DNA of 64,000 nt from positions 1 through 64,000 of the forward strand of contig JALHMQ010000013.1 of the NCBI GenBank assembly GCA_022843955.1. Direction: 5' to 3'. This DNA is from Burkholderiaceae bacterium (GTDB lineage Bacteria > Pseudomonadota > Gammaproteobacteria > Burkholderiales > Burkholderiaceae_F). The notes below the pieces were generated by a model that worked only from the letters and a program-made list of their open reading frames with translations, did not search any database and was not told where the DNA came from. Each line of letters opens with the position of its first letter. The first letter of the stretch is position 1. Of this stretch, positions 1 to 64,000 are shown piece after piece. The position numbers were made by a program, and so were the translations under genes.

Positions 1-68
1 TGGTCCAGGACCAGCCGCACTGCACGTTCTCGCACCTCCGGTGAATACCGCTTGTTCGTCTTGTTCAT
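1..68 (-). CDS. IS3-family transposase OrfA, N-terminal fragment
   Basis: Only the first 22 codons are present. Translation from the ATG at 68 begins MNKTNKRYSPEVRERAVRLV, the familiar start of IS3-group OrfA helix-turn-helix proteins, which bind the element's terminal repeats and are normally joined to OrfB by programmed frameshifting. A GAGAGGA purine run lies a few bases upstream of the ATG. The gene continues beyond base 1, so whether the element is intact cannot be judged. Confidence 0.75.
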   Translation of the reverse strand, partial: MNKTNKRYSPEVRERAVRLVLD

Positions 69-118
69 GACTCCATCCTCTCAAGAATCGGAGTCTCCGG
101 TAAAGCCGGGGCGGTTCA
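1..118 (-). mobile_element. End of an IS3-type insertion sequence (rest outside window)
   Basis: The plus strand at 96-118 reads as the reverse complement of a terminus beginning TGAACCGCCCCGG and continuing into an ACCGGAGACTC motif, a layout typical of IS3-family ends. An OrfA-like reading frame starts 28 bases inside, at 68, and runs out of the window. Only one end is visible, so the inner structure, the second inverted repeat and any target-site duplication cannot be checked. The element appears to have landed in an unrelated reading frame (119-216). Confidence 0.7.
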
Positions 119-216
119 AACCAGTTGCCAACAGGGCCGGTCCCCAACAGATATGAGCCAACTGCGATGGTTGCATAGACCACCGCCGACAGATGCAAAG
201 TTCGAGCGCGTGACAT
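119..216 (-). pseudogene. N-terminus of an unidentified membrane protein, cut by the IS element
   Basis: Translation from the ATG at 216 begins MSRARTLHLSAVVYATIAVG and continues SYLLGTGPVGNW before entering the IS end at 118. The first 30 residues form a short basic start plus one hydrophobic helix, as in a signal anchor. A GGAG box lies 5 bases upstream of the ATG, which supports this frame over the overlapping ones. About 33 native codons survive; the frame then stays open through IS sequence to the window edge. No family can be assigned from so little. It lies downstream of the exporter fragment and may once have belonged to the bacteriocin locus. Confidence 0.4.
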
Positions 217-286
217 ACGGACTCCATTGCATGCACAAGAGCGCTTTGCGACCACGCTCCTGTGCAAAAGGTAGGTTCTCGCAACT

Positions 287-478
287 CTAGGGCATGTTCT
301 CAAGGCCGGGCCATGCGCCGGGTTGTGTGCCCTGCGTGCTGTCCCCTGCCGCTGAGTCATATATGGGAAAGCGGCGGCGAAGCTCAGCGAGGTCGGCGTG
401 GTAGCCGAGCGCCGAGGCGATCATCGCCAGACAGGCGAGGCCGCATTCGACGCTTTCAGATTGCAGCGTTGTACGCAT
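287..478 (-). pseudogene. Truncated C39 peptidase / bacteriocin ABC exporter remnant
   Basis: The first 38 or so residues match the start of C39 peptidase domains of bacteriocin-processing ABC exporters: LQSESVECGLACLAMIA contains the catalytic Cys in its usual ECGLACLAM setting, followed by the DLAELRRRFP segment. Full exporters of this class run to about 700 residues (C39 domain, six membrane helices, ATPase). Here the similarity stops near base 364 and the frame ends 24 residues later. A stop codon lies just upstream of the ATG in frame, so the 5' side may be altered too. Such enzymes cut leaders after a double glycine, which is what the precursor at 977-1195 carries. This copy cannot work as an exporter. 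Confidence 0.75.
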
Positions 479-618
479 AGGCGGCTGTCATAGGGCCGGA
501 GGGTGCGTGAGAGGTGTGGGGCCGCTACGCCTCGTGAGTCTCCATGACGGCCGCTGAGCAAGTCGAACACGGCTCCTTCAACTTTTGCCGACAACCCGAC
601 GCTCATCTACTAGCGGCT

Positions 619-879
619 CTACTCTGGTGCATGGAATCGCTTCTCGCACGCTCTCCAGAGCATTGCGCCATATCCCCAACCGATAGCTAAGAAGACTGCG
701 CCAAGAGCCAAGGCCAATCTAAGCGTTAAATCTGCGCCGAACGCAACCGCGCCAAGTAGAGCGAATACGCCCACAGGGAGCGCGAACCGCAGGAATCCGA
801 AAGAGATCACGAACCTAACGAAACCAAGCTGCCGAATCTCAGCCCAGCGACTCATCAGCTTTTGCTCACTTGCCAGCAT
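619..879 (-). CDS. Small two-helix membrane protein, candidate bacteriocin immunity protein
   Basis: An 86-residue protein starting at the ATG at 879, with an AGAGGA ribosome-binding site just upstream. A longer upstream extension in the same frame is Arg-rich and lies antisense to the bacteriocin gene, so it was not used. Residues about 18-46 and 51-75 are hydrophobic and could form two membrane helices between charged ends (N-terminal EQKLMSRW, C-terminal ACEKRFHAPE). I recognise no family. Its position directly after a double-glycine bacteriocin precursor, behind a hairpin, and its size are typical of immunity proteins, so that role is inferred from context only. Its base composition looks less GC-rich than the housekeeping genes. 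Confidence 0.55.
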   Translation of the reverse strand: MLASEQKLMSRWAEIRQLGFVRFVISFGFLRFALPVGVFALLGAVAFGADLTLRLALALGAVFLAIGWGYGAMLWRACEKRFHAPE

Positions 880-919
880 GGTGTCCTCTAGAAGAACAGG
901 AAGATCAACCAACAGAAGC

Positions 920-942
920 AGGCAGCCCACCGGGGGCTGCCT
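920..942 (-). terminator. Hairpin between bacteriocin and putative immunity gene
   Basis: A perfect 9-bp inverted repeat (AGGCAGCCC / GGGCTGCCT) with a 5-base loop, followed on the minus strand by a T-rich stretch (GCTTCTGTTGG). It lies 35 bases after the bacteriocin stop codon and 41 bases before the next start, where it could act as a partial terminator that keeps downstream expression below that of the precursor. The T-tract is interrupted, so full termination is uncertain. Confidence 0.5.
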
Positions 943-976
943 AGCGTTGCGCAACTCGATCCGTTTCCGCCGCCGC

Positions 977-1195
977 CTAGTTGCAGCCGCCAATCGCTCC
1001 GCCGATCGCCCCGCCGACGGCGCCCGCGACAGCCCCTTTCGGGCCGCTGAATGCGCCGGCGATTGCGCCTCCAACGGCGCCTCCTGCGATCGCGTTTGCG
1101 CACTTTTGCGCAGGGCTGTCGTTCTTCGTCCCTTTCGGTTGGCCTCGACCGCCACCGGACACGATGTCGAATTCGACCACTTGCAGGTTTCTCAT
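977..1195 (-). CDS. Double-glycine-leader, glycine-zipper bacteriocin (class II type) precursor
   Basis: A 72-residue precursor from the ATG at 1195, with an AGGAG box 8 bases upstream; longer upstream starts lack this. Residues 1-15 (MRNLQVVEFDIVSGG) are a classic double-glycine leader with the hydrophobic spacing recognised by C39 peptidases. The predicted mature peptide of about 57 residues has a polar basic start (GRGQPKGTKNDSP), then a Gly/Ala-rich hydrophobic stretch full of GxxxG steps (AGGAVGGAIAGAF, GAVGGAIGGAIGG), and ends Cys-Asn. Cys32 and Cys71 could pair. This resembles Blp-type and two-peptide class II bacteriocins that insert into membranes. Neighbours fit: HlyD adaptor upstream, putative immunity gene and C39 exporter remnant downstream. 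Export would need a transporter encoded elsewhere. Confidence 0.8.
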   Translation of the reverse strand: MRNLQVVEFDIVSGGGRGQPKGTKNDSPAQKCANAIAGGAVGGAIAGAFSGPKGAVAGAVGGAIGGAIGGCN

Positions 1196-1244
1196 TGAGC
1201 TTCTCCTAAAGTGTCTGCGCCGATCAAAGGGGCGGCGTCGTCCC

Positions 1245-1345
1245 CTAACGCTGCTCACATGTCCGAGCGAACTCGATAAGTAGTTCGAACAACCACTCGA
1301 TGACGTGCCGTCGGTCTTGGATTACCGCGGCATCGAATCGCACAA
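1245..1345 (-). pseudogene. Duplicated C-terminal tail of an HlyD-type adaptor gene
   Basis: The minus strand at 1345-1245 reads [20 protein letters not shown] then EFARTCEQR and a stop. This is nearly the same as the C-terminus of the intact adaptor at 1374-2639 ([20 protein letters not shown] then GAAQRRA). It lies immediately downstream of that gene's stop and has no start or body. It looks like the remaining end of a second adaptor copy after recombination between the copies. Confidence 0.7.
1283..1336. repeat. Direct repeat copy A (partner at 1406-1459)
   Basis: Bases 1283-1336 and 1406-1459 match at 49 of 54 positions in the same orientation, 123 bases apart. The partner lies inside the 3' end of the intact HlyD-type gene. 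Most substitutions fall at codon third positions, so the copies diverged after duplication while the sequence was coding or came from a related adaptor gene. Confidence 0.85.
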
Positions 1346-1373
1346 AGAGATACCAAAGACTTCATGGTTGGCG

Positions 1374-2639
1374 TCACGCACGCCGCTGCGCTGCCCCGAT
1401 CAGGGGCTCGAACAACCACTCGATGACGCGCCGTCGGTCCTGGATGACGGCGGCATCGAGGGTCATACCGGATCTCAGCGGCGTCGTGTCGCCATACGCG
1501 ACGACGTGCTGAGCGGAAAGGTTGACCGTCAGGCGATACAGCCCTTCGGCGGTGGTGGCGCTCGCCAGGTGAGCCAGAGCGGCCGGAAGCTGCGCCGGTG
1601 CCACCGGGCTGCGGCTTACCGCAGCGACCGTCCCCGACTGCAGCCCGAACTTCTGGTACGGAAAGGCGGCGTACCGCAGTTGCACTTCCTGCCCCACGGC
1701 GGCGAAGCCCACCGTGCGGCTCGGCGCGAACAGATGCGCCTGCAGCGGCGCGCCGGCTGGCGCGATGGACGCGAGGAGTTGACCCGCCTGCACAGGCTGC
1801 CCTGCGGCCAGCGCCAGCAACGTCACATTGCCGTCGCGCGGGGCGGTGATGACTTGGGTGCGCCGACCCTCGTTCTCCGCTGCTTCCTGCGCCAGAGCGG
1901 CCACTGCGCGATCCACCTGCGCCAGCTCGGTCTGCAACTGCGCGGCCAGCTGCGCGCCCTCGGCGGCGAGTGTGGCGCGGTCGCGGGCCAGCGCAATGCG
2001 GGTGCGGATCAGCTGCTGCACGCGCGTCTCCGCCTCGATCAACTCTTGCTGCTGCACCTGAGCCTGCGTGGCCGACAAAAAGCCGGAGGTAAGCAACTGG
2101 TCGACGCGCGCCGCCTGCTGATGGGCCAGGGTGAGGCGACGATTCGCCAGCGCGATCTCGTCGTCGGCGCGGCGCAGTTCTGCATCCATCGCCTGCACGC
2201 GCGCCGCCAGTGAATGCTGCTGCAGCCGCACCTGCGCGCCGCGCAGCGTCCGCTCGGCTTCCATGGCCGAGCGGCGAGACTCGATCTGCTGCGCCACCTG
2301 AGCGCCGACGTCGCCGGCACCTGTGGCGCGGTCCAGCGCCAGCACCATCACCACGTCGCCCTGCCGCATGACCTGACCCTCGGCCACACGCAGTTCCGCC
2401 ACGCGGCCAGCGGCGGCAGCATGCAGGTCCATCTGGCCACCCACCGGCACCAGGATGCCGCTGACCTGCGCCTTGCGCGTGACCTCGCCGATGAAGGCAT
2501 ACATCAGCAGTGCACCGGCGAGTAACACGGCACCCGCGGTCAGCCCCCACCACGACAGCGAGGTGTTCAGCCGCACGCCGCCGAGCCACTGGCCGGCGCG
2601 GGCTTGCATCACTTCGGGTCGAAAGAGGGGAGAGCTCAT
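1374..2639 (-). CDS. HlyD-family periplasmic adaptor of a bacteriocin exporter
   Basis: A 421-residue membrane-fusion protein, close to the length of CvaA-type adaptors (about 410). A cytosolic start of about 30 residues precedes one inner-membrane helix (about 31-50). Then comes a lipoyl/barrel half-motif around 60-100 ([18 protein letters not shown]), a long Ala/Gln/Glu/Arg-rich coiled coil (about 113-268), the second lipoyl half ([20 protein letters not shown]) and a C-terminal beta region. These proteins bridge a C39-type ABC exporter to an outer-membrane channel for type I secretion of small peptides. It heads the minus-strand bacteriocin island, and no strong ribosome-binding site is visible before the ATG at 2639. 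The gene looks complete, unlike the exporter fragment downstream. Confidence 0.85.
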
Positions 2640-2818
2640 CGTCCGCTGCGGTGGTTGCTGCTGCTGCGAAGGATGGTCAACGACGCGGGGGGGGCAAGCG
2701 GGTGGATTGCCTATGCCGCTCGTTTGCTATGCATGATGAAAATTCACTTGCTGCGCAGCGTTGTTGTCTCCATCGACAACCAACATGCCTCAACACTTAC
2801 GTGGGCGATAATCCCCGC

Positions 2819-3682
2819 ATGCGATTGCGCTTCACCAAGATGCAGGGCACCGGCAACGACTTCGTGATGCTCGATGGCATTGCCCAGCCGTTCGCGCTCG
2901 ACCGCGCGCAGTTGCGCCTGCTGGCCGATCGCCGCTTCGGCGTCGGCGCCGATCAGATCCTGCTGGTCGAGCGACCGGACTCACCGGCGGTGGACTTCAA
3001 GTACCGCATCTTCAATGCCGATGGCGACGAAGTGGAAGCCTGCGGCAACGGCGCGCGCTGCTTCGTCAAGTTTGTGCATGCGCGCGGGCTGACGAGCAAG
3101 CGGGCGATCCGCGTGCAGACCGCCGGTGGTGTGATCGAGCCGATGCTTGAAACCGATGGCGACGTGACGGTCGACATGGGGCCGCCGCAGTTCGAGCCGG
3201 CACGCGTGCCGTTCGATGCCGAGGGTCTGGTGGCGACGGCGCATGGCCGTGCACGTCTCTGGCCGCTGGACGTTAACGGTAGCGTGCGTGAGATTGTCGT
3301 CGTGTCGATGGGCAATCCGCACGCGGTGCAGCGGGTGAACGATGTCGACGCCGCGCCGGTGACGCAAGAAGGCCCCGCGATCGAACACCACCCGCGCTTT
3401 CCACGGCGCGTGAACGCCGGCTTCATGCAGGTGCTCGATCGCCACGCGATCAGGCTGCGCGTGTGGGAGCGCGGCGCCGGCGAAACGCTGGCCTGCGGCA
3501 CCGGCGCCTGCGCCGCCGCAGTGGCGGGCATCATCCTGGGCGAGCTCGACTCCCCGGTGACCGTGCAGGCGCGTGGCGGCGGCCTGCGCATCGCCTGGGA
3601 CGGCAGCTCAACCGAAGGGCCGCGGCCGGTGCGCATGACCGGTCCGGCCACCACCGTGTTCGAAGGCGAGATCGACCTGTGA
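2819..3682 (+). CDS. dapF: Diaminopimelate epimerase
   Basis: Converts LL- to meso-diaminopimelate, the last step before lysine and the source of the peptidoglycan cross-linking residue; cytosolic. The 287-residue protein has both catalytic cysteines in their family motifs: Cys75 in EACGNGARC and Cys226 in LACGTGAC. It starts [15 protein letters not shown], the usual DapF start, which fixes the ATG at 2819 rather than the longer open frame upstream. A GATAAT hexamer at 2807-2812 may be a -10 element but would leave an extremely short leader. Its stop overlaps a possible GTG start of the next gene, so dapF, DUF484 and xerC probably form one operon. Confidence 0.97.
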
Positions 3683-3687
3683 CCCTC

Positions 3688-4365
3688 ATGCCGAATTCAT
3701 CCATCAAGTCCGACGACGTGGCCCGCTATCTGGCTGAGCATCCCGATTTCTTCGAGCAGCATCCGGAACTGCTGGGCGACATTGCCATCCCGCATCCGCA
3801 GAACGGCCAGGCAATCTCGCTGGTCGAGCGTCAGTCGATGATCCTGCGCGGACGCATCGCTGCACTGGAGGCGCGCATGGCGCAGATGCTGCGTCATGGC
3901 GAGGAGAACGACGTGATCGCCGATCGCGTGGTGCAGTGGGCGCGCACGCTGCTCGGCGTGGCCGATCCCGCCGACCTGCCCGAGATCGCGGTGGCCGAAC
4001 TGCGCATCCTGTTCGACGTGCCGTTCGGCGCGGTGCGCGTGTGGGGCGTGAAGACTGAGTTTGCGCAGATCCCGGCCGCGGCTGAGGTGAGTGTGGACGT
4101 CAAGCGGCTGGCCTCGAGCATGGTGGCGCCGTTCTGCGGGTCCAATGTCGGCTTCGAGCCGGCACAGTGGCTGGCGGACGGGCAGGGCGAGGTGCAGAGC
4201 CTGGCGATGCTGCCGCTGCGCATCGGCGCCAGTCCGGACGCGTATGGCCTGCTGGTGCTCGGCTCGCCGGACAAAGAGCGCTTTCACATCACCATGGGCA
4301 CGGCGTTCCTCAGGCGCATCAGCGAACTGGCCAGCGCCGCGCTGGGGCGACTGCGCGCGGAATGA
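3688..4365 (+). CDS. DUF484 family protein
   Basis: A 225-residue cytosolic protein of the DUF484 family, found between dapF and xerC in many proteobacteria. The N-terminal segment VARYLAEHPDFFEQHPELL is the family hallmark, followed by a helical linker with many Arg/Glu residues and a GAF-like alpha/beta region. Its biochemical role is unknown. A GTG at 3679 overlapping the dapF stop (GTGA) is an alternative start adding three residues, and is better placed after the AAGGCGAG purine stretch. The end overlaps xerC by ATGA, so translation is likely coupled. Confidence 0.9.
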   Translation: MPNSSIKSDDVARYLAEHPDFFEQHPELLGDIAIPHPQNGQAISLVERQSMILRGRIAALEARMAQMLRHGEENDVIADRVVQWARTLLGVADPADLPEIAVAELRILFDVPFGAVRVWGVKTEFAQIPAAAEVSVDVKRLASSMVAPFCGSNVGFEPAQWLADGQGEVQSLAMLPLRIGASPDAYGLLVLGSPDKERFHITMGTAFLRRISELASAALGRLRAE

Positions 4366-5324
4366 CGCTCGTGCCTGCGCCGCTCGCTCTGCCGGCCCCG
4401 GCCGAGGCGTTCCTCGCCGACCTGGCGACGCAGCGCCGCAGTTCGCCGCGCACGGTGCAGGCGTATCGCGGTGACCTGCTGCAGCTGGTTCGGTTGACCG
4501 CGGGAGCCGATCTGCTGACCCTGGCGCAGGCCGACATCCGACGCAGCCTGGCACGTCTGCATGCGGGCGGACTGTCGCCGGCGTCGCTGGCGCGCGCGCT
4601 GAGCGCGTGGCGCAGCTTTTATCGGTGGCTGGGCGAGCGCCAGCGCGTGGGCGCCAATCCGGTGGCCGGGGTGCGTGCGCCCCGGCGCGACAAGCGGTTG
4701 CCGAAGGCGCTCGGCGTCGACCAGGCGGTTCAGTTCGTTTCACAGGCGCCGACCGACGGCGCGCTCGCGCTGCGCGACCGCGCGATCGTCGAACTCATGT
4801 ATTCGAGCGGGTTGCGTCTGGCTGAACTGGTGAGCCTGGACTGGCGTCACTTTGCAAAGGAAGGTGCGCAGCAGGCGTCACCCAGCTGGCTCGACCTGTC
4901 GGCCGCTGAAGTGATCGTCATGGGCAAGGGATCGAAAACACGCAGCGTGCCGGTCGGTGCGGCGGCGATCGCCGCACTCAACGACTGGCTCGCGCTGCGG
5001 GGCACGCTGGCCGGCGCCGAAAAGCGGGCGCTGTTCGTTTCCTCGCGCGGCGCGCGCATCTCGCCGCGCAACGTGGGCGCGCGCATCGCCCGGCTGGCCC
5101 AGCTCAGCGGCCTCGGGGTGCACGTGCATCCGCACGCGCTGCGGCACTCGATGGCCTCGCACGTGCTGCAGTCGAGCGGCGACCTGCGCGCGGTGCAGGA
5201 GCTGCTCGGCCACGCCAACATCGCCACCACCCAGATCTATACCAAGCTCGACTGGCAGCATCTGGCCAAGGCGTACGACGCCGCCCATCCGCGGGCGCGG
5301 CGCAAAGTTCAAAGCGATGGTTGA
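4362..5324 (+). CDS. xerC: Tyrosine recombinase XerC
   Basis: A site-specific recombinase that acts with XerD at dif to resolve chromosome dimers. At 320 residues it is slightly longer than E. coli XerC (298). The N-terminal core-binding SAM-like domain covers about 1-105. The catalytic domain holds Arg152 (SSGLRLAEL), the GKGSK lysine, His258 and Arg261 (HALRHS), His284 (LGHANI) and nucleophile Tyr293 (IYTKLD). A short insertion lies between the Arg and Lys motifs. The start codon overlaps the DUF484 stop. No integron or phage features are nearby, which argues for the housekeeping XerC rather than an integrase. Confidence 0.94.
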   Translation: MTLVPAPLALPAPAEAFLADLATQRRSSPRTVQAYRGDLLQLVRLTAGADLLTLAQADIRRSLARLHAGGLSPASLARALSAWRSFYRWLGERQRVGANPVAGVRAPRRDKRLPKALGVDQAVQFVSQAPTDGALALRDRAIVELMYSSGLRLAELVSLDWRHFAKEGAQQASPSWLDLSAAEVIVMGKGSKTRSVPVGAAAIAALNDWLALRGTLAGAEKRALFVSSRGARISPRNVGARIARLAQLSGLGVHVHPHALRHSMASHVLQSSGDLRAVQELLGHANIATTQIYTKLDWQHLAKAYDAAHPRARRKVQSDG

Positions 5325-5411
5325 TCCGACAACTGATGCGACATGGCGCCGCCACGGGCGCGCTTCGATCGAGCCTGCGGCACGGACCGTGGTCGAGTTC
5401 CTTGGCAGCCG

Positions 5412-6626
5412 ATGAACCTTGCCGGTGAGCTGATCCTCAAGCCAGGCAAGGAGCGCTCGCTGCTGCGGCGCCATCCCTGGGTCTACGACACGGCGGTTGC
5501 GCGCGTGACGGGCAAGCCGGCCAGCGGCGCCACCATGGCGGTGCGCAGCGCGAGCGGCGCCTGGCTCGCGTGGGCAGCGTTCTCGCCCAGCTCAACGTTG
5601 CGCGCACGCTGCTGGAGCTTTGTCGAAGCCGATGTCATCGATGCCGCGTGGATCAGCGCCCGTGTGAAGGCTGCGGTGCAGCGCCGCGACCACCTGGCCC
5701 CGGCCACCAACGCCACGCGCCTGGTGTTCGGCGAGGCCGATCAGCTGCCTGGGCTGGTGGTCGATCGCTACGCCGATCAGCTCGTCATGCAGTGCCAGGC
5801 GGCCGGTGTCGAGGCGCAGCGAGCCGCGATCATCGAGGCGCTCGTCACGGCCACCGGCTGCGGCAACGTCTACGACCGCTCGGACAGCGCCACCCGCAAG
5901 CGCGAGGGACTGGAGCCTTCGCACGGCGTGGCGCGCGGTGCCGAGCCGGCGGAGCGCATCGCCGTGCATGAGCACGGTGTGCATTACGCGGTCGATGTCA
6001 GGCGCGGTCACAAGACCGGCTTCTACGTCGACCAGCGCGACAACCGCGCGCTGGCGCGCGCGCTGGTGCAGCGTCTGCGCACCACCGGGGTCGCGGCGCC
6101 GCGCGCGCTCAACTGCTTCTGCTACACGGGTGGGTTCTCGCTGGCACTGGCGGCGGGCGGGGCAGGATCGGTGCTGTCGATCGACTCCTCGGCCGAAGCG
6201 CTCGCCCTGGCTGCTCACAACGCCGACCTCAACGGGCAGGCGAGCGTGCATGCGTGGCGCAATGCGGATGTCTTCGAAGCGCTGCGTGCGCTGAAGGCCG
6301 AGGCCGTGGCGCCGTTCGATCTGATCGTGCTCGATCCGCCGAAGTTCGCTTCGACCCACCATCACGTGGATCGGGCGGCGCGGGCCTACAAGGACATCGC
6401 ACTGAATGCGCTGCGATTGCTGGCGCCCGGTGGCTACCTGATGACGTTTTCGTGCTCCGGCGCGATCGATGTCGACCTGTTCCAGAAGATCATCGCCGGC
6501 GCGGTGATCGATGCGCGGGTCGACTGCCAGATGCTCAAGCGCCTGGCGGCGGGTGAAGATCATCCGCTGCTGATGACGCATCCTGAGGGCGAGTACCTCA
6601 AGGGCATCCTGCTGCAGCGCCTGTAG
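5412..6626 (+). CDS. rlmI: 23S rRNA (cytosine-5-)-methyltransferase RlmI-like
   Basis: A class I SAM-dependent methyltransferase of 404 residues; E. coli RlmI has 396 and modifies C1962 of 23S rRNA. The N-terminal PUA region (LILKPGKERSLLRRHPWVYD) is followed by the EEHD-like domain around VDRYADQLVMQ and the SAM domain, with FCYTGGFSLALA (SAM binding), VLDPPKFA and TFSCSG. The ATG at 5412 gives the expected N-terminus; the open frame upstream is not conserved-looking. It sits alone between xerC and the COG0523 gene. Exact target specificity is inferred from family membership. Confidence 0.88.
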   Translation: MNLAGELILKPGKERSLLRRHPWVYDTAVARVTGKPASGATMAVRSASGAWLAWAAFSPSSTLRARCWSFVEADVIDAAWISARVKAAVQRRDHLAPATNATRLVFGEADQLPGLVVDRYADQLVMQCQAAGVEAQRAAIIEALVTATGCGNVYDRSDSATRKREGLEPSHGVARGAEPAERIAVHEHGVHYAVDVRRGHKTGFYVDQRDNRALARALVQRLRTTGVAAPRALNCFCYTGGFSLALAAGGAGSVLSIDSSAEALALAAHNADLNGQASVHAWRNADVFEALRALKAEAVAPFDLIVLDPPKFASTHHHVDRAARAYKDIALNALRLLAPGGYLMTFSCSGAIDVDLFQKIIAGAVIDARVDCQMLKRLAAGEDHPLLMTHPEGEYLKGILLQRL

Positions 6627-6777
6627 TTGCGCGTACGTCGGTTGCCCGAGCGGCATCAACCCTCGATCGGTGACCGCGGGCCGCAGCGGCACCAATCTAT
6701 CTATAGAATCCGCCGCCTTTCTCGGGCCGCCTGGTGCATGCGCGCCGCGGCCCGCGCGACGCACCCTGGAGCGCGCC

Positions 6778-7878
<1,101 letters not shown>

Positions 7879-7925
7879 TCGCGCAGACTGAGTCGGCGCG
7901 GTGCTGCAGGAGCGACGAGGGACAC

Positions 7926-8873
7926 ATGGCAGGCACGAGTAAGGCACCCGCGAAGAAGGCAGCCAAGAAGTCCGCGCCCACCAAGGCGGTCAAGTCCGCC
8001 AAGCCATCGGCCAAGCCAGTGGCCAAGCCGGCGGCGAAGAAGGCGGTGAAGAAGGCGGTCAAGCCCGCGCCCAAGCCCGCGCCCAAGCGCCCGGAGAAAC
8101 TGCCGGTGAAGGCCAAGGCCGCCAAGCCGGCAGCACCCACCAAGGCAGTCAAGTCCAAGCCGGCCAAGGCAGTTGCGCCGGCGCCCGTGCCAAAGAAAGC
8201 AACGGGACCGGTGAAGGCCGCACCCGCGGCGAAAAAGGCGCCCCCGCCGCCCATGCCGCCCCGTCGCGCGCCGATTGCAGCTGGCGCCCGCCCGGTGGCC
8301 CCGCCGCCCACGGTTGCTCCGCCCGCGCCCATGCCGGCGCCACGACCGATGCCGGCCAAACCCCAGCCGGCGGCGACCAGCCAGAAAGATGTCGCCGCGG
8401 CCCACGAGTATCTGTTGAGTCGATCTGCCAGTAGAAGCGAAGCGCCTGTGACCGTAAACGGAAAGCAACTCCCGACCGAAGAGCACCTGCTCAAGATGCC
8501 GGAATCGGCATACATGAACGATGAGCAACTCGCCTTTTTCAAGTATCGGCTGCAGCAGATGGAGCGCGAGCTCCTCGCCAACGCCGACGAGACGACCGAG
8601 CATCTGCGCGAGACGGTGATCGTCCCTGATCCGGCAGACCGCGCCACGATCGAAGAAGAACATGCGCTCGAACTGCGCACCCGCGATCGTGAGCGCAAGC
8701 TGCTCAAGAAGGTGCAGCAGTCGATCGCCCGCATCGACGCGGGCGACTACGGCTACTGCGAAGAAACCGGCGATCCGATCGGCGTGCCCCGTCTGCTTGC
8801 GCGGCCGACCGCCACGTTGTCGCTCGAAGCGCAGCAGCGTCGCGAGATGAAGCAGAAGATGTACGGCGATTGA
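7926..8873 (+). CDS. dksA: RNA polymerase-binding regulator DksA with long Lys/Pro/Ala N-terminal tail
   Basis: DksA binds the secondary channel of RNA polymerase and, with ppGpp, adjusts rRNA and stress promoters. The C-terminal 140 or so residues are DksA-like: a coiled coil (LAFFKYRLQQMERELLANAD and partner helix) and the finger region. Only one of the four zinc cysteines remains (Cys278 in YCEETGDPIG); the later pair is replaced (TLSLEAQQR). The first 150 or so residues are low-complexity AKK, AKP and PAP repeats like a histone H1 tail, making the protein 315 residues against 151 in E. coli. A GAGG box 5 bases before the ATG at 7926 supports this start, so the tail is translated. Confidence 0.9.
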   Translation: MAGTSKAPAKKAAKKSAPTKAVKSAKPSAKPVAKPAAKKAVKKAVKPAPKPAPKRPEKLPVKAKAAKPAAPTKAVKSKPAKAVAPAPVPKKATGPVKAAPAAKKAPPPPMPPRRAPIAAGARPVAPPPTVAPPAPMPAPRPMPAKPQPAATSQKDVAAAHEYLLSRSASRSEAPVTVNGKQLPTEEHLLKMPESAYMNDEQLAFFKYRLQQMERELLANADETTEHLRETVIVPDPADRATIEEEHALELRTRDRERKLLKKVQQSIARIDAGDYGYCEETGDPIGVPRLLARPTATLSLEAQQRREMKQKMYGD

Positions 8874-8933
8874 GGCGGTTCGCCGCCTCGAGCGATCTTG
8901 CTCGAATAGCCAAGGGGCCGTGCGGTCCCTTGC

Positions 8934-9653
8934 ATGAGTTGGCCAGGCAAATGCGTCGGCCCGTCCGCGGCAGTGGACGTCCGGACCCCGACACCGCCAC
9001 CGGCGAAGGCTGCCGCCGTGCTCTCCGTCCGTTCCCTTGTTCATCGCTACGCTGACCGCACTGTGCTGCGCCTGCCGGCACTCGATCTGGCGGCGGGCGA
9101 GCATTGCGTGCTGCTTGGCGCTTCCGGGTCGGGCAAGACCACCTTGCTGCATGTCCTGGCAGGCATTCTTCGGCCCAGCGAGGGCGCGGTGCTGCTCGAC
9201 GACGCCAACCTGTACCAGCCGCCGCGCGGCGACCGCTGGCGCGCCGAGCGCATCGGCGTGGTGCCGCAGCGGCTGCATCTGATCGACAGCCTGAGCGCGC
9301 TCGACAACGTGCGTCTGGCGCAATCACTGGTCGGTCGTCGCGACGATGCTGCCGCAGACCAGACGCTGACGGCGCTGTCCCTGGGCGAGCAGCGCCTGAG
9401 TCGCCCGTCGCGACTGTCAACCGGCCAGCAGCAGCGGATCGCGATCGCGCGTGCGGTGGTCAACCGGCCGCGTCTGCTGCTAGCCGACGAGCCGACCTCG
9501 GCGCTCGATGACGGCCACGCAGATCGCGCCATCGACCTGCTGATCCAGGCAGCAGATGCGTGCGGCGCCTTGCTGGTGGTGGCGACCCATGATGCGCGCG
9601 TGCGGCGCCGCTTTGCGCGCGTGATCGACCTGTCGCCGGCAGTCACGCCATGA
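8934..9653 (+). CDS. ABC transporter ATP-binding protein (LolD/MacB type)
   Basis: A 239-residue ATPase with Walker A GASGSGKT (about 62-69), Q-loop VVPQRL, signature LSTGQQQR, Walker B LLLADEPTSALD and switch His in VATHD, so it looks catalytically complete. The first 30 residues are Pro-rich and not typical, and a GTG near 9017 giving LSVRSLVHRYADR could be the real start. It pairs with the FtsX-type permease downstream (49-base gap), and the set continues with a DUF3299 gene. ABC/permease/DUF3299 sets occur in zinc-regulated Zrg-type loci; the substrate is inferred, not seen. Confidence 0.85.
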   Translation: MSWPGKCVGPSAAVDVRTPTPPPAKAAAVLSVRSLVHRYADRTVLRLPALDLAAGEHCVLLGASGSGKTTLLHVLAGILRPSEGAVLLDDANLYQPPRGDRWRAERIGVVPQRLHLIDSLSALDNVRLAQSLVGRRDDAAADQTLTALSLGEQRLSRPSRLSTGQQQRIAIARAVVNRPRLLLADEPTSALDDGHADRAIDLLIQAADACGALLVVATHDARVRRRFARVIDLSPAVTP

Positions 9654-9702
9654 CGTACCGCCGCACAGTGACATGCTCACCGTGTGCTGACCGAGGTGCG
9701 CG

Positions 9703-10902
9703 ATGAACGCGTTGCGCTACGTGCTGGCACAGCTGGCGCGGCGGCCACTGTCGACCGCGCTGTCGGTGCTGCTGCTGGCGCTGGGCATCGCCACGCTGGT
9801 GTTCGTGCTGCTGGTGCAAAGCCAGCTCACGCGCGGTCTGACCCGCGATGCACAGGGCATCGACCTGGTGGTCGGTGCCAAGGGTTCACCGCTTCAACTC
9901 ATCCTCTCGGCCGTCTATCACGTCGACGTGCCCACCGGAAACGTGCCGCTGGCCGCACTGGCGCACGTGCGCGGCAATCGGCTGGTGAAGTCGGCGATAC
10001 CGGTCTCTCTTGGCGACAACTTTCGCGGATTCCGCCTGGTGGGTACCGAGCCGGCGCTGATCGAACATTACGGCGGTCGCCTGGTCAATGGCACGCTCTG
10101 GCAGGGTCGTCTGCAGGCCGTGATCGGAGCTGAGGTTGCGCGCACAACAGGCCTGGGCGTCAGCCAGGGTTTCTTCGGCGCGCACGGTCTGTCGCCGGAC
10201 GGGCCGGTCCATGACGATGCCGAGTACCGCGTGGTCGGCGTGCTGGCGCCGACTGGCACGGTGCTCGATCGGCTGCTGCTGACCGACCTTGAAAGCGTGT
10301 GGTACGTGCATGAGGGTGAAGCGACCGATCCGGTCGAGCGCGAGATGCTGGAAGCGGAGCGCGAGGTCACGGCCATTTTGGTGCAGTACGCGGCGCCGCT
10401 GGCGGCGGCGATCGTGCCGCGACAGATCAATGCCGAGCCGCGCCTGACCGCAGCCGTGCCGGCCAACGAGGTTGCGCGGTTGTTCGCGGTGGCCGGCGCC
10501 GGGATCGACACCATGCGCGCGTTTGCCAGCGTTCTGCTCGGCTCGGCGCTGCTGGCGTTGTTCGTCGCCCTGATGAATGCGCTGGAGGAAAGGCGCTATG
10601 ACATCGCCATCTTGCGGCTGCTCGGGGCCACGCGGTTGCGCGTGGCGGCACTGTTGCTGCTCGAAGCGTGGCTGCTCGCTGCCGCCGCGCTCCTGCTGGG
10701 AGTACTGATGGCGATGGGCGCGGTCGCCGTGGTTGGCTCGTGGCTGGCCGAGGCGCGGTCGTTCGTCTTGTCGCCTTTCGACTGGCCAGCCGAGGTCGCC
10801 TGGGCGCTGGCCCTGGCATGGGGTGTCGCCACCTTGGCCGCCGTGCTGCCGGCCTGGCGTGCCAGCAGGATGCAGATTCACGCGGCACTGGCCGAGGGCT
10901 AG
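9703..10902 (+). CDS. FtsX-like ABC transporter permease
   Basis: A 399-residue inner-membrane protein with the MacB/LolC layout: one N-terminal helix (about 18-40), a large periplasmic domain, and three C-terminal helices (from about 270) with the FtsX-domain signature ALEERRYDIAILRLLGATR. It should dimerise and work with the ATPase just upstream. Such pairs usually move lipids, peptides or metal-related substrates by mechanotransmission rather than through a channel. Some pairs followed by DUF3299 genes are zinc-regulated, which fits the upstream COG0523 gene, but direct evidence is lacking. Confidence 0.87.
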   Translation: MNALRYVLAQLARRPLSTALSVLLLALGIATLVFVLLVQSQLTRGLTRDAQGIDLVVGAKGSPLQLILSAVYHVDVPTGNVPLAALAHVRGNRLVKSAIPVSLGDNFRGFRLVGTEPALIEHYGGRLVNGTLWQGRLQAVIGAEVARTTGLGVSQGFFGAHGLSPDGPVHDDAEYRVVGVLAPTGTVLDRLLLTDLESVWYVHEGEATDPVEREMLEAEREVTAILVQYAAPLAAAIVPRQINAEPRLTAAVPANEVARLFAVAGAGIDTMRAFASVLLGSALLALFVALMNALEERRYDIAILRLLGATRLRVAALLLLEAWLLAAAALLLGVLMAMGAVAVVGSWLAEARSFVLSPFDWPAEVAWALALAWGVATLAAVLPAWRASRMQIHAALAEG

Positions 10903-10948
10903 CTGCCGGCTCGGATATCCTTGCCGCTGTCGATTCTCGGAGTGCGCC

Positions 10949-11458
10949 ATGCGCTGCGCCGGCCTGCTGTTCGTATTTGCCAGCCTGTTCGCCCCGGGTC
11001 ATGCCGCGGCACAGGCACCGACGGCCAGTGGGGCGGCGAACTCGCTGGGCCTGCCGATCGATCCGGCGCTGCTGAACACGCTGCCCGAACTCAAGGGTGT
11101 GGTCTCCTGGAACCTGTTGGGCCAGGTCAAGTCGCGCACCGAGGGCAAGCGGGTGATCCCGGAGTTCGCTCCCGCGGTGCGCAAGCTGCATCAGACTGAA
11201 GTCAAGCTGCAGGGCTTCATGCTGCCGATCGTGACCGGGGAGCGACATGAGCACTTTCTGCTCACGATGCGCCCGCCGCACTGTCCCTTCTGCCTGTCGC
11301 TCGGCCCGGAGTACATCGTCGAGGTGCGTGCCAAGACGCCGATCAAGCACACCTACGACCCGGTCGTTCTGACTGGCCAGCTCAACGTCCTGACGGACGA
11401 CCCTTTTGGTCTCTATTACCGGCTGACCGGTGCGCAGATCACAGCGATATCAAATTAG
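10949..11458 (+). CDS. Periplasmic DUF3299 protein
   Basis: A 169-residue protein with a cleavable signal peptide (MRCAGLLFVFASLFAPGHAAAQ). The mature part matches DUF3299, with the conserved segments KLQGFMLPI and RPPHCPFCL; the latter is a candidate metal or disulfide site. DUF3299 proteins accompany ABC ATPase/permease pairs, as here (46 bases after the permease). The start at 10949 is chosen because the signal peptide begins there; the upstream frame is antisense-like Arg-rich sequence. The exact function is unknown. Confidence 0.82.
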   Translation: MRCAGLLFVFASLFAPGHAAAQAPTASGAANSLGLPIDPALLNTLPELKGVVSWNLLGQVKSRTEGKRVIPEFAPAVRKLHQTEVKLQGFMLPIVTGERHEHFLLTMRPPHCPFCLSLGPEYIVEVRAKTPIKHTYDPVVLTGQLNVLTDDPFGLYYRLTGAQITAISN

Positions 11459-11822
11459 CCCGTCCTCCTGGCTTCGGCCGAATACCATCCCCCGCGCGCG
11501 GTAGGCAGATCGACAGCCACGCATGCGCCATCGCGGCGGTCAATGACGGATTGTTGATAGACTGAATCGACGCTGGTGCTGAGAACGCAGCCGGCGCACG
11601 CACGGCAGCATGCGCGAGGAATCGCCAGAGCAAGGCGCACGAAGAAGCCCGCAGCAGTGCGCTCTGGGCAGCGGATGAAATGCGGCCTGAATGCCCGGCA
11701 CTTGCCCCACCTGCGCAGGTGGGCAAGCGGCTACCCTAGCGGTTCGGGATGGCCCGGGTTCCCCAAGCGCGGCAACCGATAGTTGTAGTTAACAGCGACC
11801 TCGAAACACAGCAAGGGCGGGC
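11459..11822. other. Intergenic region without a supported gene
   Basis: This 364-base gap separates the DUF3299 gene from the STAS gene. Reading frames here are short and compositionally unlike protein on both strands. It contains one strong inverted repeat (11701-11727) and nothing else I can name. A promoter for the STAS-hslVU genes probably lies here, but I cannot place it. Confidence 0.5.
11701..11727. repeat. Strong inverted repeat in the STAS gene leader
   Basis: The left arm CTTGCCCCACCTGC pairs with GCAGGTGGGCAAG with a single bulged C and virtually no loop. No T-run follows on either strand, so it is unlikely to be a simple terminator. It lies 96 bases before the STAS start and could be an operator, an mRNA structure or an extruding palindrome. 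Confidence 0.6.
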
Positions 11823-13298
11823 GTGGTTTTCTCTTTCTTCAAGAAAGACGGCAAAGACGGCAAGGACTCGCGTCGCAGCGACGGTCGTGCGGCGCCGGCA
11901 CGCCCGGGTTCGCGCCCGCTGTCGAAGCCCGTGGTCAAGTCGCTGTCGAAGCCGCTTCTCGACCCCGCCGAGCGCGCCAACGCACGCGCCTTTCCGCCAG
12001 CCAAGTTCGCCACCACCGAAAACGCCATTCCGGCGCGCGACCTCGCGCGCTCGCTTGCGATGGAAACGGCGGCAAAGATCGATGCGATCGAATCGGAGAT
12101 GGCGCGCGACTTCCTGCGCCCGGCCGCCAACACCGGCAACCCGGCGCAGGCCACGTCACCCAATTCGACGCAGCCGGGCGTGACGCCGGCTGCCGCCGCG
12201 CCTGCAAAGGCCAAGCCGGCCGACATCCTCGATCCGGGCACGGATGCGTTCCTGGGAAGCATGGACGCGATCGAGATCAACACCGCCGGTGCCGGCTCGG
12301 TGATCGACGAGACCGCGATCCTTTTCGCCAACGGCCAGATGGAACCGGCCGAAGCCACGCTGCGCAACGGCATCGACGCCGACAACATTGGCGACAATCG
12401 CCAGACCGCGTGGTTGATGCTGTTTGAACTCGTCAACCAGCGCGGTGACGGCGCATCGTTCGAGCAGCTGACGATGCAGTACTCGTTGCGGTTCGAGAAC
12501 TCCTGCCCGACCTGGATGGACTATTCGAACGCGCACGGCACGCCGGCGCCGGCGTCGGTGCCCGAGCCGAGTGGTCCGGTGGTGGCGCTGCCCGCGGTGA
12601 TCGATGCGCAGATCGTCCGCACGCTGGAGCAACTCAAGGCGCTGGCCGCACAGCATGCGGCGCTGACGCTCGATGTGTCGGCCGCCAAGAGCATCGATCT
12701 GGTGGGTGCGGAACTGCTGCTGCGCGTGGTCAATGCATTCAAGCGGTCGAACCACGAACTGACCGTGCTGGGCGCCGAGCAACTGCTGCCGCCGTTGCAT
12801 GGCTGTGTGGAGTCGGGCCGCCGCGATGCGTCCGATGCCGCCTGGATGTTGCTGCTCGAAGTACTGCGCCTGCTGGGTCGGCAGAGCGAGTTCGAGGAAA
12901 ACGGCATCCAGTATTGCATCACCTACGAGGTGTCACCCCCGTCGTGGGAGCCGGCGCCGCTCAGCTTGAAGACGAGGCAGGCTTCGGCCAAGCCGGCGAC
13001 CGCGCCGAGCGCGCAAGTGATCGGGCCGCTCGACTGGCGCGGCGTGATCGAAGGCGAAGGCGAGCCGTTCTTCGGCCGACTGCTGATCGAGGCGCGCAGC
13101 AGCAAGCACCTGTTCGTGGATTGCCTGCTGTTGCGACGCATGGCGTTTTCAACCGCGACCACGTTGTTGGGCGTGTTGATGAAGTTGCAGGCGAGCGGCG
13201 TGCGGGTCGACTTCCGCAGCGTCAATCCTTTGGTCGCCTCGCTGTTCCACTTGCTCGGCATCACCGCCGTGGCAGGCGTGCAGGTCCGACGCAACTGA
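11823..13298 (+). CDS. STAS-domain protein, function unknown
   Basis: A 491-residue protein beginning at GTG 11823 (MVFSFFKKDGKDGKD). Residues about 10-130 are basic, Pro/Ala-rich and probably disordered. The middle and the end each carry a STAS-like fold: one around VIDAQIVRTLEQLKALAAQH to LTVLGAEQLL and one at the C-terminus (WRGVIEGEGEPFFGRLLIEA to FHLLGITAVAGVQV). STAS domains are anti-sigma-antagonist or NTP-binding modules. No enzyme motif is visible. It precedes hslV by 90 bases, an arrangement I associate with Burkholderiales. The protein may respond to stress along with HslVU, but nothing in the sequence proves that. Confidence 0.75.
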   Translation: MVFSFFKKDGKDGKDSRRSDGRAAPARPGSRPLSKPVVKSLSKPLLDPAERANARAFPPAKFATTENAIPARDLARSLAMETAAKIDAIESEMARDFLRPAANTGNPAQATSPNSTQPGVTPAAAAPAKAKPADILDPGTDAFLGSMDAIEINTAGAGSVIDETAILFANGQMEPAEATLRNGIDADNIGDNRQTAWLMLFELVNQRGDGASFEQLTMQYSLRFENSCPTWMDYSNAHGTPAPASVPEPSGPVVALPAVIDAQIVRTLEQLKALAAQHAALTLDVSAAKSIDLVGAELLLRVVNAFKRSNHELTVLGAEQLLPPLHGCVESGRRDASDAAWMLLLEVLRLLGRQSEFEENGIQYCITYEVSPPSWEPAPLSLKTRQASAKPATAPSAQVIGPLDWRGVIEGEGEPFFGRLLIEARSSKHLFVDCLLLRRMAFSTATTLLGVLMKLQASGVRVDFRSVNPLVASLFHLLGITAVAGVQVRRN

Positions 13299-13388
13299 TC
13301 CGCATGGCGGCCAGCGCGGTCGCCGGGTATCGTCCGCGGCATTGCTCGTCCTCTTGAAGGCGCTGGCATCGGCGCCAATTAGATCCCC

Positions 13389-13925
13389 ATGGAACCCTTT
13401 CACGGCACCACGATTGTTTCGGCCCGGCGCGGCGCGCGGGTTGCGATGGGGGGCGATGGCCAGGTCACCCTCGGCAACATCGTCGTCAAGCAGAGCGCGC
13501 GCAAGGTGCGACGCCTTTATCACGAGCGGATCCTCGCCGGGTTCGCCGGCGCCACCGCAGACGCTTTCACCTTGTTTGAACGCTTCGAGGCCAAGCTCGA
13601 CAAGCATCAGGGCAATCTGCTGCGCTCGGCGGTCGAACTGGCCAAGGACTGGCGCACCGACCGCATCCTGCGCCGCCTGGAGGCGATGCTGGCAGTGGCC
13701 GATCGCGAAACCTCGTTGATCATTACCGGCAACGGAGATGTGCTGGAGCCGGAGTACGGCCTGATTGCAATCGGCTCCGGCGGGCCCTACGCGCAGGCGG
13801 CGGCGCGCGCGTTGCTAGACAACACCGAGCTTGCGCCGGGTGACATCGTGAAAAAGGCGCTCGGCATTGCGGGCGATCTTTGCATCTATACCAACCAGAC
13901 CCATACGATCGAAGTGATCGACTGA
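13389..13925 (+). CDS. hslV: ATP-dependent protease subunit HslV
   Basis: The proteasome-like peptidase of the HslUV (ClpQY) complex, which degrades misfolded and regulatory proteins in the cytosol. The 178-residue protein keeps a short propeptide (MEPFHG) before the catalytic N-terminal threonines, TTIVSARRG. Family landmarks [19 protein letters not shown] and the C-terminal TNQTHTIE segment are present. Mature length matches E. coli HslV (about 175). hslU follows 97 bases downstream, and both probably belong to a heat-shock-controlled unit; the window also encodes rpoH. Confidence 0.97.
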
Positions 13926-14022
13926 TCGATCGAGTCGAGGCGGTCGGCAGGTTCCGCACGGTCCATTCGAGTGAACCGAAACGCCGCGCCGCCCCTTCGC
14001 CAGAACGCAAAGCGGTCCCATC

Positions 14023-15357
14023 ATGATGACTCCGCAGGAAATCGTCTCCGAACTCGACAAGCACATCGTCGGCCAGGACCGTGCCAAGCGCGCTGTGGCG
14101 GTTGCCTTGCGCAATCGCTGGCGCCGACAGAACGTGGACGAGCCATTGCGCTCCGAGATCACGCCGAAGAACATCCTGATGATCGGCCCCACCGGCGTGG
14201 GCAAGACCGAGATCGCGCGGCGCCTGGCCCGGCTGGCCGATGCGCCGTTCATCAAGGTGGAGGCGACCAAGTTCACCGAGGTCGGCTATGTCGGCCGCGA
14301 TGTCGACGCGATCATCCGCGACCTGATGGACATCGCGATCAAGCAGACGCGCGAAAGCGAGATGCGCAAGGTGGGCGCGAAGGCCGCCGATGCAGCCGAG
14401 GATCGCATCCTCGATATCCTGGTGCCGCCGCCTTCACGAAACGTCGACTTCGGCTTTACCGACAACCAGGCCAGCCCAGCCGGCGACACGCGCCAGAAGT
14501 TTCGCAAGAAGCTGCGCGAGGGCGCGCTCGACGACAAGGAGATTGAGATCGAGCTGGCGCAGGCCGCGCCGCAGATGGAGGTGATGGTGCCGCCGGGCAT
14601 GGAAGAGGTGACCCAGCAGTTGCAGTCGATGTTCCAGAACCTGGGCCAGGCGCGCAAGAAGGTGCGCAAGCTCAAGATCCGCGAGGCGATGAAGCTTGTC
14701 GTCGACGAGGAGGCGGCACGCCTGGTCAATGACGAGGAACTCAAGGTCAAGGCGCTCGCCAACGTCGAGCAGAACGGCATCGTCTTTCTCGACGAGATCG
14801 ACAAGATCGCCAGTCGCTCCGAAACGCAGGGCGCGGACGTGTCGCGGCAGGGCGTGCAGCGCGATCTTCTGCCGCTGGTGGAGGGCACCACCGTCAATAC
14901 CAAGTACGGCATGGTGAAGACCGATCACATCCTGTTCATCGCCAGCGGCGCGTTTCACTACGCCAAGCCGAGCGACCTGATCCCGGAACTGCAGGGACGC
15001 TTTCCGATCCGGGTCGAACTGGATTCGCTCACCAGCGGCGACTTCGAGCGCATCCTGACCGCCACCGATGCCTGCCTGACGCGTCAGTATCAGGCGCTGC
15101 TGGCGACCGACGAGGTCGACCTCGCCTTCACTGCAGACGGCGTGGCGCGTCTGGCGCAGATTGCCTGCAACGTCAACGAGAAGACCGAGAATATCGGCGC
15201 GCGGCGGCTCTACACGGTGATGGAGAAGTTGCTGGAGCAGGTCTCGTTCGACGCTGGCAATGCGGGACGCCAGGCGCTCACCGTCGACGCCGCCTACGTC
15301 GACAGTCGGTTGGCCGACCTCGCGCAGAACGAGGATCTCGCGCGCTACGTGCTGTAG
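14023..15357 (+). CDS. hslU: HslUV ATPase subunit HslU
   Basis: The AAA+ unfoldase that feeds substrates to HslV. At 444 residues it matches E. coli HslU (443). Visible motifs are Walker [15 protein letters not shown], Walker [10 protein letters not shown], the pore loop GYVGRD, the inserted I-domain (about 110-240, Lys/Glu-rich helices), sensor-2 region [19 protein letters not shown] and the C-terminal DLARYVL tail that docks on HslV. Two successive ATGs (14023 and 14026) are possible starts. The gene ends 12 bases from the convergent tetR. Confidence 0.97.
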
Positions 15358-15368
15358 GCCGTGCCTGC

Positions 15369-15986
15369 CTAGCGGCCCACCGCCGGCCGCGGGCGCAGGC
15401 CGTCGAAACAGGTGATCAACACCAGGTCCACGACCTCGGCATCGCTGAAGTTTCCGCCGGCCTGAAGGAACTCCAGCACCGGATCGCAGGTGCGTGCATA
15501 CAGCGTGTACAGCATCACCTCGGACGGCAGCGCCGTACTGAGGGAGCCATCCGCCTGGGCTTCGGCGATCCAGTTGCTCAAAGTGCCGCTCACCGCCTGC
15601 AGGCGCTCCAGGTAGACGCTGTTCTTCAGCAACGACTCGCGCAGCGCCGAGCGGGTGGCGGGCAGCAGCGGCATCGCGCTGCGAAGGTGCTGCTCCAGGG
15701 CCCAGCGCAGCACAGACCGCAGACGGTCGATCGGCGGTTGTGTCGGTGACTGGGCGGCGATCGTCGCCAGGGTCTGGTCGAGCAGGCGAATGAGGGCGGC
15801 CGCGGCCAGCGCCTCTTTCGAACCGTAGTGCTTGTACAGGCTCGGCTTGGTCAGGCCGACCTGCGTCGCGACCTCGTCGACCGTCATCGCGTCGTAACCC
15901 TTGCGCGCCAGCAACTCGTTCACTGCGGCCAGGATCACGTCGTCACGCAAGCGTTGTTGCTGCTCCTTCAACGAGGGCGCGGTCAT
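15369..15986 (-). CDS. TetR-family transcriptional regulator
   Basis: A 205-residue repressor with an N-terminal helix-turn-helix (ILAAVNELLARKGYDAMTVD, then VGLTKPSLYKHYGSKEAL) and a helical ligand-binding half (about 75-200). It is divergent from the DUF4397 gene, and two near-identical palindromes lie in the space between them, so it very likely represses itself and the DUF4397/fasciclin genes. The ligand cannot be predicted. The gene ends 11 bases from hslU in convergent orientation. Confidence 0.92.
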   Translation of the reverse strand: MTAPSLKEQQQRLRDDVILAAVNELLARKGYDAMTVDEVATQVGLTKPSLYKHYGSKEALAAAALIRLLDQTLATIAAQSPTQPPIDRLRSVLRWALEQHLRSAMPLLPATRSALRESLLKNSVYLERLQAVSGTLSNWIAEAQADGSLSTALPSEVMLYTLYARTCDPVLEFLQAGGNFSDAEVVDLVLITCFDGLRPRPAVGR

Positions 15987-16008
15987 CGCATGTATGTAGT
16001 AGGGAAAA

Positions 16009-16022
16009 TTACTCTAAAGTAA
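16009..16022. promoter_or_regulatory. Putative TetR operator, site 1
   Basis: The palindrome TTACT-CTAA-AGTAA lies 23 bases upstream of the tetR start. It shares half-sites with site 2 (16029-16044); their centres are 21 bp apart, two helical turns, so two dimers would bind the same face. This AT-rich block stands out in GC-rich surroundings. Confidence 0.7.
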
Positions 16023-16028
16023 ATATAA

Positions 16029-16044
16029 TTTACTTATCAGTAAA
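16029..16044. promoter_or_regulatory. Putative TetR operator, site 2
   Basis: The perfect 6-bp-arm palindrome TTTACT-TATC-AGTAAA contains the same half-sites as site 1. It lies about 78 bases before the DUF4397 start and overlaps the region where promoters of both divergent genes should be. Confidence 0.72.
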
Positions 16045-16121
16045 TTAACTGAACTGATCGGTCATTATTCAAGTCACAGCCCTGCCTTGCGCAACCCAGC
16101 CCTGTCGCCAAAGGAGGCATC

Positions 16122-17546
16122 TTGAACCCCCATTCGCTTCTCCGGCTTCGCCTTGGCGCAGTCGCTCTCTCGCTTCTCACCTTAACCGCTTGCGGCGTGT
16201 TTGACGACGACGATGAGGCTGCGCCACCGCCGATCGCGCAGACACAGTTGCGCGCGGTCCACGCTTCGGCCGATACGCCCGCGGTCGATGTCTTCATCAA
16301 CGGCACGCGAGCGCTGGCGGGAGTCACATTCGGCCAGACGTCTGGCTTCAATGCGGTGCCTGCCGGCACGACGCGCGTGCAGGTTGCGGTCGCCAATCAG
16401 GCTGCCAGCACGAGTCCGATCGACGTCTCGATACCGCTCAGTGCCGGCCGGGACTACACGGCGATCGCCGTTGGCAGCGGCGCCACCGGGCCATCGCGCT
16501 TGCAGGCTGTGCTGATCGATGACGCCGGTACCGCGCCGGCTGCCGGCCAGGTGAAGCTGCGCGTCGTGCATGGCGCGCCAGCGGTGCCCGCGGTCGACAT
16601 CTTCGTCTCGGCTCCCAGTGACCCGCTGCCGGCCCAGCCGACCATCGCCGGCCTGAGCTTCGCGCAGCAGGCGCCGGCGGCAGCGCAGACTGCGCTCAGC
16701 GTGCCAGCCGGCAGCTACCGGGTGCGTGCACGAGTGGCCGGACAGACTGCCATTGCCTTCGACTCGGGTCCGCTCGCTCTCGCCGCCGGCACCGATGCGG
16801 TGATCGTGGCGGTGCCGGACGGTGGTCCCAGCCTGTCGCCGATCCAACTGCTGATCGCGGCCAAGGGCAGTCCAGCAACGTTTGTGCGCGACAGCCGCGC
16901 TGCCTTGCGGGTGGCGCATTTCTCGCCCAATGTCCCCGCGGTCGATGTGTTCCTGAAAGCGCCGGGTGCGGCGAATGCCGCAGCCAACCGGGCACTGTCG
17001 GGCGTCGTGTTTCCGCAGGACTCCGGTTTCCTCGCCGTCGACGCTGGAACGTACGACGCGTCGGTCGCCCTGGCCGGCTCGCTCAATGGCGTGCTCGACT
17101 TGAACGGCGCGGCGTTGGCCCGTGGCACCAGCACCAGCGTGTTTGCCATCGGACTGCTTAACGGCAGCGGCTTGCAGGCTTTGCGGTTGGCTGCATACGC
17201 GGATGAGCGTGCGCCGGTGGCCGGTCAGGCCAAGGTGCGCGTGATCCACCTCTCACCGGATGCGCCGGCGGTCGATGTGGTTGCCCTCAATGGCAGCGCG
17301 ATCGCCTCGCGGCCGGTGACCAACCTGGCCTTTCCCAATGCCACCAGCGCTGCGTTGAACCTGCCGCCCGGCAGCTACACGCTTGGAGTCACCGCCACCG
17401 GCACCGACACCGTGGTCGCCAGCCAGACCTTTGCGCTGGCGGCCGGTGACGTGGTCACCGTGGCTGCCGTGGGCTGCCTCAACACCACGGCCGGTGCCTG
17501 CATCGGCGGCCAGGCTTTCCAGTTCAAGGTGCTCAACGACCGTTGA
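16122..17546 (+). CDS. DUF4397-repeat lipoprotein
   Basis: A 474-residue exported lipoprotein starting at TTG 16122; the AAGGAGG box 4 bases upstream fixes this start. The signal peptide ends in a lipobox (LTLTAC, Cys about 26), followed by an Asp-rich linker. Four repeats of about 105 residues begin near 43, 146, 261 and 371, each opening with a motif such as LRVVHGAPAVPAVDIFV, the hallmark of DUF4397 domains. These are beta-rich surface domains of unclear function, perhaps adhesion or matrix related. A fasciclin protein follows. The divergent TetR and its operators probably control it. Confidence 0.85.
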   Translation: MNPHSLLRLRLGAVALSLLTLTACGVFDDDDEAAPPPIAQTQLRAVHASADTPAVDVFINGTRALAGVTFGQTSGFNAVPAGTTRVQVAVANQAASTSPIDVSIPLSAGRDYTAIAVGSGATGPSRLQAVLIDDAGTAPAAGQVKLRVVHGAPAVPAVDIFVSAPSDPLPAQPTIAGLSFAQQAPAAAQTALSVPAGSYRVRARVAGQTAIAFDSGPLALAAGTDAVIVAVPDGGPSLSPIQLLIAAKGSPATFVRDSRAALRVAHFSPNVPAVDVFLKAPGAANAAANRALSGVVFPQDSGFLAVDAGTYDASVALAGSLNGVLDLNGAALARGTSTSVFAIGLLNGSGLQALRLAAYADERAPVAGQAKVRVIHLSPDAPAVDVVALNGSAIASRPVTNLAFPNATSAALNLPPGSYTLGVTATGTDTVVASQTFALAAGDVVTVAAVGCLNTTAGACIGGQAFQFKVLNDR

Positions 17547-17567
17547 TCGCCGCCCTACCGTTTTACA

Positions 17568-17594
17568 GCCGCATGCGGTGCGTGCGGCCTTTTT
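17568..17594 (+). terminator. Hairpin with T-run after the DUF4397 gene
   Basis: A 6-bp stem (GCCGCA / TGCGGC) with a 9-base loop is followed directly by CTTTTT. It lies 21 bases after the stop codon and 23 bases before the fasciclin start, so it may separate the two transcripts or reduce read-through. Confidence 0.5.
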
Positions 17595-17617
17595 GACCTC
17601 ACCCTCCTAGGAGTTCG

Positions 17618-18109
17618 ATGATGAAAAAGTTGCTTAGCGCGATCGCTTTCGGTGCCCTGACCTTTGTTGCCACCGGCGCCGGCGCGTCCAATCACGGCGC
17701 GGCTGCGTCCAAAGACATCGTGGACACGGCGGTCGCCGCCGGCCAGTTCAAGACACTGGCCCAGGCGCTCACCGCCGCCGACCTCGTGTCCACCCTCAAG
17801 GGCGCGGGTCCGTTCACGGTGTTCGCTCCCACCGATGCCGCCTTTGCCAAGATTCCCAAGGCGCAGCTCGATGCGCTGCTGAAGGACAAGTCGAAGCTGC
17901 AGGCGGTGCTCACCTACCACGTGGTGCCGGGCAAGGTGATGGCGAAGGACGTCAAGCCCGGGGCAGTCAAGACGGCGCAGGGCAGCTCACTCACCGTGAA
18001 GGCCGAAGGCGGCAAGGTCATGGTCGACAACGCAACCGTCACCCAGACCGACATCGTGGCCAGCAACGGCGTGATCCATGTGATCGACAGCGTCGTGCTG
18101 CCCAAGTGA
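17618..18109 (+). CDS. Secreted fasciclin (FAS1) domain protein
   Basis: A 163-residue exported protein: signal peptide 1-23 ([20 protein letters not shown], cut near AGA-SN), then a single FAS1 domain with both conserved boxes, [14 protein letters not shown] and the C-terminal [12 protein letters not shown], plus the central [12 protein letters not shown]1 proteins mediate cell-surface adhesion in many bacteria. An AGGAG box precedes the double ATG. It follows the DUF4397 lipoprotein and may share its TetR control, though a hairpin with a T-run lies between them. Confidence 0.93.
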
Positions 18110-18149
18110 TGACACAAGGCCGCCACTGCTGAGCTGATGGCGGTTGAGG

Positions 18150-18184
18150 AGGTGCCTGGCCGCGCGCCGGGCACCTGTCTTTCG
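18150..18184 (+). terminator. Terminator after the fasciclin gene
   Basis: An 11-bp stem (AGGTGCCTGGC / GCCGGGCACCT, one G-T wobble) with a 5-base loop is followed by GTCTTTC. It lies 40 bases after the fasciclin stop. Confidence 0.6.
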
Positions 18185-18258
18185 TCTCGCCGCGCTGCGC
18201 GTGCGCGGTGGCAAGGGCCGGATTCCCGATCTCGCTGCGGGCGACCCCTGCGGAGGGT

Positions 18259-18462
18259 CTACAGCGCACGCACCTGAAAGTCGCCGGTGCTGACAACCGC
18301 GGCGCGGACTTCTTCCTCGCTCACGGGCGCATCCACTTCCAGCACCGCGCGTGGCGGATCGAGTGTCACGGTGACGTCGTTTGCCAGCGGCTTGAGCGCC
18401 TTGGTGACACGGTTGACACAGCCACCGCAGTGCATGCCGGTGATTTCAAACTGCTGTTCCAT
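18259..18462 (-). CDS. Heavy-metal-associated (HMA) domain copper chaperone
   Basis: A 67-residue CopZ-like protein with the metal site MHCGGC near residues 10-15 and the ferredoxin-like beta-alpha-beta pattern of HMA domains (VTVTLDPPRAVLEVDAPVSE). Such proteins bind Cu(I) in the cytosol and pass it to P-type ATPases. No copA or cueR lies next to it here. It stands alone between the fasciclin gene and argB, on the opposite strand to both. Confidence 0.9.
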   Translation of the reverse strand: MEQQFEITGMHCGGCVNRVTKALKPLANDVTVTLDPPRAVLEVDAPVSEEEVRAAVVSTGDFQVRAL

Positions 18463-18614
18463 TCAGCCCTCCTGCTCAATATGGATGGAGCGTGGTCGCG
18501 ATTGTCCGCCACCGGCGCCGCCTTGCGCCACCGCGGCTCAACGATGAGACGCGGCACGCACGCATTTGCGCAGCAACGTCGGTGCCGGGCAGTGCCGCTG
18601 ATAGACTTTCTTGA

Positions 18615-19565
<951 letters not shown>

Positions 19566-19569
19566 CGCC

Positions 19570-20361
19570 TTGACCTGGCGCGCGCGCAACGGACGCGCCC
19601 GCGGTCGCGCCGCCGGCGGCGTGCTCGCCCCGGTGCCTGGCGACGACCGCACCGGTGCGGCGCCCGATGTGACGCCGCGGCGGCGCCAGTCGCCGGTGTG
19701 GTTCTTCGATCTCGACGACACCTTGCACGACGCGTCGCACGCGATCTTCTCCGTGCTCAACCGTCGCATGACCGATTACGTGCAGCAGCACCTGGCGGTC
19801 GACGAGGGCGAAGCCGATCGCCTGCGGCAGACCTACTGGCGACGCTATGGCGCCACCCTGCTCGGCCTGATGCGGCACCATGAGGTGGATCCGCATCACT
19901 TCCTGCGCCAGACCCACGACTTCGACATTGCGGCGCTGCTGCGGGCCGAACGCGGTCTGACCCAGTTGTTCCGCCGGCTGCCGGGTCGCAAGGTGCTGCT
20001 CACCAATGCGCCTGATGCGTACGCTGCCACGGTGCTGCGCGCACTCTCGCTCGACCGCCACCTGGCGCGCCGCTACACGATCGAGTCGATGCAGGTGCAC
20101 GGCAGCTTTCGGCCCAAGCCGTCGACCCTGATGCTGCGGCACATGCTGGCGCGCGAGCGCTGCGGCCGCGGTCAGGCGGTGCTGGTCGAAGACAGTCGCG
20201 CCAACCTGAAGGCGGCGCGCAGCCTGGGCTTCCGTACGGTGCTGATCACGGCGCGCGGCCGCGCCGGCGGCGCCGCGCGCGCGCGTGGCGCGTACGTCGG
20301 CCTGCAACTGGGCTCGGTGCGTGAATTGCCGCGCGCGTTTGCTCGGCTGCGATCCGCTTAA
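19570..20361 (+). CDS. HAD-superfamily pyrimidine 5'-nucleotidase-like hydrolase
   Basis: A 263-residue haloacid dehalogenase-type phosphatase with motif I WFFDLDDTLHDAS, motif II LLTNAPDAY, motif III KPS and motif IV VLVEDSRANLKAA. It resembles the SDT1/PhoE-like pyrimidine 5'-nucleotidase group (TIGR01993 type), which often neighbours argB or slmA. The first 38 residues are Arg/Ala-rich and may not be part of the true protein; the TTG at 19570 is the frame-based start and a later GTG is possible. It would dephosphorylate nucleotides or other small phosphates in the cytosol. Confidence 0.82.
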   Translation: MTWRARNGRARGRAAGGVLAPVPGDDRTGAAPDVTPRRRQSPVWFFDLDDTLHDASHAIFSVLNRRMTDYVQQHLAVDEGEADRLRQTYWRRYGATLLGLMRHHEVDPHHFLRQTHDFDIAALLRAERGLTQLFRRLPGRKVLLTNAPDAYAATVLRALSLDRHLARRYTIESMQVHGSFRPKPSTLMLRHMLARERCGRGQAVLVEDSRANLKAARSLGFRTVLITARGRAGGAARARGAYVGLQLGSVRELPRAFARLRSA

Positions 20362-20491
20362 CGACGCGGCAACGCTTGATCGCTACATTCGGGCCGCCTC
20401 CCTGCCTGTCGCAGGGATTTGCGCTGGGCCGCCGGTGCAGCGTGGCCGTCCCCGCTAAGCTTTCCCGATTCGTTCCTGTTCGGAGTCTCTG

Positions 20492-22348
20492 ATGACCTCG
20501 CATCCCGGCATCATCCGCCGCATCTTCGGCACCCTATGGTGGCTGCTCGACGGCACGCGCCGGTTGGTCTTCAACCTGCTGTTCCTCGCCTTGCTGGTGC
20601 TGGTGGTGATCGCTTGGACGGTAGGCAGCCGCAAGCCGGTCCTGCAGGAGAACACCGCGCTGGTGCTGAATCTGCGCGGCGACCTGGTGGAGCAGTCATC
20701 CGGGTCGGGCAGCGAATTGCTGGTGGCCGAGGCGCTTGGCCAGCAGCGGCGCGAGACCCGCGTGCGCGACGTGCTCGACGCACTGGATGCTGCAGCGAAG
20801 GACCCGAAGATCGTGCGCGTGGCCCTCGTGCTCGATGACCTGTCCGGCGGCGGCACCGCCAGCTTGCGCGAGATCGCAGCGGCGCTGGCCCGATTCAAGG
20901 CGCAAAGCGGCAAGGAGGTCGTGGCCTGGGGATCGGCCTTCAATCAGCGGCAGTACTTCCTCGCCTCGCATGCGGACGCGGTCTACCTGCACCCGTACGG
21001 CAGCGTCACCCTGCGTGGCATCGGTCGCAACGGCCTGTACTTCAAGGACGTGCTCGACAAGCTGGGCATCACGATGCACGGCTTTCAGGCCGGCCGCTTC
21101 AAGAGCGCGATCGAGCCGCTGACCCGCCAGGGTCCGTCGGCGGAGTCGCTCGAAGCCGACCAGTCATGGATGAACGACCTGTGGGCCAGCTGGACCGCCG
21201 ATGTGGAGCGCGCCCGCAAGCTGCCCGCCGGGCACATCGCGCGGATGATCGACGAGGCGCCACAGCGCATGGCCGACGCGGGCGGCGACCTCGCCCAACT
21301 GGCGCTCAAGGAAAAGCTCATTGACGGCGTCAAGACGCGCGACGAGTTCCGCGCGATCCTGATCGAGCGCGGCGCAGCCTCTGACGGCTCCAAGGGCACC
21401 TTCCGCCAGGTATCCCATGAGTCCTATCTCGCGTTTGCGCTTCCCCGCAGCGGCGCGCAGGTCGGCGTCATCGTCGCCGAAGGCGAGATCCTCGATGACG
21501 ACGCGCCGCCACGCATGGTCGGCGGGCGCCTGGTGGCCGAGCAGATCCGGCGCGCGCGCGAGAACGACGACATCAAGGCGCTGGTGGTGCGGATCGACTC
21601 ACCGGGCGGCAGCGTGTTCGGCTCCGAGCTGGTGCGGCGCGAACTGGAATTGACCCGCCAGGCGGGCAAGCCGGTGGTCGCCTCGATGGGCGACCTGGCG
21701 GCATCAGGTGGCTACTGGATCGCGATGGCGGCCGACGAGATCGTCGCCGACCCGACCACCATCACCGGTTCGATCGGCGTGTTCGGCGTGCTGCCGACGT
21801 TCGAGCGCGCCCTGGAGAAGGTCGGCGTGGGCACCGGCGGCGCCAGCACGACCTGGCTGGCGGCCGCGCAGGATCCGTCACGGCCCATGGATCCGCGCGT
21901 CGCCCAGATGGTGCAAACGCGCATCGACCACTACTACCAGCGCTTCATCGGGCAGGCGGCGGCGGCACGCGGCAGTACACCGGAGAAGATCAACGAGGTA
22001 GCGCAGGGTCGCGTGTGGACCGGCCGACAGGCCAAGGCCAACGGGCTCATCGACACCCTCGGCGGCCTGCACGAGGCTCTGGCGAGTGCGGCGCAGCGCG
22101 CCAAGCTGACCGAGTATCGCGTCACGTACCTGGAGCGCGAGCCGCGCGGCCTGGATCGGTGGCTATCGATGTTCATCGGCCGGATTGCCGTGGCGGCGCG
22201 GACGGAACTGGGCTGGACGCTGCCATTCGGCCTGCAGCCCTGGGCGGATCAGGTGCAGGGCGAACTTCAGCGCCAGGCGCGCCTGTTCGAGACCGCGCGA
22301 GACGACCCGACGCGCGCCTACGCCTATTGTTTCTGCACGCCGCACTGA
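20492..22348 (+). CDS. sppA: Signal peptide peptidase SppA, 67 kDa type
   Basis: An inner-membrane serine protease (family S49) that clears cleaved signal peptides. The 618-residue protein matches the long, duplicated form (E. coli 618). One N-terminal helix (about 26-46) anchors it. The catalytic dyad is split between the two halves: Lys204 (GRFKSAIEPL) and Ser405 (DLAASGGYW). The substrate-binding signature IDSPGGSVF precedes the serine. Length and both residues suggest a working enzyme. Confidence 0.95.
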   Translation: MTSHPGIIRRIFGTLWWLLDGTRRLVFNLLFLALLVLVVIAWTVGSRKPVLQENTALVLNLRGDLVEQSSGSGSELLVAEALGQQRRETRVRDVLDALDAAAKDPKIVRVALVLDDLSGGGTASLREIAAALARFKAQSGKEVVAWGSAFNQRQYFLASHADAVYLHPYGSVTLRGIGRNGLYFKDVLDKLGITMHGFQAGRFKSAIEPLTRQGPSAESLEADQSWMNDLWASWTADVERARKLPAGHIARMIDEAPQRMADAGGDLAQLALKEKLIDGVKTRDEFRAILIERGAASDGSKGTFRQVSHESYLAFALPRSGAQVGVIVAEGEILDDDAPPRMVGGRLVAEQIRRARENDDIKALVVRIDSPGGSVFGSELVRRELELTRQAGKPVVASMGDLAASGGYWIAMAADEIVADPTTITGSIGVFGVLPTFERALEKVGVGTGGASTTWLAAAQDPSRPMDPRVAQMVQTRIDHYYQRFIGQAAAARGSTPEKINEVAQGRVWTGRQAKANGLIDTLGGLHEALASAAQRAKLTEYRVTYLEREPRGLDRWLSMFIGRIAVAARTELGWTLPFGLQPWADQVQGELQRQARLFETARDDPTRAYAYCFCTPH

Positions 22349-22461
22349 CGGGCAAAGTGGCGCGCAACAACACGCGCGGGCGAAGTAACTCCCCACGTCG
22401 GGGCGCATTCCAGTAGATTTGTCGGCGTCCGACGCGCCCGGCGTCGCCCTCATGTCACGCC

Positions 22462-23094
22462 ATGATCCCGACGCCAGACAGTGCTGAAAAGACCGTCCCG
22501 GAAGGCGGCACGCCCAGCGGGCGCCGCAAGCCCGGCGCTCGCCGCCTGCAGATCCTGCAGACACTGGCGGTGATGCTGGAGGATCCCAAGGGCGAGAAGG
22601 TCACCACCGCCGCCCTGGCAGCCAAGCTGGGGGTGTCGGAAGCGGCGCTGTACCGCCACTTCGCGAGCAAGGCGCAGATGTTCGAAGGCCTGATCGAGTT
22701 CATCGAGACGACGATCTTCGGCCTCATCAACGACATCGACGCCAAGGAGCCCTCCGGTGTCAGGCAGGTGCACCGCATCGTGCAGATGCTGCTCGACTTT
22801 GCCGCCACCAACCGCGGCATGACCCGCGTGCTGATCGGCGACGCGCTGGTCAACGAGCACGAGCGCCTGCAGGAGCGGATGAACCAGCTGCTGGAGCGGA
22901 TCGAGACCTCGCTGCGCCAGAGCTTCCGGGTCGCCGTCACCCAGGCAGAACTGCCCTCGAACTTCGACGGCAGCGCCCGCGCGGCGCTGGCGGTGGCCTA
23001 TGTGATCGGCCGCTGGCACCGCTTTGCCAAGAGCGGCTTCAAGAAGGCGCCTGCCGACGGGCTTGAGGCCCAGTTGCCGATCCTCGTCGGCTGA
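22462..23094 (+). CDS. slmA: Nucleoid occlusion factor SlmA
   Basis: A TetR-fold DNA-binding protein that blocks FtsZ assembly over the nucleoid. At 210 residues it is close to E. coli SlmA (198), with a short extra N-terminus. The segment RRLQILQTLAVMLEDPKGEK followed by TTAALAAKLGVSEAALYRHF is the SlmA-type helix-turn-helix. The C-terminal half keeps the dimerisation helices. Unlike local TetR repressors, it has no divergent partner or nearby palindromes. Confidence 0.92.
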   Translation: MIPTPDSAEKTVPEGGTPSGRRKPGARRLQILQTLAVMLEDPKGEKVTTAALAAKLGVSEAALYRHFASKAQMFEGLIEFIETTIFGLINDIDAKEPSGVRQVHRIVQMLLDFAATNRGMTRVLIGDALVNEHERLQERMNQLLERIETSLRQSFRVAVTQAELPSNFDGSARAALAVAYVIGRWHRFAKSGFKKAPADGLEAQLPILVG

Positions 23095-23115
23095 CGGTCG
23101 AGGGTCTGGCCGCGA

Positions 23116-23619
23116 CTAGCGCGGCGCGGTGGCGCGGGCGCCGAGGACGAGCAGCACGAGCACCACGCCGAACCCCACCAGCGACCAGTGCGGTATCCCC
23201 AGCCCGAGCAGCGACCACTCGGTGCTCAGGCAGTCGCCATCGCCGCGGAACAGGCGCGGCAGCCAGGTGGTGAGCGGAAACTCGTCGTGGAACCACTGGA
23301 ACGGTCGGCCGCATGACAGCGAATGCGGCGGGTCAATCAGGATCCACACGTGCCAGAGCGCCACGCCGGCGCCAGCCGTCGCCGCCAGCGCCGAGGCACC
23401 GATGAAGCCGCGCTGCGCACCGCGGCCGCGCGCCAGCAGCGCACCGCCCAGGGCAATGACACCGGCGAGGATCAGCGCCATGCGCTGCAGTGAGCACAAC
23501 GGGCAGGGGTTCAATCCGACCACGTACTGCAGATAGAGCGCACCGACCATGGCAACCGCGGCGAAGCCGGCAACCAGGGCGAGCGCCAGGCGCGGGGTGA
23601 GGCGGGTAAGCAGGATCAT
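23116..23619 (-). CDS. dsbB: Disulfide bond formation protein DsbB
   Basis: An inner-membrane oxidase that regenerates DsbA and passes electrons to quinones. The 167-residue protein has four hydrophobic helices and both periplasmic cysteine pairs: NPCPLC after the first helices, and the Cys in LSCGRPF with that in GDGDCL. The ATG at 23619 is used because upstream codons in frame are Arg/Ala-rich shadow sequence from the moeB region. It is separated from moeB by 115 bases on the same strand. Confidence 0.92.
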   Translation of the reverse strand: MILLTRLTPRLALALVAGFAAVAMVGALYLQYVVGLNPCPLCSLQRMALILAGVIALGGALLARGRGAQRGFIGASALAATAGAGVALWHVWILIDPPHSLSCGRPFQWFHDEFPLTTWLPRLFRGDGDCLSTEWSLLGLGIPHWSLVGFGVVLVLLVLGARATAPR

Positions 23620-23734
23620 GACGCGACGGTTCGATGCGGCAAGTGGGCAGCGCGCAGTGTGCCTGCGGCTGGCAGCGCGGCGCAAACCACCGGTGCGCTC
23701 AGGACGGCCGGCAATCGCCGCGGGTGCGGCGGAC

Positions 23735-24496
23735 TCAGTGCTGCCCGCCGCACACGACGCACCCGGGGTCGCGTGGCACCCGCACGGTGCGCAGCCCCAT
23801 GCTGAGCACATCGACCAGCAGCAGCCGCCCGTGCATCGACTCGCCGATCGCCTGGGTATCGCCGGCGGCAAGCTTCAGCGCTTCGGCCGCCTGCAACGTG
23901 CCGATGATGCCGGTCAGCGGGGCGAACACGCCCATCACGGCGCACAGTTCGTCTTCGCCTTCGCCCTCGGGAAACAGGCAGCTGTAGCACGGCGCCTGCG
24001 GCTGCCGCGCATCGAACACGGCAAGCTGGCCGTCGAAGCGGATCGCCGCACCTGTGACCAGCGGCTTTCGGTGCGCCACGCAGGCGCGGTTGATTGCGTG
24101 GCGCGTTGCGAAGTTGTCGGTGCAGTCAAGCACCACGGTGGCCGCCGCCACCAGGGCGTCGAGTGCCTCGGCCTCGACCCGCTCCGTGACCGGCACCACA
24201 TTCACCTCGGGATTGATTGCGCCCAGCGTGCGTCGTCCCGACTCCGCCTTGGGCAGGCCGATGCGATCGCTCGTGTGCAGGATCTGCCGCTGCAGGTTGG
24301 TGAGATCGACGGTGTCGCCGTCGACCAGCGTCAGCGTGCCGATGCCGGCCGAGGCGAGGTAGAAGGCGGCGGGCGAACCGAGTCCGCCAGCGCCGATCAC
24401 CAGCGCATGCGCCGCGCGGATGCGTGCCTGTCCCTCGACGCCGATCTCGTTGAGCAAGATATGGCGCGAGTAGCGCAGAAGTTCATCGTCGTTCAT
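23735..24496 (-). CDS. moeB: MoeB/ThiF-family adenylyltransferase
   Basis: An E1-like enzyme that adenylates the C-terminus of a sulfur carrier (MoaD or ThiS). The 253-residue protein shows the nucleotide motif VIGAGGLGSPAAFYLA, the RQILH segment, the DCTDNFATR motif and paired zinc cysteines (CYSC and CVVC). Length matches MoeB (249). MoeB and ThiF cannot be told apart from sequence alone, since neither moa nor thi genes are adjacent. It follows ctpA on the minus strand, across a terminator. Confidence 0.88.
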   Translation of the reverse strand: MNDDELLRYSRHILLNEIGVEGQARIRAAHALVIGAGGLGSPAAFYLASAGIGTLTLVDGDTVDLTNLQRQILHTSDRIGLPKAESGRRTLGAINPEVNVVPVTERVEAEALDALVAAATVVLDCTDNFATRHAINRACVAHRKPLVTGAAIRFDGQLAVFDARQPQAPCYSCLFPEGEGEDELCAVMGVFAPLTGIIGTLQAAEALKLAAGDTQAIGESMHGRLLLVDVLSMGLRTVRVPRDPGCVVCGGQH

Positions 24497-24505
24497 CGGC
24501 GGTTC

Positions 24506-24537
24506 AAAAGCGAACGGGCCGCACTGCGGCCCGTTCG
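24506..24537 (-). terminator. Terminator after ctpA
   Basis: A perfect 12-bp stem (CGAACGGGCCGC / GCGGCCCGTTCG) with a 3-base loop is followed on the minus strand by CTTTTG. It sits between the ctpA stop and the moeB start, so moeB needs its own promoter or read-through. Confidence 0.8.
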
Positions 24538-24550
24538 TGAATCATCGTCG

Positions 24551-26059
24551 CTACTTGGCCGGTACGGGTGCTGCCGGCGCGGGGGCCGCTGCCACGTTGT
24601 CACGCACCTTGGCGGTTTCCACCGGGCGTCCCTGCAGATGGTTCATTGCCTGGCGCAACTGGAAGTCCTCGGCCGAGCCGAACTCATAGCGCCGCTGCGG
24701 CACGGCCGGGGTAGCGGCACCAGGGGTGCTGCCATGCGGCGATACGGCTGGCGACGATGGCACGGTCGGCGTCGACGCACCGCCCGGGGCGATTTCCGCC
24801 GGCTGCGTGGCGCGGCGCTGCTGCTCACTCTGGTTCTTGTCTTCCAGATGGCGCGCCAGATCCGCCTCGCGGACGCTGAAGCCGGCGAAATTGCCTTCGG
24901 GCGTGTCTTCCACCTGCAGGTCAGGGACGATGCCCTTGGCCTGGATCGAGCGGCCGTTGGGCGTGTAGTAGCGAGCCGTGGTCAGCTTGATCGCTGAGGG
25001 CTTGTCGCCGCTCGAGTTGATCGGGATGATGGTCTGCACCGAGCCCTTGCCGAACGTCTGCGTGCCGATCACCACCGCGCGCTTGTGATCCTGCAGGGCG
25101 CCGGCGACGATCTCAGAGGCCGAGGCTGAGGCGCCGTTGACCAACACCACCATCGGCACCGACTTGATTTCCTTGGGCAGGCGGCTGAGTACATCCTCGC
25201 CGCGCCCGCGCTGGTAATCCTCCGGCGCGGCGACGAACTTGCGGCGCGCGTCATCGTTGCGGCCATTGGTAGCCACCACCAGCGAGCGCTGCGGCAGGAA
25301 GGCGGCCGATACACCGACCGCCGAATGCAGCAGGCCGCCCGGATCGTTGCGCAGGTCGAGTACAAAGCCCTTGACCGGGCCCTGGCGGAACAGGTCGTTG
25401 ACGTGCTTGACGAGGTCCTCGACCGTGCGCTCCTGGAACTGCGAGATTCGAATGAACGCATAGCCCGGCTCGATCATCTTCGACCTCACCGACACCACGC
25501 GGATCACATCGCGCATCAGGCGAAAGTCGAGCGGCTGCGGCTCGCCCTTGCGCGCCACGGTCAGCGTGATCGGCGTCTTGGGCTTGCCGCGCATCAGCTT
25601 GACGGCGTCGGGCAAGGTCATGCCGCGGGTGAGCTTGTCGTCGATCTTGATGATCAGGTCGCCGCTCTTGATGCCGGCGCGCGCGGCAGGCGTGTCGTCA
25701 ATCGGGGTGATCACGCGGATCGTGCCGTCTTCGACGCCGACCTCGATGCCGAGGCCACCGAACTCCCCCTGGGTGCCGGCTTGCAGGTCCTTGAAGGCGT
25801 CGGTGTCGAGGTAGGCAGAGTGCGGGTCCAACCCGGTGAGCATGCCGCTGATCGCCTCCTGGATCAGCTTGCGGTCATCGACGTTTTCGACATAGTTGTT
25901 CTTGATCGCGCCGAACACGTCGGTGAACTGGCGGATCTCTTCCAGCGGGATCGGCCCGCGACTATCGCGAAACGCGTAGGCGGAGATGCCCAGGCTGATC
26001 GCCACGCCGGCAACGGCGCCGACGCCGATCAAACCAAGATTGCGCAATCGTCCGCTCAT
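24551..26059 (-). CDS. ctpA: Carboxy-terminal processing protease (S41)
   Basis: A periplasmic serine protease of 502 residues that trims proteins such as peptidoglycan hydrolases or penicillin-binding proteins. An N-terminal signal anchor (about 7-27) precedes a PDZ domain (about 95-165: GEFGGLGIEVGVEDGTI onward) and the S41 catalytic domain, with Ser in NGASASASEIV and Lys in QTFGKGSVQT forming the dyad. The last 90 or so residues are Pro/Ala/Gln-rich. The order gpmA-envC-ctpA-moeB on one strand is characteristic of betaproteobacteria and ties it to cell-wall turnover with EnvC. Confidence 0.94.
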   Translation of the reverse strand: MSGRLRNLGLIGVGAVAGVAISLGISAYAFRDSRGPIPLEEIRQFTDVFGAIKNNYVENVDDRKLIQEAISGMLTGLDPHSAYLDTDAFKDLQAGTQGEFGGLGIEVGVEDGTIRVITPIDDTPAARAGIKSGDLIIKIDDKLTRGMTLPDAVKLMRGKPKTPITLTVARKGEPQPLDFRLMRDVIRVVSVRSKMIEPGYAFIRISQFQERTVEDLVKHVNDLFRQGPVKGFVLDLRNDPGGLLHSAVGVSAAFLPQRSLVVATNGRNDDARRKFVAAPEDYQRGRGEDVLSRLPKEIKSVPMVVLVNGASASASEIVAGALQDHKRAVVIGTQTFGKGSVQTIIPINSSGDKPSAIKLTTARYYTPNGRSIQAKGIVPDLQVEDTPEGNFAGFSVREADLARHLEDKNQSEQQRRATQPAEIAPGGASTPTVPSSPAVSPHGSTPGAATPAVPQRRYEFGSAEDFQLRQAMNHLQGRPVETAKVRDNVAAAPAPAAPVPAK

Positions 26060-26113
26060 GCAGCCTCCGGACCGCTCAGATGAGTCATCAGGGAAGGAAA
26101 CGCCAGCGTCAGA

Positions 26114-27448
26114 CTAACGTGCTGCCGCCCAGCGAAGTGGGTCGAAAGGACGACCCTGAAAACGTAATTCAAAGTATAGGCCCGAGTCACTGTTCCCGCC
26201 GGTATTGCCCACCGAAGCAATGACCGCGCCGGCGCCCACACGTTCCGAAACGCCGGCAAGGAGCGACTCGTTGTTCCCGTAGACGGATAGAAACCCCTCG
26301 CCGTGGTCGACGATCAGCAGATTGCCGAACCCGCGCAACCAGTCGGCGAACACCACCCGTCCGGCGGCCACCGCATGCACCTCGGTCCCGGGCGATGCCT
26401 TGATGAAGACGCCTTTCCACGTGGGCGCGTTGACCCCGGCTTCGGTGCGGCGCGCCGCACCGAAGCGTGCCGTCACCTCGCCCTGGACGGGCAGCTCGAG
26501 CTTGCCGCGCAGTTGCGCAAAGCGCGAGTCCGGCGCCGGCTCGAAGACGTCGGCGGCACCGGCGCGACTTGCAGGAGGGGCGGTGGACCCGCCGGCCGGT
26601 GGGCGGCGCGCCGCCAACGCCTTTTGTTCATCCCGCCGCCGTTGCTCGGCCAGAACCTGGGCGAGCTTGTCGATCAGCGAAGACAGCCGACGATCGTCCC
26701 GTTCCAGCGTCGCCAGCGACTGGCGTTGGGCGCCGATCTGCCGTGCCAGACGGTCGAGAGTGTGTCGGCGCGCAGCCTGCTGGCGCATCAGCTGCTTCTG
26801 GCTCTCCTGCTCGGCGGTGGCCAGGGCGACCAGCTCGGCCTGCTTGTTCCGCGCTTCTTCGCCCAGGGCGGCGAGTTCTTCCTGGCGGTCCCGCAGGGCA
26901 CCGATCGTCTGCGTGCTGGTGCGGGCGATGTACCCCAGATAGGCCAGATCGTGATCGCGCATGTGCCCGGGGTCGCCGTCGAGCAGACTGGCCCAGGCAG
27001 GTTGCTGTGACAGCGCAAACTGCGCGCGCAGCACGTCGCCGAGCTGGCGCTGCTCAACCGAGGCCCGCGCGGCAATGTTGCGGCTGCGCTCGCTCACCAC
27101 GGTGAGTTGTCGCTCGATCCGGCGGCGATCGGCTGCCATGTCGCGCAGCCGCCGGTTGGTCGCCGAGATCGCAGCCTCCGACTCCTTGAGGGCGTCGGTC
27201 GCTTCGGAGTGCGACGTCTCGGCCTCGGCCAACTGGCGCTTGGTCTGCGCCAGGCGCGCTTGCAGGCGCTGTTGTTCCGATTGCAGCGCGCGCTGCTGCT
27301 GCGCCGGGGGAGGCCGCTTGACGGTGGCGGCGTTGCTCTTCGCTGGCGGCTTTTTTGCGCCGGCAGGGGTGGTGCGCTGCTCGGCCGACAGCGGTGCCCC
27401 CACCGCCAGCAGCAGGCAGGCAATGACCGCGCTAGCCCTTGGCCGCAC
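26114..27448 (-). CDS. envC: Murein hydrolase activator EnvC
   Basis: A periplasmic activator of amidases during cell separation; the family is recruited by FtsEX. The predicted start is GTG 27448, giving a signal peptide ([20 protein letters not shown]) and a 444-residue protein; an AAGG box precedes it and the coding region overlaps the gpmA end by 17 bases. A long coiled coil (about 50-270) is followed by a C-terminal LytM domain. The zinc ligands are lost: the usual catalytic HxH reads YFE ([18 protein letters not shown]), as expected for a non-enzymatic activator. ftsE and ftsX lie about 19 kb away. Confidence 0.9.
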
Positions 27449-28190
27449 CGGCCTTGCCCTGCGCCGCGACGGCCGCCATCGCGCGCGCGATCTCATCTGC
27501 GTCGCCCAGGTAGTAGTGGCGGATCGGCTTGAGCTGGTCGTCCAGTTCGTACACTAGCGGCTGCGCGGTCGGGATGTTGAGGCCGACGATGTCATCGTCG
27601 GACACCCCGTCCAGGTACTTGATCAGGGCCCGCAGCGAATTGCCATGCGCCGCCACCAGGACGCGGCGACCACGCTGCAGCGCCGGGGCGATGGAGTCGT
27701 TCCAGAACGGAACCACGCGGGTCACCGTGTCCTGCAGGCACTCGGTGGCGGGCACGTCCTCCGGCCGAATGTGTTTGTAACGCGGGTCGTTGCCGGCCCA
27801 GCGCGGATCGGTGGGCGGCAGCGGATCAGGCGCGATCGCGTACGCGCGGCGCCACAGCAGCACCTGCTGCTCGCCATACTTGGCGGCGGTTTCCGCCTTG
27901 TTCAGGCCTTGCAGCGCGCCGTAGTGGCGTTCATTCAGCCGCCACGAGTGCACCACCGGGATCCACATCTGGTCCAGCGCATCCAGCGTCAGCCAGAGGG
28001 TGCGGATGGCGCGCTTGAGCATCGACGTGTAGGCGATGTCAAACGCGTAGCCTTCCCTGTGCAGCAGTTCCCCGGCGGCGCGCGCTTCAGCGCGGCCCTT
28101 GTCGGTGAGGTCGACATCGGTCCAGCCGGTGAAGCGGTTTTCCAGGTTCCACTGGCTTTCACCGTGGCGCATCAGCACCAGTTTGTGCAT
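27432..28190 (-). CDS. gpmA: 2,3-bisphosphoglycerate-dependent phosphoglycerate mutase
   Basis: Interconverts 3- and 2-phosphoglycerate in glycolysis and gluconeogenesis; cytosolic. The 252-residue protein has the phospho-histidine motif [11 protein letters not shown] near the start, the Arg of KRAIRT, the [12 protein letters not shown] loop and the second active-site His in [12 protein letters not shown]. Length matches E. coli GpmA (250). It heads the gpmA-envC-ctpA group and is divergent from the rhodanese gene. Confidence 0.97.
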
Positions 28191-28263
28191 ATTGGTTCTC
28201 GCAGGGCTTGGGGAACATTGCCGTCCGGCGCAGGCCAGTCGGGGACCGGAAACGCCGTCATTT

Positions 28264-28269
28264 TATAAT
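28264..28269 (+). promoter_or_regulatory. -10 hexamer upstream of the rhodanese gene
   Basis: A perfect TATAAT lies 31 bases before the rhodanese GTG start, in the space between two divergent genes. No clear -35 hexamer sits at the right distance, so the promoter is only half supported. Confidence 0.4.
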
Positions 28270-28300
28270 CCGCAACCATTTTTCCCTCCGAGGGTCCAGC

Positions 28301-28702
28301 GTGCAGTTCTTTACCGAGAACATCTTCTTGATCGCCATCGCCTTTCTCAGCGGTGCGATGCTGGTGTGGCCACTGATCCGCAGCCGGGCCGGCGGTCCGG
28401 CCTTGAGCACGCTGCAAGCCACGCAGCTCATCAATTCGAAGAGTGCGCAGGTCGTTGACGTGCGCACCGCCGACGACTTCGCCAAGGGTTCGCTACCCAA
28501 TGCGAAGAACCTGCCGACCGCGGCCATCAAGGACCGCGTGGGCGAACTGAAGAAGGACAGGCCCGTGATCGTGGTGTGCAACACCGGCAGCTCGGCCGGG
28601 CCAGCGGCCGCGCAACTGCGCGCTTCCGGCTTCACCGAGGTCTACGTGCTGTCCGGCGGCCTGGCCGCCTGGCGGGAAGCCGGCTTGCCCGTGCGCAAGT
28701 AG
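28301..28702 (+). CDS. Membrane-anchored rhodanese-like protein
   Basis: A 133-residue single-domain sulfurtransferase-like protein starting at GTG 28301 (GAGGG box 7 bases upstream). One N-terminal membrane helix (NIFLIAIAFLSGAMLVWPLI) anchors a rhodanese domain with VVDVRTADDFAKGSLPNAKN and the active Cys loop VVCNTGSSAG. Such proteins transfer sulfane sulfur or bind anions. The group rhodanese-grxC-secB-gpsA that follows is common in proteobacteria and may share a transcript up to the hairpin after grxC. Confidence 0.9.
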   Translation: MQFFTENIFLIAIAFLSGAMLVWPLIRSRAGGPALSTLQATQLINSKSAQVVDVRTADDFAKGSLPNAKNLPTAAIKDRVGELKKDRPVIVVCNTGSSAGPAAAQLRASGFTEVYVLSGGLAAWREAGLPVRK

Positions 28703-28765
28703 CGCGTCACCGGATCGAACAGACTCGCGCAGGGCGTCGCTGCGCTGCCCCCGGAAGGATCTGAA

Positions 28766-29035
28766 ATGACTGCTCAAGTCGTGATGTACAGCACCGCCGT
28801 GTGCCCCTACTGCCAGCGCGCCGAGATGCTGCTGAAAGCGCGCGGCGTGACCGAGATCGAGAAGGTGCGGATCGATCTGGATCCGTCCCGCCGCGACGAG
28901 ATGGTGGAGAAGACCGGCCGCCGCACCGTGCCCCAGATCTTCATCGGCACCACGCACGTCGGCGGGTTCGACGATCTGTCGGCGCTCGATCGCGAAGGCA
29001 AACTGACGCCACTGCTGGCCGACGCCGGCAGCTGA
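28766..29035 (+). CDS. grxC: Glutaredoxin 3
   Basis: An 89-residue dithiol glutaredoxin with the redox site CPYC (residues 13-16), the cis-proline segment TVPQIFIG and the GSH-binding loop [10 protein letters not shown]. It reduces disulfides in the cytosol using glutathione. It lies 63 bases after the rhodanese gene and is followed by a clear terminator. Confidence 0.96.
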
Positions 29036-29041
29036 CCTGCA

Positions 29042-29075
29042 CGCCGGCGCGGCGGCAACGGCCGCCGGCGTTTTT
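29042..29075 (+). terminator. Rho-independent terminator after grxC
   Basis: A perfect 8-bp stem (CGCCGGCG on both arms, extended by weaker pairs) is followed by TTTTTC. It starts 6 bases after the grxC stop and separates grxC from secB. Confidence 0.8.
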
Positions 29076-29118
29076 CTTACCGCCGACCCGAAGATGGGCG
29101 GCACGAACGGGATCGAAC

Positions 29119-29613
29119 ATGTCCGACAACAACATTGCCGCCGGCAACGCGGCCGGCAACAACACCGTGTTCCAGCTGCAGCGCATCTATCTGAAGGATG
29201 CGTCGCTCGAACTGCCCAACGCGCCGCGCATCTTCCTGGAGCAGGAGGCGCCGCAGGTCGACGTGCAGCTCGAGGTCAGCAACGAGAAGGTGCTCGATGG
29301 CATCACCGAGGTCGTGGTGCGGGTGACCGCCACGGCCAAGCTCAAGGACAAGGTGCTGTTCCTGGTGGAAGCCAAGCAGGCCGGCATCTTCGAGATGCGC
29401 GGTATCCCGGATGATCAGTTCGAGCCGATCGTGGGCATCGTCTGCCCGGGCATCATCTATCCGTACCTGCGAGCCAACGTGGCCGATCTCATCAACCGTA
29501 CCGGCCTGCCGCCGATTCACCTGGCGGAGATCAACTTCGAGTCGATGTACCAGCAGCGACTGGCGCAGCAGCAGGGCAGCACGCTGGCGCCGTCCTCGCC
29601 GACGGCTCAGTAG
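29119..29613 (+). CDS. secB: Protein-export chaperone SecB
   Basis: A tetrameric cytosolic chaperone that keeps preproteins unfolded and hands them to SecA. The 164-residue protein (E. coli 155) keeps the family core: [19 protein letters not shown], the [10 protein letters not shown] segment and the [15 protein letters not shown]-terminal motif. The ATG at 29119 is chosen because the conserved region starts soon after; the longer frame upstream overlaps grxC. gpsA begins 21 bases later. Confidence 0.97.
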
Positions 29614-29634
29614 ACACGGCCTGGGGCGCGCCGC

Positions 29635-30615
29635 ATGAATGTCGCGGTGCTCGGGGCCGGCGCGTGGGGCACTGCGGTCGCCTGCGCGCTGGCGCCGCGC
29701 CACGCCGTACGTCTGTGGGCGCGCGACGCGCAGCAGGTGGCGGCGATGAATGCGACGCGCAGCAACGAGCGTTACTTGCCCGGGCACCCGCTGCCGGCGG
29801 CGCTCACCGTCACGTCGGATCTGGCGCATGCGCTGGAACGGGCGGAGCTGGTGGTCATCGGGACGCCGACCAGCGCGCTGCGCGGTGTGCTGCGTGCCCT
29901 CGGTGATGCTGGCAGTCGCACTCCGCTGGTATGGCTGTGCAAGGGTTTCGAGCGCGACAGCGGTCAGCTGGCGCACCAGATCATTGCCGCTGAGCTGGGC
30001 GAGCGTGCCGACAGCGGCCCCTTGTCCGGCCCGAGCTTTGCCGAAGAGGTGCTGCGCGGCCTTCCCACTGCCCTCACGGTCGCCGGCGCCGCGCCCTTCT
30101 GCGCGCTCGTCACGCAGGTGTTCCATGCCGGGGCGCTGCGCATCTACTCGACCGACGACGTGATCGGCGTGGAAGTCGGGGGTTCCGTCAAGAACGTGCT
30201 GGCGATCGCGACCGGCATTGCTGATGCGCTGGGCCTGGGTATGAATGCGCGCGCCGCGCTGATGACGCGCGGCCTGGCGGAGATCACGCGGCTCGGCGTG
30301 GCGCTGGGAGCGCGCGCCGAAACCTTCACTGGCCTCACCGGACTGGGCGACCTGATTCTCACCTGCACTGGCGACCTGTCCCGCAATCGCCGTATCGGAC
30401 TGATGCTCGGCGCCGGTCGCCGCCTGCCTGATGCACTTGCCGAACTCGGCCACGTGGCCGAGGGGGTATGGTCGGCGCCCGCGGTCGCCGCACGCGCGAC
30501 CGCGCTGAGCGTGGAGATGCCGCTGACACACGCCGTGTGCGCGGTGCTCGATGGCCGCCTGACCCCGGCCAGCGCGTTGCAGCGCCTGCTGGCGCGCGAA
30601 CCGAAGTCCGAGTGA
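29635..30615 (+). CDS. gpsA: Glycerol-3-phosphate dehydrogenase [NAD(P)+]
   Basis: Makes sn-glycerol-3-phosphate from dihydroxyacetone phosphate for phospholipid synthesis. The 326-residue protein has the dinucleotide motif [12 protein letters not shown], the substrate segment [10 protein letters not shown] and the catalytic Lys region [19 protein letters not shown]. It is closely spaced behind secB, the usual neighbour in proteobacteria, and 25 bases before the next gene. Confidence 0.97.
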
Positions 30616-30640
30616 AGGTCGCATCCGTGAAGGTCAAGCA

Positions 30641-31234
30641 ATGAGCGAACTGCAAGCGGTGTGCGTGTTCTGTGGTTCACAGCCGGGCGCACGGCCGGAG
30701 TACGTGGCCGCGGCGCGCGATCTGGGCGCCTACCTCGCCGGTCATCGGATCGATCTTGTGTATGGCGGTGGCCACATCGGCATGATGGGTGCGCTGGCCG
30801 ATGCCACGCTCGCGCATCGCGGCCGCGTCATCGGCGTGATTCCGGAGCACCTGATGCGCCCGGAAGTCGCGCATCAGAACCTCACCGAGCTGCTGGTGGT
30901 CGACTCGATGCACACGCGCAAGCGGACCATGGCGGCGCGCGCGGATGCCTTCATCGTCCTGCCCGGCGGCTACGGCACGCTGGAAGAGATGTTCGAGATG
31001 GTGACCTGGCTGCAGTTGCGCCTGCAGACGAAGCCGGTCGGCATTCTTAACGTCGAAGGGTTCTACGACCGCCTGCTCGACTTCCTGCGGCACGCCGCCG
31101 ACGAGCGCTTCATCCGCGCGGATCACTGGGATCTTTTGATTGTCGAGCAGACGCCGGCGCTGCTGATCGAGCGGCTGAAGCTGCATGTGCCCCGTGCCGC
31201 CAAGGGCGCGCGCGAGTCGATCGAACGCGCCTGA
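30641..31234 (+). CDS. LOG family protein (cytokinin-activating phosphoribohydrolase-like)
   Basis: A 197-residue Rossmann-fold protein with both LOG signatures: YGGGHIGMMGALAD and PGGYGTLEEMFEMVTW. Members hydrolyse N6-substituted or plain nucleoside monophosphates, releasing the base and ribose 5-phosphate. In bacteria the role is often nucleotide salvage rather than cytokinin production. It starts 25 bases after gpsA. Confidence 0.92.
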   Translation: MSELQAVCVFCGSQPGARPEYVAAARDLGAYLAGHRIDLVYGGGHIGMMGALADATLAHRGRVIGVIPEHLMRPEVAHQNLTELLVVDSMHTRKRTMAARADAFIVLPGGYGTLEEMFEMVTWLQLRLQTKPVGILNVEGFYDRLLDFLRHAADERFIRADHWDLLIVEQTPALLIERLKLHVPRAAKGARESIERA

Positions 31235-31272
31235 CTTGCCGCGCGCTGCCGCCGCGTTACACGGCTCGTGCC

Positions 31273-31743
31273 CTACACGCTTCCGACGTAGCCGTTCTGC
31301 CGCCAGGCCTCGTACACCACCACCGCCACCGCGTTCGACAGGTTGAGGCTGCGATTGTCGGGGCGCATCGGCAGGCGAATGCGCTGTTGCGGTGGATGCG
31401 CATCGCGCAGCGCAGCCGGCAGGCCGCTCGTTTCGCAGCCGAACAGAAACCAGTCGCCGGGCTGGAATCGACAGTCGCCCAGCGGCTTGCTGCCGCGGGT
31501 GGTCAGGGCAAAGCGCCGGGCGGGATCGGGCGCCTCGGTGGCGAGCAACGCCTCCCAGCTGTCGTGCACCTTCAGTGGGGCGTACTCGTGGTAATCGAGC
31601 CCCGCGCGGCGCAGTTGCTTGTCGCTCAGCTCGAACCCGAGCGGACGCACCAGATGCAACTGCGCGCCGGTATTGGCGCACAGGCGGATCACGTTGCCGG
31701 TGTTCGGCGGGATCTCGGGCGCGACGAGGACGACGTTGAACAT
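31273..31743 (-). CDS. trmL: tRNA (cytidine/uridine-2'-O-)-methyltransferase TrmL
   Basis: A 156-residue SPOUT (trefoil-knot) methyltransferase that modifies the wobble base of some leucine tRNAs. It shows VLVAPEIPPNTGNVIRLCAN at the N-terminus, the LFGCETSGLP loop and the knot segment IRLPMRPDNRSLNLSNAVAV. Length matches E. coli TrmL (157). It follows comF on the minus strand with a 7-base gap. Confidence 0.95.
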   Translation of the reverse strand: MFNVVLVAPEIPPNTGNVIRLCANTGAQLHLVRPLGFELSDKQLRRAGLDYHEYAPLKVHDSWEALLATEAPDPARRFALTTRGSKPLGDCRFQPGDWFLFGCETSGLPAALRDAHPPQQRIRLPMRPDNRSLNLSNAVAVVVYEAWRQNGYVGSV

Positions 31744-31750
31744 GGGTGGG

Positions 31751-32590
31751 TCAGGGGGTGCGCGCGACCGTCGCGTTGACGACCTGCCGTGCGCCCGCGC
31801 GCTTGAGCACGCGCGCGACTTCCTCCAGCGTGCTGCCGCTGGTCATGACGTCGTCGATCACGACGATCGCGCGCCCGGCGATCGCCGGCTCCTTTGCGGC
31901 GGTCACGCAGAAGGCGCCGCGCACATTGCGGCGTCGCGCGTCGAGCGCCAGGCCTTCCTGCGGTACGCGGTGCTGGATGCGCACCAGGGCGTCAGTCAGC
32001 AGCCGAAGGTTGCCGGTGCGCGCGGCTAAGCGCGCGATCTCTCGCGCCTGGTTGAATCCGCGCTCGCGCTGCCGCTCGAACGCCAGCGGGACCGGGAGCA
32101 CGAGAGCGTCTGGTGGCGCAGCGGCGGCGAGGCGGCGCCCGAGCAGGTGGCCGAGCGCGTGGGCCACCTCGAGCCGATGACCGAACTTCAGCGCGACGAT
32201 CAGGCCGTCGACGGGCGCGGCGTAGTCGGCCAGCGTGATGGTGGCGTCAAATGTGGGTGGATCACGCAGGCAGCGGCCGCACAGGTCGCCGGCGGCCGGG
32301 CCCAGCCGAAGCGCGCAGGTGCGGCAGCGGTGAACATCGGCCGGGAAGAAGTCAACGGCGCAGCTGTCACACACCGGATCGCCGTGAGCGGTGTCACACA
32401 TCACGCAATGCGGCGCGAAGACCCGGCGCAGCCGGGCGCCCGCCTGGCGCAAACCGACACGCAAGGGGGAGCGCTGGACAGGCCACTGCGCAAGTGCCGC
32501 GTCGACCGTCGATCCCGCGTCCTGCGTGCCTGCGGGCGGGTCAGCGTTGGCAGGTGTGTCGTTGGCGGAGCGGTCGACTGGGGGGCGCAC
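31751..32590 (-). CDS. ComF-family phosphoribosyltransferase-like protein
   Basis: A 279-residue protein from GTG 32590. After a poorly conserved Pro/Ala-rich start of about 40 residues come two zinc-knuckle pairs (CVMC...CDSC and CRTC...CGRC) and a type I phosphoribosyltransferase domain with the PRPP loop VVIDDVMTSGSTLEEV. ComF-type proteins assist DNA uptake and recombination and are often called amidophosphoribosyltransferases in error. A much longer open frame upstream (to 33673) is antisense to bioC and was excluded. No good ribosome-binding site is visible at the chosen start. Confidence 0.82.
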   Translation of the reverse strand: MRPPVDRSANDTPANADPPAGTQDAGSTVDAALAQWPVQRSPLRVGLRQAGARLRRVFAPHCVMCDTAHGDPVCDSCAVDFFPADVHRCRTCALRLGPAAGDLCGRCLRDPPTFDATITLADYAAPVDGLIVALKFGHRLEVAHALGHLLGRRLAAAAPPDALVLPVPLAFERQRERGFNQAREIARLAARTGNLRLLTDALVRIQHRVPQEGLALDARRRNVRGAFCVTAAKEPAIAGRAIVVIDDVMTSGSTLEEVARVLKRAGARQVVNATVARTP

Positions 32591-32731
32591 GTGGCCAGCA
32601 TATACACTCGATTGAGCCTTTCGATTGAGCCTTTCCCTTGCTGCGGCCGCCGGTGCCCTTAGCTGTTGAGCAGCACGGGTCGAACCCGGCCGCGCAGCCG
32701 ATGCGCGCACCCACGACACCCCTTCAATCCC

Positions 32732-33679
32732 ATGTCTCTCGGCCCCGGTACGTCGGATCTCACGCCGACCATGATCGATCCGCCTCGCATGCCGGCTCGG
32801 GTCGCGACTGTGCGCCGGCAGTTCGATCGCCGTGCGGCTCGATTTGCCGCGCACGATGCCTTGGCGCGCGAGATCGAGCGCCGTCTGCTCGATCGGCTCG
32901 ATGTCATCCGCCTGGCTCCAAGTTGCATCGCCGATATCGGCTGTGGTGCCGGGCATAGCCGCAGCCTGCTGCAGGCCCGCTATCCGGGTGCCGCCTGGCT
33001 CGGCATCGACCTGTCGCCGGCCATGCTCAGTCTTGGCGCAGCGGGCGCCGGTTGGTTGGCGCGGATGCGCTCCATCGGTGCTGCGCCCCACGGGCGGGTG
33101 AATGCCGATGCAGCGGCCCTGCCGCTGCAGGAACGCAGCGTCGATCTGGCCTTTTCGAACCTCATGGTGCACTGGCATCCCGTCCCGCATGTGCTCTTTC
33201 CTGAGTTCTTCCGCGTTCTGCGACCGGACGGCTTGCTGCTGTTTTCCTGCTTCGGCCCCGATACCCTGAAGGAATTGCGGGCCGCCTGCCTGCAGGCTTT
33301 GCCGCATTGCCGCCCCTTGCCGTTTGTCGACATGCACGATCTTGGCGACATGATGGTAGCCAGCGGCTTTGCCGCGCCGGTGATGGATGTGGAGCGTTTG
33401 CAGATGACCTACGCGTCGCCTGCCGACCTGCTGCGTGAAGTCCGCGCACTTGGGGCTAACCCGCGCGACGACCGCGGCATTGGCTTGCCCTCCACCCGGC
33501 AATGCCATGAACTGATGGCCGCGCTCGGCGCGCGGCGCGACGCCGATGGGCGGATCGGTGTCACGATCGAAGTGGCGTACGGGCACGCGTGGCGACCGCA
33601 GCTGCGAGTAGCGCGTCCACGCATTGAGGAGGTCAGCATTCCGCTGGCCCAGGTTCAGGCGAGCTTGCGCCAACGATGA
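32732..33679 (+). CDS. bioC: Malonyl-ACP O-methyltransferase BioC
   Basis: A SAM-dependent methyltransferase (315 residues) that caps malonyl-ACP to start pimelate synthesis for biotin. It carries the SAM motif IADIGCGAGHSR, an acidic LGIDLSPAML segment and the BioC-type stretch VDLAFSNLMVHWHPVP, then LRPDGLLLFSCFGPDTLKEL. The ATG at 32732 (MSLGPGTSD) gives a sensible length; an in-frame ATG at 32666 is possible. The gene is divergent from comF, a bioC-comF neighbourhood common in proteobacteria. No other bio genes are in the window. Confidence 0.88.
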   Translation: MSLGPGTSDLTPTMIDPPRMPARVATVRRQFDRRAARFAAHDALAREIERRLLDRLDVIRLAPSCIADIGCGAGHSRSLLQARYPGAAWLGIDLSPAMLSLGAAGAGWLARMRSIGAAPHGRVNADAAALPLQERSVDLAFSNLMVHWHPVPHVLFPEFFRVLRPDGLLLFSCFGPDTLKELRAACLQALPHCRPLPFVDMHDLGDMMVASGFAAPVMDVERLQMTYASPADLLREVRALGANPRDDRGIGLPSTRQCHELMAALGARRDADGRIGVTIEVAYGHAWRPQLRVARPRIEEVSIPLAQVQASLRQR

Positions 33680-33772
33680 CCGCTATGGCACCCTGCAATG
33701 CACCGGGGCGCTCGTGTTCCGTAGCCCGTAGCCCGCACTGTCACGAAGACAACGCAACACAGGAGACCACCG

Positions 33773-34258
33773 ATGGGACTTATTTCGTTTTTCCGCGACG
33801 CCGGCGAGAAACTTTTCGGCAAAGAAGTGAAAGCTGCGCAGGCGAATCCCGCGCAGGCCGCCGAAGCCAACCGCGCAGCCGCCACCGCGATCGAAAACCA
33901 CCTTGCCTCGTTCAACTTGCCCGTCACGGCCTTGACCGTGACCTACGACCTCGCCACCAACACTGCCAAGGTGTACGGGATCGCGAAAGACCAGGCGACG
34001 CGTGAGCGGGCGATCCTGGCTGCCGGCAATGTCGACGGCGTGCAGCATGTAGATGACCAGATGACGGTAGAGGTGGCTGCGGCGCAGCCGCCGGCGCAGT
34101 ACTACACCGTCGTCAAGGGCGACACGCTGTCGAAGATCGCCAAGCAGTTCTATGGCGACGCCAACGCCTACAACGCGATTTTCGAAGCGAACAAGCCGAT
34201 GCTCAAGCATCCGGACAAGATCTATCCGGGGCAGAACCTGCGTATCCCGTCGCGCTGA
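33773..34258 (+). CDS. BON-LysM protein, Kbp (YgaU)-like
   Basis: A 161-residue protein with a BON domain (about 30-98, ending VDGVQHVDDQMTV) and a C-terminal LysM domain (about 108-158, YYTVVKGDTLSKIAKQFYGD). This order and length match E. coli Kbp, a potassium-binding protein of 149 residues. There is no clear signal peptide, so it is likely cytosolic as in Kbp, and the LysM domain here helps ion binding rather than peptidoglycan binding. It stands between bioC and the cox promoter. Confidence 0.9.
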   Translation: MGLISFFRDAGEKLFGKEVKAAQANPAQAAEANRAAATAIENHLASFNLPVTALTVTYDLATNTAKVYGIAKDQATRERAILAAGNVDGVQHVDDQMTVEVAAAQPPAQYYTVVKGDTLSKIAKQFYGDANAYNAIFEANKPMLKHPDKIYPGQNLRIPSR

Positions 34259-34304
34259 AGCCGAGCGCCGTTGCGTGCGATACCGGGCAGGGCGAGTCCG
34301 CGGT

Positions 34305-34334
34305 TTGCTGGTGCGTCCCGTGCGCCCCTATAAT
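34305..34334 (+). promoter_or_regulatory. Sigma-70-type promoter of the cox operon
   Basis: TTGCTG (34305-34310) and a perfect TATAAT (34329-34334) are 18 bases apart. Transcription would start near 34341 and read DUF2244, coxB and the genes behind them. The leader would be about 110 bases and contain the hairpin at 34349-34384. Confidence 0.6.
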
Positions 34335-34348
34335 CCGCGCGTTTTGCG

Positions 34349-34384
34349 CTCGATCAAACTTCTGGAGAGGAGGGTTTGATCGAG
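34349..34384 (+). promoter_or_regulatory. Leader hairpin with purine-rich loop upstream of the cox genes
   Basis: CTCGATCAAAC (34349-34359) pairs perfectly with GTTTGATCGAG (34374-34384). The 14-base loop TTCTGGAGAGGAGG is almost all purine and would present a Shine-Dalgarno-like sequence, yet no standard start codon lies at the right distance. It begins about 8 bases after the predicted transcription start. No T-run follows, so it is not an intrinsic terminator. It could bind a protein or small RNA, or stabilise the mRNA. Confidence 0.55.
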
Positions 34385-34452
34385 ATCGTCGGTCAGTGGA
34401 GCCGACAGCTTGTTGGCGCAAGCCGCGTTCCTATGTTTTGCGTGCCCTGACG

Positions 34453-34929
34453 ATGTCGGACCAGGCATTCCGGTGGACCCTCAAGCGCAATTGCTCGGCC
34501 AGTCCGCGGCAGCTAGCGCTTGTGTTCGGATCAATCGTTGCCGTGTCCTTCGTTTTCGGCGCCGCGTTTGCCTTTCATGGTCAGTGGCTGATCCTGCCCT
34601 TCGTTGGTATCGAACTGCTGGCGGTTGCCACCGCGTTTTTCTGCTACGGCAGACATGCGGCGGACTACGAGCAGATCGAATTGCAGGACGGCGAGCTGCG
34701 GGTGGAACGCCAAGATGGAGAGCGCGTCGAGCATGCGCGGCTGGCGCTGCCCTGGGCCCGTGTCGAGATGGACGAGGCTGGGCAAGGTTGGATGCAGCGT
34801 GTTCGGCTGTATTTGGTGGCGCCCGGTGCGCGGGTCGAGGTCGGGCGTCATCTGCCCGATCAGCGGCGGCGCGGGCTGGCGAGGGAGTTGAGACAGGCGC
34901 TGCGCGCTGCGGCGACTATCCGGGATTAG
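34453..34929 (+). CDS. DUF2244 membrane protein of the cox locus
   Basis: A 158-residue protein with two adjacent membrane helices (about 24-65: LALVFGSIVAVSFVFGAAFA then LPFVGIELLAVATAFFCYG) and a beta-rich tail containing ELQDGELRVERQDGER. This is the DUF2244 layout, a family nearly always next to coxB in beta- and alphaproteobacteria, presumably an oxidase assembly factor. The ATG at 34453 is preferred; a GTG at 34396 would add 19 unlikely residues. coxB starts 81 bases later. Confidence 0.85.
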   Translation: MSDQAFRWTLKRNCSASPRQLALVFGSIVAVSFVFGAAFAFHGQWLILPFVGIELLAVATAFFCYGRHAADYEQIELQDGELRVERQDGERVEHARLALPWARVEMDEAGQGWMQRVRLYLVAPGARVEVGRHLPDQRRRGLARELRQALRAAATIRD

Positions 34930-35010
34930 GGAAGCAGAGCGGGCCGCGGTTCGGGTGCGGTCGGATGCGATAACGACAGATGCGGCGTAAGCCGTGCAGC
35001 AGGACGGTCG

Positions 35011-36153
35011 ATGAAAACGATGCGGTACAGAAACCTTCTTGGCCGCGCCTTGGCGGGCCTGTCCATGGCAGTTTCGGCAGGTGGGGCGGCGGCGATCCAG
35101 AGTCGCTACAACCTCGCTCCTCCGGTGACACAGATCGCGCGCGAGATCGACAGCCTGCACACGATGATGCTGATCATCTGTGGCGTCATCTTCGTCGCCG
35201 TGTTCGGAGTGATGTTCTATTCGATCTGGAAGCACCGCAAGAGTCAGGGTGCGGTGCCGGCCGACTTCCATGAAAGCACCAAGGTCGAGATCGTCTGGAC
35301 CGTGGTGCCCTTCATCATCGTGATCATCATGGCGCTGCCGGCGACACGCACGGTGGTCGCGCAGAAGGACACGACCAATGCCGACTTGACGATCAAGGCC
35401 ACCGGCTATCAGTGGAAGTGGGGCTACGACTACCTGAAAGGTGAGGGCGAGGGCATCTCGTTCTTGTCGGCGTTGTCCACACCGCGGGACCAGATCGATG
35501 GCGGCAACGATGCGGCCCGCAAGGCAAATACCACCTACCTGATCGAGGTCGATAACGAGCTCGTGGTGCCGGTGGACAAGAAGATCCGCATCATCACCAC
35601 GGCCAACGACGTGATTCACGCATGGATGGTGCCGGCATTTGGCGTCAAGCAGGATGCGATTCCCGGCTTCGTCCGCGACACCTGGTTCCGCGCCGAGAAG
35701 ATCGGCACCTACCGTGGCCAGTGTGCAGAGCTCTGCGGTCGTGACCACGCTTTCATGCCGATCGTGGTGCGCGTGGTCTCTGCCGAGGATTACAGCAAGT
35801 GGGTCGGCGAAAAGATGAAGGAGATCGCTGCCCGCCAGGACGATCCGACCAAGCAGTGGACCGAGACCGAGCTGATTCAGCGTGGCGCACAGGTGTACGC
35901 CGCCAATTGCCAGGCCTGTCACCAGTCCAACGGCCAAGGCCTCAAGCCGGCGTTCCCGGCCCTCGATGGAAGCAAGGTGGTTGCCAGCAAGCAGGATCAG
36001 ATCGCGATCCTGCTCAACGGCAAGAACGCCATGCCGGCCTGGAAGCAGCTGTCGGATGTCGAACTCGCTGCCGTGGCCACCTATACGAAGAACTCGTGGA
36101 GCAACAAGCACGGGGTCGTGCAACCGACCGACTTCGCGGCTTCGCGAAAGTAG
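35011..36153 (+). CDS. coxB: Cytochrome c oxidase subunit II with fused cytochrome c domain
   Basis: Receives electrons from cytochrome c through the CuA centre. The 380-residue precursor has a signal sequence, two membrane helices (about 50-75 and 92-112), the CuA domain with ligands in HAWMVPAFG and CAELCGRDHAFM, and a C-terminal mono-haem domain with CQACH and the distal Met in NAMPAWKQL. The fused haem domain is the caa3-like arrangement and could replace a separate soluble donor. coxA follows 87 bases downstream. Confidence 0.95.
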   Translation: MKTMRYRNLLGRALAGLSMAVSAGGAAAIQSRYNLAPPVTQIAREIDSLHTMMLIICGVIFVAVFGVMFYSIWKHRKSQGAVPADFHESTKVEIVWTVVPFIIVIIMALPATRTVVAQKDTTNADLTIKATGYQWKWGYDYLKGEGEGISFLSALSTPRDQIDGGNDAARKANTTYLIEVDNELVVPVDKKIRIITTANDVIHAWMVPAFGVKQDAIPGFVRDTWFRAEKIGTYRGQCAELCGRDHAFMPIVVRVVSAEDYSKWVGEKMKEIAARQDDPTKQWTETELIQRGAQVYAANCQACHQSNGQGLKPAFPALDGSKVVASKQDQIAILLNGKNAMPAWKQLSDVELAAVATYTKNSWSNKHGVVQPTDFAASRK

Positions 36154-36240
36154 CAGCGCACACGGGTCCGCTTAGGCCTCATATCTTCGCGCCGGTGATG
36201 CCGGTGCCATGAAACGAACATCAGGCAGCAAGGAGCACAG

Positions 36241-37836
36241 ATGAGCGCAGTCACCGACGGGCAGGGCCACGCGGCTGGTCACGATCACGCGCACGATCAC
36301 CCGTACGGCTGGCGCCGCTGGCTTTACGCCACCAACCACAAGGACATCGGCACGATGTACCTGTGGTTCAGTTTCACGATGTTCATCACCGGCGGAGTGC
36401 TCGCGCTGATGTTGCGTGCCGAGCTGTTCCAGCCCGGGCTGCAACTGTATCGCCCCGAATTCTTCAACCAGCTCACGACGATGCACGGCGTGATCATGGT
36501 GTTCGGCGCCATCATGCCGGCCTTCGTCGGCTTCGCGAACTGGATGGTTCCTCTGCAGATCGGCGCGCCTGACATGGCCTTTGCGCGGATGAACAACTTC
36601 AGTTTCTGGTTGCTGCCCCCTGCGGCGTTGCTGATCGTGGCGTCGTTCTTCGTGCCGGGCGGCGCCACCGCCGCCGGCTGGACGCTCTACGCACCGCTCA
36701 CCATCCAGATGGGACCGGGCATGGACATGGCGATCTTCGCGCTGCACATCATGGGTGCGTCGTCGATCATGGGTTCGATCAACATCATCACGACCATCCT
36801 CAACATGCGCGCGCCCGGCATGTCGCTGATGAAGATGCCGATGTTCGTGTGGACCTGGCTGATCACCGCGTACCTGCTGATCGCAGTGATGCCGGTGCTG
36901 GCCGGTGCCATCACGATGACGCTCACGGATCGTCACTTCGGCACCAGCTTCTTCAATGCCGCCGGCGGTGGCGACCCGGTGATGTACCAGCACATCTTCT
37001 GGTTCTTCGGTCACCCCGAGGTGTACATCATGATCCTGCCTGCGTTCGGGATCATCAGTCAGATCGTCCCGGTGTTCGCGCGCAAACCGCTGTTCGGCTA
37101 CGCGTCGATGGTCTACGCCACCGCATCGATCGCCATCTTGAGTTTCATCGTGTGGGCTCACCACATGTTCACCACCGGCATGCCGGTGACCGGCCAGCTG
37201 TTCTTCATGTACGCGACCATGCTGATCGCGGTGCCCACTGGGGTGAAGATCTTCAACTGGCTCGCCACCATGTGGCGAGGCGCGATGACCTTCGAGACGC
37301 CGATGCTGTTTTCGGTCGGCTTCATCTTCGTCTTTACCCTGGGCGGCTTCACGGGCCTGATCCTGGCCATGGCGCCGATCGACATCCAGTTGCAGGACAC
37401 CTACTACGTGGTGGCGCACTTTCACTATGTGCTGGTGGCGGGTTCGCTGTTCGCGCTGTTTGCCGGCGCCTATTTCTGGCTGCCCAAGTGGACCGGCCAC
37501 ATGTACGACGAGACGCTCGGCAAGCTGCATTTCTGGCTGTCGATGATCTTCTTCAACATCACGTTCTTCCCGATGCATTTCCTCGGGCTCGCCGGCATGC
37601 CGCGCCGGTACGCCGACTACGCCAACCAGTTCGCCGACTTCAACATGCTGGCGACCATCGCCTCGTTCGGCTTCGGCCTGACGCAACTGCTGTTCCTGTA
37701 TGTGGTGATCAAGTGCATCAAGGGTGGACCCAAGGCGGCCGCGAACCCCTGGGAAGCGCGCGACGGCGGACTGGAGTGGACGGTGGCATCGCCCGCGCCG
37801 TTCCACACGTTCGAGACACCACCCGTGGTCAAGTAG
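36241..37836 (+). CDS. coxA: Cytochrome c oxidase subunit I
   Basis: The catalytic subunit with haem a, haem a3 and CuB; it reduces oxygen and pumps protons across 12 helices. At 531 residues it has the usual length. Visible signatures are [11 protein letters not shown] (haem a ligand), [17 protein letters not shown] (CuB His and the His-Tyr crosslink), the HHMF pair and [10 protein letters not shown] (haem a3 and a ligands). The D-channel region near the start ([20 protein letters not shown]) and K-channel residues look normal, so this is an A-type haem-copper oxidase. Confidence 0.98.
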
Positions 37837-37845
37837 GACGCAGCG

Positions 37846-37968
37846 ATGAGCACGTCGATGTTGAGCGACGACGAGAAGCGGCAGAACCGGCGCACGGGGC
37901 TCACCCTGTTGTCGATCGCCGCGGTGTTCTTCGCGGGTGTGGTTGTGAAGTACTGGTTGCTAGCCTGA
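37846..37968 (+). CDS. Small single-helix cytochrome oxidase assembly protein
   Basis: A 40-residue protein, MSTSMLSDDEKRQNRRTGLT followed by one hydrophobic helix (LLSIAAVFFAGVVVKYWLLA). It starts 9 bases after coxA, and its stop is one base before the ctaG ATG, so it is almost certainly translated with ctaG. Short proteins of this type between coxA and ctaG recur in Burkholderiales and are annotated as small oxidase assembly factors; the molecular role is not known. Confidence 0.8.
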   Translation: MSTSMLSDDEKRQNRRTGLTLLSIAAVFFAGVVVKYWLLA

Positions 37969-37969
37969 G

Positions 37970-38593
37970 ATGACGGACCGGCAGCAACCCATTGACAACG
38001 AGCGCACCGCGGCGCTTGGGGTCGCGCGTGACAACGCCACCATGGTGCGCAAGCTGCTCGTGGTTGCGCTGTTGATGTTCGGCTTCGGCTGGGCGTTGAT
38101 CCCGATCTACCGGAAGATCTGCGAGGTCACCGGCATCAACCTGCTGACCAACAAGGATCCACAGGCGGTCGCGCGGGCGAAGAACACGCAGGTCGATACC
38201 AGTCGCAAGGTGATCGTCGAGTTCGACGCCAACCGACAGGGACCATGGCGCTTCAAGCCACATGTGAATCACATGGAAGTGCATCCAGGTGAACTGGTGC
38301 ACGTCGATTACGACCTGGTGAATCTCGAAGGTCGCCCGATGGTTGGCCAGGCCATTCCAAGCTACGCGCCGCTGCAGTCCGGTCCGTATTTTCAGAAGCT
38401 CGAGTGCTTCTGCTTCAAGCAGCAAGTGCTGGCGGCGGGTGAATCGCGCAAGTTCCCGGTCGTGTTCTTTATCGACCCGGACCTGCCCAAGGACGTCAAC
38501 CAGATCACGCTGTCGTACACGTTCTTCGAGATCCCGGGTGCTGCGCGTCCGGAGCAGGCGGCCGTTCCGGAGAGAACCAATGGTCCGAGCTGA
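37970..38593 (+). CDS. ctaG: Cytochrome c oxidase assembly protein CtaG/Cox11
   Basis: Delivers copper to CuB of subunit I. The 207-residue protein has one N-terminal helix (about 24-46: KLLVVALLMFGFGWALIPIY), the conserved KICEVTGIN segment, and a periplasmic immunoglobulin-like domain with the copper motif ECFCFKQQ. Length matches the family (about 190-210). It sits in the classic coxA-ctaG-DUF2970-coxC order and overlaps the next gene slightly. Confidence 0.95.
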   Translation: MTDRQQPIDNERTAALGVARDNATMVRKLLVVALLMFGFGWALIPIYRKICEVTGINLLTNKDPQAVARAKNTQVDTSRKVIVEFDANRQGPWRFKPHVNHMEVHPGELVHVDYDLVNLEGRPMVGQAIPSYAPLQSGPYFQKLECFCFKQQVLAAGESRKFPVVFFIDPDLPKDVNQITLSYTFFEIPGAARPEQAAVPERTNGPS

Positions 38594-38822
38594 CGGATTC
38601 ACGCAGATGACCCAGGAGCCGCAGCCGCCCCGACGTACGGCGACGTTCGGTCAGACTGCCAAGGCGGTGCTCTGGTCCTTCTTTGGCGTGCGCAAGCAGT
38701 CCAGTTACGAGCAGGATGCAGAAAGCCTGAACCCGGTGCACGTGATCGTCATGGCAGTCGTGGCGGTAGCGGCCTTCATCGCGATCCTGATCGGCATCAT
38801 CAAGTTCATCGTGCTGCCCTAG
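38580..38822 (+). CDS. DUF2970 small membrane protein
   Basis: An 80-residue protein with the DUF2970 hallmark LWSFFGVRKQSSYEQDAESLNPVHVI and one C-terminal helix (VAAFIAILIGIIKFIVLP). The ATG at 38580 follows a GGAGAG box and overlaps ctaG by 14 bases; an in-frame ATG at 38607 would give 71 residues. The family appears in cox operons of betaproteobacteria, and its function is unknown. coxC starts 43 bases later. Confidence 0.85.
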   Translation: MVRADGFTQMTQEPQPPRRTATFGQTAKAVLWSFFGVRKQSSYEQDAESLNPVHVIVMAVVAVAAFIAILIGIIKFIVLP

Positions 38823-38865
38823 TCGGTACGGCATCGGCATAAAGACACAAGAGGAGAGAGCCAGG

Positions 38866-39735
38866 ATGGGAGCCCAGCACGGAGCGGCCGCAGAAGCGCC
38901 GCATTACTACGTTCCCGCGCCATCGAATTGGCCGGCGGTCGGCATGATCTCGATGATCTTCACCGCCTTCGGCGCCTCCATGGTCGTCAACAAGGTGGCT
39001 CTGGGCTGGTTCCCGCTGCTGCTGGGTCTGGCCATCCTGTTCTACATGCTGCGAGGCTGGTTCGGCGCAGTGTCGAGCGAAAGCGAAAGCGGCGCGTACG
39101 GTCGCCAGGTCGATGTCTCGTTCCGCTGGGGCATGAGCTGGTTCATCTTTTCCGAGGTGATGTTCTTCGCCTCGTTCTTCGGTGCGCTGTTCTATGCCCG
39201 CGCCATTACCATGCCGTCTCTCGGTGACTTCGACCACAAACTGCTGTGGCCGGACTTCACCGCTGCCTGGCCGCACGCCGGCCCTGCCGGAACGATCGAT
39301 CCTTTTGCGACCTTCGGTCCGTTCTGGCTGCCCACCATCAACACGGCGCTGCTCGTGACATCCGGCTTCACGCTGACGGTCGCGCACCATGCGCTGCGTG
39401 CCGACAACCGCCAGAAGGCGATCAACTGGCTGATCATCACGCTCCTGCTCGGCTTCACCTTCGTGGGCGTGCAGGCCTACGAGTACATACACGCCTATGC
39501 CGATCTGAATTTGAAGCTGTCCTCTGGCATCTTCGGTTCAACCTTCTTCATGTTGACGGGCTTTCACGGCCTGCACGTGCTGATCGGGGCGATCATGCTC
39601 ACGGTGGTCGCGATTCGACTGATGAAGGGCCACTTCAAGCCCGACCAGCACTTCGCGTTTGAGGCTGCGGCCTGGTATTGGCATTTCGTCGACGTGGTCT
39701 GGATCGGCCTGTACATCATCGTCTATTGGCTTTAG
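38866..39735 (+). CDS. coxC: Cytochrome c oxidase subunit III
   Basis: A 289-residue subunit with seven helices, which stabilises subunit I and may help proton uptake. Recognisable parts are PSNWPAVGMISMIF at the start, RWGMSWFIFSEVMFFASFF (the conserved acidic residue of helix III), LLVTSGFTLTVAHHAL and FEAAAWYWHFVDVVWIGLYI at the C-terminus. An AGGAGAG box precedes the ATG. A strong terminator 20 bases downstream ends the structural cox operon. Confidence 0.97.
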   Translation: MGAQHGAAAEAPHYYVPAPSNWPAVGMISMIFTAFGASMVVNKVALGWFPLLLGLAILFYMLRGWFGAVSSESESGAYGRQVDVSFRWGMSWFIFSEVMFFASFFGALFYARAITMPSLGDFDHKLLWPDFTAAWPHAGPAGTIDPFATFGPFWLPTINTALLVTSGFTLTVAHHALRADNRQKAINWLIITLLLGFTFVGVQAYEYIHAYADLNLKLSSGIFGSTFFMLTGFHGLHVLIGAIMLTVVAIRLMKGHFKPDQHFAFEAAAWYWHFVDVVWIGLYIIVYWL

Positions 39736-39754
39736 ACAGCATCGGGTGGCAATT

Positions 39755-39785
39755 GAAAAGGCGCCCTCGGCGCCTTTTCCTTTTT
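39755..39785 (+). terminator. Rho-independent terminator after coxC
   Basis: An 11-bp perfect stem (GAAAAGGCGCC / GGCGCCTTTTC) with a CTC loop is followed by CTTTTT. The A-tract in the left arm means it can also terminate transcripts arriving from the convergent DUF2909 gene. Confidence 0.92.
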
Positions 39786-39838
39786 GATCCGTGTGAACCG
39801 TCTCGGTTGCGCGCCGTCCAACCCGCAACGCTTGCCGA

Positions 39839-40036
39839 CTAGTACGCGCGCGGCTCGATCCAGCCCATCCAGTAGCTGAACCAGATGAACGCCAGCAGCG
39901 CGATCGACAGGCCGACGCGCAGAGTCAGCGCGTTCACGGTCCGGTTGGTCTGGCCCTTGTCGCGCATCAGGAACACCAGTGCGGAGCCCAGTGAGGCAAG
40001 AATGCCGAGAAAGGCGAGTGCGATGAAGATCTTCAT
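39839..40036 (-). CDS. DUF2909 twin-helix membrane protein
   Basis: A 65-residue protein made of two membrane helices (about 3-23 and 38-58) joined by the polar loop RDKGQTNRTVNALTLR, ending WIEPRAY. This fits the DUF2909 family, which lies beside SURF1 in many beta- and gammaproteobacteria and is presumed to help oxidase assembly. It is the only minus-strand gene in the cox locus and is divergent from SURF1. The ATG at 40036 is chosen because upstream codons lack a helix or binding site. Confidence 0.82.
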   Translation of the reverse strand: MKIFIALAFLGILASLGSALVFLMRDKGQTNRTVNALTLRVGLSIALLAFIWFSYWMGWIEPRAY

Positions 40037-40120
40037 GCGGATTGCTCGTCGACCATCGACGCATCGTACCGGGGTTGCCGGCCGCTGCTGCTGCGTGAAG
40101 ACGATCCGTCGTGACTTCGC

Positions 40121-40858
40121 ATGAGAGCAGACGTGTTGCGCACAGCCGGTCTGCTGGTGCTCGCGTTGGCGGCGTGCGCGCTGGCGATTTTGCTTGGCAA
40201 CTGGCAGACCCATCGCGCGGCGCAGAAGCTCGCCATTGAGGCGCAGTGGGACGCGGCCGAACAGGCGCCGCCGCGCAGCCTGTTCGCAGCTCAGGTTCCG
40301 TCACCTCCTGCGCTGCCGATGCGCGTGTCGTTGCGCGGTCAGTTCGATCATGCGCGCACGGTTTGGCTCGACAATCGTCAACTCGATGCTCGACCAGGCT
40401 TCTGGGTGCTCACCCCCATGAAGCTCACCGACGGCATGGTCGTGCTCGTCAATCGCGGCTGGATCGCGCGCGACGCGACTGATCGCGCGCGCCTGCCTGC
40501 GATCGGGGAGCCATCGGGGGTATTGAGTATCGAGGGTCTTGCCGTGACCCATGCACCACGGTTGCTCGAGTTGGGTGACGGCTCGGTGAGCGGGCCGTTG
40601 CCGGCGATTTGGCAAAATCTCGACTACGACCGCTTCGAGGCGATCAGCGGCCTCGCGGTGGCGCGGCTGGTGGTTCAGCAGACCAGTGAAACGAACGACG
40701 GTCTGAGTCGTCGTTGGGCACGACCCGCTTCCGGCGTCGACAAGCATCGCGGTTACGCCTTCCAGTGGTATTCGCTGGCAGGGTTGATCGTCCTGCTCAC
40801 TACTTACTTCAGCGTGCGCACCTGGCGCACACGTCAGGCAAGGAGTTCCCCGTCGTGA
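40121..40858 (+). CDS. SURF1-family oxidase assembly protein
   Basis: A 245-residue inner-membrane protein with an N-terminal helix (about 7-25), a periplasmic domain, and a C-terminal helix (YAFQWYSLAGLIVLLTTYF). Conserved SURF1 parts are GNWQTHRAAQK, the FDHARTVWLDNRQ strand, VLVNRGWIARD and the HRGYAFQWYSLA motif. SURF1 proteins help insert haem a into subunit I. The stop codon overlaps the GTG start of the next gene. Confidence 0.93.
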   Translation: MRADVLRTAGLLVLALAACALAILLGNWQTHRAAQKLAIEAQWDAAEQAPPRSLFAAQVPSPPALPMRVSLRGQFDHARTVWLDNRQLDARPGFWVLTPMKLTDGMVVLVNRGWIARDATDRARLPAIGEPSGVLSIEGLAVTHAPRLLELGDGSVSGPLPAIWQNLDYDRFEAISGLAVARLVVQQTSETNDGLSRRWARPASGVDKHRGYAFQWYSLAGLIVLLTTYFSVRTWRTRQARSSPS

Positions 40859-41457
40859 CCATGGCTTCAACGTCTTCGCCATCCCACTGGCGCCTGTACC
40901 GCACGCTGTACCTGCTCATCATCATCTGCGTGGCGCCGGTGGTCGCGTCCTACCTTGCCTACTACGTGCTGCCCCCCAGCGGACGTACCAACTACGGCGA
41001 ACTGATCGAGCCGCAGATCCCGCTGCCATCAATCGAGGCGCGCTTGCAGGATGGCACCTCCTTCGATCTGGCCAAGCTGCGTGGCCGCTGGGTCATGCTC
41101 CAGGTCGATGAATCGGCATGCGGCGAGACCTGCCGCAACAAGCTGTGGCAGATGCGCCAGTTGCGCACCGCGCAAGGCAAGGACGCCGACCGCATCGAAC
41201 GCGTGTTCCTGGTGACCGACGGCGAGCCGCTGCAGACGATGCTGCTGCGGGAGTTCGATGGCACCCACTTCCTGCGCGTCAGCCGTGACCCTCTGCGGTT
41301 CATGCCGATCCCTGAGGAGGCCACGGCCCGCATCGAGGATCACATCTACATGATCGATCCGCTCGGCAACCTGATGATGCGTTGGCCGCGGGCGGCCGAT
41401 CCCAACCGCATGAAGCGCGACATCAGACGCCTGCTCAAGGCGTCGCGGGTCGGTTAG
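40855..41457 (+). CDS. Sco-like thioredoxin-fold membrane protein of the cox locus
   Basis: A 200-residue protein: one N-terminal helix (YLLIIICVAPVVASYLAYYV), then a thioredoxin-like domain (FDLAKLRGRWVMLQVDESAC onward, later DHIYMIDPLGNLMMRWP). The motif CGETC is Cys-x3-Cys, the spacing used by Sco proteins to bind copper, although the following Pro and the distal His position are not obvious. GTG 40855 is chosen because an AGGAG box lies 9 bases upstream; ATG 40861 is an alternative. Proteins like this lie between SURF1 and ctaA in Burkholderiales; a copper or redox role is inferred. Confidence 0.75.
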   Translation: MTMASTSSPSHWRLYRTLYLLIIICVAPVVASYLAYYVLPPSGRTNYGELIEPQIPLPSIEARLQDGTSFDLAKLRGRWVMLQVDESACGETCRNKLWQMRQLRTAQGKDADRIERVFLVTDGEPLQTMLLREFDGTHFLRVSRDPLRFMPIPEEATARIEDHIYMIDPLGNLMMRWPRAADPNRMKRDIRRLLKASRVG

Positions 41458-41470
41458 CGAGACTTGCAAC

Positions 41471-42592
41471 ATGCTTGAAGACGGCGCCCTGTTCTGGCTT
41501 GCGGTCAAGGCGGTGGCCATTGCCGCGCTGCCGCTGGCTTATGTCGCCCTGTCGCGCGACCCGGACAAGCAGCGCAAGCTCACCTGGGTCACGGCGTTCC
41601 TGACGTTCGACCTCATCATGTTCGGCGCCTTCACGCGGCTGACCGATTCCGGCCTTGGCTGCCCGGACTGGCCGGGCTGCTATGGGCACTCGAACCCACT
41701 CTCGGCGGGCGAAGCGATCCGGGCAGCGGAGACCGCGTTGCCGACCGGCCCGGTGACGATGACCAAGGCCTGGATCGAGATGCTGCATCGCTATTTCGCG
41801 ATGGCCGTAGGGTTCCTGATCATCGTGCTCATGGTGATGTCGTGGCGCCGCTGGCTGCGCACCCGCAGCCCCGAGCAGTCGCCCGCGCTGCCCACCTTCA
41901 CGCTGTTTGCTGTCTGCCTGCAGGGCGCCTTTGGCGCCTGGACCGTGACAATGAAGCTGCAGCCGGCGATCGTGACGGTGCACCTGCTCGGCGGCGTGTC
42001 ATTGCTGGCGCTGCTGGTGTGGCAAGCGCTGCGCGAGTCTCCGGCGGCTCTGCAAAGCGGCATGTTCTCCGGCGGGTTGCGGCCGCTCGCCGTAGCTGCG
42101 TTTGTGCTGCTATTCGTACAGATCGCCCTGGGCGGATGGGTCAGCACCAATTACGCCGTGCTTGCTTGCCCGGACTTCCCGCTGTGTCACGGCAAGATCG
42201 TTCCTGACATGGACCTTGCGCAGGGCTTCACGATCTGGCGCGACCTCGGCATGACGCCGACCGGTGAGTCGATCACGTTCCAGGCCCTGGTCGCGATCCA
42301 CTGGGTTCACCGCAAGTTCGCCTACGTGCTCATCGCGGTGATCGCGCTCCTTGCCTGGCGTGCCTGGCGCGTTGAAGGCCTGCAGCCGCTGGCACGCGCG
42401 TTGGCTGCGGTGGCCCTGCTGCAGTTCTTGACCGGGCTGTCGAATGTCGTGCTGCAATGGCCGCTGTTGCTTGCGGTGATGCACAACGGGGGGGCCGCCG
42501 CGCTGGTCGCGCTGATGGTGGCGCTCAACTACCGTCTCGCCCGTACCGCCAGCCGGGTTGTACCGCGTGGTGCGGTGGTGCTTGCACGGTAA
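41471..42592 (+). CDS. ctaA: Haem A synthase CtaA/COX15
   Basis: Converts haem O to haem A by oxidising a methyl group. The 373-residue protein has about eight membrane helices in two related halves. Landmarks are [19 protein letters not shown], the ligand segment [40 protein letters not shown] and [10 protein letters not shown]. The paired cysteines (CPDWPGC and CPDFPLC) match the class with extracytoplasmic disulfides. ctaB follows 47 bases downstream. Confidence 0.94.
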
Positions 42593-42639
42593 ACTCGCCC
42601 GCTCGCTGCTCTTCTTCTCGGCAACCAGGTCCCTCCCCG

Positions 42640-43539
42640 ATGCAGTCGCCCGCCCGCACGTCGCCGTCCGACCTGTTGCCGCACATCGCGCGCCAGTACT
42701 GGCTGCTGACGAAGCCGCGCGTCACGCAATTGGCGCTCTTTTGTGCAGTGATCGGCATGTTCCTGTCGACCACGGAGCTGCCTTCGCTGTCGCGCGTGCT
42801 GGTGGCGTCGATCGGCATCTGGTTGCTCGCTGGCGCGGCGTTCGCCGTCAACTCGATCATCGAGCGCCACATTGACGCCAAGATGGCGCGTACCCGCATG
42901 CGCCCGCTTGCCCAGGGGGAGATCACGCCGCTGCAGGCCATCGTGTTTTCTGGTGTCATCGGCGGCGCCGGCATGTGGGTGCTCTACACGCAAGTCAATC
43001 CGCTGACGATGTGGCTGACGTTTGCCACGTTCGTTGGCTACGCGATCATCTATACGGTCCTGCTCAAGCCCAACACGCCCCAGAACATCGTGATCGGCGG
43101 GTTGAGCGGGGCCATGCCGCCGGTCCTCGGGTGGGCAGCCATCACCAATACGGTCCCGGCTGAAGCCTGGCTGCTGGCGCTCATCATCTTCGTGTGGACC
43201 CCGCCGCACTTCTGGGCGCTGGCGCTGTACCGCATCGACGACTACCGAAAGTCCGGGTTGCCGATGCTGCCGATCACGCACGGCCCTGAACTCACGCGCC
43301 TGCACATGTTGCTGTACACGATCGTTCTCGTGGCCACCACCACGCTGCCGTTCGCGATCCGCATGTCGGGACTGCTGTATCTCGCGTGTGCACTGGCGCT
43401 CGGCGCGATCTTCCTCGGCTACACATGGGGGCTCGTGAAGTCCTACAGCGATCAGCTCGCACGCGCGACGTTCAACTACTCGATCGTCTATCTGGCGGCA
43501 CTTTTCGCCGCGCTGCTGGTCGATCACTACATCTCCTGA
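42640..43539 (+). CDS. ctaB: Protohaem IX farnesyltransferase CtaB/COX10
   Basis: Makes haem O by adding a farnesyl group to haem b. The 299-residue UbiA-family protein has the two Asp-rich motifs [20 protein letters not shown] and [15 protein letters not shown], with about nine helices. The ATG at 42640 ([11 protein letters not shown]) gives the family length; an open frame upstream overlaps ctaA and was not used. Its product is the substrate of CtaA upstream. Confidence 0.95.
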
Positions 43540-43573
43540 TCCGGTGCCGCCAGCGCGGCCGCCTGCCGTCCCG

Positions 43574-44161
43574 ATGACCCTCCCCCAGCGCCTGCTCGCG
43601 GTTTGCTTGTTGTCGTTTGGCGTGCTGCTTGCGGGCTGCCAACCGTCGAAACCGACGTTCAACAGCATCGATATCACGGGAGCCAATTACGCACGTGACT
43701 TCGTGTTGACCGACGCCAGTGGCAAGAAGCGCTCGCTCGGCGAATTCCGCGGCAAAGTGGTGGCCGTGTTCTTCGGCTTTGCGCAGTGCCCGGATGTTTG
43801 TCCCACGACACTGTCCGACTTCGCGCAGATCAAGGAAAAGCTCGGCGCAGATGGCGAGCGTCTGCAGGTCATCTTCATCACCGTCGATCCGCGGCGCGAT
43901 ACGCCGACGGTGTTGGGCAGCTACGTGTCGAGCTTCGATCCGAGTTTCGTCGGCCTGACTGGAACGGCCGATGAAATCAGCGCGACCGCACGCGAGTTCA
44001 AGGTGTTCTATCAGAAGGTGCCTGGCAAGACAGACTTGTCGTACACCATCGATCACACGGCGGGCAGCTATGTGTTCGACAAGGACGGCCGCATCCGGTT
44101 GTTCGTGAGGCACGCCGCAGGCGTTGACGCGATCGCCGCCGATGTGAAGCAACTGCTCTAG
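43574..44161 (+). CDS. SCO1/SenC copper-delivery lipoprotein
   Basis: A 195-residue thioredoxin-fold protein that supplies copper to CuA of subunit II. It has a lipoprotein signal (LLSFGVLLAGC) and the copper site FGFAQCPDVCPTTL, with the distal His in YTIDHTAGSYVFD. The ATG at 43574 is preferred to a GTG at 43544, which would add ten Pro/Ala-rich residues. It closes the cox biogenesis group that began with SURF1. Confidence 0.93.
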   Translation: MTLPQRLLAVCLLSFGVLLAGCQPSKPTFNSIDITGANYARDFVLTDASGKKRSLGEFRGKVVAVFFGFAQCPDVCPTTLSDFAQIKEKLGADGERLQVIFITVDPRRDTPTVLGSYVSSFDPSFVGLTGTADEISATAREFKVFYQKVPGKTDLSYTIDHTAGSYVFDKDGRIRLFVRHAAGVDAIAADVKQLL

Positions 44162-44215
44162 TCACCTCGATAAACCTCAATCAGCCTCGATCACCAGGCC
44201 GCGTTCGCTTCACCC

Positions 44216-44245
44216 AATAAAAAGGCCCCGCCAACAGGTGGGGCC
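44216..44245 (-). terminator. Terminator after rpoH
   Basis: Read on the minus strand, GGCCCCACC and GGCGGGGCC form a stem around a TGTT loop (one mismatched pair), followed by TTTTTATT. It lies about 76 bases after the rpoH stop codon. The stem can also form in the sco transcript, but no T-run follows on that strand. Confidence 0.8.
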
Positions 44246-44321
44246 AGAAAATCCGCCTCGTCGGAGGAGAGGGGGTGAGGCGGAGCCTTGCGTGCAACCA
44301 ACCGTCAGAAGCAGTTCGTCA

Positions 44322-45224
<903 letters not shown>

Positions 45225-45250
45225 TGGCTGAAAGCCTCCTTGAAATAATG

Positions 45251-45277
45251 TTAGCACTCGACATTGGAGAGTGCCAG
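45251..45277. promoter_or_regulatory. CIRCE-like element (HrcA operator) upstream of rpoH
   Basis: TTAGCACTC, nine bases, then GAGTGCCAG. The left arm is identical to the CIRCE consensus and the right arm differs from GAGTGCTAA at two positions; the 9-base spacer is exact. It lies 27-53 bases upstream of the rpoH ATG and just before its ribosome-binding site. HrcA bound here would repress rpoH in the absence of heat stress. Confidence 0.72.
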
Positions 45278-45395
45278 ATGTCGGAGTCCGACCTGGAAAA
45301 ATGGTTCAATTTGGCGGGCCGTGACTTCACTGCAGGCTAGCGAGCCATCTCGGTGAGAGTGATCACACACAGCTGGCTGACCCTGGCTTTGCCGT

Positions 45396-46274
45396 TTATC
45401 GGTGAGAGCACCTTCCTCCCAACCAGCCGATGACGACGCCGACCGCCGCCAGCGTCGCCAATGTCGAAAGGGCAGGCAAAGACCATGCGACGTCTGATCC
45501 CCAGGCGCTGCGAAGTTCCTCCGTGACAGGCGCCAAGGCGGTCATACCGCCCGCCACCAGGGCAATGGCGAGCAGAGCGGACGCGCCGCCGAGCAGTGCC
45601 CCTGCTAAGGCAGCAGGGAGGTTCGCAAAGCCAGGGTCGGCGCCGGCCAGATGCAGCACTTCTCGTTCGTCCGGATCGAGCGGCGCCAAGGCGCGGTGCG
45701 CGACGAGGACCAGCCCCGACGTGATCAGCAGCGTCACCAAACCGAGCCCGCCGGCAATCGCCAGGGCCAGCGCGATTGAGGCATGCCAGCGGCGATGCCG
45801 TTGCGCATCGAACTGCACCGCGTCGACCCGCGTGGCCTGACTCAACGATGCGATGGCGGCGCGCGTCTCCTCAGGACTTGCACGCGCCGCGAACCGCACC
45901 ACGATCGCATCCGGCAGTGGGTTCACCTTGATCTCGGGCAGCGCCGCACCCGGCGCGATGCGCGCCAGACCAGCCAGCGCCGCATCGCGCGGAACGTGTG
46001 AGGCACCCGTCACGCCCGGCTGGGAGAGCGCGGTCGACGTCAACTGGGTGATATCGGCGGTTGTGGCGCCGATCTTCAGGAACACCACCGCCTGGGTTGG
46101 CGCGCCCAGGCGCGTCCACGCAGGCTGCAGTGCCAGCGCCAAGGTCCCGAGCGCCAGCAGCAGCGCGATCGCGAGCGCAGCAAGTACCAGAGTCGTAAGT
46201 GTGGCCCAGGGCCGGCGCGCAAGCCGTTGCACGGCGCACGTCAGTGCGAATGAACGTGAGGCAAGCCAGGTCAC
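45396..46274 (-). CDS. ftsX: Cell division protein FtsX
   Basis: The permease-like partner of FtsE, which links division to peptidoglycan hydrolase activation through EnvC. The 292-residue protein has one N-terminal helix (about 25-48), a periplasmic domain and three C-terminal helices, with the FtsX-type segment PLDPDEREVLHLAGADPGF where family members carry the E...LxxxGA motif. It lies 55 bases after ftsE on the minus strand, with rpoH next, as in the ftsYEX-rpoH order of many proteobacteria. Confidence 0.87.
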   Translation of the reverse strand: MTWLASRSFALTCAVQRLARRPWATLTTLVLAALAIALLLALGTLALALQPAWTRLGAPTQAVVFLKIGATTADITQLTSTALSQPGVTGASHVPRDAALAGLARIAPGAALPEIKVNPLPDAIVVRFAARASPEETRAAIASLSQATRVDAVQFDAQRHRRWHASIALALAIAGGLGLVTLLITSGLVLVAHRALAPLDPDEREVLHLAGADPGFANLPAALAGALLGGASALLAIALVAGGMTALAPVTEELRSAWGSDVAWSLPALSTLATLAAVGVVIGWLGGRCSHR

Positions 46275-46329
46275 TGCACGGCCTCCGTGTTGCGCTCAGG
46301 GATCGGCCCAGCCGGCGTTGCCGACGGTC

Positions 46330-47049
46330 TCATGCCGCAACCGCCGGCGCCGCGGGCTGCAGAACGCCATCGGCGAGTCGCCACTGGCGTGCACGCGCCG
46401 GCCAGGATTCGCGCTCGTCGCGCGATGCCACGAGCACGGCGACGCCAGCATCGCTGAACTGTGCCAGGAGCAGCAGCACGTCGGCGGCATGACCGCCATC
46501 CAGATGTGCAGTCGGCTCATCTGCCAGCAACAGCGACGGCCGATTCACCAGCGCGCGTGCCAACGCAGCACGTTGGCGGTCACCGCCGCCGAGCAGCGCC
46601 GGGCGCAGTCGGGCGGCCTCGTCCGGGTCGAGCCCGCAGCGGGTCAGCGCGGCGCGGGCGCGCAACCTCGCCTCGCTGCCACCGGCACCGGTGGCCAGGG
46701 AGGGCAGCATCACGTTGTCGAGCACGCTGCGATCGTTCAGCAGCAATAGCTCCTGGGGCACGATGCCGAGCGACCGCCGCAATACCGGCAGCGCGCGCTT
46801 GGGCAGGCGCCCAATGTCCTGGCCGGCTATCCGCACGCAGCCGCTATCGGGCGTCGCCAGCGCGGCTGCCAGGCGCAGCAGCATCGATTTGCCCGCCCCA
46901 TTGGCGCCGCGAATGACGGCGAACTCCCCCCGCATGACCGTGAAACTGATGTCAGTCAGGAGCGGTCGAACTTCGCCGCGACGCCAGCTGACGCGCTCGA
47001 ACTCGAGCATCGGCGCGGATGCGGGTGGGGGAGGGGGCGGATTGGACAT
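46330..47049 (-). CDS. ftsE: Cell division ATP-binding protein FtsE, with degenerate ABC motifs
   Basis: A 239-residue ABC ATPase from ATG 47049, with a Pro-rich start. Walker A is GANGAGKS, the Q-loop is VPQEL and Walker B is LLLADEPTAHLD. Two conserved positions are changed: the signature reads LGGGDRQR where LSGGEQQR is expected (Ser to Gly), and the switch His of the usual ATHD is Arg (VASRDERE). The other ABC ATPase in the window (8934-9653) keeps the switch His. It is followed by ftsX, and identification as FtsE rests on that order and on similarity. ATP hydrolysis may be slow or absent. Confidence 0.82.
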   Translation of the reverse strand: MSNPPPPPPASAPMLEFERVSWRRGEVRPLLTDISFTVMRGEFAVIRGANGAGKSMLLRLAAALATPDSGCVRIAGQDIGRLPKRALPVLRRSLGIVPQELLLLNDRSVLDNVMLPSLATGAGGSEARLRARAALTRCGLDPDEAARLRPALLGGGDRQRAALARALVNRPSLLLADEPTAHLDGGHAADVLLLLAQFSDAGVAVLVASRDERESWPARARQWRLADGVLQPAAPAVAA

Positions 47050-47182
47050 CGGCGGGCTGTGCAGCGGGTCGCCGACCAGTACCGTCAGCGGCGCGCGATT
47101 GTACGAACTCACGCGTGCGACCCGTCGCGCCGCCCGGCGGCGGCGCACACTTGTCGTCACGATCACGTCATCGGCCCTGACT

Positions 47183-49444
47183 ATGGTTCGCAAGAAGAAG
47201 ACGCAGAAGCGCGCGACGTCGTCGATACCCCTCGACGAACCCAAGCGCCTGAAGGAAACGGACATCACCACGTCGTCGGCGGTTGCGGCTGACCCCTCAT
47301 CGCGCCTGCTCAATCGCGAGCTGTCGCTGCTCGCGTTCAACGAACGCGTGCTGGCGCTCGCCACCCGGACCAGCGTGCCGCTGGCCGAGCGGCTGCGCTA
47401 CATCTGCATCGTCTCGTCCAACCTGGACGAGTTCTTCGAGGTGCGCCTGTCCGACCTGATCGACGAGATGAGGGACGACGGCGGCTGGACGCCCGGGTCG
47501 ACCCGCTGGCCCGAGTTCGAACGCATCGCCGCGCGGGCGCAGTTGCTGGTCGATGCCCAGTACCGCCTGTTCAACGACGTCGTCATGCCCGCGCTGGGCA
47601 AGCAGGACATCGTGGTGCTCAATCACGCCCAGCGCAATGCGACGCAGCGCGCGTGGGTGCGCGACTACTTCGAGCGTGAGGTGCGGCCGCTGCTCAGTCC
47701 GATCGGGCTCGATCCGTCGCACCCGTTTCCGCAGGTGATGAACAAGGCGCTCAATTTCATCGTCCAACTGGAAGGCAAGGACGCGTTCGGCCGCGCCGCC
47801 AGCATTGCGATCCTGAAGATGCCGCGCGTGCTGCCGCGGGTGATCCCGTTGCCGCTGCGCCTGAGCGAAGGCAAGCACGCCTTCGTGATGTTGACCTCGG
47901 TGATTCGCGCGCATCTGCAGGACGTGTTTCCCGGGCGCGGCGTTGCTGGCTTCTCGCAATTCCGCGTGACGCGCGACTCTGACCTGTGGGTCGACGAGCG
48001 CGAGGTCAGCAACCTGCGGCAGGCATTGCGCATGGAGCTGACCCAGCGCCACTTCGGCAATCCCATCCGGCTCGAGGTGCTGCGCACCTGCCCGCCGGCG
48101 CTCGAGGCCTTGCTGCGCGAGCAGTTCCAGCTGCCCAACGAAGCGGTCTACCGCGTCGACGGTCCGGTGAACCTGGTGCGGCTGAACCAGCTCGTGGATC
48201 ACATCAACCAGCCGGCGCTGCGCTGGCGGCCGTTCGTGCCGGCCTGGCCGGCCAAGGTCACGCAGTCGGCCGATGGCGTCGGCATGTTCGAGGCGATCCG
48301 CCGCGGCGACATCCTGCTGCACCATCCGTTCGAGAGCTTCGAGCCGGTGATCGAGTTTCTGCGCCAGGCCGCAGCCGATCCGCGCGTGGTGGCGATTCGC
48401 ATGACGCTGTACCGCACTGGCACGGCGTCCGTGCTGGTCGACCTGCTGGTGGACGCGGCGCGTCGCGGCAAGGAAGTCACCGTCGTGGTCGAACTGAAGG
48501 CGCGCTTCGATGAGGAAGCCAACATCAACCTTGCCGAGCGGCTCGAAAGCGTGGGCGCGCAGGTGGTCTATGGCGTGATGGGGCTGAAGACGCACGCCAA
48601 GATGCTGCTGGTGTTGAGGCGCGAGGAAGAGGAACCGGCGCACGGTTCGGTCCGGCGACGCAGCGCCGCCAAGCCGCGGCTGGTGCCCTACGTTCATCTT
48701 GGCACCGGCAACTACCATCCGAGCACCACCAAGCTGTACACCGACTTCGGCATGCTCACCGCCAATGCGCAGATCTGCACCGACGTGGAGCGGGTGTTCC
48801 TGCACCTGACCAGCCTGACCAAGGTCGAGAAGCTGACCCATCTGTGGCTGGCCCCGTTCGCCCTGCACAAGCGTGTGGTGGCGTCGATCGCCAACGAGGC
48901 CAAGATCGCCGCCGCCGGCAAGCCCGGCCGGGTCATCGCCAAGATGAACGGCCTGATCGACGAAGCCACCATCAACGCGCTGTACGCGGCGTCGCAGGCC
49001 GGCGTGAAGATCGACTTGATCGTGCGCGGCGCCTGCGCGCTGCGGCCCGGCGTCAAGGGGCTGTCGGAGAACATCAGCGTGCGATCGGTCCTCGGCCGCT
49101 TTCTCGAGCATCACCGCATCTGGTTCTTCCGCAACGGTGGCGCCAATGACGTGTACCTGGCGAGCGCCGACTGGATGGGGCGCAACCTGTTTCGTCGGAT
49201 CGAGATCGCCTGGCCCGTGCTCGACAAGAAGCTCAAGCAACGCGTGATCGACGAAGGGCTGCGCATCTATCTCGACGACACAGCCGATGCCTGGATCCTC
49301 GGCGCCGATGGCGGCTATCGGCGGCCGCGCGGGTGGACCGGAACCACCGCCACTCGCAAGGTGGGCAAGCCCGTCGGCCAGGCCGCATCGGCGCAGCAGC
49401 AGCTGATGACGATGCTCGCGGCCGATACCGGCGCGTCGACCTGA
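47183..49444 (+). CDS. ppk1: Polyphosphate kinase 1
   Basis: Makes long-chain polyphosphate from ATP. From ATG 47183 the protein has 753 residues; E. coli PPK1 has 688. The first 45 residues are Lys/Thr/Ser-rich and extra to the family; the N-terminal domain then begins at SRLLNRELSLLAFNERVLAL. The C-terminal phospholipase-D-like domains include VVELKARFDEEANI, GLKTHAKMLLV and the catalytic His region VHLGTGNYHPSTTKLYTDFG. sixA follows 10 bases downstream and ppx lies convergent beyond it, giving synthesis and breakdown genes side by side. Confidence 0.96.
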   Translation: MVRKKKTQKRATSSIPLDEPKRLKETDITTSSAVAADPSSRLLNRELSLLAFNERVLALATRTSVPLAERLRYICIVSSNLDEFFEVRLSDLIDEMRDDGGWTPGSTRWPEFERIAARAQLLVDAQYRLFNDVVMPALGKQDIVVLNHAQRNATQRAWVRDYFEREVRPLLSPIGLDPSHPFPQVMNKALNFIVQLEGKDAFGRAASIAILKMPRVLPRVIPLPLRLSEGKHAFVMLTSVIRAHLQDVFPGRGVAGFSQFRVTRDSDLWVDEREVSNLRQALRMELTQRHFGNPIRLEVLRTCPPALEALLREQFQLPNEAVYRVDGPVNLVRLNQLVDHINQPALRWRPFVPAWPAKVTQSADGVGMFEAIRRGDILLHHPFESFEPVIEFLRQAAADPRVVAIRMTLYRTGTASVLVDLLVDAARRGKEVTVVVELKARFDEEANINLAERLESVGAQVVYGVMGLKTHAKMLLVLRREEEEPAHGSVRRRSAAKPRLVPYVHLGTGNYHPSTTKLYTDFGMLTANAQICTDVERVFLHLTSLTKVEKLTHLWLAPFALHKRVVASIANEAKIAAAGKPGRVIAKMNGLIDEATINALYAASQAGVKIDLIVRGACALRPGVKGLSENISVRSVLGRFLEHHRIWFFRNGGANDVYLASADWMGRNLFRRIEIAWPVLDKKLKQRVIDEGLRIYLDDTADAWILGADGGYRRPRGWTGTTATRKVGKPVGQAASAQQQLMTMLAADTGAST

Positions 49445-49454
49445 GGAGGCCAAA

Positions 49455-49919
49455 ATGGAACTGATTCTCTGGCGCCACGCCGAGGCCGAAGCCGGCGAGC
49501 CGGACCTCGGCCGCAAGCTCACCGGCAAGGGCGAGAAGCAGGCGCGACGCATGGCCGAATGGCTGCATGCGCACCTGCCCGATTCGACCCGCATCCTGGT
49601 CAGCCCCGCGACCCGCGCGCAGCAGACAGCGCGCGCGCTGGCCGAGGTCGGGCACCGCAAGTTGCGCACGGTTGAAGCGTTGTCGCCCGGCGCCGGTCCG
49701 ACCGAACTGCTGGCGGCGGTGGACTGGCCCGACGCGCGCGCGCCGATCGTCGTGGTCGGCCATCAACCGACCCTGGGCTGGGTCGTCAGCCAGTTGCTCG
49801 GTGGCGGTCCGCCCAGTTGGGCGATCAAGAAAGGCGCAGTGTGGTGGCTGCAGTCACGCACGCGTGACAGCGAGACTCAGGTCGTGCTGCGCGCGGTGGT
49901 CAATCCCGACCTGCTGTGA
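49455..49919 (+). CDS. sixA: SixA-family phosphohistidine phosphatase
   Basis: A 154-residue histidine phosphatase (RHG fold) with the active-site motif LILWRHAEAE near the start, Arg in the SPATRAQQTA segment, and the second His in VVGHQPTLG. SixA removes phosphate from phosphohistidine on HPt domains or PtsO/NPr. A clear AGGAGG box precedes the ATG at 49455. Close spacing to ppk1 implies one transcript, so it may act on phosphate signalling, but the target here is unknown. Confidence 0.92.
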   Translation: MELILWRHAEAEAGEPDLGRKLTGKGEKQARRMAEWLHAHLPDSTRILVSPATRAQQTARALAEVGHRKLRTVEALSPGAGPTELLAAVDWPDARAPIVVVGHQPTLGWVVSQLLGGGPPSWAIKKGAVWWLQSRTRDSETQVVLRAVVNPDLL

Positions 49920-49951
49920 ACGGACCACGGTCGGCCCGCGTGCGCCGCTAG

Positions 49952-51415
49952 CTAAAGCGTGCGCAGCGCAAAGCGCACGCCGACCTTGTCCCACTGTGCT
50001 GCTTCTTCCTGCAGCAGGTACTCGGTGAGCGGATGATGGGCCAGCCAGGCGCCATCGATCGCCATGTCGATCATGTCGCGCGCCGCGCGCAGCGACCAGC
50101 GCGGCAGGGTGACGTCGCGCCGCGCGTGGCACAACAGGATCGCCAGCCGCAACGAGAGGATCTTGGCTGCTCGCGCCGGATCCTCGAGCGCCACGGCGAC
50201 CTTACGCAAGTTGCCGCGCTGGCCCACGATCAGCAGCGCGATGCGCTCCTGGTCCGAGGTGGAGAACCCGGCCAGGTCGCCATTGGCCACCAGGTAGGCG
50301 CCGTGCTTGTGATAGTCGGCATGCGAAATTGCAAAGCCCACTTCATGCAGCGCTGCAGCCCAGGCCAGGCGCTTGACGTGCTCCTCGTCGGCGTCCGGGG
50401 CCAGCACGGCAAACGTATCGAGCGCGATCTTTGCCACCCGCTTGGCTTGCGTGCGGTCGACCTCGAAGCGGTTCTGCAGCCGCTCCACCGTGGCGTCGCG
50501 CAGGTCCCGGCTCTCGCGTCGGCCCAGCAGGTCGTACAGCACGCCCACGCGCAACGCGCCGCGCGCGGTGCGCATCTCGGTCAGCCCCAGGACCTCGAAC
50601 ACCGCACTGAGCACGGCGGCGCCACCGGCAATCACTTCCTGGCGCTCGGGCTTGAGCGCGGCGAAGCGGATCCGCTTGACCTCGCCTGCCGCGATGATTC
50701 CTTGGCGCAGCTTGAGCAGGCCGTCGCTGGTGATGGTGCCGTCGCTCCAGCCCTCGGCACGCAGGATGTCGCTCACTGCGCCGGCGGTGCCGCTGGAGCC
50801 GAACGCCTCGTCCCACTGGCTGCGCGAGAACTGCTGGATCGCCTCCTCGATCGCCGCGCCGGCGGCCACCTGGGCGCGCTTGAAGCTGCCGCGATCGATC
50901 AGGCCGTCCTTGAAGAAGCGCAGCGTGGTGTTGACACAGCCGACCTTGAACGACTCGGCGCTTTCCGCATTGAACCCGCGCCCGACGATCAGTTCGGTCG
51001 AGGCGCCGCCGATGTCCACCACCAGGCGCCGCTGCGGCGATGGAGGCAGCGTGTGCATGCAGCCCTCGAACACCAGTCGCGCTTCCTCGCGACCCGCGAT
51101 CACTTCGATCGGAAAGCCCAGCGCATGCTGGGCCTCCATCAGGAACTGGTCGATGTTGGTCGCGCTGCGCAGCGTCTGCGTGCCGACCGCCCGCACTTGC
51201 CGGGCGCTCATGCCGCGCAGGCGCTCGTTCATGCGCGCCAATGTCTCGCAGGCCGACGAGATCGCCCGCGGGGTCAGGCGATTGCTGTCGTCCAGGCCAG
51301 CCGCCAGGCGCACCGTCTCCTTCCAGTAGCCCTGCCGCTCGATGTGAGCACCGTCGACGCGGCCGATCTCGAGACGAAAACTATTGGAGCCGAGATCGAC
51401 GGCAGCGAGCAGCAT
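49952..51415 (-). CDS. ppx: Exopolyphosphatase (Ppx/GppA family)
   Basis: Removes terminal phosphates from polyphosphate; GppA homologues also act on pppGpp. The 487-residue protein shows AAVDLGSNSFRLEI (phosphate 1 motif), the VVDIGGASTELIVGRG phosphate 2 motif, and a C-terminal HD-like domain (WAAALHEVGFAISHADYHKHGAYL). It converges on sixA with a 32-base gap. Ppx and GppA cannot be separated confidently from sequence, but pairing with ppk1 favours Ppx. Confidence 0.93.
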   Translation of the reverse strand: MLLAAVDLGSNSFRLEIGRVDGAHIERQGYWKETVRLAAGLDDSNRLTPRAISSACETLARMNERLRGMSARQVRAVGTQTLRSATNIDQFLMEAQHALGFPIEVIAGREEARLVFEGCMHTLPPSPQRRLVVDIGGASTELIVGRGFNAESAESFKVGCVNTTLRFFKDGLIDRGSFKRAQVAAGAAIEEAIQQFSRSQWDEAFGSSGTAGAVSDILRAEGWSDGTITSDGLLKLRQGIIAAGEVKRIRFAALKPERQEVIAGGAAVLSAVFEVLGLTEMRTARGALRVGVLYDLLGRRESRDLRDATVERLQNRFEVDRTQAKRVAKIALDTFAVLAPDADEEHVKRLAWAAALHEVGFAISHADYHKHGAYLVANGDLAGFSTSDQERIALLIVGQRGNLRKVAVALEDPARAAKILSLRLAILLCHARRDVTLPRWSLRAARDMIDMAIDGAWLAHHPLTEYLLQEEAAQWDKVGVRFALRTL

Positions 51416-51715
51416 GGGTCGGGTACGTCGAGGCGGTGTCGTCGGGGGCGCTGCGGACGCAATGCCGGCGCAGGGTGCCGGACATGCGGCGTGATCGGCC
51501 AGGTTCGGCGCGCTGATTCTACGGTGCCGTCAACGACATTCTGTTGCGGCAAGTCCATGTCGGCGCAGGGTGCTGGTGGCTGCAGATGACATCCGGTCAC
51601 GGCGCGCAAGCCGACCGGGTCGTGTCGCCGCCTACCCACAATGGAACGGCTGCTTGGTTCGCTGCACTTGATTCAACGCAGAAGCGGCAGGTGACCGGCA
51701 TCGCAGCATCTGCGC
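51416..51715. other. Intergenic region between ppx and ygbA
   Basis: These 300 bases separate two divergent genes. I see no convincing gene on either strand, no strong inverted repeat and no clear promoter hexamers, although promoters for both neighbours should lie here. Confidence 0.5.
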
Positions 51716-52162
51716 ATGAAATCCACTCCGTCGCCCCTGCAGCCGCTGCCTCGCGGCGCCGCGCAGCGCCAGGCGCGCCTGGCCACTCCCCGACTGTCGC
51801 GCGAGATGAAGACGATGGCGGTGATGCTGCGCATCTACTGCCAAGACCATCACGCCGACGCGGCGCGCGACCGTGATCGCCTGTGCGAAGCCTGCGCCGG
51901 CCTGTTCGACTACGCGCGCAAGCGGCTGGCCGGCTGCCCATATGGGTCGGACAAGCCCACCTGCGCCAACTGTCAGATCCATTGCTACGGCCCGCAGCAG
52001 CGCGAGCAGACACGCGTGATGATGCGCTATGCGGGGCCACGCATGCTGCTGCGCCATCCGGTGCTGGCGATCGCGCACGTGATCGACGGCAAGCGGGCGG
52101 CGCCGCCCAAGCCGCGCGGTGGCGGTGGTGCTGCCCCCGGCGCGAAGAGCACATCGGACTGA
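51716..52162 (+). CDS. YgbA-like Cys-rich protein (nitrous oxide-stimulated promoter family)
   Basis: A 148-residue protein whose centre matches the YgbA_NO family: REMKTMAVMLRIYCQDHH, LCEACAGLFDYARKRLAGC and PTCANCQIHCYGP. Cysteines at these positions could bind a metal or an iron-sulfur cluster. In enterobacteria ygbA belongs to the nitric-oxide-responsive NsrR regulon. The first 27 and last 25 residues are low-complexity. No nitrosative-stress genes are adjacent; the neighbours are ppx and ftsY. The start at 51716 is the first ATG and a later one near the conserved REMKTM is possible. Confidence 0.85.
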   Translation: MKSTPSPLQPLPRGAAQRQARLATPRLSREMKTMAVMLRIYCQDHHADAARDRDRLCEACAGLFDYARKRLAGCPYGSDKPTCANCQIHCYGPQQREQTRVMMRYAGPRMLLRHPVLAIAHVIDGKRAAPPKPRGGGGAAPGAKSTSD

Positions 52163-52204
52163 CCCGGCGCCGGCCGCGCCCCGCATCGCGGCGCGCGCTG
52201 GCCG

Positions 52205-53158
52205 TCAGCCTTCCGCGCTGCCGATCAGCGCCTCGGCGAACTCGCGCGCGACGAACGGCTGCAGGTCTTCCAGCTTCTCGCCGACGCCGATGAACAGGAT
52301 CGGCAACGGACCCTTGCCCGCGCTGCGGCGCTCGCGTGCCAGCGCCGCCAGCACGCCGCCCTTCGCGGTGCCGTCGAGTTTGGTGATGATGAGCCCGGTC
52401 AGTCCGACCGCCTCGTCGAACGCGCGCACCTGCGCCAGCGCGTTCTGGCCGTTGGTGCCGTCGAGCACGAGCACGATCTCGTGCGGCGCGCCGGCGAGCA
52501 ACTGACCCTGGACCGGCACGTCGGCCGCCTTTTGCAGCGCGCGCTTGATGCGCTTCAACTCGTCCATCAGGTGCAGCTGCGTCGGCAGGCGACCCGCGGT
52601 GTCGGCGATCAGCACGTCGATGCCGCGCGCCCGCGCCGCCTGCACCGCATCGAAGACGACCGCGGCGGGATCGCCGCTGGACTGCTGGATCACCTCGACG
52701 CCGTTGCGCTGGCCCCACACAGCGAGTTGCTCGCGCGCTGCGGCGCGAAAGGTGTCGCCGGCGGCCAGCAGCACACGCTTGCGCTGATCGGCCAGCCAGT
52801 GCGCAAGCTTGCCGATGCTGGTCGTCTTGCCCGCACCGTTCACCCCCGCCACCATGACCACCAGGGGCTTGGCGGCGTCCAAATTCATGTGCCCTTCGCA
52901 GGCCGCCAGTCGCGTCGCCAATTCGTCCTTCAACGCTTCACGCACCTCGGCGGGCGTCTTCAATCCGTTGAGCTTGATGCGCGCGCGCAGCGCGGCCAGC
53001 AGTTCGGTGGTGGTCGCCACGCCGACGTCGGCGCCGATCAGTGCGATCTCCAGTTCGTCGAACAGGGTGTCGTCGATGACGCCGCCCGAGAACAGGCCGA
53101 CGATGTTGACGCGCGTGCGCGTCAGACCGTCCTTCAGACGCGACATCCAGCCAGCCAC
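52205..53158 (-). CDS. ftsY: Signal recognition particle receptor FtsY
   Basis: The membrane-bound SRP receptor GTPase for co-translational targeting. GTG 53158 is chosen because AGGAGG lies 7 bases upstream; the protein is then 317 residues and lacks the long acidic A domain of E. coli FtsY, as in many betaproteobacteria. N domain about 1-100; G domain with GVNGAGKTTSIGKLA, DTFRAAAREQL, DTAGRLPTQLHLMDEL, TKLDGTAKGG and the closing GVGEKLEDLQPF. It is divergent from rsmD, a very common pairing, but is parted from ftsE by the polyphosphate genes. Confidence 0.95.
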   Translation of the reverse strand: MAGWMSRLKDGLTRTRVNIVGLFSGGVIDDTLFDELEIALIGADVGVATTTELLAALRARIKLNGLKTPAEVREALKDELATRLAACEGHMNLDAAKPLVVMVAGVNGAGKTTSIGKLAHWLADQRKRVLLAAGDTFRAAAREQLAVWGQRNGVEVIQQSSGDPAAVVFDAVQAARARGIDVLIADTAGRLPTQLHLMDELKRIKRALQKAADVPVQGQLLAGAPHEIVLVLDGTNGQNALAQVRAFDEAVGLTGLIITKLDGTAKGGVLAALARERRSAGKGPLPILFIGVGEKLEDLQPFVAREFAEALIGSAEG

Positions 53159-53252
53159 GGACCTGCCTCCTGCCCAACGATGGATCGATGACTTCTGCAA
53201 TGATGCGAAGCCTGTCGAACCAGTTTACGTGAGCCCCTCTTCCGTCCCCGGC

Positions 53253-53876
53253 ATGAAGCCTGACCGCCTTCGCAAGCCCGCGCTGCATGCACAGGCGCCG
53301 CACCGGGTGCGCATCATTGGTGGCCGCTTCAAGCGCACGCCGCTTCCGGTACCCGACTCGCCCGGGCTGCGGCCCACGCCTGATCGAGTACGCGAGACGC
53401 TGTTCAACTGGCTGACGCACCTGCGGCCCGACATGACCACGCTGCGTGGGCTGGATCTGTTTGCCGGCACCGGCGCGCTGGGCCTGGAGCTTGCCTCGCG
53501 CGGAGCAGCCGCGGTGACGCTGGTCGAGCGCGCGCCCGCGTTGGTGGCACAGCTGCGCGCGTTGGTTGCCAAGCTGGGCGCGAGCCAGGTCGACGTCGTC
53601 GCGGGTGACGCGCTCGCCGTGGCGGCGCGCCTGCCGCCCGGGGGGTTCGATGTCGTTTTCATCGATCCGCCGTTCGACGCCGGTCTGCATGCGCGCGCGC
53701 TGGCTGCCATACGCCCGCTGCTGGCCGCCGGCGCCCTGATCTATGTGGAAAGCGGCGCGCCGATGGACGAGGCCGCGGCGCGTGTCGGCCTGGTGTCGGT
53801 GCGCGCGATGACGGCGGGCCATGTGCACGCTCAACTCTTCACGCCGGGCCATTTGCCCGACTCGGCTGATCACTGA
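53253..53876 (+). CDS. rsmD: 16S rRNA (guanine-966-N2)-methyltransferase RsmD
   Basis: Methylates G966 of 16S rRNA in the 30S subunit. The 207-residue protein has the RsmD start RVRIIGGRFKRTPLPV, then GLRPTPDRVRETLFNWL, the SAM motif LDLFAGTGALGLELASRGA and the catalytic FIDPPFD. An in-frame GTG at 53229 is an alternative start; neither has a clear ribosome-binding site. The divergent ftsY and downstream coaD are the standard neighbours. Confidence 0.94.
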   Translation: MKPDRLRKPALHAQAPHRVRIIGGRFKRTPLPVPDSPGLRPTPDRVRETLFNWLTHLRPDMTTLRGLDLFAGTGALGLELASRGAAAVTLVERAPALVAQLRALVAKLGASQVDVVAGDALAVAARLPPGGFDVVFIDPPFDAGLHARALAAIRPLLAAGALIYVESGAPMDEAAARVGLVSVRAMTAGHVHAQLFTPGHLPDSADH

Positions 53877-53934
53877 ATAATGCCGCGGCGCGATCGGGTC
53901 GATTGGGCGCGCTGCTGATGGTCTTGTCGGATGA

Positions 53935-54504
<570 letters not shown>

Positions 54505-54559
54505 CCGCTGCGCGCAGCCGAGTTAACCCCCTGCTGCCGTGCCGCCTGCCGGGTACACC

Positions 54560-55783
54560 ATGGCATCGTCCCAGCGAGGCACCCCGCGCGTCGCGCTGAT
54601 CGACGCACTGCGGGCGTTTGCCTTGTTCGGCATTTTGCAGGTCAACATCCTGTCGTACCTGTGGGGCGTGGGTGGCCTCACGGTATTCACCGAGCCACCG
54701 ACGCAGGGCGATCGCGCGATCTACCTGCTCGTGGCCACCTTCCTCTCGACCAAGTTTCTGTCGCTGTTCGCGTTCCTGTTCGGCCATGGCTTTGCAGTGC
54801 AGATGAAAAGCCTGCGGCGCGCTGCATGGATCACGCAGGACGCCGAGGCGAGCGCCCGGCGCAGCTATCGGCGGCGGCTGTGGTTCCTGCTCGCCCTCGG
54901 CGTGCTGCATGGGGTCTTCGTCTACTTCGGCGACATCCTGACCGCGTATGCGGTGTGCGCCTTCGTGCTGCTGCTGTATGCGCAGTCGCGGCCGGCCACG
55001 CTCGCTGCGCACGCGCGCAACTGGTTCATCGGTTACGCGCTGCTCAGCCTGGCGCTGCTCTTGCTCGCGGCGGGTGCGGCGACAACCGTGCCGGCGGCGC
55101 AGGCTGCCGACGTGCCGCCCGAGTTGCTGGCCCGCTTCCTCACGGCCGCGCAGGGCAGCTACCTGGACTTCGTCTGGGTCAACGCATTCGACTATCTCGA
55201 GGTCACCCTGCTGTCGGTGACGCTGGCGCTGCCGTACATCGTCGGTCTGTTCGTGCTCGGTGCACTGGCCGGCCGGCTCGGGTGGCTCACGCAGCCGCAA
55301 CGCCACCCGCAGGTGTGGCGTCGCGCACGCCAGATCGGCTGGGCCGCGCTGCCCGTGGCCGCCGCCGGTGGCTGGCTGACGCTGCAGGCGCAGATCCAGA
55401 CACCGGGCGATCCCAGTGTGCTGGGTTTCACACTCACGTCGCTGAGCTTTCCGCTGGCCGCGCTGTATCTGGCGTGGATCGTCCGCGCCCATGCGCGCAG
55501 CGCGCTCGATGGCGTGGTGGCATGGATCGCGCCGGCGGGCCGGATGCCACTCACCAACTACCTGCTGCAGTCGGTGGCGATGGGTGGGCTGCTGTCAGGC
55601 TGGGGACTCGGCTGGGGCGATCGGCTCGGCGTGGCGCAACTGTCCGCACTGGCGCTGCTCATCGTGCTCGCGCAGATCGCCGCCAGCCGGATCTGGATGC
55701 GGCGGTTCCAGCAGGGACCGGTGGAGGCGCTGTGGCGGCGCGCCACCTATCGTGCCAACGGTGCCGGGGGCACGGGGGCCTGA
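54560..55783 (+). CDS. DUF418-domain membrane protein
   Basis: A 407-residue inner-membrane protein with around ten helices. It opens with RVALIDALRAFALFGILQVN, the usual start of the YeiB/DUF418 family, and ends with the DUF418 region (AWIAPAGRMPLTNYLLQSVA onward). The family is related to acyltransferase-3 proteins, and its substrates are unknown. GTG 54539 could add seven residues. The 3' end overlaps the convergent secretin-domain gene by 37 bases. Confidence 0.88.
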   Translation: MASSQRGTPRVALIDALRAFALFGILQVNILSYLWGVGGLTVFTEPPTQGDRAIYLLVATFLSTKFLSLFAFLFGHGFAVQMKSLRRAAWITQDAEASARRSYRRRLWFLLALGVLHGVFVYFGDILTAYAVCAFVLLLYAQSRPATLAAHARNWFIGYALLSLALLLLAAGAATTVPAAQAADVPPELLARFLTAAQGSYLDFVWVNAFDYLEVTLLSVTLALPYIVGLFVLGALAGRLGWLTQPQRHPQVWRRARQIGWAALPVAAAGGWLTLQAQIQTPGDPSVLGFTLTSLSFPLAALYLAWIVRAHARSALDGVVAWIAPAGRMPLTNYLLQSVAMGGLLSGWGLGWGDRLGVAQLSALALLIVLAQIAASRIWMRRFQQGPVEALWRRATYRANGAGGTGA

Positions 55784-56583
55784 GCCCCGGCGGTCACGTC
55801 TTCCACCTTCACCCAGGCGCCGCGCGAGGTCGACCTGGCGCGCGCTTCCGACGACAGCGCGCCGTCACGCCGCACCTGCTCCCGCGAGTCGGCATCGCCC
55901 ACGGCGATCCACTCGCCGAGCCGGCCCTGCACGCGCGTCATCAGCTGTGCGCGCTCGATGCCCTGCGCCGTGATCGTCGTGTCCTGCGGTGACAACTCGA
56001 GCGTCACCACCTCGCCAGCAAGCAGCGGACGCACTGCGAACTGCGTGACCGCCTCGACGTAGGTGGTGGCGTCGACCGCCGTCAGCCCCTGGGCGGTTGC
56101 CACGTAATGGCGAAACGTGAACGGCACCGCGCTGCCGAAGGCGATCGTCGCGCGTCCGCCTTCGAGCACGCGAATCGACTGGTCGATGCTGCGGGTGGCG
56201 GTGCTGCGGCTGGTGCCGGCCTCGAGCGTGATGCTGCCGCGGCTGCGCCGGCTGTCGATCACCACGCTGCCGTCGGCAGCGTGCGCGTGCTCGGTCTGCT
56301 CGCTCGCGCGGCCCTGGCGCACGGTGATCTGCAACTGCCGCGGCATGCGGTCCAGCGTGGCGAGCACTTGCAGGATCTGCCGAACATTGGCCGGCGAGGC
56401 ACGCAGGAACAACTGGCTGCCTTGACCGGTGAGTGCGCCGCCGGGTTCGACCAGCGGACGCAGCAGCGGCAGCAGGTCGTCAGCGGTGCGGTGACGCAGG
56501 GCAATGAACTCGATCGGCTGCGCACGCACGGTCGCGCTGGCCGCGACCAGCGCCAGCAGCAGGGCGCGACGCCGGCGATCCAC
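55747..56583 (-). CDS. Exported secretin N-domain-like protein
   Basis: A 278-residue protein from GTG 56583, with a GGGAG box 6 bases upstream. A signal peptide (RRRRALLLALVAASATVRAQ) is followed by a NolW/secretin N-type module (IEFIALRHRTADDLLPLLRP to LQVLATLDRMPRQLQITVRQ) and a beta-rich remainder with FTFRHYVATAQGL. The pore-forming secretin C-domain that would make a channel is missing and no pilus or type II secretion genes are nearby, so it is not a full secretin. It starts 13 bases after the MOSC gene and is probably cotranscribed. Its role is unknown. Confidence 0.72.
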   Translation of the reverse strand: MDRRRRALLLALVAASATVRAQPIEFIALRHRTADDLLPLLRPLVEPGGALTGQGSQLFLRASPANVRQILQVLATLDRMPRQLQITVRQGRASEQTEHAHAADGSVVIDSRRSRGSITLEAGTSRSTATRSIDQSIRVLEGGRATIAFGSAVPFTFRHYVATAQGLTAVDATTYVEAVTQFAVRPLLAGEVVTLELSPQDTTITAQGIERAQLMTRVQGRLGEWIAVGDADSREQVRRDGALSSEARARSTSRGAWVKVEDVTAGAQAPVPPAPLAR

Positions 56584-56596
56584 CGCGAGCTCCCGC

Positions 56597-57439
56597 CTAC
56601 AGATCGAGTTCGAGGTCGACCGCGTCGCCCACGCGCAACGGGTGACCGGCGCCGGCACTGACGATGGCGTTGACGCCAAACATCACCCCTTTCGGTTCGC
56701 CGGTGCGACCGCGGTAGGTCGCCAGCAGATCAGGCACGGTGGTCGCGACCTCGCCGGTGTCGGGATCCACGCCCGGCACGCTGCAGCGCGCGCAGGGCTT
56801 GACCGCGCGCAGCGTCGCCTCGCCCGCGCGCAGGTGCTTGAGGTAGTCCTCCTCGTAGGCCTCGAGACCGGCCAGCACGATGTTGGGCCGGAAGCGGCGC
56901 ATGTCCACCGCCGCGTGGCCGGCGCGCGCCAGCCGCGCGTTCAGATCCGCCAGCGAGGCTTCGCCGATGATGAGCAGCGGAAAGGCATCGGCGAACTTGT
57001 ACGGCGCCTCGTCCTTGCCGGTCCAGCGGTGGCTCGCCAGCCGCGTGTGCTCCGGGTCGAAGCGCACCAGCCGCGCCGGGCGGCCCACCACGTGGCTGAA
57101 CCAGGCGTCGGCGATCTCGCCCTGAGTCACCGCGGCGATCGTGTCGTCCCACACGCGCACCTTGACCACGTCGCCCTCGGACGCGAACGGCACCTCCAGC
57201 TGCAGCATGCCCGGCGCCTTCAGGCGCAGGCTGCCATCGGTCAGGCGCGTGTCGACCTGCGCCAGCGCCGGCACCTCGCGCTGCGACAGGAACTCGCCGT
57301 CGGCGTCGACCACCAGCCACTCGCGGTCGCCGATGCCATCGACCTCCAGCCCGGTGGCGGCCAGCGTGGCCTGCGTCAGCGCGATGCCGCGGCAGCCCTT
57401 GATCGGATACAGGTGAAGCTGAGTGATGGTCGCGTTCAT
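56597..57439 (-). CDS. MOSC-domain protein (YcbX/mARC type)
   Basis: A 280-residue protein with an N-terminal MOSC_N beta-barrel region (LHLYPIKGCRGIALTQA) and a C-terminal MOSC domain carrying the FRPNIVLAG segment and the molybdenum-binding Cys in VKPCARCSVPGVD. Relatives bind sulfurated molybdenum cofactor and reduce N-hydroxylated bases. It has no C-terminal ferredoxin domain, unlike E. coli YcbX, so another protein must supply electrons. Confidence 0.9.
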   Translation of the reverse strand: MNATITQLHLYPIKGCRGIALTQATLAATGLEVDGIGDREWLVVDADGEFLSQREVPALAQVDTRLTDGSLRLKAPGMLQLEVPFASEGDVVKVRVWDDTIAAVTQGEIADAWFSHVVGRPARLVRFDPEHTRLASHRWTGKDEAPYKFADAFPLLIIGEASLADLNARLARAGHAAVDMRRFRPNIVLAGLEAYEEDYLKHLRAGEATLRAVKPCARCSVPGVDPDTGEVATTVPDLLATYRGRTGEPKGVMFGVNAIVSAGAGHPLRVGDAVDLELDL

Positions 57440-57550
57440 GGGGGCGAAGTTTACGCAGGGGCATGGGGCGTCGAAAGCCGCCGCCGCTGCGCCTCGCGGG
57501 CGCGCCGTGCCATCAATGCTGCGCAGTTGATTTGCGCGGGCGGCGTTGGA

Positions 57551-59953
57551 CTACCGCCCAAACAACCCCTTCAGCGCATCCTTCGCGCGCTCTTCGATCT
57601 TCTTGCGCTGTTCGTCGATCTTGGGCTGCAGCTTCTCCTTGACCTGCTCGGTGGCGCGCGACTTCAGGGCGTCCTGCGCGGCCGCGCCCCAGTCGATGCT
57701 GTAGCCGATCTTCTCGAACGGACCCGAGAGCTTCACCGGCACCGTGACGCCGCGCAGTTCGTTGATGTCGCGCCCGTCCTGGCCCTTGAGGGAGCCGACC
57801 ACCGAGGCCTTGACGGTGTAGTCGAGGGTGCCGGCCGGCACATCGACCTGGCCGGCGCCGCCGACGCGGATCAGCGGGCTCTTGAGATCCAGGTCGTCGT
57901 TGCGCGCGATGCCGTCCTTGATCGCGAAGCTCGCCGTCATCTCGGAGAAGTCGGTCTTCTCGGCGGCGCTGCCGGTCTTGCTTTCGGTCTGGCCGCCGGC
58001 CAGCAGCGAGCGCGCGTTGCGCAGCATCTGGGCGACATTGATGCCCTTGACCGCGCCGTCGCGCAGCGCCACCGTGCCGCTGCCGTTGAGCCCGCGCTTC
58101 ATGCCGTTGACTGTCGCGCCGCCGGTGCGGATGTCGAGCTTGACGTTGCCGCGGCCGGCCAGCAGGTCCTTGTCGATCGCATCTTTCATCAGCGGCTCGA
58201 TGTTCACGTTCGTCAGCGCGGCGTTGAGGCCGACGCGGTTGTCGGCCTGGGCGAAGGCGCTGGCGTTGACGCTGCCGCCGTAAAGGCCCGCCCTCAGCGG
58301 CGTCACGTCGAGCCGGCCACCGGCGGCCTTCAGCGCCACGCGCAGGTTCTGCACCTTGATGCCGCGTGCCTGCAACTGACCGACCTGCGCCTGGCCGGCG
58401 AGGCTGAGCGACTTCAATGCCGACAGATCGACCACCGGATCGGGCGCGGGGTCGGCGCTGTCATTGCCGGGGCGCGGCGGCGTGGGTGGGAAGTAGCGGT
58501 CGAGGTTGAGCTTGTCGGCGCTGGCATCGAAGGTCAGCCTTGGCGCGGTGAAACCACGCACGTCGAACTCGGCGCCGAGCGTGGTCTCGTCGAACTTGGT
58601 GAGGAAGCGCGCGGCCACCAGTTCCTTGACGGCGTCGAGCGAGAACGAGGCGGTGATCGGCAGCTTGACCGACTTCTGCGGCAGCGCCGGGTCTTCCATC
58701 GTGATGTCGCCGGCGATCATGGGCAGCGCGACGGTGCGGCTATCGATACTGGCGCTCACCGGGCTCGCGAGCTGCGCCACAATGTGTCGGCTGCGCTCCT
58801 TGTCGATCGGCTGCATCACGTCGGCGACTATCGACAGCTTGTCGATCTTCAGGTCCTTGGCTGACCCGCTGAGCCCTTCGAGGGTCAGCTTGGCGTCGAT
58901 ACGCTGGGCCCCGCCGAGCTTGACGCTGGCGGTGACACGCTCGCCGGTGGCGGCGGTTTCCGTGACATCGATTTTCGGCGCGGCCAGCGCGGCCTCGAAG
59001 CTGTCGGCCTGGGCGTCCGCGCCCAGCTTGCCGCGCGCGGTGACCTGCACGCCGCCAACGGACAGCCGCTTGGTGCGCGGATCCCAGGCCAGGGCGGGCA
59101 CGTCCACACGTGCCTGGTCCAGCTGCACGGTGCCGAGCGCGCCCTGCGCCGTGGCATCGAGCTTGGTGATGCTCAGCGCGCCACTGGCGCCGTCGTAGTG
59201 CAACTCGCCGGCGCGCGCGGTGACATCGACCGGGCGCTGCTCCAGCGTGGCCTTCAACTTCAGGTTCAGGCCGCGCGCACCGAACACCTGCTTCACCAGA
59301 TCGAGATCGAGTTCGCCCTGGGCGGTCAGTTCACCTTGCGCGGCAGGCGCCGTGGCGGCAAAGCGCGTCGACAGGTCTACCGGGGTGCGGCTCGTCGTTG
59401 CCAGGCGCCCGGTGGTGAGGTTGAACTGGGTGAGGGTGACGGTGTTCTTCGCCGCCAGGTCGCGGTAGGTGAGGTTGGCGTTGGCCAGCTCGATGCCGCC
59501 GATCTCGAACTGCGGCGGGCCGCCGACGTCTTTTGGTTGTGCAGCCGGTGCGGCAGCGGTATCGCCCTTGATGAGGTCGTCCACGTTGGTCGTGCCATCG
59601 GCGCGCTTGTCGATGGTCGCGGTCAGCCCGTACACGCTGACCGTGCCGGCCTCGATCCGGCCCGACAGCAGCGGCAGCAGTGCCACCGAGACGCGTGCTC
59701 CATCCAGGCTGGCAAACGTGGCGGGACCGCGGTGCTCCGACAGCGTGGTGCGGGGCAGCGCCACGCCGATGCGCGGGAACACCGTCAGCGACAGGTCGCC
59801 CTCGATCGCCAGCGTGCGGTTGAACCGATCTTGCACCGCCTGGGCGATCTGCGGCTTGAAGCGGTTCACGTCCACCAAGGTGACGAGCGCAATGATCGCC
59901 ACCACCAGCAGCGCAACGACGACGCCGAATCCGATCAAGAGCTTCCTGGTCAT
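57551..59953 (-). CDS. AsmA-family protein
   Basis: An 800-residue protein with one N-terminal helix (LLIGFGVVVALLVVAIIALV), the AsmA start VDVNRFKPQIAQAVQDRFNR and the C-terminal AsmA_2-type region (LNGSGTVALRDGAVKGINVA to LDYTVKASVVGSLKG). The middle is long repetitive beta-strand sequence, expected to form a groove that carries lipid across the periplasm, as in TamB and YhdP. It has no close operon partner; a 111-base gap separates it from the MOSC gene downstream. Confidence 0.92.
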   Translation of the reverse strand: MTRKLLIGFGVVVALLVVAIIALVTLVDVNRFKPQIAQAVQDRFNRTLAIEGDLSLTVFPRIGVALPRTTLSEHRGPATFASLDGARVSVALLPLLSGRIEAGTVSVYGLTATIDKRADGTTNVDDLIKGDTAAAPAAQPKDVGGPPQFEIGGIELANANLTYRDLAAKNTVTLTQFNLTTGRLATTSRTPVDLSTRFAATAPAAQGELTAQGELDLDLVKQVFGARGLNLKLKATLEQRPVDVTARAGELHYDGASGALSITKLDATAQGALGTVQLDQARVDVPALAWDPRTKRLSVGGVQVTARGKLGADAQADSFEAALAAPKIDVTETAATGERVTASVKLGGAQRIDAKLTLEGLSGSAKDLKIDKLSIVADVMQPIDKERSRHIVAQLASPVSASIDSRTVALPMIAGDITMEDPALPQKSVKLPITASFSLDAVKELVAARFLTKFDETTLGAEFDVRGFTAPRLTFDASADKLNLDRYFPPTPPRPGNDSADPAPDPVVDLSALKSLSLAGQAQVGQLQARGIKVQNLRVALKAAGGRLDVTPLRAGLYGGSVNASAFAQADNRVGLNAALTNVNIEPLMKDAIDKDLLAGRGNVKLDIRTGGATVNGMKRGLNGSGTVALRDGAVKGINVAQMLRNARSLLAGGQTESKTGSAAEKTDFSEMTASFAIKDGIARNDDLDLKSPLIRVGGAGQVDVPAGTLDYTVKASVVGSLKGQDGRDINELRGVTVPVKLSGPFEKIGYSIDWGAAAQDALKSRATEQVKEKLQPKIDEQRKKIEERAKDALKGLFGR

Positions 59954-60174
59954 GCATCCTCCCGCAGCGACTTGGGTGTCAACCTAGGTGCCAATCTGGG
60001 CGCCGATCTGGGGCCAATTCGGCTTCCATCGGGCGAGTGTGCCGCGTCACGCCGCTGGGCGCCCTGGCGGCGCGCTCAGCGGGTCGCAAACCCCCTGCCT
60101 GCGGTAATGCGCTCGGCGGGACGAGCCCCGTGGGCGCCGCGTGCCCCAACCCGTCGGGTTGTACGAAGGCGACG

Positions 60175-61428
60175 CTATTGCGCCACCACGCGCCAGATCT
60201 CGCCGCTGTCGGTGGCCACGTACAGATGACCGTCCGGCCCCTGCACCAGGGCCCGGTAGCGGGCGCGCGGCAGGTCGGCCGTCACCCGGCCGGCGAGCGT
60301 GGTGCCCGCATCGTCCAAATGCAGCACGTCGAGCCGCAGGTCGGCCATCACGCCCACCAGCAGTCGGCCGTGCCAGCCGCGCCACTGCGGGCCGGCGACG
60401 AAGGTGCAAGGCCCCACGCCCTGCGATTCCGGGTTGACCCAGACCGGCCGCAGGGCATCGGCGAAGCGGACGGTATCGGTCATCGACATCGTCTCGGCGT
60501 TGCCGGCGTAGCCGCAGTAGCCGTCGGCACAGTCAAGCCCGCTGCGGTTCTGCGGATCCCAGCCACCATTGCCGCCCGCCGACAGCGGCGTCACCTCGTC
60601 GCTGTGGCCCGGGCCGTGCTCGCAGGCGAAGACGCGCCCGTCGGTGGGGCGGAACGCAACGCCCTGCACGTTGCGATGACCTCGCGTGAAGATGCGTGCG
60701 TCGCCGCCGCCGGCGTTGTTGCCGGGCGCAGCGGCACCATTGCGATCGACCCGCAGCACCTTGCCGCCCAGGCGCGTGCGGTCCTGCGGCAGCGCGCCGT
60801 CGTGGTTGTCGCCGGTGGTCACGTACAGCAGTCCGTCAGTGCCGAAGCGCAAGCGCCCGCCGCTGTGCTGGCCCACCGCGCCGTGCGCATTGGCGGCGTG
60901 CTTGAACGGTATGTCGGCGACGATGTCGCTGCGGTCGGTGACGCCGCTGTAGTCGTCGTTGACGCGCAGGCGCAGCACGCGGTTGGTGGGCGGCGCACTG
61001 CGGTCCGACTGCATGAACACATAGACGAGGCGGTTGGCGCCGAACGCCGGATCGAGCGCCAAGCCCAGCATGCCGCTCTGGCCGCGGCAGAAGAAGTCGT
61101 CGGCGACGACGGCGCTGCCCGGCGCGCCGAACAGGCGGCGCACGGTGCCATCGCTGCGCCGGACCGACAGGCCGTTGCACTTCTCGGTGAACAGCAGCGC
61201 GCCGTCGGAGGTGACGGCGAGGTCCCAGGGGTTGGCCAGCCCGTCGAGCAGCACGCTGCGCGCCAGCGTCGGGGTTGCTGTCGAGGGTGCTGCCGCCGGC
61301 GGTGGTGCCGCTGCGGGCGGTGGCGCAGGCGCGGGGCTGCCGCCGTTGCTGCCGCCGCCACCGCACCCGCTGATCACGGTGGCAAAGAGTGCCGCGCAAC
61401 CGATATGCCAGAACGCTCGCGATGCCAT
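60175..61428 (-). CDS. PQQ-dependent soluble sugar dehydrogenase-like lipoprotein
   Basis: A 417-residue exported lipoprotein (signal ending VISGC, then a Gly/Ser/Pro-rich linker to about 55) with a six-bladed glucose/sorbosone dehydrogenase domain. Conserved parts include GQHSGGRLRFGTDGLLYVTT (active-site His), RGHRNVQGVAFRP, CEHGPGHSDEV and GGNGGWDPQ. Family members oxidise aldose sugars with PQQ and calcium. Extra cysteines (CADGYCGYAG) suggest a disulfide. It is divergent from the copper-radical oxidase gene, 200 bases apart, so the two may be co-regulated. No PQQ synthesis genes are in view. Confidence 0.87.
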   Translation of the reverse strand: MASRAFWHIGCAALFATVISGCGGGGSNGGSPAPAPPPAAAPPPAAAPSTATPTLARSVLLDGLANPWDLAVTSDGALLFTEKCNGLSVRRSDGTVRRLFGAPGSAVVADDFFCRGQSGMLGLALDPAFGANRLVYVFMQSDRSAPPTNRVLRLRVNDDYSGVTDRSDIVADIPFKHAANAHGAVGQHSGGRLRFGTDGLLYVTTGDNHDGALPQDRTRLGGKVLRVDRNGAAAPGNNAGGGDARIFTRGHRNVQGVAFRPTDGRVFACEHGPGHSDEVTPLSAGGNGGWDPQNRSGLDCADGYCGYAGNAETMSMTDTVRFADALRPVWVNPESQGVGPCTFVAGPQWRGWHGRLLVGVMADLRLDVLHLDDAGTTLAGRVTADLPRARYRALVQGPDGHLYVATDSGEIWRVVAQ

Positions 61429-61628
61429 GTCTTGCCCTTGTCTCGTTCTCCCGGCGCCCGCCGTGGCGCTGGCGCCCAAGCGCGGTAAACAGCGCCAGTC
61501 GACCGCTGCCGCAGCAAGCGATATGCCCCTGCGCGCGCTGATGGCCGCACGCCGGGCGACGTCGCTCGTACGGTGCCGCCCGCATCGGAATGAGGCTTGC
61601 CGAAGCGCGGCAACATGGCGGAGGCAGG

Positions 61629-64000
61629 ATGAGCGTGTGTGCGCTGAGGGATGAACCGCATCGACCTCGGGATGCAACTGGTAGCAACTGGGTGCGGCGC
61701 GCGACACGCTGGGTGACACCGATGCTCGCTGCCTTGCTCGTCTCATGCGGCGGCGGCAGCGAACCCGGTGTCGTACCCAGTGCGTCACCCGCGCCGAATG
61801 TGGACGAACAGCGCGTCCGGGCCGCGTTGGCCGCCCCGGCCTTTCCCAACCTGCCGATTCCGGCCGACGCCAATCGCCGCGGCATGTGGTCACCGCTCAA
61901 GCCGTGGCCCTTGATCGCCGCGCACTCGGTGCTGCTGCCTGACGGACGCGTGCTCACCTATGGCACCGACGGCCGTGGCCGGCAGACCGCATACTTCATC
62001 TACGACATCTGGGATCCGGTCCAAGGACTCGACGGCGGCCACATGACGCTGCCCAACGGCACCCAGGTCGACATGTTCTGTGGCTCGCAGATCGTGCTGC
62101 CGATGAGCGGCGAAGTGATGATGGCCGGCGGCGACAACTGGACCGGCACCCGCACCACCAACACCGGCAACAGCCAGAGCACGATCTTCGACTATCGCGG
62201 CAACAGCCTGACGCAGGGTCGAAACATGAGCCTGCCGCGCTGGTACGCCACCTCCACCACGCTGCTCAACGGCGAGATCTACGTGCAGGGTGGACTGGGT
62301 GGGCGCGCCCTGCCGGAGGTGCGCGGCAACGACGGCGTGTTTCGCCTGCTCACTGGCGCCGACACCAGCCCGTTCGACTACTGGTACCCGCGCAACTGGC
62401 TGGCGCCCGACGGCGAGCGCATCTTCGGTTACGAGAGTTCCGGCGGCATGTACTACGTCGATCCCCGCGGTGAAGGTCGCGTCACCGTGCTGCGCGAGCG
62501 GCTGCTCGACGAGTCCGACAGCAAGATCGCAACCGCCGCCATGTTCCGGCCCGGCCGCATCCTGCACGCGGGCGGCGTGCGCAGCCGCGCGCTGGTGATC
62601 GACATCCGCGGCGGCGGCACGCCGGAGATCTCGCTCACGCAGCCGATGGCCAGCGTGCGGGCGGAGGCCACCGCCACCGTGCTGCCGGACGGCCGCGTCC
62701 TCGTCACCGGCGGAGCGGAGGTGGAGAACGAACTGATCGGCGTCAGCACGGTGGCCGAAATCTGGAACCCGGAGACCGGCGCCTGGCTGCAGGGCGCCGC
62801 CGGCGAGGTGGCCCGCCTGTATCACTCGACGGCGCTGCTGCTGCCAGACGGCAGCGTGCTGGTGGCGGGCGGCGGTGCACCCGGTCCGCTGACCAACCTG
62901 AACGCCGAGATCTACTACCCACCGTACTTCTTCACTGCCAACGGCCAGCTCGCGTCGCGGCCGCAGATCACCGCCTCACCGGCAACGATCGACATCGCGC
63001 GCAACTTCGCGGTCAGCGTGGCCGATGCCACGCGCGTGCGCCGCGTGACCCTGGTCAAGACCGGCTCGGCCACGCACGGCTTCAACATGGGCCAGCTCTT
63101 CGTCGAGCTCAACTTCAGCGCGGCAAGCGCCACCACGCTGACGGTGCAGGCGCCGGCGCGCGCTGCCGACGCGCCACCGGGGCACTATCTGATCTATGTC
63201 GTCGACGATGCCGGCGTGCCGTCCGTCGCCAACATGATGCGCATCAATGTCGCCGGCCTGGTGGACGCCGCGCAGGCGCCGCAGATGGTCGCGGTGCCCA
63301 ACCAGAGCGGCGCCCTTGGCGTGCCCGCCCAGTTGCAGCTCCGTGCCACCGATCCCAACGGCGATGCGTTGCGTTACGCCGCTGCGGGGCTGCCACCCGG
63401 GCTCGCGGTCGACTCGACGAGCGGACTGATTCGCGGCACGCCGAGCGCCGCGGGCAGCTTCAACGTCAACGCATCGGCAAGCGACGGCACCCTGGTCGCT
63501 GCGCGCGAGTTCACCTGGACCGTCAGCGCCGGCACCGCACTCAATGCGGCGCTGGCGCCGCTGCCCCCGGTCGACCCCGGTGCGCCTGCCGGCTTCAGCG
63601 CGAGCGCGATCGGCCTCAATCCACAGTATCAGTGGCGCTTCGGTGACGGTTCGCCCGACACGCCCTGGTCGACCTCGCCCAGCGCGACGCATGCCTTTGC
63701 CGGTCCGGGGTCGTACATCGTCACCGTCACCGTGCGCGACGACCGCGGCCTGGTGGAGACGCGCAGCGTGCTGCAGCGGGTTGCACTGCCGACGGCCACC
63801 GGCCGGCGCAGCCGAAGCTCGACGCAAATGCTGGTGGAACCGCGCAGCGGTGGTGACCGCGTGTGGGTGGTGAACCAGGACAACGACTCGGTCTCGGTGT
63901 TCGACGCCGCCACCCGGCAGGCACTGGCGGAAGTGGCCGTGGGTCAGGCACCGCGGGCCATCGCCCGCAGCGGCGACGGCACGGTGTGGGTGACCAACCG
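61629..64000 (+). CDS. Galactose-oxidase-like copper-radical oxidase fused to Ig/PKD-like and beta-propeller domains (3' end beyond window)
   Basis: At least 790 residues from ATG 61629 (GGAGG box 4 bases upstream), with no stop before the window ends. A lipoprotein signal (PMLAALLVSC) is followed by a Kelch-type propeller and a DUF1929 domain (about 430-545). Galactose oxidase ligands are all recognisable: Cys151 (MFCGSQIV) and Tyr206 (PRWYATST) for the Cys-Tyr cofactor, Tyr398-His399 (RLYHST) and His483 (SATHGFN). Then come an Ig-like putative domain (LPPGLAVDSTSGLIRGTPSA), a PKD-like domain (QWRFGDGSPDTP) and the start of a YVTN-type propeller (RVWVVNQDNDSVSVFDAATR). Substrate unknown. Confidence 0.88.
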   Translation, partial: MSVCALRDEPHRPRDATGSNWVRRATRWVTPMLAALLVSCGGGSEPGVVPSASPAPNVDEQRVRAALAAPAFPNLPIPADANRRGMWSPLKPWPLIAAHSVLLPDGRVLTYGTDGRGRQTAYFIYDIWDPVQGLDGGHMTLPNGTQVDMFCGSQIVLPMSGEVMMAGGDNWTGTRTTNTGNSQSTIFDYRGNSLTQGRNMSLPRWYATSTTLLNGEIYVQGGLGGRALPEVRGNDGVFRLLTGADTSPFDYWYPRNWLAPDGERIFGYESSGGMYYVDPRGEGRVTVLRERLLDESDSKIATAAMFRPGRILHAGGVRSRALVIDIRGGGTPEISLTQPMASVRAEATATVLPDGRVLVTGGAEVENELIGVSTVAEIWNPETGAWLQGAAGEVARLYHSTALLLPDGSVLVAGGGAPGPLTNLNAEIYYPPYFFTANGQLASRPQITASPATIDIARNFAVSVADATRVRRVTLVKTGSATHGFNMGQLFVELNFSAASATTLTVQAPARAADAPPGHYLIYVVDDAGVPSVANMMRINVAGLVDAAQAPQMVAVPNQSGALGVPAQLQLRATDPNGDALRYAAAGLPPGLAVDSTSGLIRGTPSAAGSFNVNASASDGTLVAAREFTWTVSAGTALNAALAPLPPVDPGAPAGFSASAIGLNPQYQWRFGDGSPDTPWSTSPSATHAFAGPGSYIVTVTVRDDRGLVETRSVLQRVALPTATGRRSRSSTQMLVEPRSGGDRVWVVNQDNDSVSVFDAATRQALAEVAVGQAPRAIARSGDGTVWVTN

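Follow-up and report, generated by a model that had tools for sequence, protein, structure and literature searches.

A glycine-zipper peptide with a double-glycine leader, probably a class II bacteriocin, in a variable hlyD–C39 slot of Burkholderiales

The window, the whole 64,000-nucleotide stretch of DNA analysed here, starts at base 1 of contig C13 of the study genome (G000; 5.54 Mb, 63 contigs) and carries near this edge, on the minus strand, a gene for a 72-residue precursor (977..1195; ATG at 1195, stop codon at 979–977), the plus-strand reading of the same interval being an unrelated frame. A ribosome-binding site, AGGAG (1203..1207, minus strand), lies 7 bases 5′ of the ATG. Residues 1–15 form a leader that ends in Gly14-Gly15 and has hydrophobic residues at −4 (V12), −7 (F9) and −12 (L4), and residues 16–72 form a mature part of 57 amino acids that starts GRGQPK, contains Cys32 and Cys71 and ends in Cys-Asn. 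Glycine makes up 19 of the 72 residues and 30% of the mature part, which has a further 23% Ala and a net charge of about +4; ten strict GxxxG pairs all fall between residues 32 and 71. The original prediction had correctly described this peptide, its double-glycine leader, its good ribosome-binding site and its GxxxG-rich mature region ending in Cys-Asn; it did not name the strand, and made no mention of the insertion sequence, the gene that may confer immunity, the truncated C39 5′ end or the cassette nature of the locus.

An AlphaFold2 single-sequence model built with no alignment and of low confidence (mean pLDDT 64.5) gives the precursor helices at residues 28–50 and 52–71. If the turn is placed at about residue 51, Cys32 precedes it by 19 residues and Cys71 follows it by 20. 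Because the two cysteines are nearly equidistant from this turn, an antiparallel hairpin of these low-confidence helices would bring them together, so that the previously suggested Cys32–Cys71 disulfide could form on geometric grounds.

The precursor gene stands 178 bp behind, and on the same strand as, a complete gene for an HlyD/CvaA-type membrane fusion protein of 421 residues (1374..2639, minus strand; HlyD_3, E 4.7e-14; 79% relative in the genus), which reaches 124.5 bits against the type_I_hlyD model TIGR01843, under its cut-off of 208.65. On its other side hlyD is faced by dapF (start at 2819 on the plus strand; DAP_epimerase, 212 bits), as it is in a second genome of the genus, G002. 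Read along the minus strand, the order is hlyD, a copy of the hlyD end, the precursor, a gene for an 86-residue protein, a copy of a C39 exporter-gene end, a second small ORF and the end of an insertion sequence. The first copy, just behind hlyD (1285..1336, minus strand), was recognized by sequence comparison as 52 bp matching the hlyD 3′ end (1408–1459) at 92%. The second (363..472, minus strand) is a 110-bp copy (90%) of a C39 5′ end, cut after about codon 37, which aligns by blastn to positions 314–423 of contig C27 and matches Peptidase_C39 positions 4–39 of 133 with an E value of 4.7e-8.

The 86-residue protein (619..879, minus strand; GC 55%) is a small membrane protein and a candidate for immunity, encoded by a gene that starts 97 bp downstream of the precursor and has its own ribosome-binding site. 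It contains two hydrophobic stretches, modelled from the single sequence as two long helices at 3–46 and 51–82 (pLDDT 76.9). Searches of Pfam and NCBIfam returned no match for it except one holin model at E 0.34, and none of 66 other genomes of the family contained a match. Known microcin immunity proteins share little sequence, according to the accessible part of one study (PMC9746304), and a protein that belongs to no family would, by analogy, fit that pattern. Between the precursor and this gene, a pattern scan located a 10-bp hairpin (919..943, minus strand) without a clear T run, possibly an attenuator or the end of the mRNA; the region holds three terminator-like sites, against a mean of 1.8 in shuffled sequences. 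No sigma-70-like promoter was found in the region, and the small genes of the locus carry ribosome-binding sites.

The contig edge itself is occupied by the left end of an insertion sequence (1..118, minus strand), the other end of which opens contig C27; from the start of its orfA and from its ends we take it to be IS3-type. It interrupts the second small ORF, of which the 5′ part (119..216, minus strand) retains a start codon with GGAG ahead and one hydrophobic stretch; when the empty site is rejoined across the element, the ORF becomes a single open frame of 73 residues. Contig C27 then carries a complete C39 exporter of 695 residues (311–2398) in which the Cys, His and Asp motifs are present, with residues that we presume from these motifs to be the triad. 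The genome has three left and four right ends of this element, giving 12 possible pairs, and GGTT at the C13 flank end and the C27 flank start is the sole 4-base match among them; two other pairs, C52/C36 and C60/C19, share 3 flank bases, so every left end has a partner of its own. Moreover, the C27 exporter is 90% identical to the C39 gene that, on one contig of G002, follows hlyD and a cassette. We therefore take C13 and C27 to be neighbours, parts of one operon that appears to have been split by the insertion sequence with a 4-bp target duplication. As the element lies between the precursor and the exporter gene, it may lower exporter expression, which we count against a bacteriocin reading. 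The C39 export context anticipated for the peptide is thus supported by an HlyD and C39 system, and the genome offers 18 matches to TolC-type (OEP) domains. A second hlyD and C39 system also occurs in both genomes (G000:C3:276842-280426 and G002:C17:58831-62365), its HlyD being 33% and its C39 protein 44–45% identical to those of the first; a pattern scan picked up no double-glycine precursor near it.

Profile searches had been proposed as a check, and the two models concerned gave different answers. Against Pfam PF10439, Bacteriocin_IIc, the precursor reaches 30.1 bits, above the cut-off of 27.1, whereas the E492 group microcin model NF051486 gives 13.8 bits, far below its cut-off of 50. The mature part alone accounts for 25.3 of the 30.1 bits, under the cut-off; with the leader shuffled (n=3) the scores were 25.6, 25.6 and 27.7 bits, and with the mature part shuffled behind the intact leader the match was lost in 4 of 4 shuffles, indicating that the order of the zipper gives most of the PF10439 match and the leader the remainder. 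Members of this family, among which we count peptides of the Blp, lactacin F and cerein 7B type, are known mainly from Gram-positives. Glycine-zipper envelope models also match the precursor weakly, a point against the bacteriocin reading, the glycine-zipper 2TM domain PF05433 at 20.7 bits (E 4e-4; cut-off 24.2). Measured against the features that define class II microcins, the leader falls within the range of 15–18 residues with a GG or GA end and hydrophobic positions at −4, −7 and −12, and the glycine content of the mature part lies above the usual 12–26%. A fusion protein is encoded nearby and a TolC-type channel elsewhere in the genome, and the nearby C39 exporter is supplied by C27, linked to the precursor by the target duplication and by synteny and not by a single contig. 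Microcin immunity proteins are small and in most cases have transmembrane helices; the 86-residue candidate, with its two modelled helices, is encoded at the position where such a protein would be expected.

Homologues of the precursor were sought at increasing distance. Among the three genomes of the genus only the study genome has it, and viral contigs and plasmids gave no match. The original prediction had held that the lack of homologues with a conserved double-glycine leader in related genomes would count against it, and half of this came about: a search of 66 other genomes of the family found no homologue of the precursor itself, and double-glycine precursors nevertheless lie between hlyD and C39 in both other genomes of the genus. 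Across the class, 22 other genomes of 369 matched weakly (E 7.6e-4 to 0.0081). Eleven of these 22 matches were inspected by eye and set aside as resembling the precursor in composition only, being other zipper proteins or frames: a double-glycine leader was seen in them just once, as a motif-like case within a lipoprotein-like frame, and a lipobox-like stretch, absent from the study precursor, was present in about four. Of 399 genomes sampled from the order and searched with PF10439, 17 gave matches with E values up to 0.01, and the study genome alone exceeded the cut-off. That neither the mature peptide nor the 86-residue protein has a homologue in the sequences searched weighs against the bacteriocin reading. 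The nearest named relative by HlyD among the matches listed is a Burkholderiales metagenome-assembled genome (JADCGS010000014.1, the same as G002; 78–79%), in keeping with the assignment to a betaproteobacterium made from the DNA letters. No title on double-glycine peptide cassettes of Burkholderiales appeared among the literature matches listed, a search whose scope stopped short of subscription papers and broad class II bacteriocin atlases.

Comparison within the genus is informative for what lies between the two exporter genes. All three genomes have hlyD, a double-glycine precursor, one or more small hydrophobic frames and C39. In G002, a single contig reads dapF (71%), hlyD (78%), cassette and C39 gene (90%) as in the study genome, but its slot precursor is another one, beginning MRRLGNDEIFLVAGG, followed by a 185-residue hydrophobic protein with no Pfam match; the study precursor finds no match in this genome. 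On the sequences of these two genomes, the site appears as an exchangeable cassette slot. The 185-residue protein had looked like a CPBP protein by eye, an identification we dropped given no Pfam match up to E 0.1. In the third genome, G001 (7% contamination), hlyD (42%) and C39 (58%) enclose a small hydrophobic frame and a double-glycine precursor that begins MRDLQNCETSTISGG, and dapF is absent from the 13 kb examined, so that this is probably another chromosomal place and turnover within one locus rests on the study genome and G002. Leaders are 47% identical between the study genome and G002, 53% between the study genome and G001, and 44 to 53% among all three, while outside the leader pairwise alignments extend over at most 16 residues (at most 14 for the study mature part). 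The GC content of the study cassette, 59.7%, is under that of all 1203 overlapping windows of the same size with which it was compared.

The same two genomes share a second, Cys-rich double-glycine peptide with a TTG start and the leader KLLxPQQTKAVAGG (locus L006, contig C27 of the study genome, 2653–2796; locus L044, about 10340–10180). It stands behind the C39 gene in the study genome and between hlyD and C39 in G002, and is followed in both by proteins that are 64% identical to one another; their resemblance to ClpP-type proteases was seen by eye and corresponds to no Pfam family.

Named loci around related hlyD genes, of which the best 80 of 566 were examined, place this arrangement in a broader setting. 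A C39 gene follows hlyD in 72 of the best 80, within 230 bp in 34 and at a distance of 484 to 6345 bp in 38; the other eight have no C39 gene of the required length in the stretch, several of them being ended by contig ends. In 37 of the 38 loci with the longer spacing, the slot has a lower GC content than the average of hlyD and C39, and the mean difference is 8.5 points. A strict scan for double-glycine leaders returned 48 small ORFs in 39 of the best 80 loci and none in reversed sequences; the ORF in L090, which lies at the edge of its contig, resembles by eye a reverse-transcriptase fragment. A narrower scan for double-glycine precursors with two cysteines around a Gly/Ala/Ser-rich core gave 11 rows in 121 stretches and none in reversed sequence. 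Four of these (two of three in L061, and those in L103 and L107) are Ser/Gly-rich, not zipper-like, and were not counted; once the study precursor, listed twice, is removed, L045, L056, one row in L061, L112 and L158 are kept, and a further precursor of this build, with no Pfam match, was recognized by eye in L141. Judged from these ORFs, the Cys-zipper-Cys plan recurs and its sequence does not.

Other genes of the slots were surveyed in a set of 92 mechanically called ORFs, 91 from the slots of named loci and one from the study locus. Beside the double-glycine precursors are protease-like companions, namely TraB/PrgY/GumN proteins (5 of the 92; for example L105:10641-11600, E 5.7e-36), Rce1-like proteins (3), M16 peptidases (2) and a rhomboid (1), which might be immunity or peptide-inactivating proteins. 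JmjC_2 and Cupin_8 domains, in 4 of the 92 ORFs each, are a possible hint at oxygenase modification of an exported peptide. In L087, from 3298, a C39 frame behind a double-glycine precursor keeps its start and stops after about 192 residues, apparently a broken system.

Extra copies of the hlyD 3′ or C39 5′ end, which we refer to as scars, are the exception: of the 38 named loci whose slot measures at least 484 bp, three contain them within it, as does the study genome. The C39 scar of the study genome was found separately, the complete C39 gene lying on a different contig; 42 stretches scanned earlier had shown scars in G002 and the study genome only. The three loci are L085 (that is, G002), L141 in an Aquabacterium metagenome-assembled genome and L105 in Undibacterium hunanense. 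In L141 a C39 fragment (9186–9325, 99% to the real gene) is directly followed by an hlyD fragment (9326–9587, 90%), and in L105 a C39 fragment (9835–9950) and an hlyD fragment (9943–10252) overlap by eight aligned bases. Both loci thereby present a fused joint between two cassettes, each with a double-glycine-leader frame, and in both, long matches to hlyD and C39 remain. The strict scan does not include these four frames, which were recognized by eye, and the second one in L141 needs a GTG start; the second cassette contains an Rce1-like protein in L141 (22.6 against a cut-off of 22.4) and a TraB/PrgY/GumN protein in L105. Such a fused joint is what a tandem duplication with its ends in hlyD and C39 would leave, and because the joints, by eye, share few bases, illegitimate joining is suggested; the study genome and G002 would then be arrays of which parts were later lost. 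The scars may instead derive from an inserted piece of a foreign operon. Site-specific cassette insertion, suggested by the two C39 scars of the genus breaking at nearly one codon, was dropped, since the L141 and L105 scars break elsewhere and their joints share few bases by eye.

Taken together, these observations lead us to regard the precursor as probably a class II bacteriocin of the microcin type, whose antibacterial activity we infer from its sequence. The C39 domain of the C27 exporter would bind the 15-residue leader and cut after Gly14-Gly15, and the 57-residue peptide would be pumped out by way of the HlyD adaptor and a TolC channel. Cys32 and Cys71 would pair in the periplasm or outside, stapling two glycine-zipper helices (about 28–50 and 52–71, with a turn at Ser-Gly-Pro) into an antiparallel hairpin. 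In related bacteria, this hairpin would enter the inner membrane and break its integrity, the 86-residue membrane protein would protect the producer, and the precursor and the 86-residue gene would together form one exchangeable cassette between hlyD and the C39 gene.

Double-glycine leaders and C39 exporters serve peptide pheromones too, and TraB and PrgY act on pheromones in Enterococcus. A secreted signalling peptide, with companions that shield the producer from its own response, is accordingly a reading to which the TraB/PrgY/GumN matches in 5 of 92 ORFs, nearly all from hlyD–C39 slots, lend some weight. We consider it unlikely: a 57-residue glycine zipper with 30% Gly is more like a membrane-active class II peptide than a linear pheromone, and an arms race accounts better for the presence of another precursor at this site in the sister genome.

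The locus has also visibly been damaged, with the small ORF between precursor and exporter interrupted by an insertion sequence, fragments of C39 and hlyD lying in it and no promoter-like site found, as would be expected of a decaying, unexpressed remnant. Yet hlyD, the precursor, the 86-residue gene and the C39 gene are all open frames of full or plausible length, the small genes have ribosome-binding sites, and scars occur likewise in L141 and L105, where long hlyD and C39 matches persist, which makes decay improbable. About as improbable is that the precursor is half of a two-peptide bacteriocin, as known for glycine-zipper peptides in Gram-positives, with a partner such as the double-glycine peptide at C27 2653–2796, which is encoded next to the C39 exporter gene and recurs in G002; that peptide is Cys-rich and without zipper motifs, it occurs in G002, where the glycine-zipper precursor finds no match, and two cysteines closing one hairpin suggest a self-contained unit. 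A chance ORF or a glycine-zipper envelope protein, for which the overlap of reading frames in GC-rich DNA and the sub-threshold PF05433 match could be cited, is highly implausible in view of the double-glycine leader, the good ribosome-binding site and the position behind hlyD, the lack of any double-glycine-leader ORF in reversed controls, the loss of the PF10439 match on shuffling and, by eye, the scarcity of such leaders among the 11 inspected weak matches together with the absence of a lipobox from the study gene.

With a bacteriocin as the probable cargo, we further propose, tentatively and with less than even confidence, that the Burkholderiales hlyD–C39 slot is a growing cassette array. 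Tandem duplications ending in the hlyD 3′ and C39 5′ regions would copy the peptide-plus-immunity unit, and every duplicated unit would retain stretches of hlyD and C39 sequence; these stretches would act as homology arms for bringing in unrelated peptide/immunity pairs from other strains by exchange. One exporter would thereby serve several fast-changing bacteriocins, among which the Cys-stapled glycine-zipper hairpin would be one recurrent cargo. To us, this proposed diversification of a cassette array is of greater interest than the peptide itself: the fused exporter-end scars make it possible to read how a bacteriocin/immunity pair may come to join a locus, and the varied double-glycine precursors near HlyD/C39 genes in Burkholderiales, with their candidate immunity genes, are new peptides to try against Gram-negatives.

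Like the study peptide, members of Bacteriocin_IIc combine a double-glycine leader with a glycine zipper. The original prediction had described such peptides as usually coming from lactic acid bacteria, which the class II microcins of Enterobacterales (PMC9746304) and McbC of Moraxella catarrhalis (PMC2761928), as far as the available parts of these sources extend, correct. Class II microcins (MccV, H47 and the E492 group) resemble the peptide in their Gly-rich sequence and leader of 15–18 residues ending in double glycine, and resemble its locus in having a C39 exporter, a fusion protein and a small membrane immunity protein, here a candidate, in the accessible sections of two accounts (PMC11494933, PMC9746304). 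The ten verified examples in those sections are from E. coli and Klebsiella, whereas the study peptide is from Burkholderiales (PMC9746304, PMC11494933). Since then, candidate microcins of a few further groups have been tried, and in plant-associated genera 12 of 23 predicted class II microcins inhibited E. coli, weakly, in the portion of that work available to us (PMC13174018), so that prediction is no guarantee of activity. A close parallel in organization is the Gram-negative mcbABCI locus of M. catarrhalis, which, in the available part of its description, comprises an HlyD-type adaptor, a CvaB-like ABC exporter, a short precursor with a double-glycine leader and a small immunity protein (a candidate in our case), with killing and immunity both tested (PMC2761928). 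There, as that part describes it, the bacteriocin and immunity genes come after adaptor and exporter, whereas the study cassette lies between the two (PMC2761928). Since double-glycine bacteriocins of Gram-negatives are established, the study peptide, as a probable bacteriocin, joins a known kind.
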